Positions 1 through 45,475 of a stretch of 45,475 bases of DNA are shown here, in pieces. This stretch comes from Bacteroidales bacterium. GTDB lineage: Bacteria > Bacteroidota > Bacteroidia > Bacteroidales > P3. The position numbers and the translations under genes were made by a program. The notes under the pieces were generated by a model. The model was not told where the DNA came from. It saw only the letters and a list, made by a program, of their open reading frames with translations, and searched no databases. The stretch lies in assembly GCA_017454015.1 (NCBI GenBank), contig JAFTDW010000017.1, positions 1 through 45,475 on the forward strand, in the 5' to 3' direction. The stretch's first letter is position 1. Every line of letters begins with the position of its first letter.

Positions 1-20
1 ACCAACTGAGCTACCAAGAC
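1..20 (-). tRNA. tRNA, 5' part only (cut by window edge)
   Basis: On the minus strand the 20 bases read as a tRNA 5' end: a 7-base acceptor strand GTCTTGG, then TA and the D-arm start GCTCAGTTGGT. The anticodon lies outside the window, so the amino acid cannot be assigned. It is the last visible member of the minus-strand tRNA cluster. Confidence 0.75.
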
Positions 21-148
21 AATTATTTAGTAGTACTTAGTTCTGCGCTGCTGGTGGTTGACGCACCGCTTGTTGCTCGAACTCGTTACTAAATTCCGCT
101 TCGTTTTTGTCAAAGATCTGAATGCCCTTACCTCTCGTTGGGCTCCCT

Positions 149-234
149 TGGTACTCCGGGTGGGACTTGAACCCACACGCCCTTGCGGGCAAGGGATTTT
201 AAGTCCCTCGTGTCTACCATTCCACCACCAGAGC
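149..234 (-). tRNA. tRNA-Leu (anticodon UAA)
   Basis: The minus strand folds as a class II tRNA of 86 bases including CCA. The acceptor GCTCTGG pairs with CCGGAGT (G-U pairs tolerated). The D-arm is of the Leu type (TGGTGGAATGGTAGACAC). The anticodon stem-loop AGGGA-CTTAAAA-TCCCT gives UAA, followed by a variable arm and a T-arm with GGTTCAAGTCC. ACCA is encoded at the 3' end. It decodes UUA/UUG Leu and is probably cotranscribed with the Gly tRNAs. Confidence 0.95.
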
Positions 235-246
235 GGTTGCTGGGTT

Positions 247-322
<76 letters not shown>

Positions 323-373
323 GTTTGAAAGAGCTGCGCTCACCGAGGTGTGGCGCTTCTTTCGTTGCCTTTG

Positions 374-446
<73 letters not shown>

Positions 447-461
447 GTTTGGAATTGGATT

Positions 462-496
462 GCAAAAGTACGACTTTTTTTTTAAACAGCGACAAC
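462..496 (-). promoter_or_regulatory. promoter of the tRNA cluster
   Basis: On the minus strand TACTTTTGC (462-470) matches the Bacteroidota -7 motif TAnnTTTGC. A TTGT about 22 bases upstream (493-496) can serve as -33 element. It sits between the 3' end of mutS and the first tRNA-Gly, so the tRNA cluster has its own promoter. Motif match only. Confidence 0.65.
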
Positions 497-500
497 TTTT

Positions 501-3170
501 TTATTTTTTGCCTACAATTTTTTTGATCTCGTTGAGTTTCATCAGCGCCTCCACTGGCGTAAGTGTGTTGATATCAATATCAAGCAGCTTGTCGCGCACC
601 TCGTAGAGTGTGGGGTCGTCAAGTTGAATAAAACTTAGCTGATAGCCTTCTGGAGGGATGTTTTTAACCTTTTCGCGTGCCAGTTTTTCGATTTTTGGGG
701 TCTCTTTTGCACCGTTTTTGTCGTCGTTTTCCATCACACCCGACGAGTGTTTTTCCTCCAGCATCGAGAGTATGGCGTTGGCCTTGTTGAGCACCTGTTT
801 GGGCATACCGGCCATACGCGCCACATGGATTCCGAAACTGTGCTCGCTACCACCCTCAACCAGTTTGCGCAAGAATATTACGCGGTTGTTGACCTCTTTG
901 ACTGAGATATGGTAGTTCTTGATACGCTCATATTCGTTGGCCATCTCGATAAGCTCGTGGTAATGGGTTGCAAACATTACCTTGGGGCGTTTGCCCGGGT
1001 ACTCGTGCAGGTACTCGGTGATTGCCCATGCTATGCTGATGCCGTCGTAGGTGCTGGTGCCGCGCCCTATCTCGTCGAGCAGCACCAAGCTGCGGTCGCT
1101 CACGTTGTTGAGTATGCTGGCCGTTTCGTTCATCTCGACCATGAATGTCGACTCGCCCGACGAGATGTTGTCCGAGGCGCCCACGCGGGTGAAGATCTTG
1201 TCAACGACACCTATCTCCGCCTTTGCCGCCGGGCAATAGCAGCCTATCTGCGCCAGCAGCACTATAAGAGCCGTCTGGCGCAACAGCGCCGATTTGCCGC
1301 TCATGTTGGGACCGGTGATAATCATTATCTGCTGGCTCTCTCCGTCGAGGTGTACGCTGTTGGCTACATACTGTTCCCCAGTTGGCAGCTGCGTCTCGAT
1401 CACTGGGTGGCGGCCGTCGGTGATGTCTATCACACCGCTGTCCGACAGCTTGGGACGACAGTAGTCGGCGGCGAGCGACACCGAGGCGAAACTCAGCAGG
1501 CAGTCGATGCGCGCCGCCACCTGGGCGTTGAGCTGTACAGGCTGCACATAGTCGAGCAGCTCTTGCAGCAGCTGCTGGTATATGGAGGCTTCGAGTGCCA
1601 TGATGCGCTCCTCGGCACCGAGTATGCGTTCTTCGTAGGTCTTGAGCTCGGGTGTGATGTAGCGTTCGGCGTTGGTGAGGGTCTGGCGGCGCACCCAGTC
1701 CGCCGGCACCTTGTTGCGGTGGGCGTTGGTAACCTCCAGGTAGTAGCCGAAGACGTTGTTGAAGCCCACCTTGAGCGATGTGATGCCTGTAGCCTCCATC
1801 TCGCGTTGCTGCACGCGGGCGAGGTAGTCCTTGCCTCCTGCCGAGAGGGACCGCAGCTCGTCGAGCTCGCTGCTCACACCGTCGGCGATGAAGCCGCCCT
1901 TGTCGGTACGCGCCGGAGGGTCGGCCTGTATGGTGTGCTCTATCTTGTCGTGGATAAGTTTGCACTCGTTGAGCTGTGAGGCAAGGTGCAGCAACGGCTC
2001 CTTGCCCGAGGCATTGCATAGTTCCTTTATCGCCGCCACCTCGGCAAGGGCGCGACGGAGCTGCTGCAGCTCGCGCGGCGTAACCCTGCCCACAGCCACC
2101 TTGGAGATAAGGCGTTCGAGGTCGCCAATGCCACGCACTCGCTGCTGCAGGTTCTCGCGCAGCTCGCGGTCGCGCACCAGTATGTCGACCACAGCCAGAC
2201 GCGCCTCGATGCGGTTGATGTTCTTGAGCGGCATGAGCAGCCAGCGACGCAGCATGCGCGACCCCATGGGCGAGAGGGTCTGGTCTATCACATCGACAAG
2301 GGTTCGTGCCTTCTCGTTATGCGACGACACCAGCTCAAGGTTGCGCATCGTGAACTTGTCGAGCCACACGTAGCTGTCCTCCTCTATGCGGGAGATTTTG
2401 CATATATGGCCTGTCTTGTCGTGGTGCGTCTCCTGCAAGTAATACAGGGCGGCGCCTGCGGCAATGATACCCTCCGTGAGGTGCTCCACGCCGAAACCTT
2501 TGAGCGATGTGGTGTTGAACTGCTTGAGGAGCAGCTCTGTGGCAAAGTCGCTGGTGAAAGCCCAGTCGTCGAAAGTGTTGGTATAGTATTTTTCGGGGAA
2601 CCTGCTCTGGAACTCGCGAAGTTTCTTGCGGTTCAGCACCACCTCGTTGGGCCTGAAGCTCTGCAACATCTTGTCTATATAGTCAATGTCGCCCTGCGCA
2701 AGGTAGAACTCGCCAGTCGATACGTCGAGAAAGGCTATGCCGTGTATGCCGTTGCCTGAGAGGTGGAGTCCGCAGAGGAAGTTGTTCTCCTTCACCTCAA
2801 GCACAAGGTCGTTGTAGGTCACGCCAGGGGTTACCAGCTCGGTTATGCCTCGTTTCACGAGCCCCTTGGCGGTCTTGGGGTCCTCCAGCTGCTCGCAGAT
2901 AGCCACCCGCAACCCTTCGCGCACAAGGCGCGGCAGGTATTGGTCGAGGGCGTGGTAGGGTATGCCCGCCAACTCGGTGTAGGCGTTGCCGCCCGATGCC
3001 TTGCGGGTGAGGGTTATGCCAAGAATGTTGGAGGCCTTGATGGCGTCGGCGCCAAAGGTCTCGTAAAAGTCGCCCACACGGAAAAGCAGCATGGCGTCGG
3101 GAAACTTGCGTTTCATCTCGGCATACTGCCGCATCAGCGGAGAGCCTTTCTCTTGATATTTCTCGCCCAT
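501..3170 (-). CDS. mutS: DNA mismatch repair protein MutS
   Basis: MutS1 recognises mispaired and unpaired bases and starts methyl-independent mismatch repair with MutL. The 889-residue product has the N-terminal mismatch-binding segment with the Phe-x-Glu motif (DFYETF, residues 34-39), connector and lever domains, then the ATPase core: Walker A TGPNMSGKS near residue 618 and Walker B LVLLDEIGRGTST near residue 700. The C-terminal tail holds the usual helix-turn-helix dimer region. Length is normal for Bacteroidota MutS1, and the absence of a Smr domain excludes MutS2. The ATG start at 3170 leaves 49 bases to the upstream acyl-CoA synthetase gene, so the two are probably cotranscribed. No convincing intrinsic terminator follows the stop, and the tRNA promoter starts almost at once. 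Confidence 0.98.
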   Translation of the reverse strand: MGEKYQEKGSPLMRQYAEMKRKFPDAMLLFRVGDFYETFGADAIKASNILGITLTRKASGGNAYTELAGIPYHALDQYLPRLVREGLRVAICEQLEDPKTAKGLVKRGITELVTPGVTYNDLVLEVKENNFLCGLHLSGNGIHGIAFLDVSTGEFYLAQGDIDYIDKMLQSFRPNEVVLNRKKLREFQSRFPEKYYTNTFDDWAFTSDFATELLLKQFNTTSLKGFGVEHLTEGIIAAGAALYYLQETHHDKTGHICKISRIEEDSYVWLDKFTMRNLELVSSHNEKARTLVDVIDQTLSPMGSRMLRRWLLMPLKNINRIEARLAVVDILVRDRELRENLQQRVRGIGDLERLISKVAVGRVTPRELQQLRRALAEVAAIKELCNASGKEPLLHLASQLNECKLIHDKIEHTIQADPPARTDKGGFIADGVSSELDELRSLSAGGKDYLARVQQREMEATGITSLKVGFNNVFGYYLEVTNAHRNKVPADWVRRQTLTNAERYITPELKTYEERILGAEERIMALEASIYQQLLQELLDYVQPVQLNAQVAARIDCLLSFASVSLAADYCRPKLSDSGVIDITDGRHPVIETQLPTGEQYVANSVHLDGESQQIMIITGPNMSGKSALLRQTALIVLLAQIGCYCPAAKAEIGVVDKIFTRVGASDNISSGESTFMVEMNETASILNNVSDRSLVLLDEIGRGTSTYDGISIAWAITEYLHEYPGKRPKVMFATHYHELIEMANEYERIKNYHISVKEVNNRVIFLRKLVEGGSEHSFGIHVARMAGMPKQVLNKANAILSMLEEKHSSGVMENDDKNGAKETPKIEKLAREKVKNIPPEGYQLSFIQLDDPTLYEVRDKLLDIDINTLTPVEALMKLNEIKKIVGKK

Positions 3171-3219
3171 CGGTTTTTTAGTGGTGGAGGGTTGGAAGGT
3201 TGGAAGGTTTTTGGGGGGG

Positions 3220-5085
3220 TTAGGAGCGTTTTATCAGGTCGCGAAGCGACGGAAGTTCCACCCTGCTCAACGCCGAGAAAAGACCCGTTGGCGGCTCCAC
3301 TTTGTTGTAGATGCCTTTTATCAACGTGCTGTACTTGTTGATGAGCAGGTTGCGCTTCAGCTTCAGTGTCGGCGAGAGGAGCCCGTTGGCGGTGGTCCAA
3401 TCGTCGGCCACGAGGCGGAACGCCTTTATCTGCTCGTGCGGGGCAAGGCTCTTGTTGTACAAATCCATGACGGCACGGTATTTCTCCTGAACCTCGGGCA
3501 GCGCCACCAACTGCTCGTTGTCGCGGTAGTGCAGCTTGTACTTCAAAGCCCAGTAATGCAACGTGTTGAAGTTGGGGCTTATGATGGCTGCCGCGAATTT
3601 CTCGTTCTCGCCCACCACCATAACCTGGTCTATGTATTCCGAGCCTCGCAACAGGTTCTCTATCAGTTGGGGAGCCACGTACTTGCCTGCCGAGAGCTTG
3701 AAGATATCCTTCTTGCGGTCGGTGATTTTCAAGAACTTGCCAGCCACCAGCTCGCCTATGTCGCCCGTATGGAACCAGCCGTCTTTGTCGATGACCTCGG
3801 CGGTGTACTCGGGGTCTTTGTAGTAGCCGAGCATCACATTGGGGCCGCGGACAAGTATCTCGCCGTCGTCGGCGAACTTGAGCTCCACGCCGCTGAGCAC
3901 CGGTCCCACGGTGCCTATACGCACCTGACGGTGGGCGGGGTCGTTGACGGCTATGACCGGCGAAGTCTCGCTGAGTCCGTAGCCTTCGTAGATGTTGATG
4001 CCGGCAGCGGCAAAGAGCCTCACCATGTTGGGCTGTATGGAACTGCCGCCAGTGATGACAACGAGGTGGTTGCCGCCGAACCGCTCGCGCCAGTGGCGGT
4101 AGACGGTGCGGTCGAAAAACCACTGCGAGATCTGATAAAAGAGGCTCACCTTCTTGATAAAGGTGTAGTCGTAGCGCTGGCCATGGATGAACGCCCTGTC
4201 GTAGATACGTTTCTTGATAGGCTTGAGGTCCTTGCCTGCGGCATAGAGCTTGTCGTACATCAGCTCTATCACACGCGGCACGGCGCAGAAGCCGTGTCCG
4301 TGTATCTCCTGCATGTTCTGCTGTATGGTGCCCAGGCTTTCGGCATAGTAAATGCTCACGCCCCTGAGTTGCCAGTGGTAGTTGAGGGAGCGCTCATACA
4401 TGTGGTTGAGAGGCAGGAAGCTGAGCACCCTGCCGTCGGTCGGCACAACGTTGACCTTTTCGTGGGCTATGAAGTTGGTGCAGATGTTCTGGTGCGAGAG
4501 CATCACGCCCTTGGGGTCGCCGGTGGTGCCGCTGGTGTAGATGAGCGTTGTCCAGTCGGTGGGCTTTATGTCGCGTTTGCGCTGCTCTATTGCCAGCATC
4601 TGGCGGTCGCGCCCTGCTATGCCGGCCTTGAGGATTTCGAGCACGTTGTGCTCCTCCGGTATGAAGGCGAGGGTGTAGATGACCGGCGCCTCGTCGCCGA
4701 GGGCCTGCAGTGCCGGACGTATGCGGCGCAGCAGTATGTTGTTCTCCACTAGCAGCAGCACTGCACCGCTATGGCGCAGTATGTGCGTGTAGTTCTCCAC
4801 GCTGAGCGTGGGATATATAGGCACATGGATAAAACCGCCCATGGCAAGGGCCATATCCATGAAGTTCCACTCCGGGCAGTTGGAGCTCATGGTGAGGACG
4901 CGGTCGCCGGGCTTTATGCCTATCTCGCAGAGGCCGTAGCAGAGGTAGTGCGCATATTTGTAGTAGTCGTGCGAACTGTATTTCTCCCACTTGCCGTTGC
5001 GCTTCACCGCCAAAATATCCTCTTTGGGGTGGTTGACGACCAAGTGTTCCAACAGGTCGAAGGTGCGAGTAATCTCCACTTCCAT
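3220..5085 (-). CDS. long-chain acyl-CoA synthetase (AMP-forming)
   Basis: A member of the adenylate-forming superfamily, of the FadD/long-chain acyl-CoA ligase type: it activates fatty acids to acyl-AMP and then acyl-CoA on the cytoplasmic face of the membrane. Visible motifs are the P-loop TLIYTSGTTGDPKG (about residues 180-193), the A5 motif GYGLSETSP, the A7/A8 region GWFHTGDIGEL and ITDRKKDIFKLSAGKYVAP with the hinge, and a C-terminal catalytic lysine region (NGLLSPTLKLKR). The 621-residue length fits the bacterial long-chain (LC-FACS) group. Substrate chain length cannot be read from sequence. It has its own -7/-33 promoter at 5124-5156 and runs into mutS. Confidence 0.93.
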   Translation of the reverse strand: MEVEITRTFDLLEHLVVNHPKEDILAVKRNGKWEKYSSHDYYKYAHYLCYGLCEIGIKPGDRVLTMSSNCPEWNFMDMALAMGGFIHVPIYPTLSVENYTHILRHSGAVLLLVENNILLRRIRPALQALGDEAPVIYTLAFIPEEHNVLEILKAGIAGRDRQMLAIEQRKRDIKPTDWTTLIYTSGTTGDPKGVMLSHQNICTNFIAHEKVNVVPTDGRVLSFLPLNHMYERSLNYHWQLRGVSIYYAESLGTIQQNMQEIHGHGFCAVPRVIELMYDKLYAAGKDLKPIKKRIYDRAFIHGQRYDYTFIKKVSLFYQISQWFFDRTVYRHWRERFGGNHLVVITGGSSIQPNMVRLFAAAGINIYEGYGLSETSPVIAVNDPAHRQVRIGTVGPVLSGVELKFADDGEILVRGPNVMLGYYKDPEYTAEVIDKDGWFHTGDIGELVAGKFLKITDRKKDIFKLSAGKYVAPQLIENLLRGSEYIDQVMVVGENEKFAAAIISPNFNTLHYWALKYKLHYRDNEQLVALPEVQEKYRAVMDLYNKSLAPHEQIKAFRLVADDWTTANGLLSPTLKLKRNLLINKYSTLIKGIYNKVEPPTGLFSALSRVELPSLRDLIKRS

Positions 5086-5123
5086 ATTATCAACGGTAAA
5101 AAGGTCTAACTACTAATTTTTTA

Positions 5124-5156
5124 CAAAGATAAGACATGCAAAAAACAAAGTGCAAA
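5124..5156 (-). promoter_or_regulatory. promoter of acyl-CoA synthetase gene
   Basis: On the minus strand TATCTTTG (5124-5131) is a perfect TAnnTTTG -7 element. TTTG at 5153-5156 lies 21 bases upstream, the standard Bacteroidota -33/-7 arrangement. The leader to the ATG at 5085 would be about 30 bases. Confidence 0.75.
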
Positions 5157-5175
5157 TTTACTAAAAAAAATGCAA

Positions 5176-6603
5176 TTATTTTCCTCTTCCTTGCAATATA
5201 ATGATAACGGTATAGAGCAGTATCTTGACGTCGGTGGCTATCGACATGTTCTCCAAGTACAGCAGGTCGTAGCGCATACGCTCTATCATCTCGTCGACGT
5301 TCTCGGCGTAGCCGAACTTGACCTGTCCCCAAGAGGTGATACCGGGCTTTACGCGCTGGAGCAGCGCGTATTCGGGGGCTAGCTCCACTATCTTGTCTAT
5401 GTAGTACTGCCTCTCGGGACGGGGCCCCACGAGCGACATGGTGCCGCGCAGGACGTTGTAGAACTGCGGGATCTCGTCGAGCCTTACCTTGCGCATGAAA
5501 CGCCCGAAGGGGGTGATGCGGGGGTCGTTGTCGCTCGAAAGGGCCGGGCCTGAGGCCTCAGCGTCGACATACATGGAGCGGAACTTGTGCATCTTGAAGG
5601 GCTTGCCCCCCTGCCCTATTCGCTCCTGGGCATAGAAGACAGGGCCCGGAGAGGTACACTTCACTATTATCGCCGTTATAAGATAGACGGGCGACAGCAA
5701 CACCATGGCCAACAGCGAGATGAATATATCCATCAACCGCTTGAAAGAATACTGCCACTCGCTCATAAGCCTCGTGTTGAGGGTGATGAGCGGGGAATGG
5801 AATATCGAGGTGGCTTTGACGGAACCGTAGATGATGTCGCGCAGGCTTGGCCTGATCTTCACGATGAGGTTGTCGCGGCAGTTGACAACACGCAGCAGCT
5901 CCGTTATGGGCTCGCCCTCCTCGGTGGCAATAATCACCTCTTCCACCTGCGGCAATATAGCGGAAAGTTTCTCCACGGTGCCGCAGTAAGGCATCACCGC
6001 ATCGAGCGAGGCATTGGTGCCGCCTGCGCCGGTGCTGACGTAGCCCACAAAACTCTCTCCGGAGTACACCTCCTGACCATCTATGTCGCGGTAGGTTTCG
6101 AGAGCCTTGTCGCCGCTGCCCACAAGCAGCGTGGGGAAGCCCAGCTCGCGCCGGTGTATCTTCTTCACGGTGCGGGTGGTGAGCACAAGGCGCGGCAGGT
6201 AGGTGAGCACAAAATGCACCACCAGCAAGAAGCAGAACGAGAGGTAATAATAGGCGTAGCGCGTAAGTTGGTCGTCGAGCATCAGCAGGAAGAATATCAC
6301 CACCACGCCGATGATCGTTGCCACGGCGGTCTCCGCCAGCTCTTTGAGCCTCGCCTTGCGATACACGTTCTTGTAGGCTCCTATCATGGCATAGAGACAG
6401 CACCACGCCACAGGCAGCAGCAGTGTGCCGAGCCAGAAGTTGGCGTCGCCCACTATTGTCTCGGTTGTCACTTGCGTGCCGCTCTCTATGCATGCTTTGC
6501 GGAATACAAAGAGCAGCGCCCACGCCAAAGCAGCCGCCAGATAGTCGCACACAAGGTAGCGCAACGCCAGGGCCACGGGTTTTTTATTAAGATATTCGGG
6601 CAT
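5176..6603 (-). CDS. polyprenyl-phosphate sugar-1-phosphate transferase (WbaP/WcaJ family)
   Basis: A membrane enzyme that transfers a sugar-1-phosphate from a nucleotide sugar to undecaprenyl phosphate, starting a lipid-linked glycan. The N-terminal half has about four hydrophobic helices (residues roughly 10-30, 52-75, 88-110, 115-135) and a Rossmann-like CoA-binding domain (around LLVGSGDKALETY). The C-terminal bacterial sugar transferase domain (about 282-475) shows the family motifs KRLMDIFISLLA, PVFYAQERIGQGGKPF, KFRSMYVDA, LDEIPQFYNVLRG and SLVGPRPERQYY. Length (475) fits the exopolysaccharide polyprenyl glycosylphosphotransferase type. It lies 87 bases after the lipoprotein gene. The sugar is unknown. 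A role in O-antigen or A-LPS-like surface glycan is inferred. Confidence 0.93.
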   Translation of the reverse strand: MPEYLNKKPVALALRYLVCDYLAAALAWALLFVFRKACIESGTQVTTETIVGDANFWLGTLLLPVAWCCLYAMIGAYKNVYRKARLKELAETAVATIIGVVVIFFLLMLDDQLTRYAYYYLSFCFLLVVHFVLTYLPRLVLTTRTVKKIHRRELGFPTLLVGSGDKALETYRDIDGQEVYSGESFVGYVSTGAGGTNASLDAVMPYCGTVEKLSAILPQVEEVIIATEEGEPITELLRVVNCRDNLIVKIRPSLRDIIYGSVKATSIFHSPLITLNTRLMSEWQYSFKRLMDIFISLLAMVLLSPVYLITAIIVKCTSPGPVFYAQERIGQGGKPFKMHKFRSMYVDAEASGPALSSDNDPRITPFGRFMRKVRLDEIPQFYNVLRGTMSLVGPRPERQYYIDKIVELAPEYALLQRVKPGITSWGQVKFGYAENVDEMIERMRYDLLYLENMSIATDVKILLYTVIIILQGRGK

Positions 6604-6690
6604 TTGTTACAGTTGGAGTTAGGGAATTCAATGGTAACGCGATAACGCGAATTACAGGTAGCAACTTGGCACTAATGACATATCAACCAT

Positions 6691-7674
6691 TTACAACACA
6701 AGCAATTTCATATTGTCGAGATAGACATTGCCTTCTTTCCCATCGGGGTTGAAAGCCGTGAAGAAGAGGCGGAACTGGGGGTAGTGGCTGTGGTAGCGCC
6801 AAACCTTGCCAAGGTTGATGTATATCTTCTGCCAATGGTCGTTGGCATAGAGCATTATGGCTGAGTTGGTCTGCTCGGTACCGCCCGCCGTGCTGGGCCC
6901 TTTGATGCCTACGCTTAGGTTGTAGTCGGTGCGGTAGTCCATCTCAAGGTAGAGGTATGCCGTGGGGTCGTCCACGGTAACGGTGGTGTCGCCCCAGAAG
7001 TTCAGCTCGGTCATGGCGGCAGGTACATGCACCACTCCGCTGCCAGTGCCGGTGCATATAAGCTCCGGATTGTCGGCCAAAATCTCCACACAGGTGTCGA
7101 GGCTGACGTCCACCTGTATCTTCTCGAAGAATTCATGCCACACCACTTTGGTGAAGCGGTTCATGGTAGTGTTCAGCGTCCCGAGTTGGGTTACGGAGTC
7201 CTCGGCAAGCACTACATTGCTGAGTTTTATCTCGTTATAGTAGGGGTAGGCTATACGCGTGGAGGCTATGCCGTTTTGCTTGATTACGGGGTGTATCACC
7301 ACCCGCTGCGCCACACCTTTGCGCAGCACCGGCAGCTTGCACGGCAGCTGGTACACGCCAAGTGTCCACTCCGCAGTGTCGCCTTCAAAGTATATGCTCA
7401 CCTCGGCGGCATCGATGGACTGCGTGGCAAAGAAGCCGGCGCCATACTGTACCTGCCAGCTGGTCTCGTTGTCGTCGACCACCTTTATGGCATCTATGGT
7501 GAGGTATGCCGGCACCTCTTGCCCACCCTCGAACTTGCTGCAAGAAACAAGCGAGCAAAGGGCAAAAACAACTGCAAATAAAACGTTTTCGTTCAGCAAG
7601 AGCAGTGGAAGCTTGCTTACACTGCCGCAGCCAGAAAACGACTCATGAAATGAAACAATTTTAGTCTTTGTCAT
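6691..7674 (-). CDS. putative lipoprotein with a 57-base repeat inside its signal-peptide region
   Basis: A 327-residue protein of unknown function. Residues 32-46 are a hydrophobic run ending in the lipobox LVSC, followed by SKFEGG, so the mature protein is probably an outer-membrane lipoprotein. The C-terminal 130 residues (from about VVHVPAAMTELNFWG to YLDNMKLLVL) are beta-rich and resemble a jelly-roll or carbohydrate-binding-like sandwich; that fold call is inference. The N-terminus is odd: between MTKTKIVSFHE and LFAVVFALC lie 19 codons derived exactly from the 57-base repeat at 7584-7640. Removing them keeps the frame and restores a compact lipoprotein signal. The start ATG sits in a 9-bp inverted repeat (7671-7696). 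It follows the Omp28-like gene by 50 bases and is probably in its transcript. Confidence 0.8.
   Translation of the reverse strand: MTKTKIVSFHESFSGCGSVSKLPLLLLNENVLFAVVFALCSLVSCSKFEGGQEVPAYLTIDAIKVVDDNETSWQVQYGAGFFATQSIDAAEVSIYFEGDTAEWTLGVYQLPCKLPVLRKGVAQRVVIHPVIKQNGIASTRIAYPYYNEIKLSNVVLAEDSVTQLGTLNTTMNRFTKVVWHEFFEKIQVDVSLDTCVEILADNPELICTGTGSGVVHVPAAMTELNFWGDTTVTVDDPTAYLYLEMDYRTDYNLSVGIKGPSTAGGTEQTNSAIMLYANDHWQKIYINLGKVWRYHSHYPQFRLFFTAFNPDGKEGNVYLDNMKLLVL
7584..7640. repeat. 57-base palindromic element, copy A (inside a coding region)
   Basis: Identical over 57 bases to 45339-45395 and one base different from 45415-45471. It begins CGTTTTC and ends GAAAACG, a perfect 7-bp terminal inverted repeat. 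Inside are AGCAAG (element bases 12-17) pairing with CTTGCT (29-34), and GCAGTG (19-24) pairing with CACTGC (37-42); the two stems interleave. Here it occupies codons of the lipoprotein signal peptide, read from the complementary strand with no stop. No target-site duplication is evident. Confidence 0.9.
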
Positions 7675-7696
7675 GAAAGTATAACGCCTTTCATGA
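7671..7696 (-). promoter_or_regulatory. inverted repeat covering the lipoprotein start codon
   Basis: TCATGAAAG (7671-7679) and CTTTCATGA (7688-7696) are perfect 9-bp complements separated by 8 bases. The start codon of the lipoprotein gene (7672-7674) is inside the downstream arm, so a hairpin in the mRNA would hide the start. TCATGAAA also occurs at 7642-7649, next to the 57-base element. Possible translational control, or a DNA operator. Confidence 0.5.
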
Positions 7697-7724
7697 CCTA
7701 TTTATTGCATTAGGGGGGGTAAAT

Positions 7725-9107
7725 CTATCGCGCTATAACTACCTTCTGCACCGACGTGCCGCTTGCCGAGCGTATGCGCAGCATATATAGACCCGACGGG
7801 AGGCTGCTGACATTGAGCGTGTGTGTATTGCCTGCTGCATGCTTGACGGACAGGACCACACGGCCACTAATGTCGCACAAGGCCAGCTCCTCTATCTCAC
7901 TGTCGCTGTCAACAAAGAGCTGGTGCGAGGCGGGGTTGGGAAACACGGCAACCTCCTGGTTGTCCGGCACATCGCCAATACCCAGCAGCATCTGTGGTAT
8001 GCTGCGCGACTGCGTGGCGTTGTACACGCGGCGGTCGTTGATATCGTTGATGCTGTAGTTGCTCACAAAGGCCACGAGGCGGCAGTTGCGCAGGCGATAC
8101 TTTGGCTGCAGGGGTATAGTGTAGTTCTTCGAGAATGTCGAGCCCTCTTCGGTAGAGTGTATCACGTTGCCGTCGCCCCAGTTGCTACTGGCGCAGTGAC
8201 GTATCACGTAGTCGTGACGGTAACTGCCGCTGGCACCCGACTGGCGGCCTATGATGCTGTCCTCTATAAGGAAAAGGTTCACACGCGGACGCGCTATGTC
8301 GAGCGTGGCGCTGAAGCGTCCACTCACCGTGGCGCGGAGCACCTGCGCGGAGTCCGACGACGACAGCGAGACGTTGCCTATCTCTATCTCCACGAAACAA
8401 GGCACGTTGACAGCCTTGTTTATCTGTTGCTTTATGGTGTTTACCGACGAGGCCACATTCATCACACATCCGGGCTGCGACTCATCGATACGGGTGCGGT
8501 CGAGCGTCATTGCCGGAGCCCACGTGTTGCCGCCATAGAGGGTGAGTATGGCGGTGCTCACGTCGATGGTGAGGCTGTCGGTATTGAAGCCGGAGTGGTG
8601 GCACACCCACACCACGTCGTTGCGCCCGTTGAGGGCTTGGTGTATCCTGTCGTGTCCGCCGGGGCAGTAACCGCAGCTCATGGTGGTGAACTGCTCAAGC
8701 AACACGTTGCGGGTCACGGCTTTCGACATGTCGTACACCGGTATCGACACCGTGAGGGATGCCGCCTGCGCCGATGCGTCGCCGCCCGGGTTGAAGGCCA
8801 CCACGGTGACGCTCAGGGTTCCCGCCGCCGATGGCATATACGGCACGTTGTGAGTGAACCCCACAAAGCCGTTGGCGGATATCGACCTGTCGAGGTGCAT
8901 CACCGCCGAGGTGTCGCCGTTGGCAATGTAGAGCAAGTCGCAGCCTTCTATAGCCGCCGAGCCACTGTTGGCAACGGTGCCGGTTATCGTGATGCGAGTG
9001 CCCACCGCGGCATACTCGTCGAGGTCAATGCTGCGCACTGACAACCCCTGGCCATAGGCCGCCATTCCAATAAGACAGAGCGTGATGATGGATAGTTTTG
9101 TTCTCAT
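7725..9107 (-). CDS. Omp28-like T9SS cargo protein with C-terminal sorting domain
   Basis: A 460-residue exported protein. A Sec signal peptide (MRTKLSIITLCLIGMAAYGQ) is followed by an immunoglobulin-like adhesion or CARDB-type domain (about residues 22-125). Next is an Omp28-type thioredoxin-like region starting LLEQFTTMSCGYCPGG (around 139-155) with a CxxC pair. The last 70 or so residues are a type A T9SS sorting domain (VAVFPNPASHQLFVD, then SGRVV, SSLPSGLYMLRI and KVVIAR). Such proteins are carried across the outer membrane by T9SS and attached to the surface. Whether the CxxC is redox-active is unknown. It is the first gene of a minus-strand run with the lipoprotein and sugar transferase, and shares a divergent control region with the 1430-residue T9SS protein. 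Confidence 0.88.
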   Translation of the reverse strand: MRTKLSIITLCLIGMAAYGQGLSVRSIDLDEYAAVGTRITITGTVANSGSAAIEGCDLLYIANGDTSAVMHLDRSISANGFVGFTHNVPYMPSAAGTLSVTVVAFNPGGDASAQAASLTVSIPVYDMSKAVTRNVLLEQFTTMSCGYCPGGHDRIHQALNGRNDVVWVCHHSGFNTDSLTIDVSTAILTLYGGNTWAPAMTLDRTRIDESQPGCVMNVASSVNTIKQQINKAVNVPCFVEIEIGNVSLSSSDSAQVLRATVSGRFSATLDIARPRVNLFLIEDSIIGRQSGASGSYRHDYVIRHCASSNWGDGNVIHSTEEGSTFSKNYTIPLQPKYRLRNCRLVAFVSNYSINDINDRRVYNATQSRSIPQMLLGIGDVPDNQEVAVFPNPASHQLFVDSDSEIEELALCDISGRVVLSVKHAAGNTHTLNVSSLPSGLYMLRIRSASGTSVQKVVIAR

Positions 9108-9337
9108 AATAATATCATTATTTATTTGGTTTAAAAGATGTTACAGAAATAATATGCAGTAAATGAGTCTTGCGAAAACTATGCGAAAATACAAAAAAAA
9201 ATCGAAACTTCGGCAAAAAATGTGTATATTCGCATTTACATAAGCCATCGCTCAGCCAACTTGCATCAAACTGTCATGCAAGGGTTTGAGTTATTTATAT
9301 ACATTACATATGCACGTGAACTTTATTAGGAACAGAT
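9108..9337. promoter_or_regulatory. divergent control region of two T9SS cargo genes
   Basis: 230 AT-rich bases between divergent starts. TATATTCGC at 9225-9233 (plus) and TATTTTCGC at 9183-9191 (minus) resemble the -7 motif TAnnTTTGC, both with the same TTTG-to-TTCG change. Downstream on the plus side, CTTGCAT (9260-9266) and ATGCAAG (9276-9282) form a 7-bp inverted repeat in the predicted leader of the large cargo gene. No RNA gene or other coding region is seen. Confidence 0.5.
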
Positions 9338-12300
9338 ATGTTTAACAGCTATATGAAGCAGTTTTTACGCAATATTCGTCTATGGGGCATAGGTGCTTTG
9401 TTTCTGGCTGTCTTGGGTACGAGTTATGGACAGGGGCATGGCAGCTATGTACACCGCCCCGCTATCGACACCACGGCATGCGACAGCCTCTACTGGCTAA
9501 ACCGCTGGCTGACGGCCTCCGGTTCCTACTGCGACACCGTGAGCACCACGGACGGAGAGACCATATACAACCTCAACCTCACACTGCGACACAGCACCGA
9601 AGCCAGCGAAAATATCACTGGATGCGACAATATTGTGTGGAACAACACATCGTTCACCACTTCGGGCACATACCGCGACACCCTTACCAATAGCCAAGGC
9701 TGCGACTCGCTGATCTCACTACACGTAGTGGTGCATCATTCTTCCATTGAGGTGCAACGCGCTGTTGCCTGCGAACAATACACATGGTATGGGACTACAT
9801 ACAGAAAGACCTCTGTGCAAAGAACCCATCTGACCAACGTATACAACTGCGACTCACTGCTGGTGCTCAACCTCACCATCTTGCACGGTACCGTAGGCTA
9901 CCAGCAGGTCCATGCGTGCAACAACTATACATGGATTGACGGCCAAAGCTACGCCACCTCGGGCAACTACAGCACACGGCAATACCGCGGCAGCGACGGC
10001 ACCATGCATCCGTTCGTCGCAGCCAACGGCTGCGACAGCACCGCAGTGCTGCAACTTACCGTGGACTACAGCAAGTACGCCAACGAACGGATTACTGCTT
10101 GCGACAGCCTCGTATGGCACGACAGCACCACCTACTACGAAAGCACCACCTCGTATGCCACCAAGCCCACCTACACCACCACGGGCTCCAACGGCTGCGA
10201 CAGCACCACAACGCTGCTACTCACCATCGGAGCAAGCTACCACGGCGCTCACGCCGACACCGTGAACATTGCACAGCTTCCGTGGAGCTACGGCGGCACG
10301 ACATTCTCTGCACCTGTGTCTGCCACCACCATCAGGATTACGCGCACCAACGGCTGCGACAGCGTTATTGACTACTCGCTCACTGTGCGCGGCAACCGCA
10401 TAGGCAGCGCCGACAGCATTGTGTGCAACAACCACCTGCCTCTGCTCTGGAACGGCGTGAGCTTCTATGGCGACTCTTCCGCCACTGTCGTACTGGCAGG
10501 CCTCGGCCCCAACGGCGAAGACAGCATACTCACCATGAACGTAAGGGTTCACTACACCACTGCGAGCCCGGGAGTTCGCCACGCCTATATGGTGGAGAAC
10601 GCCCTGCCATACTATTTCTGCGGCTATGCGATAACACCCACTGTGCAGGACACCGTTCTACGCACCAACCTCGTCAACGCCGCAGACTGCGACAGCACAG
10701 TCACTGTGACCCTGCACGTATGGTTCAACGTGAAATCGACTGTGGACACCGCAGTGTGCCCCTCCGAAATGCCCCTGACATGGCACGGCTTTGTATTCAA
10801 CGAAGTTGGCACAAGGTACGACACCCTCACGGCACGCCGCCGCCAAGACAGCATAGTGGCCTACACCGTGTCGCTCTTCAGCAACACCACCGCCACCATT
10901 GCCGACACGGTGGTGGAGAACTTCCTGCCCCACACATTCCTCTCCGACAGCTTTGAGAATGACACCGCCTGTACCTTCCTCATCGCCAACGCCAACGGAT
11001 GCGACAGCGTGATAAACTACAGCCTCGTGGTGCTCTACAACACCCAAGACACTGTCGACATGCTTATATGCAACAATGCCGACGTAACCCGCGACACCAT
11101 GTACACCACCACTTACCACGCCCTCAACGGCACCGACAGCGTGGTGGTGACGCGCGTCGCCACACGTCCCATGATGTACGGCAACCGTTATGCCACCGCC
11201 TGCGGCGAACTGCGCTGGCCCGCCCCCAACGGCACCGTGGAACGCTCCGCGACACCAACAGACACTCTCACCGCCTCCAACGGATGCGACAGCATAGTGA
11301 CTCTGCAACTAACCACCTACCCCGCCACGGCAAGACAGATAAGGGCTGTAGCCTGCGACAGCTTGGTATGGAACAATGAGACCTACCGCACCTCGGGCTC
11401 CTACCACGACACCCTCACCGACAGGCACGGCTGCGACAGCCTCGTGGTGATGAACATCACCATTAACCACCCGACGAGCAAGACCATTGCGCTCACGTCG
11501 TGCGGCAACCTGTCGTGGAACGGCATGACTTACACCTCCAATGCCACGGCAAGCCAGACCCTCACTGCCGCCAACGGGTGCGACAGCGTGGTAACCGCCA
11601 ACATCACCATCATACCCAACCACTACATAAACTACCATGCCAACGGTGGCGGCGGCACTATGCCGCGCCAAACGGGCTGCGACGGAAGGAGCATAACGCT
11701 GCTCGGCAACATCTTTGTCAACCGCGGCTACCAGTTTGCCGGCTGGGGCACCTTGGCCTCTCAGCAGAGCCCCACCTACACGGACGGCCAGACCATAACG
11801 CTCAACAACGACCTCGACCTCTACGCTATATGGGACTACAGGTGCGCCGACATCACCAACTACACCGCCATAAGAGGTTGCGACACACTAACTTGGCGCG
11901 GCAGCATATACACCTTTGCCGACTTTGGCTACAACGGTGCCATGATCACCGTGAGCGACACCATACACGATGTTGTGGGCGAATACTGCGACAGCATATA
12001 CATAGCCTTGCTTACCTTCTACACCTCTTATAACACCGACACTACCGTGCACGGATGCGACAGCCTGATATGGAACGACAGCACCTACCACACTTCAACG
12101 ACCTTCACGTGGAGCGACACCACCGCCGACAACTGCCCCAACAACACCACTGTCCAACTCGTCATCGACAGCTCCACGCACTCTTCGGTGGCCTACATAG
12201 TGTGCGACTCGCTGCTGTGGGGCGGCATGCCCTACCACAACGACGGCACCTACACGTCGCGCTTCGCGTCTCAGAGAGGGTGCGACAGCATAGTGACCAT

Positions 12301-13630
12301 GCGGCTCGCCGTCAACCACTCGGTACACGATACCACGCGCATGTCCGCTTGCGACTCGCTGCTATGGAAAGGCATACTCTACGACCACAACACGGCGGCA
12401 ACCGACACCCTCACAACCATACAGGGCTGCGACAGCATTGTGGCCAACATCATCACCATAGAGCATGCCACACTGTCTATAGACACCGTTACAACATGCG
12501 ACAGATACACATGGTACAACGACTCCACCTATAGACTCAGCACCACCGACACCCTCAAACTCACCACCATTGGTGGATGCGACAGCACCTTGATACTGTC
12601 GCTCACCATCAAACACTCTAAGTCGATACGCCACGACACCTCGTTCTGCGATGCCTACTACCCCTTCCGCTGGCGCAACCACCTCTTTACTCAAGCCGGC
12701 ATCATCACAGACCGCTACCGAGCCGCCAACGGATGCGACAGCACTATAAGCTACAACCTCCACGCCAAGAAGTCGTCGACAGGCAGCGACATGGTCTCGG
12801 CCTGCGGCAGCTACACCTGGCAAGACTCAGTATACACTCGCAGCACCACCCTCCAATACAACCACCTCACCAACACCGACGGATGCGACAGCAGCTTCAC
12901 ACTGCTCATACTGATACGCGAGGGCACTTCGCAGACCCGCAAGGTGTCGGCCTGCGACAGTTACGTGTGGAACGACGGCACCGCCTATCATGAGAGCACT
13001 ACACGCTACGACACTCTGCCCTCCACATCGGGCTGCGACAGCATTATTGCCACCAACATCATTGTGTACCACAGCTCGCTGATTAACTACGACATACACG
13101 CCTGCGACAGCTTCATGTGGAACGGCTTAGTCTTCTACCATTCAGACCACCGCACCTTCGATATGGGGCATAACGCCCAAGGCTGCGACAGCACCGTGAC
13201 CATCGCGCTGCACATGCACCGCAGCTACCGCGACACCACTGTCAAAACAGCATACAGCACACTCTGGTGGGAGGGCCGCACCTATGCCAATAGCGGCACA
13301 TACACTGTGACCTACCCGACAGTAGACGGCTGCGACAGCTCACTGACGCTGATACTCCACATATTGCGCAACGCCATAGACCAATCCGACGAGGCGGCTG
13401 CGGCTGTCAACGTGTACCCCAATCCTACGACGGGCCCTGTTACAGTGTACTGCGACGCCATGAAGTGCATAGAGGTGTACGACCAGCAAGGACGCGGGGT
13501 CATGACACACCACCTGCCGCAGCAGACCGGCTCAGCCCGCCTCGACCTCTCCTCCCTCCCGTCGGGTCTCTACACGCTACGCATATCCTCCCACACCGGC
13601 ACCTGCATGGCGAGAGTCATGAAGAGATAG
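9338..13630 (+). CDS. giant Cys-repeat T9SS surface protein
   Basis: A 1430-residue exported protein made of roughly 20 related units of about 45-65 residues. Each unit has a first half like ACDSLVWNNETYRTSGSYHD and a second half centred on GCDS followed by a hydrophobic beta strand (for example GCDSLVVMNITI). One Cys in each half suggests a disulfide per unit, a beta-rich rod. An InlB/Listeria-Bacteroides-type repeat (about residues 763-832, with GYQFAGWGT and LDLYAIWDY) interrupts the array. The C-terminus (about 1356-1430) is a T9SS type A sorting domain (VNVYPNPTTGPV, SSLPSGLYTLRI). The signal peptide is MKQFLRNIRLWGIGALFLAV; translation may start at 9338 or at the in-frame ATG 9353. In the last unit the first Cys is replaced (TAYSTLWWEGRTY). 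Function is probably adhesive or structural, by inference only. Confidence 0.9.
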   Translation: MFNSYMKQFLRNIRLWGIGALFLAVLGTSYGQGHGSYVHRPAIDTTACDSLYWLNRWLTASGSYCDTVSTTDGETIYNLNLTLRHSTEASENITGCDNIVWNNTSFTTSGTYRDTLTNSQGCDSLISLHVVVHHSSIEVQRAVACEQYTWYGTTYRKTSVQRTHLTNVYNCDSLLVLNLTILHGTVGYQQVHACNNYTWIDGQSYATSGNYSTRQYRGSDGTMHPFVAANGCDSTAVLQLTVDYSKYANERITACDSLVWHDSTTYYESTTSYATKPTYTTTGSNGCDSTTTLLLTIGASYHGAHADTVNIAQLPWSYGGTTFSAPVSATTIRITRTNGCDSVIDYSLTVRGNRIGSADSIVCNNHLPLLWNGVSFYGDSSATVVLAGLGPNGEDSILTMNVRVHYTTASPGVRHAYMVENALPYYFCGYAITPTVQDTVLRTNLVNAADCDSTVTVTLHVWFNVKSTVDTAVCPSEMPLTWHGFVFNEVGTRYDTLTARRRQDSIVAYTVSLFSNTTATIADTVVENFLPHTFLSDSFENDTACTFLIANANGCDSVINYSLVVLYNTQDTVDMLICNNADVTRDTMYTTTYHALNGTDSVVVTRVATRPMMYGNRYATACGELRWPAPNGTVERSATPTDTLTASNGCDSIVTLQLTTYPATARQIRAVACDSLVWNNETYRTSGSYHDTLTDRHGCDSLVVMNITINHPTSKTIALTSCGNLSWNGMTYTSNATASQTLTAANGCDSVVTANITIIPNHYINYHANGGGGTMPRQTGCDGRSITLLGNIFVNRGYQFAGWGTLASQQSPTYTDGQTITLNNDLDLYAIWDYRCADITNYTAIRGCDTLTWRGSIYTFADFGYNGAMITVSDTIHDVVGEYCDSIYIALLTFYTSYNTDTTVHGCDSLIWNDSTYHTSTTFTWSDTTADNCPNNTTVQLVIDSSTHSSVAYIVCDSLLWGGMPYHNDGTYTSRFASQRGCDSIVTMRLAVNHSVHDTTRMSACDSLLWKGILYDHNTAATDTLTTIQGCDSIVANIITIEHATLSIDTVTTCDRYTWYNDSTYRLSTTDTLKLTTIGGCDSTLILSLTIKHSKSIRHDTSFCDAYYPFRWRNHLFTQAGIITDRYRAANGCDSTISYNLHAKKSSTGSDMVSACGSYTWQDSVYTRSTTLQYNHLTNTDGCDSSFTLLILIREGTSQTRKVSACDSYVWNDGTAYHESTTRYDTLPSTSGCDSIIATNIIVYHSSLINYDIHACDSFMWNGLVFYHSDHRTFDMGHNAQGCDSTVTIALHMHRSYRDTTVKTAYSTLWWEGRTYANSGTYTVTYPTVDGCDSSLTLILHILRNAIDQSDEAAAAVNVYPNPTTGPVTVYCDAMKCIEVYDQQGRGVMTHHLPQQTGSARLDLSSLPSGLYTLRISSHTGTCMARVMKR

Positions 13631-13693
13631 TGATTAGCGAATACCCTTAACACTCATATTACTCAAAGAATTTAGGAACCACCTTTTACCAAC

Positions 13694-15193
13694 ATGGGCA
13701 TCATAGCCAGACAGAGCATCAAAGGAGCCGTTGCCAACTACATAGGTGTTGCCATCGGCTTTTTCACCACCTTCTTTGTCCTCACCGACTGCCTCACGCA
13801 GGAGGAGATAGGGCTCACAAGGGTCATGGTCGACGCCGCCATGCTCCTCTCGGGCTTGGCGCAGCTGGGCACCAACTCGTCAATCATACGTTTCTTCCCC
13901 TATTTCAGCGACGAGCAGGGCAAAGGCAACCACGGCATGTTTGGCCTTACCCTGCTCATACCTTTCATAGGCTTTGCCATCGTTGCCGCTGTATTCCTGC
14001 TCTGCCATGACGGCATCAGCGCAGCCTACAGCCAGCAGTCACCAATGATAGTGGACTACCTCTACCTGCTGCTGCCGCTCACCTTCTTTGCCCTCTACCT
14101 CACGGTGTTCGAGACCAATGCCAGCGTGCTTATGCGCATCACAGTGCCCAAGATAGTGCGTGAGGTGGGCATCAGGCTGTTCAACCTCGTGTGCTACCTG
14201 CTCTATGGGCACGGCGTCATCTCGCTCGACACTTTTGTCGTGCTTTTCTGCGCCTCTTACGGCATAGCTATGCTTCTCAACCTGTTCTACCTGCTCAGCC
14301 TTGGCAAGGTGAGCCTGCGCATCGACTTTCGAGGTATCGACCGCCGTGTATGGCGCGACCTGCTCTTCTACACCCTCATGATGACTGTTACGGCGCTGGC
14401 TGCCAATGTGCAGCTGGTCAACTCGCTGCTGCTTGGAGCCAAGACGGGACTGGCGCTCACCGGCGTTTACACCATAGCGTTCTACATTGCCAACATCGTC
14501 GAGGTGCCCTACCGCTCGCTCGGTGCCATAGCGCGCCCCAAGGTGGCTACTGCCGTCAAAGAGGGCGACTGGAAAGAGGTGAACCGCCTCACTCAGCAGG
14601 TGTCGCTCCACCAGCTGCTTGTGTCGCTCATGATATTCTACATTATCTGGATTAACCTCAGCGCCCTTTTCCGCGTCATACCGCACGGCGATGAATATGT
14701 AGGCGGCATGCAGGTGGTGTTTATTCTTGGTTTGTCAAAAGTGGTCTACTCCTCGTTTAGCATTGCTCTCGACACGCTCAACTTCTCGCGTTACTATGCC
14801 TACTCGCTGCTCTTCAACATGATGCTTACAACTGCCGCCATAGTGTTCAATATTAAACTGATACCGCTGTTGGGCATAAACGGTGCGGCTCTCGCCACGT
14901 TGCTCTCTTACCTGCTCTTCTACTCGCTGCTTCTCGCGTTTGTTGGCTGGCGCCTCAGAGTGTCGCTCTTCTCGTTAAAGCAGCTCTTTGTGGTTGCCTT
15001 GATGGCGGTGCTCTTCCTCCTCAATGGGCTCTGGAGTTCCTGTGTAGAGCCCTCTTTCGGCAGCGGCCTGGTTCCCATGCTCGCCAACGCGACACTGAAA
15101 ACACTGCTGCTCGTGGCAATAGGTATTGTAGCGGTATACAAAAGCAACATCTCGCCCGACATCAACCGAATATTGAGATTTAAAAAGGAGTAA
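13694..15193 (+). CDS. Wzx-like lipopolysaccharide/oligosaccharide flippase
   Basis: A 499-residue integral membrane protein with about 14 hydrophobic segments, no signal peptide and a start typical of the polysaccharide transporter (PST/MOP) superfamily (QSIKGAVANYIGVAIGFF). It would flip undecaprenyl-linked oligosaccharides across the inner membrane. The Asn-Ser-Ser-Ile-Ile-Arg-Phe-Phe-Pro segment near residue 60 and the charged central loop (RSLGAIARPKVATAVKEGDW) are common in Bacteroidota members. It lies 63 bases after the giant T9SS protein and about 85 before mnmA on the same strand. No glycosyltransferase is adjacent, so the substrate is unknown; O-antigen or A-LPS-type glycan is plausible. 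Confidence 0.87.
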   Translation: MGIIARQSIKGAVANYIGVAIGFFTTFFVLTDCLTQEEIGLTRVMVDAAMLLSGLAQLGTNSSIIRFFPYFSDEQGKGNHGMFGLTLLIPFIGFAIVAAVFLLCHDGISAAYSQQSPMIVDYLYLLLPLTFFALYLTVFETNASVLMRITVPKIVREVGIRLFNLVCYLLYGHGVISLDTFVVLFCASYGIAMLLNLFYLLSLGKVSLRIDFRGIDRRVWRDLLFYTLMMTVTALAANVQLVNSLLLGAKTGLALTGVYTIAFYIANIVEVPYRSLGAIARPKVATAVKEGDWKEVNRLTQQVSLHQLLVSLMIFYIIWINLSALFRVIPHGDEYVGGMQVVFILGLSKVVYSSFSIALDTLNFSRYYAYSLLFNMMLTTAAIVFNIKLIPLLGINGAALATLLSYLLFYSLLLAFVGWRLRVSLFSLKQLFVVALMAVLFLLNGLWSSCVEPSFGSGLVPMLANATLKTLLLVAIGIVAVYKSNISPDINRILRFKKE

Positions 15194-15277
15194 GGAGTTA
15201 AGATGCGATAGATGCGCCAGCCACTTAAAACTAATAACTTAAAACTTAGCACTAAAAACTTTCACCTTTCATTTTCA

Positions 15278-16345
15278 ATGACCATAGCAGCACTGGTATC
15301 AGGAGGTGTTGACAGCACCGTGGCGGTGCACCTGCTCAAGGAGCAGGGCTACACCCCCGACCTGTTTTACATACAGATAGGTTCCGAGGACAAAGAAGGC
15401 TTCATGGACTGCCCCGCCGAGGAGGATATAGAACTGACTCAATACACGGCACGGCGGTACGGCTGCCGCTTCGAGATTATAGACCTCCACCGCGAATACT
15501 GGGACAACGTGGTGGCCTACACCATCGACACGGTAAGGCGGGGGCTCACGCCCAACACCGACGTGATGTGCAACAAACTCATCAAGTTCGGCGCCTTCGT
15601 GGAACGCCGCGGCAAAGACTACGACCGCATAGCCACCGGCCACTACGCCACCATGACCGACATTGGCGAGGTGCGCTACCTCTCCACCGCCGTCGACCCC
15701 GTCAAAGACCAGACCGACTTCCTCTCACAGCTCAGCTACGACCAGCTGCGCCCGCTGATGTTCCCTATAGGTAATCTCATGAAAGAGCAGGTGCGCACCA
15801 TAGCCCACGAGGCGGCGCTGCCAAGCGCCGACCGCAAAGACAGCCAGGGCATCTGCTTCCTCGGCAAGATAAACTACAACGACTTCCTGCGGCGCTACCT
15901 CGGCGAGCGCGAAGGCAAGATTGTCGAACTCGAGACGGGCAAGACGCTGGGCTCCCATCGCGGCTATTGGTTCCACACCATAGGCCAGCGCAAGGGGCTG
16001 CTTCTGGGCGGCGGGCCGTGGTTTGTGGTCAAGAAAGACATCGAGGAGAACATTCTCTATGTGTCGCGGGGCTACGACACCGAGGCACAATACGGCAAAG
16101 AGGTCGACCTCTTGGGATTTCACTTCCTCTCCCCGACAGACCTCACCAACCCACATGACGGCGTGCTCCCCATAAAATTCAAGATACGCCACACTCCCAC
16201 CTTCACCGACGGGCTGCTCACCCTCCACGGCGACAAAGCCCACATCGCCAGCCACGACAAGCTGCAAGGCATAGCCCCGGGCCAGTACGCCACCATCTAC
16301 GACAGCGACGCACACCTGGTCCTCGCCACCGGCATGATAGCCTGA
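15278..16345 (+). CDS. mnmA: tRNA-specific 2-thiouridylase MnmA
   Basis: MnmA inserts sulfur at C2 of the wobble uridine in tRNA-Lys, -Glu and -Gln, using persulfide sulfur and ATP. The PP-loop is LVSGGVDST (residues 6-14). The two catalytic cysteines are present: Cys98 in NTDVMCNK and Cys193 in SQGICFLG. The tRNA-contact motif ATGHYA and the C-terminal beta-barrel are also visible. The ATG at 15278 starts directly before the PP-loop and gives 355 residues. An upstream in-frame extension is A/T-rich and looks non-coding, so I reject it. The gene sits between a flippase and prfA, with about 93 non-coding bases before prfA. Confidence 0.95.
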
Positions 16346-16438
16346 CAACACAATAAAGCCAACCTCCAAAACGTTACTATCATCATAATATCGCAACAAC
16401 GCAATAACGAAACACCATAACACCGAAAGGCCACAGCC

Positions 16439-17512
16439 ATGCTCGACAAACTTGAAGCAATCTACACACGCTACAAAGAGATAGAGGGTCAGATGAACGA
16501 CCCCGAGATAACCGCTGACATCAAACGCTACGTAAAACTTAGCAAGGACTACAAAGACCTGCAGCCCGTAGTGAAAGCCTACCACGAATACCGCGCGGTG
16601 ATCGACACCATTGCCGAGTGCAAAGAGCTGCTCGGCAGCGAGAAAGACGAGGAGCTGCGCGAGATGGCCAAGGAAGAGCTGGTGGCATCGCAGGAGAAGA
16701 AAGAGAGCATGGAGAACGACATTCGCCTCATGCTCATACCCGCCGACCCCACCGACGACAAGAACGCCGTGGTAGAGATACGCGGCGGCACCGGCGGCGA
16801 CGAGGCCTGCATCTTTGCCGGAGACCTCTTCCGCATGTACACACGCTACTGCGAGAAACGCCACTGGAAAATAGAGATAGTCGACTTCAACGAAGGGCCC
16901 TCCGGCGGATACAAGGACATCACCTTCAATGTGAGCGGCGGCGACAAGGTCTATGGCACGCTGAAATACGAGAGCGGCGTGCACCGCGTGCAGCGTGTGC
17001 CCGCCACCGAGACGCAGGGACGCGTACACACCAGCGCCGCAGGCGTGGTGGTGCTGCCCGAAGCCGAGGAACTCGATGTGGAACTCAACATGAACGACAT
17101 ACGCAAGGAGACCTTCTGTGCCAGCGGCCCCGGCGGCCAGTGCGTCAACACCACCTACTCCGCCGTGCGCCTCACACATATACCCACCGGCATTGTGGTG
17201 AGCTGCCAAGACCAGAAGTCGCAGATAAAGAACATGGAGAAAGCCTTGGTGGTGCTCCGCACAAGGCTCTACGAGAGGGAGTACAACAAATACCTTGAGG
17301 AGATGTCCACCAAGCGCAAGACCATGGTGGCCACCGGCGACCGCAGCGAGAAGATCCGCACCTACAACTATCCCCAGTCGCGCGTCACCGACCACCGCAT
17401 AGGCTATACCATGTACAACCTGCCGTCTTTCATGGATGGCGAGATAGAAGACCTCCTCGAAGCACTCCAGCTGGCAGAGAATGCCGAGAAGTTAAAAGCA
17501 TCGGTAGGTTAA
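16439..17512 (+). CDS. prfA: peptide chain release factor 1
   Basis: RF1 reads UAA and UAG stop codons and triggers peptide release. The 357-residue product has the PCRF domain (GTGGDEACIFAGDLFRMY), the codon-recognition tripeptide P-A-T at residues 188-190, typical of RF1 rather than the SPF of RF2, and the catalytic GGQ at 232-234 within GPGGQCVNTTYSAVR. The C-terminal NYPQSRVTDHRIG motif is complete. The start ATG at 16439 matches normal family length. A strong GC hairpin follows the stop by 6 bases. Confidence 0.98.
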   Translation: MLDKLEAIYTRYKEIEGQMNDPEITADIKRYVKLSKDYKDLQPVVKAYHEYRAVIDTIAECKELLGSEKDEELREMAKEELVASQEKKESMENDIRLMLIPADPTDDKNAVVEIRGGTGGDEACIFAGDLFRMYTRYCEKRHWKIEIVDFNEGPSGGYKDITFNVSGGDKVYGTLKYESGVHRVQRVPATETQGRVHTSAAGVVVLPEAEELDVELNMNDIRKETFCASGPGGQCVNTTYSAVRLTHIPTGIVVSCQDQKSQIKNMEKALVVLRTRLYEREYNKYLEEMSTKRKTMVATGDRSEKIRTYNYPQSRVTDHRIGYTMYNLPSFMDGEIEDLLEALQLAENAEKLKASVG

Positions 17513-17518
17513 TAACGA

Positions 17519-17539
17519 ATGCGGGCGTTCCGCCCGCAT
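17519..17539. terminator. GC-rich hairpin after prfA
   Basis: ATGCGGGCG and CGCCCGCAT are perfect 9-bp complements around a 3-base TTC loop, 6 bases after the prfA stop. No T-run follows, so it is not a classical intrinsic terminator; it may stabilise the 3' end. A nearly identical core (GCGGGCG/CGCCCGC) recurs at 42414-42433. Confidence 0.55.
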
Positions 17540-17562
17540 AAGAATCAGCAGCTTACAGTTCA

Positions 17563-17627
17563 ATCCCTCATTGAGGGACGATTTTTGCAAAAACAATCCC
17601 TCATATAGGGATTTTTTGTATCTTTGC
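17563..17627 (+). promoter_or_regulatory. promoter with palindromic operator candidates, DUF4143-type ATPase gene
   Basis: TATCTTTGC at 17619-17627 is a perfect -7 element 22 bases before the ATG. Just upstream, AATCCCT and AGGGATT form a palindrome around CATAT, covering the -33 region where no TTTG is seen. A second one, TCCCTC/GAGGGA around ATT, lies about 25 bases farther up, so the core AATCCCTCAT is repeated. This looks like a paired operator (autoregulation?). The T-run after the proximal palindrome could instead make it a terminator for upstream transcription. Confidence 0.55.
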
Positions 17628-17648
17628 AAAAAAATAATTGAGTAAAAA

Positions 17649-18824
17649 ATGGTTGATGAAATGCTATATCAAGCTATGAATGAGCTTGTTGATGATACAA
17701 ATACTCAGTTCAGGCGCTACATTTATAATGAAATTCCATGGAATGCTCGCATGCTTGGACTTGTCGGTCCCCGTGGCGTGGGCAAGTCAACATTGCTGCT
17801 GCAGCGCATAAAAGACCAGAAAGCAGAGGGCAGATACCTCTATGTAGATGCCGACAACCTGTACTTTAGCAACCATACTCTTGTGCAACTGGCCGATGAG
17901 TTCGTCAAGGAAAACGGGACACATCTTGTTGTCGACGAAGTGCATAAGTACCGTGGCTGGTCACGCGAGCTGAAAAACATCTACGACGGCCACCCAAAAC
18001 TGCATGTCATCTTTACTGGCTCGTCAATACTCGACATCCTGCACGGCGAAGCCGACCTTAGCCGGAGGGCATTGATCCACAATATGCAAGGGCTCTCATT
18101 CCGTGAATTCATGGAACTGAACTACGGCATAAAGTCTGAGGTGTTCTCCCTCGAGGAAATACTCTCAGGGAAAGCCCTACTGAAGGATGTGGAACATCCG
18201 CTGCCTCTTTTCAGGGAGTATCTTGCCCACGGCTACTACCCGTTCAGCCGCGAGCCCGGGTTCACTCAACGCCTACAGCAGATGGTGTCGCTCACTCTGG
18301 ATGTCGACATACCGCAATATGCCGACATGCGGGCCTCCACATCTGCGAAACTCAGGCTTATGCTCAGCATCATAGCGCAGCTTGCACCATACAAGCCAAA
18401 CCTTACCAGTCTTGCCTCTGAGACTGGAGTGAGCAAGAACAACATACAAGACTACCTTGTTTATCTGCACCGGGCCGGACTGCTATCGCTGTTGCGCGAC
18501 AGCGTGGGTGGGCTAAGACTTCTGGGCAAGGTGGAGAAGGTGTACCTCGACAATCCTACACTTATGTATGCACTCTCCGAAGAGAGACCCAATATAGGCA
18601 ATGTGCGAGAGACTTTCTTCCTTAACCAGATGCGCGTGCGCAATACGGTTAAAGGCTCAACGGTATCCGACTTCGAGATTGACAAATACACCTTTGAGGT
18701 CGGTGGAAGAAGCAAGGGAAAGCAGCAGATAGAAGGGCTTGAGGATGCCTATATCGTCAAGGACGACATAGAGTTTGCCCACGGCAATGTCGTCCCCCTG
18801 TGGATGTTCGGACTTAACTACTGA
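17649..18824 (+). CDS. AAA-type ATP-binding protein, DUF4143 family
   Basis: A 391-residue cytoplasmic ATPase of the AAA_14/DUF4143 type common in Bacteroidota. Visible are Walker A GLVGPRGVGKST (residues 37-48), Walker B THLVVDEVHKY, sensor-like IFTGSS, a winged-helix-like stretch (SLASETGVSKNNIQDYLVYL) and a C-terminal segment with D, EVGG and K spaced as in PD-(D/E)xK nuclease-like folds (FEIDKYTFEVGGRSKGK). Its role is not established; such proteins are often found as isolated, variably present genes. It has its own promoter with palindromes, and its DNA is somewhat richer in A/T than prfA. Its 3' end overlaps the convergent lipoprotein gene by 7 bases. Recent acquisition is possible but not shown. 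Confidence 0.85.
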   Translation: MVDEMLYQAMNELVDDTNTQFRRYIYNEIPWNARMLGLVGPRGVGKSTLLLQRIKDQKAEGRYLYVDADNLYFSNHTLVQLADEFVKENGTHLVVDEVHKYRGWSRELKNIYDGHPKLHVIFTGSSILDILHGEADLSRRALIHNMQGLSFREFMELNYGIKSEVFSLEEILSGKALLKDVEHPLPLFREYLAHGYYPFSREPGFTQRLQQMVSLTLDVDIPQYADMRASTSAKLRLMLSIIAQLAPYKPNLTSLASETGVSKNNIQDYLVYLHRAGLLSLLRDSVGGLRLLGKVEKVYLDNPTLMYALSEERPNIGNVRETFFLNQMRVRNTVKGSTVSDFEIDKYTFEVGGRSKGKQQIEGLEDAYIVKDDIEFAHGNVVPLWMFGLNY

Positions 18825-19294
18825 GCCACGGAATCCTTTTTCGCCACCTCGTTCAGATCGTCGATAGGTATGTCTGTGCGGCGTTGCTGCTGAAAGTATG
18901 GCGGTATGTCTATAACCACATGGGCGCGCCACTCGCCGTTGCGCTTCAGCATAGGCAGAGTGCTGCTGTCGGTGTTCAGTGGGGTTGTCTTGACAAAGCG
19001 CACCTCTGCCGTAGTGTCGCTCAGCATTGTGACTGCCGTGATAGTAACTGTCGCGGGAATGCTGGCTGCTATGAAAGCCGTGTCTGTTGCCGGGATAATG
19101 ACATTCTCAAAGAAATTCAGCGTGACGTCGCGCGTCTCTTCCGTGGAGTAGGAGGCTGCGGCGGCAAAATCGTAAGCGGATATGGCATCAAGATAGGACT
19201 GCGCCATAGACCTTACCTCTCCTTCGTCATTGGCACACGACAGTGCTGTAAAAGACAACACGAGCAGCATTGCTGACAAAACATGTTTATTCAT
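18818..19294 (-). CDS. small lipoprotein, NTF2/DUF4878-like
   Basis: A 158-residue protein with a lipoprotein signal peptide (MNKHVLSAMLLVLSFTALSC, lipobox TALSC). The mature part has an N-terminal helix (VRSMAQSYLDAISAYDFAAA) followed by beta strands with a V-R-F-V-K core and a GEWRAHVVIDIPP ending. This is the arrangement of NTF2-like lipoproteins of the DUF4878/DUF3828 kind; the assignment is from pattern only. It lies convergent to the ATPase gene and upstream of two other lipoprotein genes on the other side. Function unknown. Confidence 0.75.
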   Translation of the reverse strand: MNKHVLSAMLLVLSFTALSCANDEGEVRSMAQSYLDAISAYDFAAAASYSTEETRDVTLNFFENVIIPATDTAFIAASIPATVTITAVTMLSDTTAEVRFVKTTPLNTDSSTLPMLKRNGEWRAHVVIDIPPYFQQQRRTDIPIDDLNEVAKKDSVAQ

Positions 19295-19377
19295 TGGTGA
19301 TGATAATTATTATTATGGACAACACGAGGCGTTAGTCCGAGCCTGTTTTTGTAAGACTATTTACTGGTGAGGCTCCT

Positions 19378-19421
19378 GTAAAAACAAAGGAGAGAGCAGC
19401 CATTGTTGCGGCACTCTCTCC
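19378..19421 (-). terminator. intrinsic terminator of the Ala/Glu-rich lipoprotein gene
   Basis: On the minus strand GGAGAGAG (19414-19421) pairs with CTCTCTCC (19389-19396), with additional GC pairs inside, and is followed by TTTGTTTTT. It lies 31 bases beyond the stop of the gene at 19452-19847. Confidence 0.8.
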
Positions 19422-19451
19422 TCTATCAGAAACTGTAGTTGCTGTTAGCAA

Positions 19452-19847
19452 TTAGTTTTTCTTCTTACCAAAAGCTTCAGCAGCGCTCTTCTTGCCAGTG
19501 GGCTGGACAGAAACTGTGGTGGCGTTTTTGTCGCTACTCACAGTGAGGTTACCGGCCTTGGCTTCGATGGCGGCGTCCTTTTTCTGCTCTTTGACAGCAG
19601 GAACAGTGGCCGTGACGGTTACAGTTTTCTCGTCCGATTTCTTGACAGTTGCCTCGACCTTTTTGGCTGCGGGCTTCTTGTCTTCCACCACTGCTTCGGC
19701 CACTACCTCTTCAACGGGCTCGGCCTCGACGACCTCCTCAGCAACGGGAGTAGTGTCAACAGGCTCCTCGGCAGGCTGGTTGTTGCAGGCAGCCATTGCG
19801 AAAACGGTGCAGAGAGCCAATGCAAGAACTCTGAAATTCTTTTTCAT
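19452..19847 (-). CDS. low-complexity Ala/Glu/Lys/Val-rich lipoprotein
   Basis: A 131-residue protein with a clear lipoprotein signal (MKKNFRVLALALCTVFAMAAC). The mature part is first acidic (EEVVEAEPVEEVVAEAVVED), then basic and Ala/Lys/Val-rich (KKPAAKKVEATVKKSDEK), ending AEAFGKKKN. No globular domain is recognisable; it resembles spacer or envelope-tethering lipoproteins of Bacteroidales. The clean terminator after it indicates a short transcript, and the short gap to the next gene upstream (40 bases) suggests cotranscription with the 281-residue lipoprotein. Confidence 0.82.
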   Translation of the reverse strand: MKKNFRVLALALCTVFAMAACNNQPAEEPVDTTPVAEEVVEAEPVEEVVAEAVVEDKKPAAKKVEATVKKSDEKTVTVTATVPAVKEQKKDAAIEAKAGNLTVSSDKNATTVSVQPTGKKSAAEAFGKKKN

Positions 19848-19887
19848 GACAATTATTGATTTGGATTTTTAGATAGCTGAAGTTAAT

Positions 19888-20733
19888 TTATTTAACCACA
19901 ACGGCTTTCTTGAGACCCTTGCCAGAAGCCATCTCAAATCTGATATTGGTGGCGTTGATCTGGAGGTTCTTCTTGGTGGCGCCATCAGGGTCATCGGCAA
20001 CATGGTTGGCGAGGTCGGCCAGCGAGTACATCTCGAGGGTCAAACTGCCGCTGACAGTGAGGGTAGCAAGATCAACACTGGAGAAGTTGGCAGCGAGCTG
20101 CTGATAAAATTGCCAGTCACCATATTTGGTACCGTTGTTATCCTGGAAAGAGGTCTCATAGTACAGCTCTGTGGTGCAGTCTGAATTGTTGAGCACCTGG
20201 AAATCAGCTGCGCTTGTGCCGCCCATCCAAAGTACGAGGAAGGGGAAATACACCTGGTTGCCCTCACCATGCTCTCTTGCAGCCTGAGCGAGGAACACCT
20301 GACCGTTGGTCTGGAAATCGGTCCAGCCAAAAGAGATGTTCTCACCATCGAAAATAGCAGTGAAGGAGCCATTGTCGGTACCGCCGCCATTGCCGCCGCC
20401 ATTGCCGCCGCCGTTACCGCCGCCGTTGCCACCACCGTTGCCGGACTGGGTAAACTCTGCAGTGTAGGTAGCATCCTCAGTAGCTTCGAAGGTGTAGGGG
20501 TTGGCCTTAGAGACAACCACGCCGTCCTTTATCCACTGGGTGAATTCATAGCCACTGGCCGCAGTGGCAGTGAGGGTTACATCGGCATTGGCATCGTACA
20601 CGCCGCCGCCAGTCACTGTACCATATGCATCGTTGTTGCTGACAACGGTGATGGTGTAGGTGTCGCTTCCGCAGGATACAAGCATTGCACCTGCAACTAA
20701 GGCTAAGCCTAAGAATTTGAACAGATTTTTCAT
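19888..20733 (-). CDS. lipoprotein with InlB-like repeat domain and Gly/Asn linker
   Basis: A 281-residue lipoprotein (signal MKNLFKFLGLALVAGAMLVSC). Residues about 25-93 form a divergent InlB/Flg_new-type beta repeat (GTVTGGGVYDANADVTLTA, GYEFTQWIKDG, ATEDATYTAEF). A linker of five N-GGG units follows, then a C-terminal beta-rich domain of about 165 residues without a recognised family. The same architecture, minus the linker, occurs in the lipoprotein at 31605-32396 (GVATGGGNYHIGDTVELRA, ATEDATYIAYF), so the two are paralogues. Probably surface-exposed; ligand unknown. A perfect -7 motif lies about 95 bases upstream of the start. Confidence 0.85.
   Translation of the reverse strand: MKNLFKFLGLALVAGAMLVSCGSDTYTITVVSNNDAYGTVTGGGVYDANADVTLTATAASGYEFTQWIKDGVVVSKANPYTFEATEDATYTAEFTQSGNGGGNGGGNGGGNGGGNGGGTDNGSFTAIFDGENISFGWTDFQTNGQVFLAQAAREHGEGNQVYFPFLVLWMGGTSAADFQVLNNSDCTTELYYETSFQDNNGTKYGDWQFYQQLAANFSSVDLATLTVSGSLTLEMYSLADLANHVADDPDGATKKNLQINATNIRFEMASGKGLKKAVVVK
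20391..20443. repeat. 12-base minisatellite encoding an N-GGG linker
   Basis: About 4.5 copies of a 12-base unit close to GCCGCCGCCATT (plus-strand sense), with a few third-position changes. It encodes the Asn-Gly-Gly-Gly linker of the lipoprotein. Because the unit is a multiple of three, copy-number changes would alter linker length without breaking the frame. Confidence 0.85.
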
Positions 20734-20826
20734 GTTTCTGCTTTTTAAGTTGATTATTGGATTAATTATTTAACTTTCACTTCAATACATAGCAGTACAC
20801 ACAATATGTCGCACTCCTATTAATTT

Positions 20827-20835
20827 GCAAAGATA
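20827..20835 (-). promoter_or_regulatory. -7 element of the InlB-like lipoprotein gene
   Basis: TATCTTTGC on the minus strand (20827-20835) is a perfect Bacteroidota -7 motif. The leader to the ATG at 20733 would be about 85-90 bases, AT-rich, without an obvious structure. Confidence 0.7.
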
Positions 20836-20871
20836 CGCATTTTTTCTCAAACAACTCTATTTTTTCATTTT

Positions 20872-21465
20872 TTAGTCATTTTTTGGTTTTACTTTTCCTT
20901 TTTGTCCAAACGCTGATACAGGGTTTGACGAGGCTTTCATGTTGTCTATGCATCTCATAGCTTCATCCACTGAGCCAACCACTTGCAGCCCCCCATCGGT
21001 ACGCAGGAAACCTTCGGAGCGCATGGACTCCAGCTGTGCCAGGAATGGGTCGAAGAAACCGCATAGGTTGAGCAGCACTATCGGCTTGTCTATCAGCCTC
21101 AGCTGGTTTGCCACCATCACCTCCGACACTTCGTCGAGAGTCCCTATCCCTCCGGGGAGGGCCACAAAGGCATCGGCGTCGGCCATGAGGCGCTCTTTGC
21201 GCTCTGCCATGCTGCCTACGCGCACCAGCTCGGTGACACGCTGCGAGCGGATGACCTCTTCGCTGAAAAGGGTCGGCATGACCGCCACTACTCTGCCGCC
21301 GCCCTCCATGGCTGCGGAACTCACCACGCCCATCAGTCCGAGATTGCTCCCGCCATACAGAAGGGTGTGGCCGGCATGGGCTATGCGCCGCCCAAGGTCG
21401 GCGGCGGCCACGGCGATGAGAGTGTTGCGAGGCTGCGACGAAGCGCAGAAAACAGCTATATTCAT
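20872..21465 (-). CDS. LOG family protein (nucleoside 5'-monophosphate phosphoribohydrolase-like)
   Basis: A 197-residue Rossmann-fold protein of the TIGR00730/LOG group. The signature motifs are LLYGGSNLGLMGVV near the N-terminus and LPGGIGTLDEVSE near residue 104, with the conserved AERKERLM between them. Characterised members cleave cytokinin riboside monophosphates or AMP to base and ribose-5-phosphate; the substrate here is unknown. The C-terminal ending SSNPVSAFGQKGKVKPKND looks unstructured. The promoter is embedded in an 11-bp inverted repeat at 21536-21584, suggesting specific control. Confidence 0.92.
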   Translation of the reverse strand: MNIAVFCASSQPRNTLIAVAAADLGRRIAHAGHTLLYGGSNLGLMGVVSSAAMEGGGRVVAVMPTLFSEEVIRSQRVTELVRVGSMAERKERLMADADAFVALPGGIGTLDEVSEVMVANQLRLIDKPIVLLNLCGFFDPFLAQLESMRSEGFLRTDGGLQVVGSVDEAMRCIDNMKASSNPVSAFGQKGKVKPKND

Positions 21466-21535
21466 GTCATATTATATATTGTACTATGTCAACGGTTCAG
21501 GCAGAAAAGCCCCGTTTTGCCCGACTATGTTTAGC

Positions 21536-21584
21536 TGAAAACTGCTTCAAAGATACAAAAAATATCCCGTTTGAGCAGTTTTCA
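21536..21584 (-). promoter_or_regulatory. promoter of the LOG gene inside an 11-bp inverted repeat
   Basis: TGAAAACTGCT (21536-21546) and AGCAGTTTTCA (21574-21584) are perfect 11-bp complements separated by 27 bases. On the minus strand TATCTTTG (21548-21555), a perfect -7 motif, lies between them, directly next to one arm, while the other arm covers the -33 area. This is a layout expected for a repressor or activator operator. It is not placed as a terminator for the upstream permease, since no T-run follows. Confidence 0.6.
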
Positions 21585-21636
21585 AACCTTGCTTTTGATG
21601 CTTACAACTTGTCTTTCTACATGTTATCATCGCGGG

Positions 21637-22797
21637 CTATTCGGTGGCGTTTGCCCTTACGTCGAGGGCGTTGCGCAGGCCGTTGCCGAGGAGCATGAAG
21701 GCGAGGACGAGGAGCATGATAGCCAGACCCGGCAGGATGGCGAGATAGGCATTGTCGAGCAGTATGTAGCCGTAGTTCTCCTTGACCATGGCGCCCCACG
21801 AGGTTGCCGGCGGCTGCACGCCTATGCCGAGGAAGCTCAGACCCGCCTCAAGCAGTATGGCGCTGGCGAAGTTGGAGGCGGCAATGACTATCACGGCTCC
21901 GAGGCAGTTGGGCAGGATATGGCGCAGTATGATGCGCGGGGTGCGGTAGCCGAGGGCGCGTGCCGCCTCCACATACTCTTTCTCCTTTATGCCCAGCACC
22001 TGCCCACGCACCACGCGGGCTATGTCGACCCACATGGTGAGCCCCACCGCCACAAAGACCTGCCAGAAACCTTTCCCCAAGGCGAAAGTGATGGCTATCA
22101 CGAGCAGCACGGTGGGTATGGACCACACCACGTTGATGAACCACATGATGACGCTGTCCACCCAGCCGCCGTGATAGGCGGCCCATGCCCCCAGCGTGAT
22201 ACCTATCACAAGGGCTATGAATATGGCTATGAAACCCACCGACAGGCTCACACGCGAGCCTATCAATATCTGGCTCAGCACGTCGCGCCCGTAGCCATCG
22301 GTGCCGAGTATGAAGGTGCGTTTCTGCACCGACACCACATTGTCACGGTGGTAGCGCGTCACCTGCCCGTTGTTGGGCACCGAGCCGGTGTAGGCCTCCA
22401 CCACGAGGGTGTCGCCCTCCCATTGGGTGCTGTAGGCTGGTATGGCGGTGTAGTCCAGCGGCTCGCCCCGCAACATTCTCTTTATCAATGATGAGCCGCC
22501 CTTCTTGACGGCGACACTATCGCCATCATACACGCAGGCAAACTTGACGCTGCTGCCGGGTTTGAGAGCCGTCAGTTCGAGGTACTGCTGGTTGCAGTGT
22601 GGCGTGTGATCGGGGGTTATGAGGTAACCGAGCAGGGCAATGAGGGCGAAGAGCAGTATTACTGCCATGGCGCATACGGAGAGGGGGTCGTGGCACAGCC
22701 GGCGCCAGGCGAGAGCCGACAGCGAAGTCACCTGCGACGGAGCCTCACGCTTGGCAAAGCGGCGGAACGGTCGGTCTATAAGCTGTTGTAGTGTCAT
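21637..22797 (-). CDS. ABC transporter permease, OppC/DppC type
   Basis: An inner-membrane permease subunit of a peptide or nickel-type ABC importer. An N-terminal OppC_N segment with one TM helix (about residues 30-55) is followed by a periplasmic insertion of some 110 residues, then the BPD_transp_1 domain with five helices. The EAA loop reads EYVEAARALGYRTPRIILRH and is preceded by GTDGYGRDVLSQILIGSRVSL, both standard. I chose ATG 22797 (MTLQQLIDRPFRRFAK, 386 residues) because a 20-residue upstream extension looks like leader sequence. No OppB, binding-protein or ATPase gene is adjacent, so it is an orphan in this window. Substrate unknown. Confidence 0.9.
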   Translation of the reverse strand: MTLQQLIDRPFRRFAKREAPSQVTSLSALAWRRLCHDPLSVCAMAVILLFALIALLGYLITPDHTPHCNQQYLELTALKPGSSVKFACVYDGDSVAVKKGGSSLIKRMLRGEPLDYTAIPAYSTQWEGDTLVVEAYTGSVPNNGQVTRYHRDNVVSVQKRTFILGTDGYGRDVLSQILIGSRVSLSVGFIAIFIALVIGITLGAWAAYHGGWVDSVIMWFINVVWSIPTVLLVIAITFALGKGFWQVFVAVGLTMWVDIARVVRGQVLGIKEKEYVEAARALGYRTPRIILRHILPNCLGAVIVIAASNFASAILLEAGLSFLGIGVQPPATSWGAMVKENYGYILLDNAYLAILPGLAIMLLVLAFMLLGNGLRNALDVRANATE

Positions 22798-22866
22798 AAT
22801 GGCTTTATCGCTAATATCTCCGCTCGCGGCACGCGGCTCACGAGGGGGGCTCTGCACTGAGCTCTA

Positions 22867-23184
22867 TTACATGAAACCCAGTTCGAGTTTCACTTCGTCG
22901 GAGAGGTTTTCAAACGACCATGGGGGATTGAACGTAAGGTCCACGTCGACGCTCTTGAGACCCTCCACGCCGGCAACCATCTGCTTCACCTCCTCGAACA
23001 TATACTCGGCCTCGGGGCAGTCGGGAGCCGTCATGGTCATGGTAATCTTGGCATTGAGGTCGTCGTCGAGCTCTATGCCGTAGATAAGCCCCAGGTCGTA
23101 GATGTTGACAGGAATCTCGGGGTCGTAGATGTTTTTCAGGACGTTGATTATAGCGGCCTTGAGGGTTTCTTTGGTAGGTGTCAT
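22867..23184 (-). CDS. DUF59/MIP18-family Fe-S cluster assembly factor (SufT-like)
   Basis: A 105-residue protein of the DUF59 (PaaD/SufT/MIP18) family. The signature YDPEIPVNIYDLGLIYGIEL is near the N-terminus, and TAPDCPEAEYM carries the conserved Cys. Members help Fe-S cluster maturation or transfer. It starts 3 bases after the sufE stop, a coupled pair, which supports a role in sulfur or Fe-S metabolism. The spacing to the permease gene is about 70 bases. Confidence 0.93.
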   Translation of the reverse strand: MTPTKETLKAAIINVLKNIYDPEIPVNIYDLGLIYGIELDDDLNAKITMTMTAPDCPEAEYMFEEVKQMVAGVEGLKSVDVDLTFNPPWSFENLSDEVKLELGFM

Positions 23185-23187
23185 GGC

Positions 23188-23616
23188 TTATTGTTTGTTT
23201 GTGGCGACGGAGGCGGCGGTGGCGTAGAGGCGTATCTGTGCCACCATGGAGGCGAGGCCGTTGGAGCGGGTTGGCGAGAGGTGCTCCTTGAGGCCTATGG
23301 CGTCGATAAAGTGCAGGTCGGCGGCGAGGATGTCCTGCGGGGTCTGTCCGTCGAGCACACGTATCAGGAGTGTGATGATACCCTTGGTGATCACTGCGTC
23401 GCTGTCGGCGGAGAAGTACAGCCGACCGTCGCGCAGCGCGGCGTGGAGCCACACCCGCGACTGGCAACCTTTGATAAGGTTGTCGTCGGTCTTGTAAGCC
23501 TCCTCTATGGCGGGGCACTCCTTGCCGAGCTCTATAAGGTAGGCGTACTTGTCGAGCCACTCGTCATAGAGTGCAAACTCGTCGATAATGGAATTTTCTA
23601 TCTCTTGTATTGTCAT
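23188..23616 (-). CDS. sufE: SufE family cysteine desulfuration protein
   Basis: SufE accepts the persulfide from the desulfurase SufS and passes it on for Fe-S cluster assembly. The 142-residue product shows the family fold, with the catalytic Cys in DNLIKGCQSRVWLHA (about residue 50), then the SADSDAVITKGIITLLIRVL and LSPTRSNGLASMV motifs. I start at ATG 23616 (MTIQEIENSI); an upstream extension is not conserved-looking. It is translationally close to the DUF59 gene and follows the LptF/G-type gene by 57 bases, so the run mutA-lptG-sufE-DUF59 may be one transcript. Confidence 0.95.
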   Translation of the reverse strand: MTIQEIENSIIDEFALYDEWLDKYAYLIELGKECPAIEEAYKTDDNLIKGCQSRVWLHAALRDGRLYFSADSDAVITKGIITLLIRVLDGQTPQDILAADLHFIDAIGLKEHLSPTRSNGLASMVAQIRLYATAASVATNKQ

Positions 23617-23673
23617 TTTGCGATTGGATATGGAAGTCGGAGTATTATATAACAATAGGTAAACATCTAATGA

Positions 23674-24762
23674 TTATTTGGGGGCGTTGCGCACCAGCAG
23701 TGCCGCGGCGATGCCAAAGACTATCTGGGGTGTGAGCACGGCAAGGAAGGGGCTGAGGTTGCCGTTGATGGCGAACACCGTGGAGACGCGCATGAACACT
23801 ATGTAGCCAAAGGCTATGGTGATGCCTATGGCGAGGTGTATGCCTATGCCGCCGCGTGTCTTGCGCGAGGAGATGGCCACGCCTATGAACGTCATGATAA
23901 TGATGGCCAGCGGGTTGAGCAGCCGCTGATAGAGCTCTATCTTCGATTCCACCACATGGCCTGCCGAGCCGCGGATACGCTCTTGGTCTATATGGCTGAT
24001 GAGTTGCGGCGATGTCATTGTCTCGATATGCGTCGACTGCTGGTGGAAGTCCTCGGGCTCAAGCCGCAAGTCGAGGTCTATAAAGGGGTGGTGGCTGAGC
24101 TCTTCGTCGTTGCCGTCGATGGTTCTCTTGAAGCAGTTGCGCGAGTTCCACAGTCCCGTGGCGGTATCGTACACTATCACGTCGGCGGAGATGCGTCCCG
24201 CAAGGCGGCGGTGGGCGTCGAAGGTGTCGCGCACAAAGGCGTGGGCGGTGCCCTCCTTCACGTCGAAACTCTCGGCGTAGACCTGTGTGTATGGGTCTGG
24301 CTGGAAATGTATATCGCTGAAATAGTTGCGATTCATTGAGAAGGTATGGATATATACGCGCTCAAAATCTATAAGGGTGCGGTTGCTTACGGGTATCACG
24401 AAGTTGCCCAGCACGAGCACTATGCAAGCCACTATTAGCGAGCCATAGATGTAGGGGCGCAGCAGGCGCCGGTAGCTTATGCCGCTGCCCAGAATGGCCA
24501 CCACCTCGGTGTTGCCAGCCATCTTGGAGGTGAAGAAGATGACGGAGATGAAGATGAACAGCGGGCTGTATAGGTTGACAAACCCTGGTATGAAGTTGAG
24601 GTAGTATTTAAACGCTATGGCGCTTATGGGTGCATGGTTGTGAAGGAAATCGTCGAGTTTCTCCGACACATCGAACGTGATGACGATGACTATTATGAGA
24701 GCCAGCGCCAGCGCAAAAGTCTTTATATACTTCCAGAGGATGTAGCGATCGACAATTTTCAC
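23674..24762 (-). CDS. LptF/LptG-family permease
   Basis: A YjgP/YjgQ-family inner-membrane protein, the membrane part of the LptB2FG lipopolysaccharide export ABC transporter. It has 362 residues: two or three N-terminal TM helices (KYIKTFALALALIIVIVITF and a pair around residues 50-115), a periplasmic beta-jellyroll domain (about 130-260), and three C-terminal helices. The start is GTG at 24762, overlapping the mutA stop by 4 bases (GTGA), so translation is probably coupled. Whether it is LptF or LptG cannot be decided without comparison; Bacteroidota often carry single-gene loci of this family. Confidence 0.92.
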   Translation of the reverse strand: MKIVDRYILWKYIKTFALALALIIVIVITFDVSEKLDDFLHNHAPISAIAFKYYLNFIPGFVNLYSPLFIFISVIFFTSKMAGNTEVVAILGSGISYRRLLRPYIYGSLIVACIVLVLGNFVIPVSNRTLIDFERVYIHTFSMNRNYFSDIHFQPDPYTQVYAESFDVKEGTAHAFVRDTFDAHRRLAGRISADVIVYDTATGLWNSRNCFKRTIDGNDEELSHHPFIDLDLRLEPEDFHQQSTHIETMTSPQLISHIDQERIRGSAGHVVESKIELYQRLLNPLAIIIMTFIGVAISSRKTRGGIGIHLAIGITIAFGYIVFMRVSTVFAINGNLSPFLAVLTPQIVFGIAAALLVRNAPK

Positions 24763-26624
24763 ACACCGAGCAGTTGCTGGAACTTGGTGAGGGACTCAAG
24801 GGCGTTGGTCTTGACATGTATGAACTCATCGACACCGTACTGTTTGTAGGTCTCGACCATTCCCTTGGGGTATCCGGCGAGGACTATGCTCTTCACCTTG
24901 CCCTTGAGCGAGGTGCATATCTCTTGTGCTATCTCGGCATACTCGTCGTCGCTGGAGCACATCACCACTATGTCGGGGTTGGCCTTGAGGGCGGCCTCCA
25001 CGCCTTCGGCGGCGCTGGCGAAGCCGGGGTTGTCGATAATCTCATAGCCTGCCACGCCGAAGAAGTTGGTGGCGAAGCCTGCACGGGCCTTGCGCATGGC
25101 GAGGTTGCCATAGGTGAGCAGGAACACCTTGGGTCTGTGGGCGGCGTGCTCGGTGGCGAGGCGCAGACGCTCAAAAGCCTCTGCTCCGCGGTACATGTGC
25201 AACGGGCGCAGCTCCTGCGGGGTGTCGTCGGCCTTGCAGCAGCAGCGGGGCTCGTCGGCGGCTATGTTGGCTGCCATGCACTCCTGCAGGTTGGGATACT
25301 GGTTGGTGCCGAGTATGGTGGTGCGGCGCGTGGCTATGTCGTTGTCGCGGCGCGTGGCGGTGCGCTCTATCTCGTCCTGTACGAAGCCCTGCTTGATAGC
25401 TTCGGCGAAGCCGCCAAGCTGCTCCACCTGCAGGAAGAGCTGCCAGGCGTGGTGGGCTATGCTGTCGGTGAGGTTCTCAATGTAGTAGCTGCCTGCTGAC
25501 GGGTCGACAATCTTGTCCATATACGACTCCTCCTTGAGCAGCAGCTGCTGGTTGCGTGCTATGCGCTGGCCAAAGTCGTCGGCCTTGCGGTAGGCGGCGT
25601 CGAAGGGCGGCGTGGAGATACTGTCGGCTCCGCCTATGGCTGCCGACATGGTCTCCGTGGTGGTGCGCAGCATGTTGACGTAGGGGTCGTACACCGACTT
25701 GTTCCATGTGGAGCCGGTGCAATGTATAAAGACCTTCTGGCTGCAGTCGCAGCCCGTGTTGTACTGCTCCGCTATCTTGCTCCAGAGCAGACGTGCGGCG
25801 CGCAGCTTGGCAATCTCCATGAAGTAGTTGCTGCCCGTGGCGAAGCAGAAGTTGAGGTTGCAGGCCACCTGCTTTGCCGGCAGCCCCTTGTCGGTGAGTG
25901 CCGTCATGAGGGCTGTGGCCGACGAGAGGGTGAAAGCCAGCTCCTGCACTATGCCCGAGCCGGCGTTGTGGAAATGGCGGCCGTTGACGGTGAGCACACG
26001 CATCCCGGGCAGTAGCTCGGCGCCTTTCAGCACCAGCTGGCGGGCCTCCTCGAGGGCCGCCTCTTCGCCGCCTTTGTAATGGCCGTGCATAAGGGCGAAC
26101 CCGTAGGGGTCGCAGTTGAAGGAGCCGCGCATCTTGGCGGTGTCGCAGCCGCGCTCCTTCAGGTAGTCGGCAAAAAGCTGCATCACCTGCATCGGGTTCT
26201 TGCCGCAGGTGAAGTTGATATGCACTGCCTCGGGGTATATGTCCTTGAAGAGGGTCCGCATATCGTCTATGCTCTGCACTTTGGCGGTGCAGAAGCCCAG
26301 GGCCGTGGCGCCGCGGCGCAGGGCGTCGAGAGCCTGGGCGTTGGCTTGCTCCAGGGTGTCGGCCTGCACATCCTGACGGATGAGCCACTCGTTGTTGTCT
26401 ACATTCTTGCCGCGCACAAAGGGTGCCTCGGCAGGATTGGTATTCAGGTACTCAAGATTGTCCAAATCTTCGGCGCGGTAATAGGGTTTCACGTTAAAAC
26501 CCTCTATGGTATGCCATACAAGTTTTTTGTCGTAGTCGGCGCCTTTGAGGTCTTTGTTGATTACTTCTTCCCATTTCTCAGTGGAAACCGGGGGGAATTC
26601 TGTAAATAATTTATTGTCGCTCAT
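24759..26624 (-). CDS. mutA: methylmalonyl-CoA mutase small (beta) subunit
   Basis: Small subunit of the B12-dependent heterodimer that interconverts succinyl-CoA and methylmalonyl-CoA for propionate formation. The 621-residue product has the mutase TIM-barrel domain (for example YYRAEDLDNL, DPSAGSYYIENLTDSIA) and a C-terminal Rossmann domain. That domain lacks the cobalamin DxHxxG motif (TYGNLAMRKARAG stands in its place), which identifies the non-B12-binding subunit. The start is ATG 26624 (MSDNKLFTEFPP). The large subunit gene mutB, usually adjacent, is not in the window; the next gene is instead the LptF/G-type permease with a 4-base overlap. A -7/-33 promoter is at 26661-26694. Confidence 0.95.
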   Translation of the reverse strand: MSDNKLFTEFPPVSTEKWEEVINKDLKGADYDKKLVWHTIEGFNVKPYYRAEDLDNLEYLNTNPAEAPFVRGKNVDNNEWLIRQDVQADTLEQANAQALDALRRGATALGFCTAKVQSIDDMRTLFKDIYPEAVHINFTCGKNPMQVMQLFADYLKERGCDTAKMRGSFNCDPYGFALMHGHYKGGEEAALEEARQLVLKGAELLPGMRVLTVNGRHFHNAGSGIVQELAFTLSSATALMTALTDKGLPAKQVACNLNFCFATGSNYFMEIAKLRAARLLWSKIAEQYNTGCDCSQKVFIHCTGSTWNKSVYDPYVNMLRTTTETMSAAIGGADSISTPPFDAAYRKADDFGQRIARNQQLLLKEESYMDKIVDPSAGSYYIENLTDSIAHHAWQLFLQVEQLGGFAEAIKQGFVQDEIERTATRRDNDIATRRTTILGTNQYPNLQECMAANIAADEPRCCCKADDTPQELRPLHMYRGAEAFERLRLATEHAAHRPKVFLLTYGNLAMRKARAGFATNFFGVAGYEIIDNPGFASAAEGVEAALKANPDIVVMCSSDDEYAEIAQEICTSLKGKVKSIVLAGYPKGMVETYKQYGVDEFIHVKTNALESLTKFQQLLGV

Positions 26625-26660
26625 AATATTATGATATTTCACAGTTCAAATAGTAAAATA

Positions 26661-26694
26661 CAAAGGTACATATTTTTTTGCGAATATTGCCAAA
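26661..26694 (-). promoter_or_regulatory. promoter of mutA
   Basis: On the minus strand TACCTTTG (26661-26668) fits TAnnTTTG and TTTG at 26691-26694 lies 22 bases upstream. No cobalamin-riboswitch-like B12 box is seen in the short leader. Confidence 0.7.
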
Positions 26695-26709
26695 TATTTT
26701 TTGCACGGC

Positions 26710-26747
26710 CGCGCAATAATGAAGCAGATTGCGCGTTTTTTGTTTTG
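26710..26747 (+). terminator. terminator-like hairpin in the porV leader region
   Basis: CGCGCAAT (26710-26717) and ATTGCGCG (26728-26735) are perfect 8-bp complements with a 10-base loop, followed by TTTTTTGTTTTG on the plus strand: intrinsic-terminator form. No plus-strand gene lies upstream in the window side adjoining it (mutA is divergent), so it would act in the leader of porV. This could be an attenuator, or insulation against antisense transcription. Confidence 0.5.
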
Positions 26748-26866
26748 TGCATCGGGGCATTGTGTGTCGTGAAATTGTGAAATTGCAAAAAACCATTGTC
26801 TATCGAAGAATGTTATCACCTTATAAATTAGTTATTAACCAATCACACCAAAACTTTCTAACAAAG

Positions 26867-28060
26867 ATGAAGAAAGCCATCGTCACCATCATCATCACCG
26901 TGGTAACATCTGTTGGCGCTGTATGGGCACAGGATCCCTATACAGGCCAGAGGCTCAGCGAAACTACCAACTACATATCCACCGGCATACCCATCCTGCT
27001 CATAGCCCCCGATGCCATTGGCGGCGCCATGGGCGACGCCGGCGTGGCCTCGACACCCGACGCCTACTCCACCCACTGGAACAACGCCAAGCTCGCCTTC
27101 CTCGACGACCGCATGGGCTTCAGCACCACCTACACCCCCTGGCTCCGCAACCTCGGCACCTACGACATGAACCTGCTCTACCTCTCCGGCTACTACCGCA
27201 CCGCCAAGCGCGGCACCGTGGCGGCAAGCCTCACCTACTTCTCCCTCGGCGAGATAAGCAACACCGACAACGAGGGCAAGGAGCTGGGCATTTTCCAGCC
27301 CAACGAGTTCGCCTTCGACCTCACATACGCCATGAAGCTCAACGACAACCTCTCCATAGGTGCCACGGGGCGCTTCATCATGAGCGACCTCACCAACGGC
27401 ATGTATGTCGACGGCCAGTCCACCAAAGCCGCCACAGCAGGAGCTGGCGACGTAGGCCTCTACTACCACAACGAGATCGACAACCACCAGAGCTACGCCC
27501 TCGGCCTGCATATCTCCAACCTCGGTTCCAAACTCAACTACTCCGACGACGACACTCAGCGCGAGTTCCTGCCCGCCAACCTCCGCATCGGCGGCCGCTA
27601 CACCTACGAACCCGACGAGTACAACAAGATATCGCTGCTGCTCGACATCAACAAGCTGCTGGTGCCCACTCCGCCAAAGACCAAGGACGACAGCACCTAC
27701 AGCGACTTCTACCGCGACATGACAGCCTACCGCAACACGGGCACCATGCTCGGTGTCATGCAGTCGTTCTACGACGCACCGGGCGGCATGGCCGAGGAGC
27801 TTCACGAGCTGCAGCTCTCTCTCGGTGCCGAATACTGGTACGCCAACACCTTCGCGGCACGCGCCGGCTACTTCTTCGAGCACGCCACCAAAGGCGGCCG
27901 CCAGTACCTCACCTTCGGCGGCGGCATACGCTACAACATCTTCACCTTCGACCTCGCCTACCTCGTACCCACCACAAGGTTCAGCCAGAACCCCCTCACC
28001 AACACCGTGCGCATCTCGCTCACTATGAACTTTGGGGGCAACAAAAACCGCAAGTCATGA
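26867..28060 (+). CDS. porV: T9SS outer-membrane protein PorV (LptO)
   Basis: A 397-residue outer-membrane beta-barrel of the FadL-like PorV family. In the type IX system PorV binds cargo C-terminal domains leaving the translocon and shuttles them to the PorU sortase complex. It has a signal peptide ([21 protein letters not shown]) followed by the typical N-terminus ([42 protein letters not shown]). The body is rich in Tyr/Gly strands and ends in [13 protein letters not shown]. The start ATG 26867 was chosen because it begins the signal peptide. The stop overlaps the ispF start (ATGA). In Porphyromonas gingivalis the order is porU-porV-ispF; here porU is absent and mutA is divergent. Confidence 0.95.
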
Positions 28061-28533
28061 CACTACGCACCGGCATAGGCTATGACGTCCACCGCCTTGG
28101 CGCGGGGCGCAGGCTTGTGCTTGGCGGCGTGGAGGTACCCCACGAGACAGGGCTCATAGGCCACTCCGACGCCGACGTGCTGCTCCACGCCATCTGCGAC
28201 GCACTCCTCGGCGCCGCCGCTCTCGGCGACATAGGGCAGCTCTTCCCCGACAACGACCCGCAATACAAAGACATCGACAGCACCATACTCCTGCGCCGCG
28301 TGGCACAAAGGCTACTCGACAACGGGTGGAAGATTGGCAACATCGACAGCGTGGTGATAGCCCAACGCCCCAAGTTAGCTCCCTATATACCACTGATGCG
28401 CAACACCATAGCCAGCGTGCTTGGCACCGGCGAGGAGTGCATCTCCGTGAAAGCCACCACCACCGAACACCTCGGCTTCGAAGGTCGCGAAGAAGGCATT
28501 GCGGCCCTGGCCACCGTTACCATAACCCAGTGA
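28057..28533 (+). CDS. ispF: 2-C-methyl-D-erythritol 2,4-cyclodiphosphate synthase
   Basis: IspF makes the cyclodiphosphate of the MEP isoprenoid pathway. The 158-residue sequence is complete. Metal ligands Asp10 and His12 lie in GIGYDVHRL. The [19 protein letters not shown] motif and the C-terminal [20 protein letters not shown] signature are intact. ATG 28057 overlaps the porV stop by 4 bases and its own stop overlaps the GTG of clpS by 4 bases, so three unrelated functions are translationally chained. Confidence 0.97.
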
Positions 28534-28808
28534 GCAACAAAGAGCAGACATACACGCAAGACGACGTGGCAGCCATGGAGGACACCGGCTGCAGCCTCGT
28601 GCTGTACAACGACGACGTCCACACCTTCGACTACGTCATCAAAGCCCTCGTCGACATATGCCGACACACCTACGAGCAGGCCGAGCAGTGCACCATCCTC
28701 GTGCACTACAAAGGCAAGTGTACCGTGAAAACCGGCGGCTACGAGGAGCTTCTGCCCATGCACACCGCACTCCTGATGAAACAGCTAACCTCCGAAATAG
28801 TACAATAA
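28530..28808 (+). CDS. clpS: ATP-dependent Clp protease adaptor ClpS
   Basis: ClpS delivers N-degron substrates to the ClpAP or ClpCP protease. The 92-residue product starts at GTG 28530 (GTGA overlap with the ispF stop). It shows the family core: [19 protein letters not shown], with the substrate-pocket Asn-Asp-Asp and the following Thr/Phe/Val residues, the [19 protein letters not shown] strand-helix and the [10 protein letters not shown] end. No ATG gives a sensible length in this frame, which supports the GTG. Confidence 0.94.
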
Positions 28809-28820
28809 CCACACAACACC

Positions 28821-29288
28821 ATGTCCTGGGCTCTGATAATAATAACGCTGGCCATTGGCCTCATCCTTGTAGTCCTCGAGATAGTGGCGCTCCCCGGCGG
28901 CATTGCCGGCATCTGCGGCGCCATACTCTCCGCCATCGCCGTGTGGCAGACCTACATGTCCCACGGCACCACGGCAGGCCACATAGTGCTGCTTGCCTCC
29001 ATAATCATAGGCATCGCGCTGCTCGTGTTCTTCATGAAGACCCGCACGTGGCGCCACTTCCAGCTCAACGAGGAGATGACCTCCAAAACCAACACCGTCG
29101 ACCCCGACAGCATACATGTGGGCGACACGGGTACCACCCTCACGAGGGTCGCTCCCTCGGGCAACGCCCAGTTTGGCGACCAGATAGTGGAGGTGCACAC
29201 CGTGAGCGAGTTCCTCGACCCCAACGTGGCTGTCCAGATAATAGACATCGACGGCTACAAGATTACCGTAAAGGCCGCCAATGAATGA
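28821..29288 (+). CDS. NfeD-like membrane protein
   Basis: A 155-residue short NfeD homologue. Two or three N-terminal TM helices (IIITLAIGLILVVLEIVAL, GGIAGICGAILSAIAVW, HIVLLASIIIGIALLVFFM) precede a soluble C-terminal OB-fold domain (about residues 95-155, VGDTGTTLTRVAPSGNAQF, VQIIDIDGYKITVK). Such proteins work with flotillin partners in membrane-domain organisation. The floA homologue follows 37 bases later, the conserved pairing. No ClpP-like protease domain is present. Confidence 0.93.
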   Translation: MSWALIIITLAIGLILVVLEIVALPGGIAGICGAILSAIAVWQTYMSHGTTAGHIVLLASIIIGIALLVFFMKTRTWRHFQLNEEMTSKTNTVDPDSIHVGDTGTTLTRVAPSGNAQFGDQIVEVHTVSEFLDPNVAVQIIDIDGYKITVKAANE

Positions 29289-29325
29289 CAGAATCAAATA
29301 AACAAATCAAAAAAACAAAAACGCC

Positions 29326-30297
29326 ATGGAAGTATTTATCATTGTTGCAATCTGCTTTGTAGCCCTTGTGCTATTCCTCTACCTCGTGCCCATCGGCATC
29401 TGGTTCCAGGCCCTCATCTCGGGAGCCCACACTTCGCTGATACAGCTGGTATTCATGCGTTTCCGCAAAGTACCCCCTGCCATCATCGTCAACAACATGA
29501 TTGCCGCCACCAAGGCCGGCCTCAAGCTCACCCAGAATGAGCTCGAAGCCCACTACCTCGCCGGTGGACACGTCAACCATGTGGTCAACGCCCTCATCAG
29601 CGCCGACAAGGCCAACATGAACCTCGACTTCAAGACCGCCACCGCCATCGACCTCGCGGGTCGCGACGTGCTCAAGGCCGTGCAGACCTCGGTGAACCCC
29701 AAGGTTATCGACACCCCGCCGGTGGCAGCCGTAGCCAAAGACGGCATCCAGCTCATCGCCAAGGCACGTGTCACGGTGCGCACCAACATCAAGCAACTCG
29801 TGGGTGGCGCCGGCGAAGAGACCATCCTCGCCCGTGTCGGCGAAGGCATAGTGACCTCCATAGGCTCGGCAGTGAGCCACAAGCAGGTGCTCGAGAACCC
29901 CGACAGCATCTCCAAGCTCGTGCTCACCAAGGGTCTCGACAGCGGCACCGCCTTCGAGATACTCTCTATCGACATTGCCGACATCGACGTGGGCAAGAAC
30001 ATCGGCGCACAGCTGCAGATGGACCAGGCCAATGCCGACAAGAACATAGCCCAGGCCAAGGCCGAGGAGCGTCGCGCCATGGCTGTTGCCAACGAGCAGG
30101 AGATGAAAGCCAAGGCCCAGGAGGCCCGCGCCAAGGTCATCGAGGCCGAGGCCGAGGTGCCGCGTGCCATGGCCGAAGCGTTCCGCAGCGGCAACATGGG
30201 CATCATGGACTACTATCGCATGAAAAACATACAGGCTGACACCGACATGCGCGAGAGCATCTCCAAGCCTGCACAAGCCACCAAGCCGCTGAAATAG
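29326..30297 (+). CDS. floA: flotillin-like protein FloA
   Basis: Membrane-scaffold protein of the SPFH group that organises functional membrane microdomains. The 323-residue sequence has an N-terminal membrane anchor ([20 protein letters not shown]), the FloA-specific segment ([20 protein letters not shown]), the SPFH core, and a long C-terminal Ala/Glu/Lys coiled-coil region with repeated EA motifs ([20 protein letters not shown]). This is the expected length for FloA. It is last in the porV-ispF-clpS-nfeD-floA run and is followed by a strong terminator. Confidence 0.96.
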
Positions 30298-30333
30298 CGG
30301 CGGGGGGAGTGTCCCACACATACATAAAACAGC

Positions 30334-30370
30334 AGTGGCGCAGCCTGACGGCTGCGCCACTCTTTGTTTC
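30334..30370 (+). terminator. intrinsic terminator between floA and ruvB
   Basis: AGTGGCGCAGC (30334-30344) and GCTGCGCCACT (30351-30361) form a perfect 11-bp stem with a 6-base loop, followed by CTTTGTTTC. It lies in the convergent gap and ends the porV-floA transcript; it may also stop ruvB transcription from the other side. Confidence 0.88.
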
Positions 30371-30392
30371 TCTATTCAAGGCCGCTACACTC

Positions 30393-31415
30393 TCAGAACA
30401 GCTCGGACTGGCGCCCCCCCTGCAGGCGGCCAAGGTGCTGGTAGGTCTGCGGCGTCACCTCGCGGCCTCGCGGCGTGCGCATCAGGAAACCCTCCTGTAT
30501 CAGGAACGGCTCGTAGACCTCCTCTATAGTGCCCGAGTCCTCGCCCACGGCGGTGGCTATGGTGTTGAGTCCCACGGGGCCACCCTTGAACTTGTCGACT
30601 ATAGTGGTGAGTATCCTCAAATCCATCTCGTCGAGGCCGTTGCGGTCCACGTTGAGGGCTTGCAGGGCGTAGCGTGCTATGTCGAGCGTCACGGTGCCGT
30701 CGCCCTTCACCTGGGCAAAGTCGCGCACCCTTCGCAGCAGCAGGTTGGCAATACGCGGGGTGCCCCTGCTGCGACGGGCTATCTCCATGGCCGACTCGCT
30801 GGTGATCTTCACGCCCAACAGCGTTGCCGAGCGGTTCACTATCTTGGTGAGCGTCTCTGCGTCGTAGTATTGCAGGCGGGCGGTGATGCCAAAGCGGGCG
30901 CGGAGCGGAGCCGTGAGCATGCCGCTGCGCGTGGTGGCGCCTATGAGGGTGAAGGGCTTGAGCGAGAGCTGCACGCTGCGCGCCGCAGGCCCCGACTCTA
31001 TCATGATGTCTATCTTGTAGTCCTCCATGGCGCTGTAGAGGTACTCCTCAACCACCGGCGAGAGGCGGTGTATCTCGTCGATAAACAGCACGTCGTTGGC
31101 CTCGAGGTTGGTGAGCAGCCCTGCAAGGTCGCCCGGCTTGTCGAGCACAGGCCCTGAGGTCATCTTGATATTCACTCCCAGCTCGTTGGCTATGATGTAG
31201 CTGAGGGTGGTCTTGCCCAGTCCCGGAGGGCCGTGCAGCAACACATGGTCCAGTGGTTCGCCACGCTCCTTGGCGGCACTCACAAAAATGCGCAGGTTGT
31301 CGAGCACCTGCTGCTGCCCCGCAAAGCTGTCGAACCCCTGCGGCCTCAGCGCGCGCTCCACCTCCCTCTCGCGAGCCGTCTGGCTCTGTCCCGTAGCGTC
31401 AAGATTACTGTTCAT
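30393..31415 (-). CDS. ruvB: Holliday junction branch migration helicase RuvB
   Basis: RuvB is the hexameric AAA+ motor of RuvAB branch migration. The 340-residue product has Walker [11 protein letters not shown] (residues 61-70), Walker [11 protein letters not shown] (109-118), the DNA-contacting [10 protein letters not shown]-type hairpin region (here [19 protein letters not shown]), the arginine-finger region [18 protein letters not shown] and the C-terminal winged helix ([18 protein letters not shown]). The first ATG, at 31415 ([10 protein letters not shown]), is chosen; upstream only a TTG is available. It is a single-gene unit, with the divergent lipoprotein on its upstream side. Confidence 0.97.
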
Positions 31416-31450
31416 CTCACGCAAAATAACGAGCCCTATGCAATAAATAT

Positions 31451-31483
31451 TTTGTACGTATGCAAAAAAAAACTTATCTTTGC
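31451..31483 (+). promoter_or_regulatory. promoter of the plus-strand InlB-like lipoprotein gene
   Basis: TATCTTTGC (31475-31483) with TTTG at 31451-31454, 20 bases apart, is a standard Bacteroidota promoter. The leader to ATG 31605 is about 115 bases, AT-rich; no riboswitch is recognised. Confidence 0.75.
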
Positions 31484-31604
31484 AAATTAAATATCAGGTC
31501 GCAACATATAGCACATATTGCGGTATTGTATTGTATTCATGATAGATATAATACCTCAAGAGTTATAGGCGGCCACATGTTGATTGTATAATTTAAACAA
31601 AACA

Positions 31605-32396
31605 ATGATGAGAAGACTGCTTTGTGCAATGTTATTTGTTGCCACTACCTGTATTACATTTCTCTCTTGTTCTGATATTAAGGAGTGCTACATTGTGGTA
31701 TCGAGCAACAATCCCGCATGGGGCGTGGCCACAGGAGGCGGCAATTACCATATAGGCGACACTGTGGAGCTCCGTGCCGTGCCTATCGACGACCGCTACA
31801 AGTTTGTGGAGTGGAACGACGGGAGCACCGACAAGATTCACTACGTCAAAGCCACCGAAGACGCCACCTACATAGCCTACTTCGACCTGCGCAAGGACTC
31901 CATCAGGAGAGTGAGAGTGAGCTTCGACGGCAACACATGGGACGCCGCCGTGCAAGACCTGCAATACTCCAACACCACCTCCACCCCGAGCTGGCGTTGC
32001 ATAGCCTGCCAAAACCCGCGCCAGAGCAACGGCTCGTTCACCTACCCCATGGTCACCGCCATCTTCTACGACACCACAACAGGCACCCACAACTACCAGT
32101 TCGACACCCGCTCCGGCGGATACTTGGGCGGCCTCATGCGGCTGGAGTACACCAGGGATCACTACTTCTCGTATGGCGGCACCTACCGTGGCGACTTCTG
32201 GGCCTACAACTGCTCCCTCAAAATCAACAAAATCAAGACCATCGACGACAAGCGGTTCCTCTGGGCCACCATAGAAGCCTCCATGGCCGACGTCTACTCA
32301 TGGATGTACATACCCAACACACCGCTCGACACCAACCACAGGCTGCGCATCACCATAGACAGCATAGAGCTCGAAAAAGCCACACGCGGCTTGTAG
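31605..32396 (+). CDS. lipoprotein with InlB-like repeat domain (paralogue)
   Basis: A 263-residue lipoprotein. The start is ATG 31605 (MMRRLLCAMLFVATTCITFL), with a lipobox FLSC. Residues about 24-90 form an InlB/Flg_new-type domain (GVATGGGNYHIGDTVELRA, YKFVEWNDG, ATEDATYIAYF) closely matching the lipoprotein at 19888-20733. The C-terminal domain (about 95-263) is beta-rich and also recalls that paralogue in layout (a strand set ending in RLRITIDSIELEKATRG), suggesting whole-length homology. It lacks the Gly/Asn linker. It is a single-gene unit with a promoter at 31451-31483 and a terminator at 32434-32471. Confidence 0.85.
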   Translation: MMRRLLCAMLFVATTCITFLSCSDIKECYIVVSSNNPAWGVATGGGNYHIGDTVELRAVPIDDRYKFVEWNDGSTDKIHYVKATEDATYIAYFDLRKDSIRRVRVSFDGNTWDAAVQDLQYSNTTSTPSWRCIACQNPRQSNGSFTYPMVTAIFYDTTTGTHNYQFDTRSGGYLGGLMRLEYTRDHYFSYGGTYRGDFWAYNCSLKINKIKTIDDKRFLWATIEASMADVYSWMYIPNTPLDTNHRLRITIDSIELEKATRGL

Positions 32397-32433
32397 AGTC
32401 CGCTGCCTTGCAAAGGCACGACAAATCACAGAG

Positions 32434-32471
32434 GGGGTGTGGCCGCCAAGCCACACCCCTTGCTGTTTTAC
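32434..32471 (+). terminator. intrinsic terminator after the plus-strand lipoprotein gene
   Basis: GGGGTGTGGC (32434-32443) and GCCACACCCC (32450-32459) form a 10-bp stem with a 6-base loop, followed by TTGCTGTTTTA. It lies about 37 bases after the stop. Confidence 0.78.
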
Positions 32472-32509
32472 CCTCTGCCGCGTGCGGCCGTTGGCACACG
32501 CGGCAGAGG
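32472..32509 (-). terminator. GC-rich hairpin after the T9SS plug gene
   Basis: CCTCTGCCGCGTG (32472-32484) and CACGCGGCAGAGG (32497-32509) form a perfect 13-bp stem directly beyond the plug-gene stop on the minus strand. No U-run follows, so termination may depend on the adjoining hairpin or on Rho; a 3'-stabilising role is also possible. Confidence 0.55.
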
Positions 32510-32512
32510 CAC

Positions 32513-33784
32513 CTACTTGCCTGTTATCACCACGGCGAGGAGGCGGTCGTAGCGGTCGGAGGGCTGCCGCTGGTACACCATAACCGTGTATCGGTTGGGG
32601 TTGGCGGCGTGGTCGCCCTCAAGGGTGGCGGTGAGCGCCTCCCCTGAGCCTGTGGGCAGGAACAGCAACTGGTAGGAGTAGTAGCCCTGCTTGAGGAGCA
32701 TGCGCTTGGTGTAGGCCTTGTATTGCGGCTTCCACTCCATGCGGCTCTGCTCCCCGAGGCTCCAGTCCGTCAAAGCCCCCACTACATGCACCGTGCCGTC
32801 GATAAACGGACGCTCCAAGGGCAGGCTGAAGTTCACCCACACATAGTCGGCCTCCACCTGCGGGTCGTGGCGGTCCCACACGTTGGTCTTCATACCCCCG
32901 TTGAGGCTCTGTATCGGGGCGTAGTTGCTGCGTGCACGGCTCTCGTCGGGCTTGAGAAAAGCAAAAAGCTCGCCGCCATACTGCTCTATGCGCTGCACGT
33001 TGTACATGGTGGTGCGCATGTTGCTTATGTCGAAATAGCGGAAGCAGTTGCCGCCGGCAAAGACATTGGCATCGGCATAGCGGTACAGCAGCCTGTTGCC
33101 GCTGAAACCGTTGAAAGGCAGCTCGCGCAGCAAGTCCACGCGGCCGTTCTGCATAGCCATCACATGCAGGTACTGGTGGCCCGTGGCCACGGACTTGAAA
33201 GCCAGCGCCACGGAGAGCTCCTGGTAGCGCATGATGTCGGCGGCATTGGTGGGACGCGCCACGGCTGCCTCCACCTCCACTACATCCTCGCTGACCATGA
33301 AACGCCGCAGCATCACCACGCTGTCGGGGTACTCCTGCGGGTACACCGCCAGCACATAATTGCCCGAGGCCGTGAAGGTGGTATACTGCGCCGGTATCAG
33401 CTGGTGGTAGTGGTTATAGTCCTGCAGCGTGGTGAACGACGAACGGTAGTTGTCTATGCTCCCGTCCTCAAAGCCGCTGATATAGTCGAAAGGCTCCAAC
33501 GAGTCGGCCTCCCAGTTGCGGTTGCAGTGCACTATGCGGTAGCGAAACGTGGCGGGCTGCGCCGACAGCAGGTCAAACTGCAGCATCAGCCTGTCGGATG
33601 TTCCCATGTGTATCACTGGCTGCTCCAGCTCCACCCCGTTGCGGTAGAGGGTCACCGTCTTGATGTCGGCATTAAGCACGGTGTCCCTCATTATCTGTGA
33701 GCGCAGCGCCGGCACCGGCAGCAAAAAAAGCGCAACAAACATAGCACACAACAAGTTGCGCATATATGTGGCATCATGTTTCAT
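32513..33784 (-). CDS. type IX secretion system plug protein (DUF5103 family)
   Basis: A 423-residue exported protein of the DUF5103 family. Related proteins plug one side of the SprA translocon channel of T9SS when it is not engaged with PorV (known from structural work on Flavobacterium). It has a signal peptide (MRNLLCAMFVALFLLPVPAL). The N-terminal beta domain carries the family hallmarks IKTVTLYRNG, RLMLQFDLL, RYRIVHCNRNWE and DYISGFEDGSI. The central PTNAADIMRYQELSVALAF and C-terminal EADYVWVNFSLP and GYYSYQLLFLP are also typical. I start at ATG 33784; ATG 33763 is equally possible. It is divergent from the universal stress gene. Confidence 0.9.
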   Translation of the reverse strand: MKHDATYMRNLLCAMFVALFLLPVPALRSQIMRDTVLNADIKTVTLYRNGVELEQPVIHMGTSDRLMLQFDLLSAQPATFRYRIVHCNRNWEADSLEPFDYISGFEDGSIDNYRSSFTTLQDYNHYHQLIPAQYTTFTASGNYVLAVYPQEYPDSVVMLRRFMVSEDVVEVEAAVARPTNAADIMRYQELSVALAFKSVATGHQYLHVMAMQNGRVDLLRELPFNGFSGNRLLYRYADANVFAGGNCFRYFDISNMRTTMYNVQRIEQYGGELFAFLKPDESRARSNYAPIQSLNGGMKTNVWDRHDPQVEADYVWVNFSLPLERPFIDGTVHVVGALTDWSLGEQSRMEWKPQYKAYTKRMLLKQGYYSYQLLFLPTGSGEALTATLEGDHAANPNRYTVMVYQRQPSDRYDRLLAVVITGK

Positions 33785-33847
33785 AATGCAAAAATAAGAA
33801 AAAAAAATAGGCATTGCAATAATAAGGAACATAATATTGCGTTTTAG

Positions 33848-33855
33848 TATTTTTG
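33848..33855 (+). promoter_or_regulatory. -7 element of the universal stress protein gene
   Basis: TATTTTTG at 33848-33855 matches TAnnTTTG, 36 bases before ATG 33892. The -33 element is not clear. Confidence 0.5.
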
Positions 33856-33891
33856 TAAAGCGAAATAGAACTTACCAATATAAAACATTAG

Positions 33892-34725
33892 ATGAAACCT
33901 ATAGTAGTAGGAACCGACTTTTCGAAATGCTCATACGTGGCATTGGAACTGGCCGTAGACGTGGCCAACAAACTCAAGACAGGCATACGCCTGATATGGG
34001 TTAAGAAAGAGAAGCTGCTTGTAAGCAGCGAGCATATGGAGATAGCTAGCAACCTCGCCAGCGAGAAGCTGGAGCAGCTCTGCCAGCAATACAGCGCCAA
34101 GCTGCTGCACGGCGACATCACATGGGCCATCCGCGAAGGGCGCGTGTCGCCGACCCTCTCCGACGAGGCTCGCGAGCAGGACGCCTCGATGATAGTGGTG
34201 GGCACCCACGGCGCCTCCGGCTTCGAGAAACACTTCATCGGCAGCAGCGCCGCCCGCGTGATACAGGAAGCTCCCTGCCCCGTGCTCATAGTCCGCGAGA
34301 ACTTCAACTTCCACAAAGAGCTCGAGCGCATCGTGGTGCCTATCCGCGTCAACACCTATTCGCGCCAGAAAGCGGGCCCCGCCTCGGCCATGGCTCGCCT
34401 GTTCGGCTCCACGGTGCATATCCTCGGACTGCTCGACCTCGACGAGGAGACCGTCACGCTGCAGGGCTACCTGCGCCAAGTGGAGGCCAAGATGGACAGC
34501 TACAACGTGCCCCACAACACCGTGATGCGCAAGTACGAGAACTACAGCGACACCGTGCTGGAATATGCCACCGAGATCAACGCCGACCTTATAGTGATCA
34601 ACACCGAGCAGGACAGGATCCTCTCGCGCCTGTTCCTCGGCACCAACGCCCAGCAGATAGTGCACCAGTCGCAGATCCCCGTGCTCTGCATACACCCCGA
34701 CGACATTGCCAACTTCTCACGATAG
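33892..34725 (+). CDS. universal stress protein (UspA family, tandem type)
   Basis: A 277-residue cytoplasmic protein with two Usp-fold halves. The first (residues 1-143) begins MKPIVVGTDFSKCSYVALE and ends with the ATP-binding signature GTHGASGFEKHFIGSSAARV, then CPVLIV. The second (about 148-277) is degenerate: it begins LERIVVPIRVNTYSRQKAG and ends LFLGTNAQQIVHQSQIPVLC without a full Gly motif. Probably ATP-binding and stress-related; the partner is unknown. Its 3' end overlaps the TTG start proposed for the next gene by 20 bases. Confidence 0.92.
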   Translation: MKPIVVGTDFSKCSYVALELAVDVANKLKTGIRLIWVKKEKLLVSSEHMEIASNLASEKLEQLCQQYSAKLLHGDITWAIREGRVSPTLSDEAREQDASMIVVGTHGASGFEKHFIGSSAARVIQEAPCPVLIVRENFNFHKELERIVVPIRVNTYSRQKAGPASAMARLFGSTVHILGLLDLDEETVTLQGYLRQVEAKMDSYNVPHNTVMRKYENYSDTVLEYATEINADLIVINTEQDRILSRLFLGTNAQQIVHQSQIPVLCIHPDDIANFSR

Positions 34726-35980
34726 CATAGTGGTGGGCGGCGGCCCTGCGGGGCTCACCGCCGCCCTGATGGCGGCGCGGCAGGGCGCCAGCGTGCTGCT
34801 GCTGGAGCGCATGGCACAGCCGGGCCTCAAGCTCAGGCTCACCGGCAAGGGGCGCTGCAACCTCACCAACATGGCGCCGATGGCCGAGTTCCTGCAACAC
34901 ATAGGCCCCGACGCACGCTTCCTGCGCAACGCCTTTGGCCGCTTCTTCAACCGCGACCTCTGCGCTTTTGTCGAACAGCTCGGCGTGCCCCTGCAAGAGG
35001 AGCGCGGCAAGCGTGTGTTCCCAGTGAGCGGCAAGTCCACCGATGTGTTCCTTGCCCTCGTCCGCGCTCTCGAAGCTATGCCCAACGCAGAGATACGGCG
35101 CAACGCACGCGTCGGCGAGCTGCTCTTGGAGTCCGACGGGCAAGCCCCCGCGCTGCGCGGCGTGAGGCTCGCCGACGGCACCGAGCTCCTCAGCCGCTCC
35201 GTGGTGCTCTGCACCGGCGGCGTCACCTACCCCTCCACGGGCTCCACGGGCGACGGCTACCGCCTCGCAGCCCAGGCCGGCCACTCCATTGTGGAACCTG
35301 TCGCGGCTCTCTCGCCGCTCATTTGCGCCGAACCCGTGGTGCATGACATGGTCGACTTCATGCTTAAAAATGTAAGCCTGCGGCTTGACGACGAACAAGG
35401 CCGCAAACTCTTCGAGCAGTTCGGCGAGCTCTCTTTCACCGCCGACGGCATGGCGGGCCCCATAGTCCTTGCGGCAAGCCGTGCCGCGGCACGGCGGCTG
35501 CACGAGGGAGGACGCCTCACCGCCTCCATAGACCTCAAGCCGGCACTCACCGCCGAGCAGCTCGACCGACGGCTTATCGCCGACCTCAACGAGAACGGCA
35601 AACGGCTCTGGTACGACGCCCTGCGGCTGTGGCTGCCCGCCGAGCTTACCGACGAGGCCTGCCGCCGCCTCAAGGTACCCAAATACAAAAGGCTGCACCA
35701 AGTGGACGCCAGCGAACGCCGACGGCTCCTCAACCTCCTCAAAGGGTGGCATTACACCGTTACAGGCTGCCACGGGCCCGAGGAGTCGCTCGTCACCCAA
35801 GGCGGCGTCGCCACCAACGAGGTGAACCCCAAGACCATGGAGTCGCGCCTGCTACCAGGCCTTTACATAGCCGGCGAGCTGCTCAACCTCGACGCCGACA
35901 CCGGCGGCTACAACCTGCAGATAGCCTTCTCAACCGGATACGCCGCAGGCCTCGGTATTGCCAGTCAGAAAATTCGTTGA
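34706..35980 (+). CDS. NAD(P)/FAD-dependent oxidoreductase, HI0933/BaiN family
   Basis: A 424-residue flavoprotein of the HI0933-like (BaiN/YhiN) family. The N-terminal FAD dinucleotide-binding motif is VVGGGPAGLTAALMAARQGA, followed by the family signature LRLTGKGRCNLTN, with CTGGVTYPSTGSTGDGY in the middle and ESLVTQGGVATNEVNPKTMES and GLYIAGELLNLDADTGGYN at the end. No ATG lies before the FAD motif. TTG 34706 gives MPTSHDSIVVGGG, the usual spacing, and overlaps the usp gene by 20 bases; a GTG at 34730 would cut the first strand. The physiological substrate is unknown for most members. Confidence 0.92.
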   Translation: MPTSHDSIVVGGGPAGLTAALMAARQGASVLLLERMAQPGLKLRLTGKGRCNLTNMAPMAEFLQHIGPDARFLRNAFGRFFNRDLCAFVEQLGVPLQEERGKRVFPVSGKSTDVFLALVRALEAMPNAEIRRNARVGELLLESDGQAPALRGVRLADGTELLSRSVVLCTGGVTYPSTGSTGDGYRLAAQAGHSIVEPVAALSPLICAEPVVHDMVDFMLKNVSLRLDDEQGRKLFEQFGELSFTADGMAGPIVLAASRAAARRLHEGGRLTASIDLKPALTAEQLDRRLIADLNENGKRLWYDALRLWLPAELTDEACRRLKVPKYKRLHQVDASERRRLLNLLKGWHYTVTGCHGPEESLVTQGGVATNEVNPKTMESRLLPGLYIAGELLNLDADTGGYNLQIAFSTGYAAGLGIASQKIR

Positions 35981-36138
35981 CACACAATAATAGCCGCAAT
36001 ATAAGGCAAGTCAAATTCGCAAAATTCGTGTCATTCGCGGTCATTATAAAGATAAGCGTGACACGTTGAGTCAGCGTGAAAATTTCCGCGTTTTCTGCGA
36101 TTTCTGCGAGACATTACACGTGACACCAAGGCGGGGTG
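35981..36138. other. convergent intergenic stretch with short periodic motifs
   Basis: 158 bases between two gene ends. They contain runs of ATTCGC/ATTCGT/ATTCGC near 36015-36040 and TTTCTGCGA/TTTCTGCGA near 36090-36110, spaced about 9-12 bases. CACGTTGA-G-TCAGCGTG (36062-36078) is a near-perfect palindrome. No gene or clear T-run terminator is seen. Confidence 0.4.
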
Positions 36139-37212
36139 CTATGCGTGGCGCGGTGGCAGTTGCTCCACCCACTGCTTGATCTGCTGCTCGTCGTGGAGGC
36201 GGCACACAAGGAGCGACTTGTCGCGGTAGGCCACCAGGCAGCCGTCGACCCCCTGCACTATAGCCTCCACCCCCTGCTCTATGTTTATCACGCTGCCGGA
36301 GCAGTCGGCCGTCACCACGTTGCCGCTCACGGCATTGCCTGCGGCGTCCTTGGCGACATGGGTGTAGAGCGAGCCCCATGTACCTATGTCGCTCCAGCCA
36401 AAGTCGGCGGGAATGGTGTAGCGCAGGCTGCTGCGCTCCATGACGCCGTAGTCGACCGATATGTTCTCACAGCGTGCGAAGTTGTCGTTGATAAACTGCT
36501 GCTCTGCGTCGGTGCCGAAGAGGGGTCTGCCCTCGTCGAACACGGCCTTCATGGCTGGCAGGTGGCTGGCAAAAGCGTTGAGGATGCCCTTGAGGGTCCA
36601 GACAAAGATTCCGGAGTTCCAGAGGTAGTTGCCGGCCTCCAAGAAACGCAGGGCGGTGGCGTGGTCGGGTTTTTCCTTGAAAGCCGACACGTTACACACC
36701 GAGCCCGTCGCCGCCTGCCCGTGGGCCACCTCTATATAGCCGTAGCCTGTCTCAGGGCGCGAAGGCTTGATGCCTATGGTGAGCAGGGCACCGGCGTTGT
36801 CGGGCTGCTCCACGAAGTTGAAGCCCGTTGCGACGACGTGGCAGAACTCCGCCTCGTTGGTCACCAGGTGGTCGGCGGGCGTCACCACTATGTCGGCGTC
36901 ACTGCACTGCGACAGGATATGGTAGGCGGCGTAGGCAATGCACGGCGCGGTGTTGCGGCGCATAGGCTCGCAGAGCACCTGGCTGGGTTTCAGCTCGGGC
37001 AGGTGCTCGAGCACCAGCGCCTTGTAGGCCGCGTTGGTGACCACCACAAAATGGTCGCTCTCCACCAACGGCATGAAACGCTCGTAGGTGGCGCGGATAA
37101 AGCTTTTGCCGGTGCCCAGCACATCGATAAACTGCTTGGGGTGGTCGTTCTTGCTCAACGGCCAGAAACGGCTCCCTATGCCGCCGGCCATTATGACACA
37201 GTATTTCTCCAT
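36139..37212 (-). CDS. mannose-1-phosphate guanylyltransferase
   Basis: Forms GDP-mannose from mannose-1-phosphate and GTP, the donor for mannosylated glycans and precursor of GDP-fucose. The 357-residue product begins MEKYCVIMAGGIGSRFWPLS, with the nucleotidyltransferase signature G-G-x-G-S-R, followed by HPKQFIDVLG, CEPMRRNTAPCIA, VTPADHLV and FKEKPD. GNYLWNSGIFVW and the ADFGWSDIGTWGSL motif complete the family core. There is no C-terminal isomerase domain, so this is the short monofunctional ManC type. It is a single-gene unit, divergent from trpS, with a perfect -7 motif at 37247-37255. Confidence 0.95.
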   Translation of the reverse strand: MEKYCVIMAGGIGSRFWPLSKNDHPKQFIDVLGTGKSFIRATYERFMPLVESDHFVVVTNAAYKALVLEHLPELKPSQVLCEPMRRNTAPCIAYAAYHILSQCSDADIVVTPADHLVTNEAEFCHVVATGFNFVEQPDNAGALLTIGIKPSRPETGYGYIEVAHGQAATGSVCNVSAFKEKPDHATALRFLEAGNYLWNSGIFVWTLKGILNAFASHLPAMKAVFDEGRPLFGTDAEQQFINDNFARCENISVDYGVMERSSLRYTIPADFGWSDIGTWGSLYTHVAKDAAGNAVSGNVVTADCSGSVINIEQGVEAIVQGVDGCLVAYRDKSLLVCRLHDEQQIKQWVEQLPPRHA

Positions 37213-37246
37213 ATTGGGTTATGTATATCTTGTTGTGGTTTTTTTT

Positions 37247-37255
37247 GCAAAGATA
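37247..37255 (-). promoter_or_regulatory. -7 element of the mannose-1-phosphate guanylyltransferase gene
   Basis: TATCTTTGC on the minus strand (37247-37255), 35 bases before the start codon. The divergent trpS promoter in the same 95-base gap is not obvious. Confidence 0.7.
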
Positions 37256-37307
37256 CAAATAAAAATCCGATTCTTGCGTTAATAATGCAACCCAAAACAA
37301 CAAAGAG

Positions 37308-38306
37308 ATGACTAAAGACATAGTATGCAGTGGCATACGTCCTACGGGCAACCTGCACCTTGGCAACTATTTCGGTGCCCTCCGCAACTTCGTAACCATG
37401 CAGGAGCAGTGTGACTGCTACTTCTTTGTAGCCGACTACCACTCGCTCACCACGCACCCCACCCCCGACAACCTCTACCGCAACGCACGCCAGATATTGG
37501 TGCAGTACCTTGCCGCCGGGCTGGACCCGGACAAAGCCACCATATACCTGCAGAGCGACCTGCCGGAGACCATAGAGCTCTACCTGTTCCTCAACATGAA
37601 CGCCTACCTCGGCGAGCTGGAACGCGTGGCCTCCTTCAAGGAGAAGGTGCGGCAACAGCCCAACAACGTCAATGCAGGCCTCCTCACCTACCCCACCCTC
37701 ATGGCCGCCGACATACTCATACACAAGGCTACCAAGGTGCCCGTGGGCAAAGACCAGGAGCAGCACTTGGAGATGACGCGCACCTTTGCGCAGCGCTTCA
37801 ACAACATGTACCACTGCGAGGAGTTCCCCCTCCCGCAGGCCTACAGCTTTAGCGGCGAGCTGGTCAAGATACCGGGGCTCGACGGCAGCGGCAAGATGGG
37901 CAAGTCGGAAGGGGAGCAGAACGCCATATTCTTCACCGACGAGCCGTCGGTGATACGCAAGAAGATAATGCGCGCCAAGACCGACTCCGGCCCCACCACC
38001 ATGAACCAGGCCAAGCCGGTGGAGATAGAGAACCTCTTCACCCTGCTGCGCGTGGTGTCGGGAGAGCATGCCGTGGAGTACTACGACGACCTCTACAACC
38101 GCTGCGAGATACGCTACGGCGACCTCAAGAAACAGCTCGCCGAAGACATGGTAAACTTCACCCAGCCTTTCCGCGACCGTATAGCCGAAATCTCTGCCGA
38201 CGAGAACCGTCTGCGCCGCATCATGGACCAAGGCAAAGAGAAAGCCCGCGCCAGCGCACAGCGCACCATAGCCGATGTGCGACACATTATTGGCTACAGA
38301 CAATAA
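37308..38306 (+). CDS. trpS: tryptophanyl-tRNA synthetase
   Basis: Charges tRNA-Trp. A class I synthetase of 332 residues with the HIGH-type motif GNLHLGNY (residues 14-21), the Trp-specific core (AAGLDPDKATIYLQSDL, LTYPTLMAADILIHKATKVPVGKDQEQHLE) and the KMSKS-type motif KMGKS (about 196-200) in DGSGKMGKSEGEQNAIF. Complete at both ends and followed by a very strong terminator. Confidence 0.97.
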   Translation: MTKDIVCSGIRPTGNLHLGNYFGALRNFVTMQEQCDCYFFVADYHSLTTHPTPDNLYRNARQILVQYLAAGLDPDKATIYLQSDLPETIELYLFLNMNAYLGELERVASFKEKVRQQPNNVNAGLLTYPTLMAADILIHKATKVPVGKDQEQHLEMTRTFAQRFNNMYHCEEFPLPQAYSFSGELVKIPGLDGSGKMGKSEGEQNAIFFTDEPSVIRKKIMRAKTDSGPTTMNQAKPVEIENLFTLLRVVSGEHAVEYYDDLYNRCEIRYGDLKKQLAEDMVNFTQPFRDRIAEISADENRLRRIMDQGKEKARASAQRTIADVRHIIGYRQ

Positions 38307-38334
38307 CGGACAAATCTCGTTTACTAATAGACCC

Positions 38335-38385
38335 AAACCACAGCCGCCCGATAGCAAAGTATCGGGCGGCTGTGGTTTTATCAAC
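38335..38385 (+). terminator. strong intrinsic terminator after trpS
   Basis: AAACCACAGCCGCCCGATA (38335-38353) pairs perfectly over 19 bp with TATCGGGCGGCTGTGGTTT (38360-38378) around the loop GCAAAG. The stem's A and T ends supply a T-run on both strands, so it may act for trpS and for the convergent gene at 38406. Confidence 0.93.
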
Positions 38386-38405
38386 ATCAGTTTTTTGAGC
38401 CTGGG

Positions 38406-39230
38406 CTACCATTTAAAGCCTATGCTTACTGTTGCAAATATCTTTTTATTGTCGCCGACTATGCAAGAATAGACACTACCATCTTTTTCCACACTCACCA
38501 GACCATCGTAGTTACCATAGTTGGTGCCATTATTAACATCTTCTTTAAACATAAAGGCATTGATACGCCTGAAGCTCATAAAGTTGTAGTAGACCCTCGC
38601 GCCAACAAACCAGTTGTCTGCAAACCAATATTGAGTTCCTGCGTTTAGTGCCAAGTTAACATACGAACCATTATCGTTATAATTTTTGGACTTACTATTA
38701 AACGCGCCGTTTATTGGCTGTCCGTCCAATATAAAATTGGTAGCCAAGTCAAGTAGTTTCCCATTAACGCCAAAGCCTAAACTAATAGAGAACTCGTCGC
38801 TGAATCTTATGGGTACGTATACCGCCGCATCAATAATGATTACATTGGAGCGATAGTCAAGTGTATGTTTTTGAGGGGCGCCTCCTGTGTTTATTGTAAA
38901 ATCGCCATGAAATGGTGCCGCGCTATAGAAAAGGGATGATGATGAACCTATATCTATCATTCCCCCATTATCGGTTTCTATGCCATAGAACAGGCCAAAC
39001 CCATAGCCCATAAAGTTATTTATTGTGCCACTTGCGGTGTAATCTCTCGGAACCATGCTATTGACAGCGCTGAATTGCGACACCGAGAGATTCTGCGGCC
39101 AAAATTGAGAGACAAGACTAAACCCAAATCGTTGTTCACCAGGACCAGGCAAATAGTACTCAATGAAATGTTGTGCATTTGACAAGGTGCACACGGCTAA
39201 CAGCGAGAAAAGAATGATGTGTTTTTTCAT
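38406..39230 (-). CDS. putative outer-membrane beta-barrel protein
   Basis: A 274-residue exported protein of unknown function. It has a signal peptide (MKKHIILFSLLAVCTLSNAQ), then alternating hydrophobic/aromatic strands with many Gly, Tyr, Phe and Asn (for example FMGYGFGLFYGIETDNGG, FSISLGFGVNGKLL), ending in the strand KIFATVSIGFKW with a C-terminal aromatic, as in outer-membrane barrels. Its DNA is clearly richer in A/T than the flanking trpS and ftsK regions, suggesting different ancestry or relaxed codon use. It follows the truncated-looking exported gene on the same strand by about 60 bases. Confidence 0.75.
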   Translation of the reverse strand: MKKHIILFSLLAVCTLSNAQHFIEYYLPGPGEQRFGFSLVSQFWPQNLSVSQFSAVNSMVPRDYTASGTINNFMGYGFGLFYGIETDNGGMIDIGSSSSLFYSAAPFHGDFTINTGGAPQKHTLDYRSNVIIIDAAVYVPIRFSDEFSISLGFGVNGKLLDLATNFILDGQPINGAFNSKSKNYNDNGSYVNLALNAGTQYWFADNWFVGARVYYNFMSFRRINAFMFKEDVNNGTNYGNYDGLVSVEKDGSVYSCIVGDNKKIFATVSIGFKW

Positions 39231-39289
39231 TTTTGTTCTTTATTAGTTTATTACTTGATATATTTTGTTTTAACAATATGTACAAAGAT

Positions 39290-39634
39290 TTAAAAAGGCT
39301 TGCCTACCGTTTGGTCTTCCTGAAATTCTGCAAAAAGCAAATCAATATGCTGACCATTGACAAAACCGCCGTATGAATTGACGCCATTTGTCTTTGTCAA
39401 TTCCACACGCGCCAGTTCCTGCAAGTCTAAAGAATATGATACCAGCGAGATAGTTGGATCTCCCGAGACACTATTCTCCAGAAACACCACACGCTGATTG
39501 TCGCAACCTATAAACTGCGGGCTGTCGTCCTTTGTTTTTTTTATGTCGGGATTTAATTCTACATTAACCGACTGTGCTATAGCTGCCATTCCAGCAATGA
39601 CAACGACAATAAACGACAAGATTTTCTTCTTCAT
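39290..39634 (-). CDS. short exported protein, possibly truncated
   Basis: 114 residues from ATG 39634. The signal peptide is MKKKILSFIVVVIAGMAAIA, and the mature part (SVNVELNPDIKKTKDDSPQF, then RVVFLENSVSGDPTISLVSY, LDLQELARVEL and YGGFVNGQHIDLLFAE) looks like one or two blades of a beta-propeller-type protein. The end (FQEDQTVGKPF, then TAA) is abrupt for a propeller, so this may be the 5' remnant of a longer gene; no continuation is visible downstream in any frame. The promoter (39679-39708) is intact, so it is probably expressed. Confidence 0.6.
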   Translation of the reverse strand: MKKKILSFIVVVIAGMAAIAQSVNVELNPDIKKTKDDSPQFIGCDNQRVVFLENSVSGDPTISLVSYSLDLQELARVELTKTNGVNSYGGFVNGQHIDLLFAEFQEDQTVGKPF

Positions 39635-39678
39635 AAATTTCTGCAAGTTACATTACGCATCTTATTAATTATCCTTTT

Positions 39679-39708
39679 GCAAAGATACGTTTTTTATGCA
39701 AACTCAAA
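39679..39708 (-). promoter_or_regulatory. promoter of the short exported protein gene
   Basis: On the minus strand TATCTTTGC (39679-39687) is a perfect -7 motif. TTTG at 39705-39708, 17 bases upstream, is the best -33 candidate. Confidence 0.65.
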
Positions 39709-39740
39709 GAAAAAAAATCTGCCAATTGAAAAAAAAATCG

Positions 39741-39749
39741 TAATTTTGC
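39741..39749 (+). promoter_or_regulatory. -7 element of tRNA-Ser
   Basis: TAATTTTGC at 39741-39749 matches TAnnTTTGC and lies 20 bases before the mature tRNA 5' end. Confidence 0.65.
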
Positions 39750-39768
39750 AAACCAATTAGGGCGTTAC

Positions 39769-39853
39769 GGAAGGATGGCAGAGCGGTCGAATGCGGCGGT
39801 CTTGAAAACCGTTGACCCTCACAGGTCCGGGGGTTCGAATCCCTCTCCTTCCG
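39769..39853 (+). tRNA. tRNA-Ser (anticodon UGA)
   Basis: A class II tRNA of 85 bases. The acceptor GGAAGGA pairs with TCCTTCC, with discriminator G. The anticodon loop CTTGAAA gives UGA (Ser, UCA codons). A long variable arm is followed by the T-arm with GGTTCGAATCC. CCA is not encoded (the next bases are CAAA). A terminator follows directly. Confidence 0.95.
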
Positions 39854-39858
39854 CAAAA

Positions 39859-39894
39859 CCGCGACACTAAATCCATGTGTTGCGGCTTTTTGTT
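39859..39894 (+). terminator. terminator of tRNA-Ser
   Basis: CCGCGACAC (39859-39867) pairs with GTGTTGCGG (39877-39885) with one G-U pair and a 9-base loop, followed by CTTTTTGTTT. It ends a single-tRNA transcript. Confidence 0.82.
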
Positions 39895-40541
39895 TCCCGA
39901 CAGTTCGCCAATTTGGTAACGTTAAAAAAATAAGTTGGGACAGAATTGCCCCAGAGGGGCAAACTCTCAATTGCTTAGGCCATGAACTGAGGTCATGTGG
40001 CGAGCCTGCGAACTGAGGTCATGAGCACCTATGAAATAAAAACAAGGACAGCGAATAATACCTTGAAATCAAAATAATGAAATGAGCAGCACCCGTAAAA
40101 ATAAAAACATGGACAGCGAATAGCACCTATGAAGCAAAAACATGGACAGCGAATTGCCGAAGGCTGCGAACTGAGGTCATGAGCACCTATGAAATAAAAA
40201 CAAGGACAGCGAATAACACAAATAGAAATAAAAACAAGGACAGTGAGCTGCCGAAGGCTGCGAACACCTATGAAATTAAAAATATGGACAGTGAGCAACC
40301 CCACATAAGCGTAGCGCAGTGTGGGGCAGCAAGATAGAAAACAACATGCGTCCCGGAGTGAAGAAATGCCAGTGGCATTTCGATAGCGCAGCGGATAACT
40401 GGCGCTCTCAATTTCCCAAGTTATTATTTGCATATCACTTAGGTAAAGAATTTAGCAATCATATTTTTTCACATAAAAAAACATTTTGGACACAATAATT
40501 GTCACACTTTGGTGTTATTTAGGCAAAGTGTAACCAAAATA
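39895..40541. repeat. non-coding field of degenerate ~31-base repeats and palindromes
   Basis: This 650-base gap holds no convincing gene. About six imperfect copies of a unit close to GCACCTATGAAATAAAAACA followed by AGGACAGCGAA begin at 40024, 40089, 40123, 40183, 40215 and 40264. They are interspersed with AACTGAGGTCATG (39973, 40010 and 40169 regions) and GCCGAAGGCTGCGAA (40155 and 40249 regions). Two hairpins follow: CCCCACA/TGTGGGG (40299-40326) and AAATGCC/GGCATTT (40374-40390). Spacing is irregular. Origin unknown; decayed mobile or satellite-like sequence is possible. Confidence 0.7.
40504..40531. promoter_or_regulatory. inverted repeat upstream of a small gene
   Basis: ACACTTTG (40504-40511) and CAAAGTGT (40524-40531) are perfect 8-bp complements with a 12-base spacer, ending 10 bases before the first ATG of the small gene. 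Either a leader hairpin or an operator; TTTG within the left arm could double as a -33 element. Confidence 0.4.
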
Positions 40542-40733
40542 ATGCCGATGATGCATAACTACGATTTCTTCACCCGCCGAGGGCAATCGGACAGAAACTC
40601 ACGGCCGGCTTCGGAGCAGAGCGAGACGCTCACCAAGCCGTCGCCCAAAGTGGTGCGCAACATCCTCAACTATGCGCGTGCCACACAGTGCATTACCGTA
40701 AAAGGGCACCGCCTGAGATTTTATTTGAACTAA
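40542..40733 (+). CDS. small conserved-looking protein of unknown function
   Basis: 63 residues if started at ATG 40542; ATGs at 40548 and 40551 are alternatives (MHNYDFFTRRG...). The C-terminal half, with PSPKVVRNILNYARATQCIT and ending in a hydrophobic RLRFYLN, resembles short Bacteroidales proteins with a PS-x-x-x-V-x-x-I-L-x-[FY]-A-[KR] helix and a final LLN/FLN. That resemblance is from memory and unverified. The protein is basic and has no signal peptide. It lies 18 bases before the next gene, so cotranscription is likely. Function unknown. Confidence 0.55.
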   Translation: MPMMHNYDFFTRRGQSDRNSRPASEQSETLTKPSPKVVRNILNYARATQCITVKGHRLRFYLN

Positions 40734-40751
40734 AAAAAACAAATAACAGTC

Positions 40752-41492
40752 ATGTCGAAAACATTAAAATTCTTTGTAGTTGCCGCCATGGTGCTCTCCG
40801 CCTGCACCCTCACGGCACAGAACACCTTTAAAGGTATAGTGAAATACGAGGTGAAGTCCACCGGCGAGATTGCCGTCAACATCCCTGCCGAGCAGGCCAA
40901 GATGGAGATCCGCATCATGGGCGACAAGCTCATATACCAGAACATGCTGCAGGAAGGCATGAAGCTCACCATGAACCTCGACCTCAGCCAAGCCATAGCC
41001 TACCTCGCCGCCAACGACATAGAGCTGGCCTCCTACTCCGGCAACGGCAAGCTGCTCATCGAAGAGGAGCAGAAACAGAGCGAGATAGACAGCATGTTCA
41101 TAGTGGACACCGAGCCCGGGCACTACTACATAGAGCTGGTGAACGGCGAGACCAACAAGATAGCGGGCTACACCTGCAAGAAAGCCATCAGGCACAACTA
41201 CGACGAAGATGGCAAGGACCACCCCATAACGATATGGTACAGCGAAGAGCTCGGCCCCCGCTACAACTTCCTCTTTGCCTCTGCCAGCATAGTCACCCCG
41301 GGTATGCCCATGCAGTTCACCGTCACCGGCGAGGGCGGCAAGGCTATTACCTACACCGCCACCGAGGTGGTGAAAGGCAAGGTGAAAGATGTGGACTTCC
41401 TCCTGCCCTCCGGCTTCACCAAGACCAGCGAGGAGGACTATAAACAAATCATGCAGGAGCTGCAGGATGCAATACAGCTACTCAGCGACTAA
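40752..41492 (+). CDS. exported protein, DUF4412/GLPGLI-like
   Basis: A 246-residue exported protein with a signal peptide (MSKTLKFFVVAAMVLSACTL). The first strand TFKGIVKYEVKSTGEI, the internal NKIAGYTCKKA and the ITIWYSEELGP segment follow the layout of DUF4412/GLPGLI-type Bacteroidota proteins (beta-rich, with the K-I-x-G-Y-x-C-K-K-A motif). A Cys in the signal region (SAC) could also make it a lipoprotein, but the following TLTAQ favours signal peptidase I. Molecular role unknown. It is followed 30 bases later by another exported protein, probably in one operon. Confidence 0.78.
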   Translation: MSKTLKFFVVAAMVLSACTLTAQNTFKGIVKYEVKSTGEIAVNIPAEQAKMEIRIMGDKLIYQNMLQEGMKLTMNLDLSQAIAYLAANDIELASYSGNGKLLIEEEQKQSEIDSMFIVDTEPGHYYIELVNGETNKIAGYTCKKAIRHNYDEDGKDHPITIWYSEELGPRYNFLFASASIVTPGMPMQFTVTGEGGKAITYTATEVVKGKVKDVDFLLPSGFTKTSEEDYKQIMQELQDAIQLLSD

Positions 41493-41521
41493 ACACCGAG
41501 CAGCACAAAAACACGCCGAAG

Positions 41522-42391
41522 ATGAAAAAATATTGCGCCATAATTGTTGTGGCATTGCTGGTGATGGCCGGTGGAGCCCAGGCCCAGAACAAGAAGAAAG
41601 GCTCGCAGAAAAAAGCCGCGCCGACAACAGAGCAGAAAGGCGCCGCCGAGGAAGCGGCAGCAGAGACGCCGGGCATGGAGACGCCGTTTGTCGGCACAGT
41701 GATATACAACGCCATGGAGCTTGCCAGCGAAGAGATGCACGCGGAAGAGTACTCGAAGATGTACTCGGACAGCTACCACCAGAACGGCGTACTCACCGCC
41801 CTCAAAGGCGAGGAGCTGAGAACCATATATGGCAACGACTTCGGCTATTTTGAGTTCAAGAACCTCCGCGTATTCTACAACATAAAGGAGAACAAAATCG
41901 TTGTGGCGTACCAACCCGACACAGCCAAAAACAGCTATTATTCGCACCTGTCGGCCGAGGAGCTCTTCGGCCCCGACAACATGATGTTCCGCGACTTGGT
42001 GGTGATGCGGTGGAACGGCCCGCATGATGATGCCGACAACAAGCGCGGCGAATACTATACCAACAGCATGCAGGAGGCCAAGATCCAAGGAGTCGTGGCC
42101 AACCGCTTCTCCTACAACACACCCTCGCAAAACGGCGTGCTGTGGGCCATACCCTCTATGCGGGTGGACACCTGGTGCCTGCCGTGGTTCGGCATGGACT
42201 ATGTCGTCGCCGACGGCCTGACCACCATGCCGTTCTGCCCCAAAGGGCTACGCTACCACCTGCAGATAAGCAAGATTTCCGATTACTCGGTGGGCGAGAA
42301 CGAGCTGTTGATGAAGTTGACCGACGGGAAAGAGATAGAATGGGATAGGCTCAGATTTATGATCGAAGGGGCTTTCGCGGGGAAGAGATAG
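41522..42391 (+). CDS. exported protein of unknown function
   Basis: A 289-residue protein with a clean signal peptide (MKKYCAIIVVALLVMAGGAQ), then a low-complexity basic/Ala/Glu linker (about residues 22-50, KKKGSQKKAAPTTEQKGAA). A beta-rich domain starts PFVGTVIYNAMEL and contains KNLRVFYNIKENKIVVAYQP, VANRFSYNTPSQNGVLWAIP and CLPWFGMDYVVADGLTTMPF. The opening G-T-V-I-Y-N resembles the F-K-G-I-V-K-Y-E strand of the preceding protein, so the two may be distant relatives, acting together in the envelope. I do not recognise a family. Confidence 0.78.
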   Translation: MKKYCAIIVVALLVMAGGAQAQNKKKGSQKKAAPTTEQKGAAEEAAAETPGMETPFVGTVIYNAMELASEEMHAEEYSKMYSDSYHQNGVLTALKGEELRTIYGNDFGYFEFKNLRVFYNIKENKIVVAYQPDTAKNSYYSHLSAEELFGPDNMMFRDLVVMRWNGPHDDADNKRGEYYTNSMQEAKIQGVVANRFSYNTPSQNGVLWAIPSMRVDTWCLPWFGMDYVVADGLTTMPFCPKGLRYHLQISKISDYSVGENELLMKLTDGKEIEWDRLRFMIEGAFAGKR

Positions 42392-42413
42392 AGAAAAAGA
42401 TGCGTCACAGGCA

Positions 42414-42433
42414 CGCGGGCGCTTGCGCCCGCG
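42414..42433. terminator. GC-rich hairpin before ftsK
   Basis: CGCGGGCG (42414-42421) pairs with CGCCCGCG (42426-42433) around CTTG, 22 bases after a stop codon and 15 before the ftsK GTG. There is no T-run. It shares the GCGGGCG/CGCCCGC core with 17519-17539, so a short dispersed palindrome is possible. Confidence 0.5.
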
Positions 42434-42448
42434 CCATAAAAGCTTTCT

Positions 42449-45151
42449 GTGAAGAACGGTAGCAAAAAAAAGGTTAGAGACCACAAGAGCTGGGGCGAGA
42501 AATTAGGCGGCATTCTGAAAAATCCCGACTTCAGAAAGCTGCGGGGTACCGTCTATATCCTTTTCTCCGTTTTCCTGCTGCTCTCCATACTCTCTTACCT
42601 CTTTTCGGGACTGGAGAGCGACCATAACCTATGCGGCAAAGTAGGCTCATGGGTTGCCCGCGGGTTCGTGAAAAGCACCTTCGGCATCGGCGCCCTCGGC
42701 TTCACCTACCTTTTTTTCCTGCTGGGCCTGCACTGCTGGGGCAAGAAGATGGAGCAAGGCTGGAAAAGCCTTTTCGCCACGGCATTCTGGATGGCGTGGC
42801 TCTCCGTGGTGGTAGGCCTCTGCCTGCGGAAGTCGGAAAGCAACGACTGGGCCGGAGCCTTCGGCGAGATGGGAGCCACAGTGCTGTACGACTCACTGAA
42901 AGTAGTGGCACCCATACTCATGGCCTTCTTGGGCATTGTGTTCCTTGTCTTTGTACACCATATTCGCTTCAAGGGCATAGTGGAAGCCTTCAAAGCCATC
43001 AAACTGCCCGAGATGCCCAAGCTGCACCTCCCCGAGCTCAAGAAACGAATTCCCGAAGCCGTGCCCCTGCAGGAAGAGCCAGCCCCTGAGAAAGGCAACG
43101 ACAAGGCTGAGATTGACGAAGAGGGGGACGACGAAGACCAGCCCTTCGGCGGTGCGGCACCCGAAGTGAAGCAGCCAACCTTCACCATCAAAAACGGCGG
43201 CGACGACGATGACGACACTCCCGAGCCGTTCATTGTACACCGCGCAGACAGCGAGCCCGGCGAGCCCAGCGGCAACGTCGACAGTCCCGAGCCCGACGAC
43301 GACGGCATGGTGCTGGTACACAGACCCTCGGACAACACAAACCCCAAGCCCGCCGAGGCAGCGACTACCAAGCCTGCCAGCCAGAGCGAGCCACAGTTCA
43401 GCATCGACGACGAGTTTGAGCGCGTCAACGCCCGCGCCCGCGGCATGCAGGAGGCGGGAGCCATCGTCGGCACACAGCAGCAGGAAAAGACACCGGCTGC
43501 CGACGACGGGGTGCTCTTCACAGTGAACAACACCGACACCCAAGAGCCAGCCCCCGCCGTGGAACCCGACGAGACACCAGCAGAAACAACACCTGCAGAA
43601 GAGGACGACCTCGACGACTACGGCAAGCACTTCGGCCTCGACGAGCCCTACGACCCTAAGCTTGAGCTGCGCGACTTCAAGCTCCCCACCGCCGACCTGC
43701 TGGAAGACTACGAGGTGCGCAACGTGAAGGTCACCAACGACGAGCTTATAGCCAACAAAGACAAGATAGTAGAGACCCTGCGCAACTACGGCATAGAGAT
43801 AGTGGAAATTGCCGCCTCGCCGGGCCCCACGGTGACCCTCTACGAAATAAAACCAGCCCCGGGCATCCGCATCTCGAAAATCAAGAACCTCGAAGACGAC
43901 ATAGCGCTGAGCCTCGCCGCCCTCGGCATACGCATCATAGCCCCCATCCCGGGCAAAGGCACCATAGGCATTGAGGTGCCCAACGCCAAGCCCCAGGTGG
44001 TCTCCATGCGCACCATGCTCACCAGCAGCGCCTTTGTCGACAACACCAAGTACGAGCTGCCCATAGCCTTCGGCAAGACCATCAGCAACGAGCCCTACGT
44101 CACCGACCTCGCCAAGATGCCGCATCTGCTCATGGCCGGTGCCACAGGCACCGGTAAGTCGGTGGGTCTCAACGCCGTGATCACCTCGCTGCTGTACAAG
44201 AAACACCCTGCCGAGCTCAAGTTCGTCATGGTCGACCCCAAGAAGGTGGAGCTCTCCATATACAATAAAATAGAGCGCTACTACCTTGCCAAGATGCCCG
44301 ACAGCGAAGAGCCCATCATCACAGATGTTAAGAAAGTGGTGCGCACCCTCAACTCGCTCTGCATAGAGATGGACAGCCGCTACGACCTGCTCAAACAGGC
44401 CCATGTGCGCAACCTCAAAGAATACAACCCCAAGTTCATAGCCCGCAAGCTCAACCCCGAGAACGGGCACCACTACATGCCCTATATAGTGCTGGTCATC
44501 GACGAGTTTGCCGACCTCATCATGACGGCGGGCAAAGAGGTGGAGATGCCCATTGCACGCCTCGCGCAGCTGGCGCGCGCCGTGGGCATACACCTTATCA
44601 TAGCCACCCAGCGCCCCACCACCAACATCATCACGGGCACCATCAAGGCCAACTTCCCCGCCCGCGTGGCTTTCCGCGTAACCAGCGGCATTGACTCGCG
44701 CACCATCCTCGACTGCGGCGGCGCCAACCAGCTCATAGGACGCGGCGACATGCTCATCTCCCTCGCGGGCAGCGAGCTGGTGCGTATCCAGTGCGCCCTC
44801 ATAGAGACCGAGGAGTGCGACCGCATCACCGAGTTCATCTCGCAGCAGCGCGGCTACCCCGACGCATTCCTGCTGCCAGAGTACCTCGACGAGAACGAGG
44901 AGCCCAACAAGGACTTCGACCCCAAGCAGAAAGACGAGTTTTTCAACGATGCGGCACGCCTCGTCGTGGCGTCGCAGTTTGGCAGCACCTCGCTGCTGCA
45001 GCGCAAGCTGCAACTGGGCTACAACCGCGCCGGACGCATCATAGACCAGCTCGAAGCCGCCGGAGTGGTGGGCCCCTACAACGGCAGCAAGGCACGCGAA
45101 GTGCTCATCAAAGACGAGGTAACCCTCGAAGAGCTACTCCGCTCACTCTGA
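42449..45151 (+). CDS. ftsK: DNA translocase FtsK
   Basis: A septum-anchored DNA pump that clears and aligns chromosomes at division. The 900-residue product has four N-terminal TM helices (about residues 33-52, 75-95, 107-125, 150-170). A long acidic, Pro/Asp/Glu-rich linker (about 195-400) is followed by the alpha/beta motor: Walker A MAGATGTGKSVGLN (about 562-575) and Walker B VLVIDEFADLIM (about 682-693). The C-terminal gamma winged helix (about 830-900, QRKLQLGYNRAGRIIDQLEA) reads KOPS sites. The start is GTG 42449 (MKNGSKKKVRDHKSWGEKL). It is complete and shorter than the E. coli protein, as usual for Bacteroidota. Confidence 0.97.
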   Translation: MKNGSKKKVRDHKSWGEKLGGILKNPDFRKLRGTVYILFSVFLLLSILSYLFSGLESDHNLCGKVGSWVARGFVKSTFGIGALGFTYLFFLLGLHCWGKKMEQGWKSLFATAFWMAWLSVVVGLCLRKSESNDWAGAFGEMGATVLYDSLKVVAPILMAFLGIVFLVFVHHIRFKGIVEAFKAIKLPEMPKLHLPELKKRIPEAVPLQEEPAPEKGNDKAEIDEEGDDEDQPFGGAAPEVKQPTFTIKNGGDDDDDTPEPFIVHRADSEPGEPSGNVDSPEPDDDGMVLVHRPSDNTNPKPAEAATTKPASQSEPQFSIDDEFERVNARARGMQEAGAIVGTQQQEKTPAADDGVLFTVNNTDTQEPAPAVEPDETPAETTPAEEDDLDDYGKHFGLDEPYDPKLELRDFKLPTADLLEDYEVRNVKVTNDELIANKDKIVETLRNYGIEIVEIAASPGPTVTLYEIKPAPGIRISKIKNLEDDIALSLAALGIRIIAPIPGKGTIGIEVPNAKPQVVSMRTMLTSSAFVDNTKYELPIAFGKTISNEPYVTDLAKMPHLLMAGATGTGKSVGLNAVITSLLYKKHPAELKFVMVDPKKVELSIYNKIERYYLAKMPDSEEPIITDVKKVVRTLNSLCIEMDSRYDLLKQAHVRNLKEYNPKFIARKLNPENGHHYMPYIVLVIDEFADLIMTAGKEVEMPIARLAQLARAVGIHLIIATQRPTTNIITGTIKANFPARVAFRVTSGIDSRTILDCGGANQLIGRGDMLISLAGSELVRIQCALIETEECDRITEFISQQRGYPDAFLLPEYLDENEEPNKDFDPKQKDEFFNDAARLVVASQFGSTSLLQRKLQLGYNRAGRIIDQLEAAGVVGPYNGSKAREVLIKDEVTLEELLRSL

Positions 45152-45309
45152 CCTAAAGAAATTATCGGTCGGCCCCCCTTCTTTGCAGATTAATAATCCT
45201 TGTACTCAATCCCTCAGCGTACTAATCCAGAGGAGCCGACAAGACACCTCTCCCTGAGAGAATAATACTGTGGGGTATGTTATTTTCCCGCCATCTCGGA
45301 AAAAAGTAG
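45152..45309. other. intergenic leader without a recognised gene
   Basis: About 160 bases between the ftsK stop and a promoter-like motif. They contain short weak hairpins only (for example AGAGG/CCTCT near 45227-45255 and CTCTC/GAGAG near 45255-45270). No clear intrinsic terminator for ftsK is seen. Confidence 0.4.
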
Positions 45310-45318
45310 TAACTTTGC
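45310..45318 (+). promoter_or_regulatory. -7-like element before the repeat pair
   Basis: TAACTTTGC at 45310-45318 matches TAnnTTTGC. Transcription would start about 45325, roughly 14 bases before the first 57-base element, so the element pair would be transcribed on the plus strand. An ATG at 45328 opens a frame that runs to the window edge through both copies. Confidence 0.5.
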
Positions 45319-45338
45319 ATATTGAATATGGACAGCAG

Positions 45339-45395
45339 CGTTTTCGTTCAGCAAGAGCAGTGGAAGCTTGCTTACACTGCCGCAGCCAGAAAACG
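45339..45395. repeat. 57-base palindromic element, copy B
   Basis: Identical to 7584-7640 over all 57 bases, in the same plus-strand orientation. It has 7-bp terminal inverted repeats and interleaved AGCAAG/CTTGCT and GCAGTG/CACTGC stems. It is followed by 19 bases and then copy C, giving a period of 76. Confidence 0.92.
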
Positions 45396-45414
45396 AGGGT
45401 TGCGAAGAAACCAA

Positions 45415-45471
45415 CGTTTTCGTTCGGCAAGAGCAGTGGAAGCTTGCTTACACTGCCGCAGCCAGAAAACG
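45415..45471. repeat. 57-base palindromic element, copy C
   Basis: Differs from copies A and B only at element base 12 (A to G), which turns one A-U pair of the first internal stem into G-U in plus-strand RNA. The following GAGGG matches the start of the spacer after copy B, so the tandem series may continue beyond the window. Confidence 0.92.
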
Positions 45472-45475
45472 AGGG

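Follow-up and report, generated by a model that had tools for sequence, protein, structure and literature searches.

The 45,475-nucleotide stretch of Bacteroidales DNA analysed here (the window) carries copies of a short repeat that we regard, with a probability of about 0.8, as a non-autonomous mobile palindromic element composed of two consecutive hairpins, bounded by AA|C ends and inserted at (C/G)AA^C targets. The copies are dispersed and sharp-ended, prefer one target, form head-to-tail arrays and carry compensatory changes in their stems. Units are repeatedly in frame within conserved gene families, and the proteins predicted from these genes are ~24 amino acids longer. The window is contig 52 (G000:C52) of the host draft assembly, which comprises 2.31 Mb in 63 contigs and is 93.9% complete.

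Unit architecture and copy number

The initial annotation described three copies of a 57-bp core at positions 7584–7640, 45339–45395 and 45415–45471, closed by the arms CGTTTTC and GAAAACG. All three were located at these coordinates with these arms; the first two are identical, and the third differs by one A to G change. The core is real, but the whole unit is longer than the sharp-ended 57-base element proposed at first. The core continues for 15 bp (tail A, ACTCATGAAATGGAA) or 18–19 bp (tail B, AGGGTTGCGAAGAAACCAA, also found one base shorter) up to an AA|C edge, mostly with C as the next base. Set between AA and C, the type I unit measures 72 bp (or 75/76 bp) and consists of a large hairpin followed by a small one in the tail. 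The first reading had missed the edges at AA|C, the hairpin of the tail, the full length of 72 bp, a second type of core and the in-frame insertion into genes, including that of the copy at 7584.

The complete 72-bp type I unit at 7584–7655 (plus strand) consists of the core (7584–7640) and tail A (7641–7655), and is flanked by AA (7582–7583) and C (7656). It is in frame with an open reading frame (ORF) on the minus strand (6691–7674) that encodes 327 amino acids, has no Pfam match and is lipoprotein-like. The unit is contained in its signal-peptide-like start, which without the unit would read MTKTKIVLFAVVFALCSLVSC (joined by eye rather than by orthologue alignment). The 76-bp type I unit at 45339–45414 (plus strand) combines the core (45339–45395) with tail B (45396–45414) and has AG in place of AA at its left flank. 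The next unit of this array, on the same strand, occupies 45415–45475, where its core (45415–45471) carries the single change; its tail is incomplete because the contig ends there, so that the end of the window falls within an array of the element.

The initial reading of a dispersed, high-identity palindromic element is supported: a search of the host genome and of other Bacteroidales revealed many copies beyond the first three. The parts of the host assembly that were fetched, about 0.32 Mb picked because they carry matches, comprise the window and 73 loci; 142 places were found in them, 20 of them exact 57-mers. Full-length copies numbered 108 at 88 loci, 73 of type I and 35 of type II. Type II units (83–87 bp) have in common with type I both tails and an outer frame, AACGTTTTCG ... 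AGAAAACGA, but a different inner hairpin. Single copies account for 74 loci and head-to-tail arrays of two to four units for the other 14, and the full-length copies are spread over both strands (52 plus, 56 minus). Spacings within arrays were 72 (n = 9), 86 (n = 4) and 76 bp (n = 3), and once each 60, 75, 82 and 83 bp; those between type I units were 72, 75 or 76 bp. BLAST against the host's own genome returned 49 matches. When patterns were counted over the whole genome, ends of tail A occurred 69 times, ends of tail B 34 times and left ends 109 times, with none for each of the reversed patterns used as control. Six host contigs (C18, C26, C27, C30, C47 and the window, C52) terminate within copies of the element, which evidently breaks the assembly; the true copy number is therefore probably higher.

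Fold of the element

The initial annotation placed two interleaved stems inside the core, stem 1 pairing element positions 12–17 with 29–34 and stem 2 pairing 19–24 with 37–42, and read them as a pseudoknot or a switch. The complementarity is present, but a single nested hairpin is better supported. In the copy at 45339 this inner hairpin spans 45357–45380 (plus strand) and pairs element positions 19–24 with 37–42 and 26–28 with 33–35. Among 38 distinct host copies, two-sided changes occurred in four of the 16 pairs of the nested hairpin and in 15 cells, numbers reached by 6 (pairs) and none (cells) of 500 shuffles. None of the pairs of stem 1 changes on both sides, and of its 228 cells (38 distinct rows) 9 are unpaired, though it is mostly conserved. 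The covariation thus does not support the pseudoknot or switch and favours the nested hairpin. Copies that break pairing did not prevail, since 97.7% of the cells were paired. Across species, 11 of 15 pairs showed two-sided changes, in 51 cells versus 4.7 expected, in an alignment that was fitted to the structure and is biased towards it.

When folded as DNA, both window units gave an outer stem with a nested inner hairpin, and in addition the tail hairpin; the 57-mer, as RNA, gave the outer stem and the nested hairpin. Stability relative to shuffled sequences was modest for the window units (z = -1.8 and -2.3, as DNA) and the 57-mer (z = -1.9, as RNA) and higher for type II units (z = -3.0 and -3.6). 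The outer stem was absent at minimum energy from one of five folded units (host copy L027). When single tails typed from the loci were scored, 7 of 20 beat 95% of shuffles (mean stem score 4.65 versus 2.79). The inner hairpin is inverted or self-complementary in five of the 73 full type I copies. Rfam searches returned no family at the curated score and only two chance-level matches far under their cut-offs, in line with the initial statement that no named Bacteroidota family with this sequence was known.

Target site and empty sites

Of 61 copies that are not preceded by another unit, 55 have AA at the left edge, and C or G precedes the AA in 46 of these 55. The base 3' of the unit was C in 37, G in six and T in two of 45 single copies. 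CAA and GAA occur on the left 17 and 15 times with tail A, and six and eight times with tail B; the left flank is thus independent of the tail type and does not derive from the end of the unit itself. As AA or AAC stands on both sides, a duplication of two or three bases looks the same as a target of that sequence. The element is inserted into (C/G)AA^C targets, and the two empty sites described below revealed no duplication beyond the possible shared AA/AAC.

Exact removal of 72 bp yields LSVGRGNSGEPTVISELNGY and AFLAQDKTHQPHGHTWQQCY, which match orthologues without gaps, at two sites, one in a SprT-like and one in an RluA-like protein gene. Among the listed matches of relatives to the SprT-like protein, the alignment splits around the unit, and the matches of the best RluA-like orthologues are split or gapped at it. 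The stretch is absent from all 9 SprT-like and all 11 RluA-like aligned orthologues; these are the ones that join in one frame, from 19 loci fetched for each protein, excluding the host's own. All 29 fetched orthologues of isoleucyl-tRNA synthetase (IleRS) likewise lack the stretch, the exact empty site being undefined here because the loop varies so much in length. The protein of glycoside hydrolase family GH92 has 48 residues between the aligned blocks at the insertion site versus 19 in PDB chain 7zgm_A, that is, 29 extra. By sequence comparison, these units are insertions at places in predicted genes where orthologues lack them.

In the IleRS loci of other species (L080–L109), the loop before AWTTTPWTLPSN holds repeat-like peptides (SDLSDLSDKSD, ENSKLKIEN..FQFSIFNSQL), as if other repeats insert there too.

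Insertions into genes

Of the 84 full copies first examined, 27 lie inside and 57 between ORFs of at least 90 amino acids. Thirteen copies sit at least 30 codons inside ORFs of at least 150 amino acids, and in 10 of these 13 the interrupted ORF is backed by Pfam or by orthologues. Pfam supports GH92, IleRS, the RluA-like and RluB-like pseudouridine synthases, a UvrD-like protein, a cytochrome c assembly/ResB-like protein, NAD synthase, an acyltransferase and a CHU_C protein. In the RluB-like protein the unit is located in the tail before the S4 domain, and in NAD synthase before the synthase domain. The protein that we take to be SprT-like from its HEVAH..H motif (and its orthologues) has no Pfam match and is backed by orthologues. 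The internal copies L018, L026 and L152 are in ORFs without Pfam or orthologue support. Additionally, a truncated unit was found inside a GH3 protein, and terminal fusions occur in, for example, ABC, HRDC, O-antigen ligase and RecN-like ORFs (the last below the Pfam cut-off).

The commonest unit of 72 bp corresponds to 24 codons, and the unit consensus is free of stop codons in three of six frames (by eye), so that many genic insertions keep an open frame with ~24 extra residues. The IleRS copy is read in a frame in which the usual tail A has TGA; the altered tail there contains no stop. Unit length was divisible by three in 12 of 13 internal copies versus 64 of 87 others, a comparison that omits L160 (which repeats L030) and two copies with an unrecognised tail, and that includes one unreliable length (L029, from a loose pattern). 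This difference is too weak to count as proof of selection and is suggestive only. Donation of start codons by tail A, proposed for ORFs beginning with ME.., was discarded, as native starts a few codons downstream are likelier (by eye). Selection may remove insertions that break the frame, and the proteins that carry the insert presumably work.

Occurrence in relatives

Of 120 genomes examined for the genus, 81 were matched by a covariance model of the element; for the 62 better ones the number was 45. Genomes rich in copies are G000 (the host), G013, G044, G047, G073 and G078. The model matched neither of two genomes from another genus of the host's family; elsewhere in the order it matched 5 of 197 genomes, no two of them from one family (E-values rough). 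With BLAST, 10 of 24 other genomes of the genus had matches, mostly by type II, and none of 16 genomes from other families; the type I core was matched no more than weakly, and in few relatives (G005, G013 and G014). In G230, the best genome outside the genus with seven copies, the frame is kept as AACCTTTTC..GAAAAGG and GCC/GGC, and the tail has GAATGAAATTC followed by AAC. An exact 24-mer was found in 12 stretches of three named Bacteroidales metagenome-assembled genomes. Type I appears to have expanded recently from a frame that is older. Five of the 73 copies examined in relatives are within ORFs that extend at least 60 bases on both sides, one of them in frame in a GSCFA gene and one antisense in a Resolvase-domain ORF.

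Two loci of relatives may be mentioned for their surroundings. At L245 (G075, 1501–1589) the unit is antisense, yet in frame, through an ORF with a match to Resolvase (serine recombinase). At L221 (G059, 1501–1590) it is located between ORFs that resemble, by eye, a diversity-generating retroelement reverse transcriptase with an HRDC protein and an FGE-like gene.

Comparison with known repeats

A search of open-licence papers found no description of the element. By description, it is closest in behaviour to the Rickettsia palindromic elements (RPEs), beside which we set it with no claim of membership. Passages of two papers present RPEs as short palindromic repeats, many of them in frame in unrelated genes whose products are thought to work (PMC10969869, PMC3733652). 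The element shares with them its occurrence as an in-frame palindromic repeat in protein genes and its absence from orthologues. It differs in its Bacteroidales host, in its unit of 72–76 bp (type II 83–87 bp) compared to about 150 bp in RPEs, and in having two hairpins with AA|C edges, head-to-tail arrays and exchangeable inner hairpins. It behaves like RPEs in an unrelated phylum.

Like REPs and the CGTC- or GTAG-tagged repeats, the element is palindromic, dispersed and structured. The CGTC repeats are reported from several groups, one of them Bacteroidetes; RPE-4 and RPE-6 belong to them, and they lack a dedicated transposase (PMC3733652). Whereas REPs are palindromes of 20–40 bp with an unpaired GTAG or CGTC-type tag, the core measures at least 57 bp, its CGTTTTC end is paired and its edges are AAC; the Y1 gene of REP/RAYT systems was not found in the host assembly either. 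With miniature inverted-repeat transposable elements (MITEs) the element has its small size, its lack of autonomy and its dispersal in common. Intragenic MITEs can form in-frame fusions according to a passage of PMC10969869, and MITEs are also reported from Porphyromonas gingivalis, which by name belongs to the same order (PMC4596501, PMC5771137). In contrast to MITEs of DDE insertion sequences, with their terminal inverted repeats and target site duplications, the element has true ends, CGTTTTC.. and ..GGAA/CCAA, that by eye do not match as inverted repeats, and a target duplication was not seen. PARCELs are palindromic coding repeats as well, of 25 residues, but are described in PMC2996958 as tandem domains of dedicated ORFs whose function is unassigned, whereas the element forms single insertions into housekeeping genes.

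According to a review, in-frame fusions by intragenic MITEs are not unusual, the frequency in RPEs is unusually high, and other prokaryotes may have a similar mechanism (PMC10969869). Here comparable behaviour is met with in a different phylum, the copies are nearly identical, two genes have an exact empty site, and the genus offers 120 genomes for comparison. It thereby becomes testable what moves such elements, and in what way an inserted peptide is tolerated or used by conserved proteins.

Possible modes of movement

In the mechanism that we propose for the mobile element, the unit, an outer stem with an inner hairpin followed by the small tail hairpin, would move as a folded single strand with the enzyme supplied in trans. 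Such movement would account for the conservation of the fold, for inner hairpins that are exchanged or inverted, and for the constancy of the edges. A linked mobiliser was sought and not found: Y1_Tnp had no match in the host assembly (93.9% complete), and among 83 ORFs within about 1.5 kb on each side of 30 loci of relatives no gene recurred at more than three, the widest-shared one being an ATPase-like ORF (by eye) at three loci. Cargo of phages or plasmids was dismissed after BLAST with one type II unit as query gave no match; a strict exact pattern likewise found nothing in viral contigs, which proves little.

One specific form of this single-strand step would be a REP/RAYT-like or IS200/IS605-derived element whose folded strand is moved by a Y1 HUH transposase, an unlikely alternative in spite of several fitting features. 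End hairpins, a short fixed target, the lack of target duplication and arrays are compatible with single-strand transposition in general, and Y1_Tnp genes are present in 17 of 25 genomes of the genus. Their number does not track that of the copies, however: Y1_Tnp gave no match in the host assembly, where the copies exceed 100, but seven in G001, where there is a single copy. The end tags GTAG and CGTC, as given for REPs in passages of PMC3733652, were not seen. The Y2_Tnp model, which stands for the HUH transposase of IS91/Helitron-like elements, matched none of the 25 genomes, but none of 14 control genomes either.

We are similarly doubtful about a site-specific recombinase, of the integron or another tyrosine or serine type, that would treat the units as cassettes without genes and join them at AA^C (GTT when read on the opposite strand). 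The fixed junction of two or three bases, the direct head-to-tail arrays and the folded site would suit such an enzyme, and so would an unrelated repeat, GGTCATGAGCACC, which has AAC at the start in 36 of 37 cases and at the end in 15 of the 33 with an end found. Integron attC sites have R'' and R' core boxes, which were not seen by eye in the element, and the junction is imperfect, as AA is missing on the left in six of 61 copies and C on the right in eight of 45.

Spread with no dedicated enzyme, through template switching or through gene conversion where there are hairpins and AAC microhomology, would account for the inverted or self-complementary inner hairpins and for mosaics with another repeat. 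These processes usually yield less sharp ends, and the same two ends recur at dozens of unrelated sites in both orientations, which makes this explanation rather improbable. Least credible is a structured RNA or regulatory element between genes (a terminator or processing signal) with genic copies as by-products, because, despite the conserved fold and the majority of copies between ORFs, no Rfam family matches, both strands are equally used and most units are absent at the orthologous gene sites of the relatives compared.

The preferred reading of a mobile element could be extended to a joining machinery shared by unrelated short cassettes (type I, type II and the GGTCATGAGCACC repeat), which would insert them at AA^C and so give rise to intergenic mosaics and to in-frame peptides in housekeeping proteins. 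This extension, to which the AAC joints of the GGTCATGAGCACC repeat lead, is tentative and has a minor though not negligible chance of being correct; if true, both the mobility of DNA and the growth of proteins would have a new route.

The GGTCATGAGCACC..AGCGAAT repeat is present at window positions 40017 and 40175 (plus strand) and at many host loci, in tandem and as mosaics with the element. In some copies (L009, L012, L016, L023, L040, L154, L155 and L163) the inner hairpin is split by this second repeat. Furthermore, an AT-rich repeat, ATAACACGAATTTTACGAATTTG, stands to the left of several copies (L013, L014 and others), with 11 matches at no more than three mismatches in the host loci.
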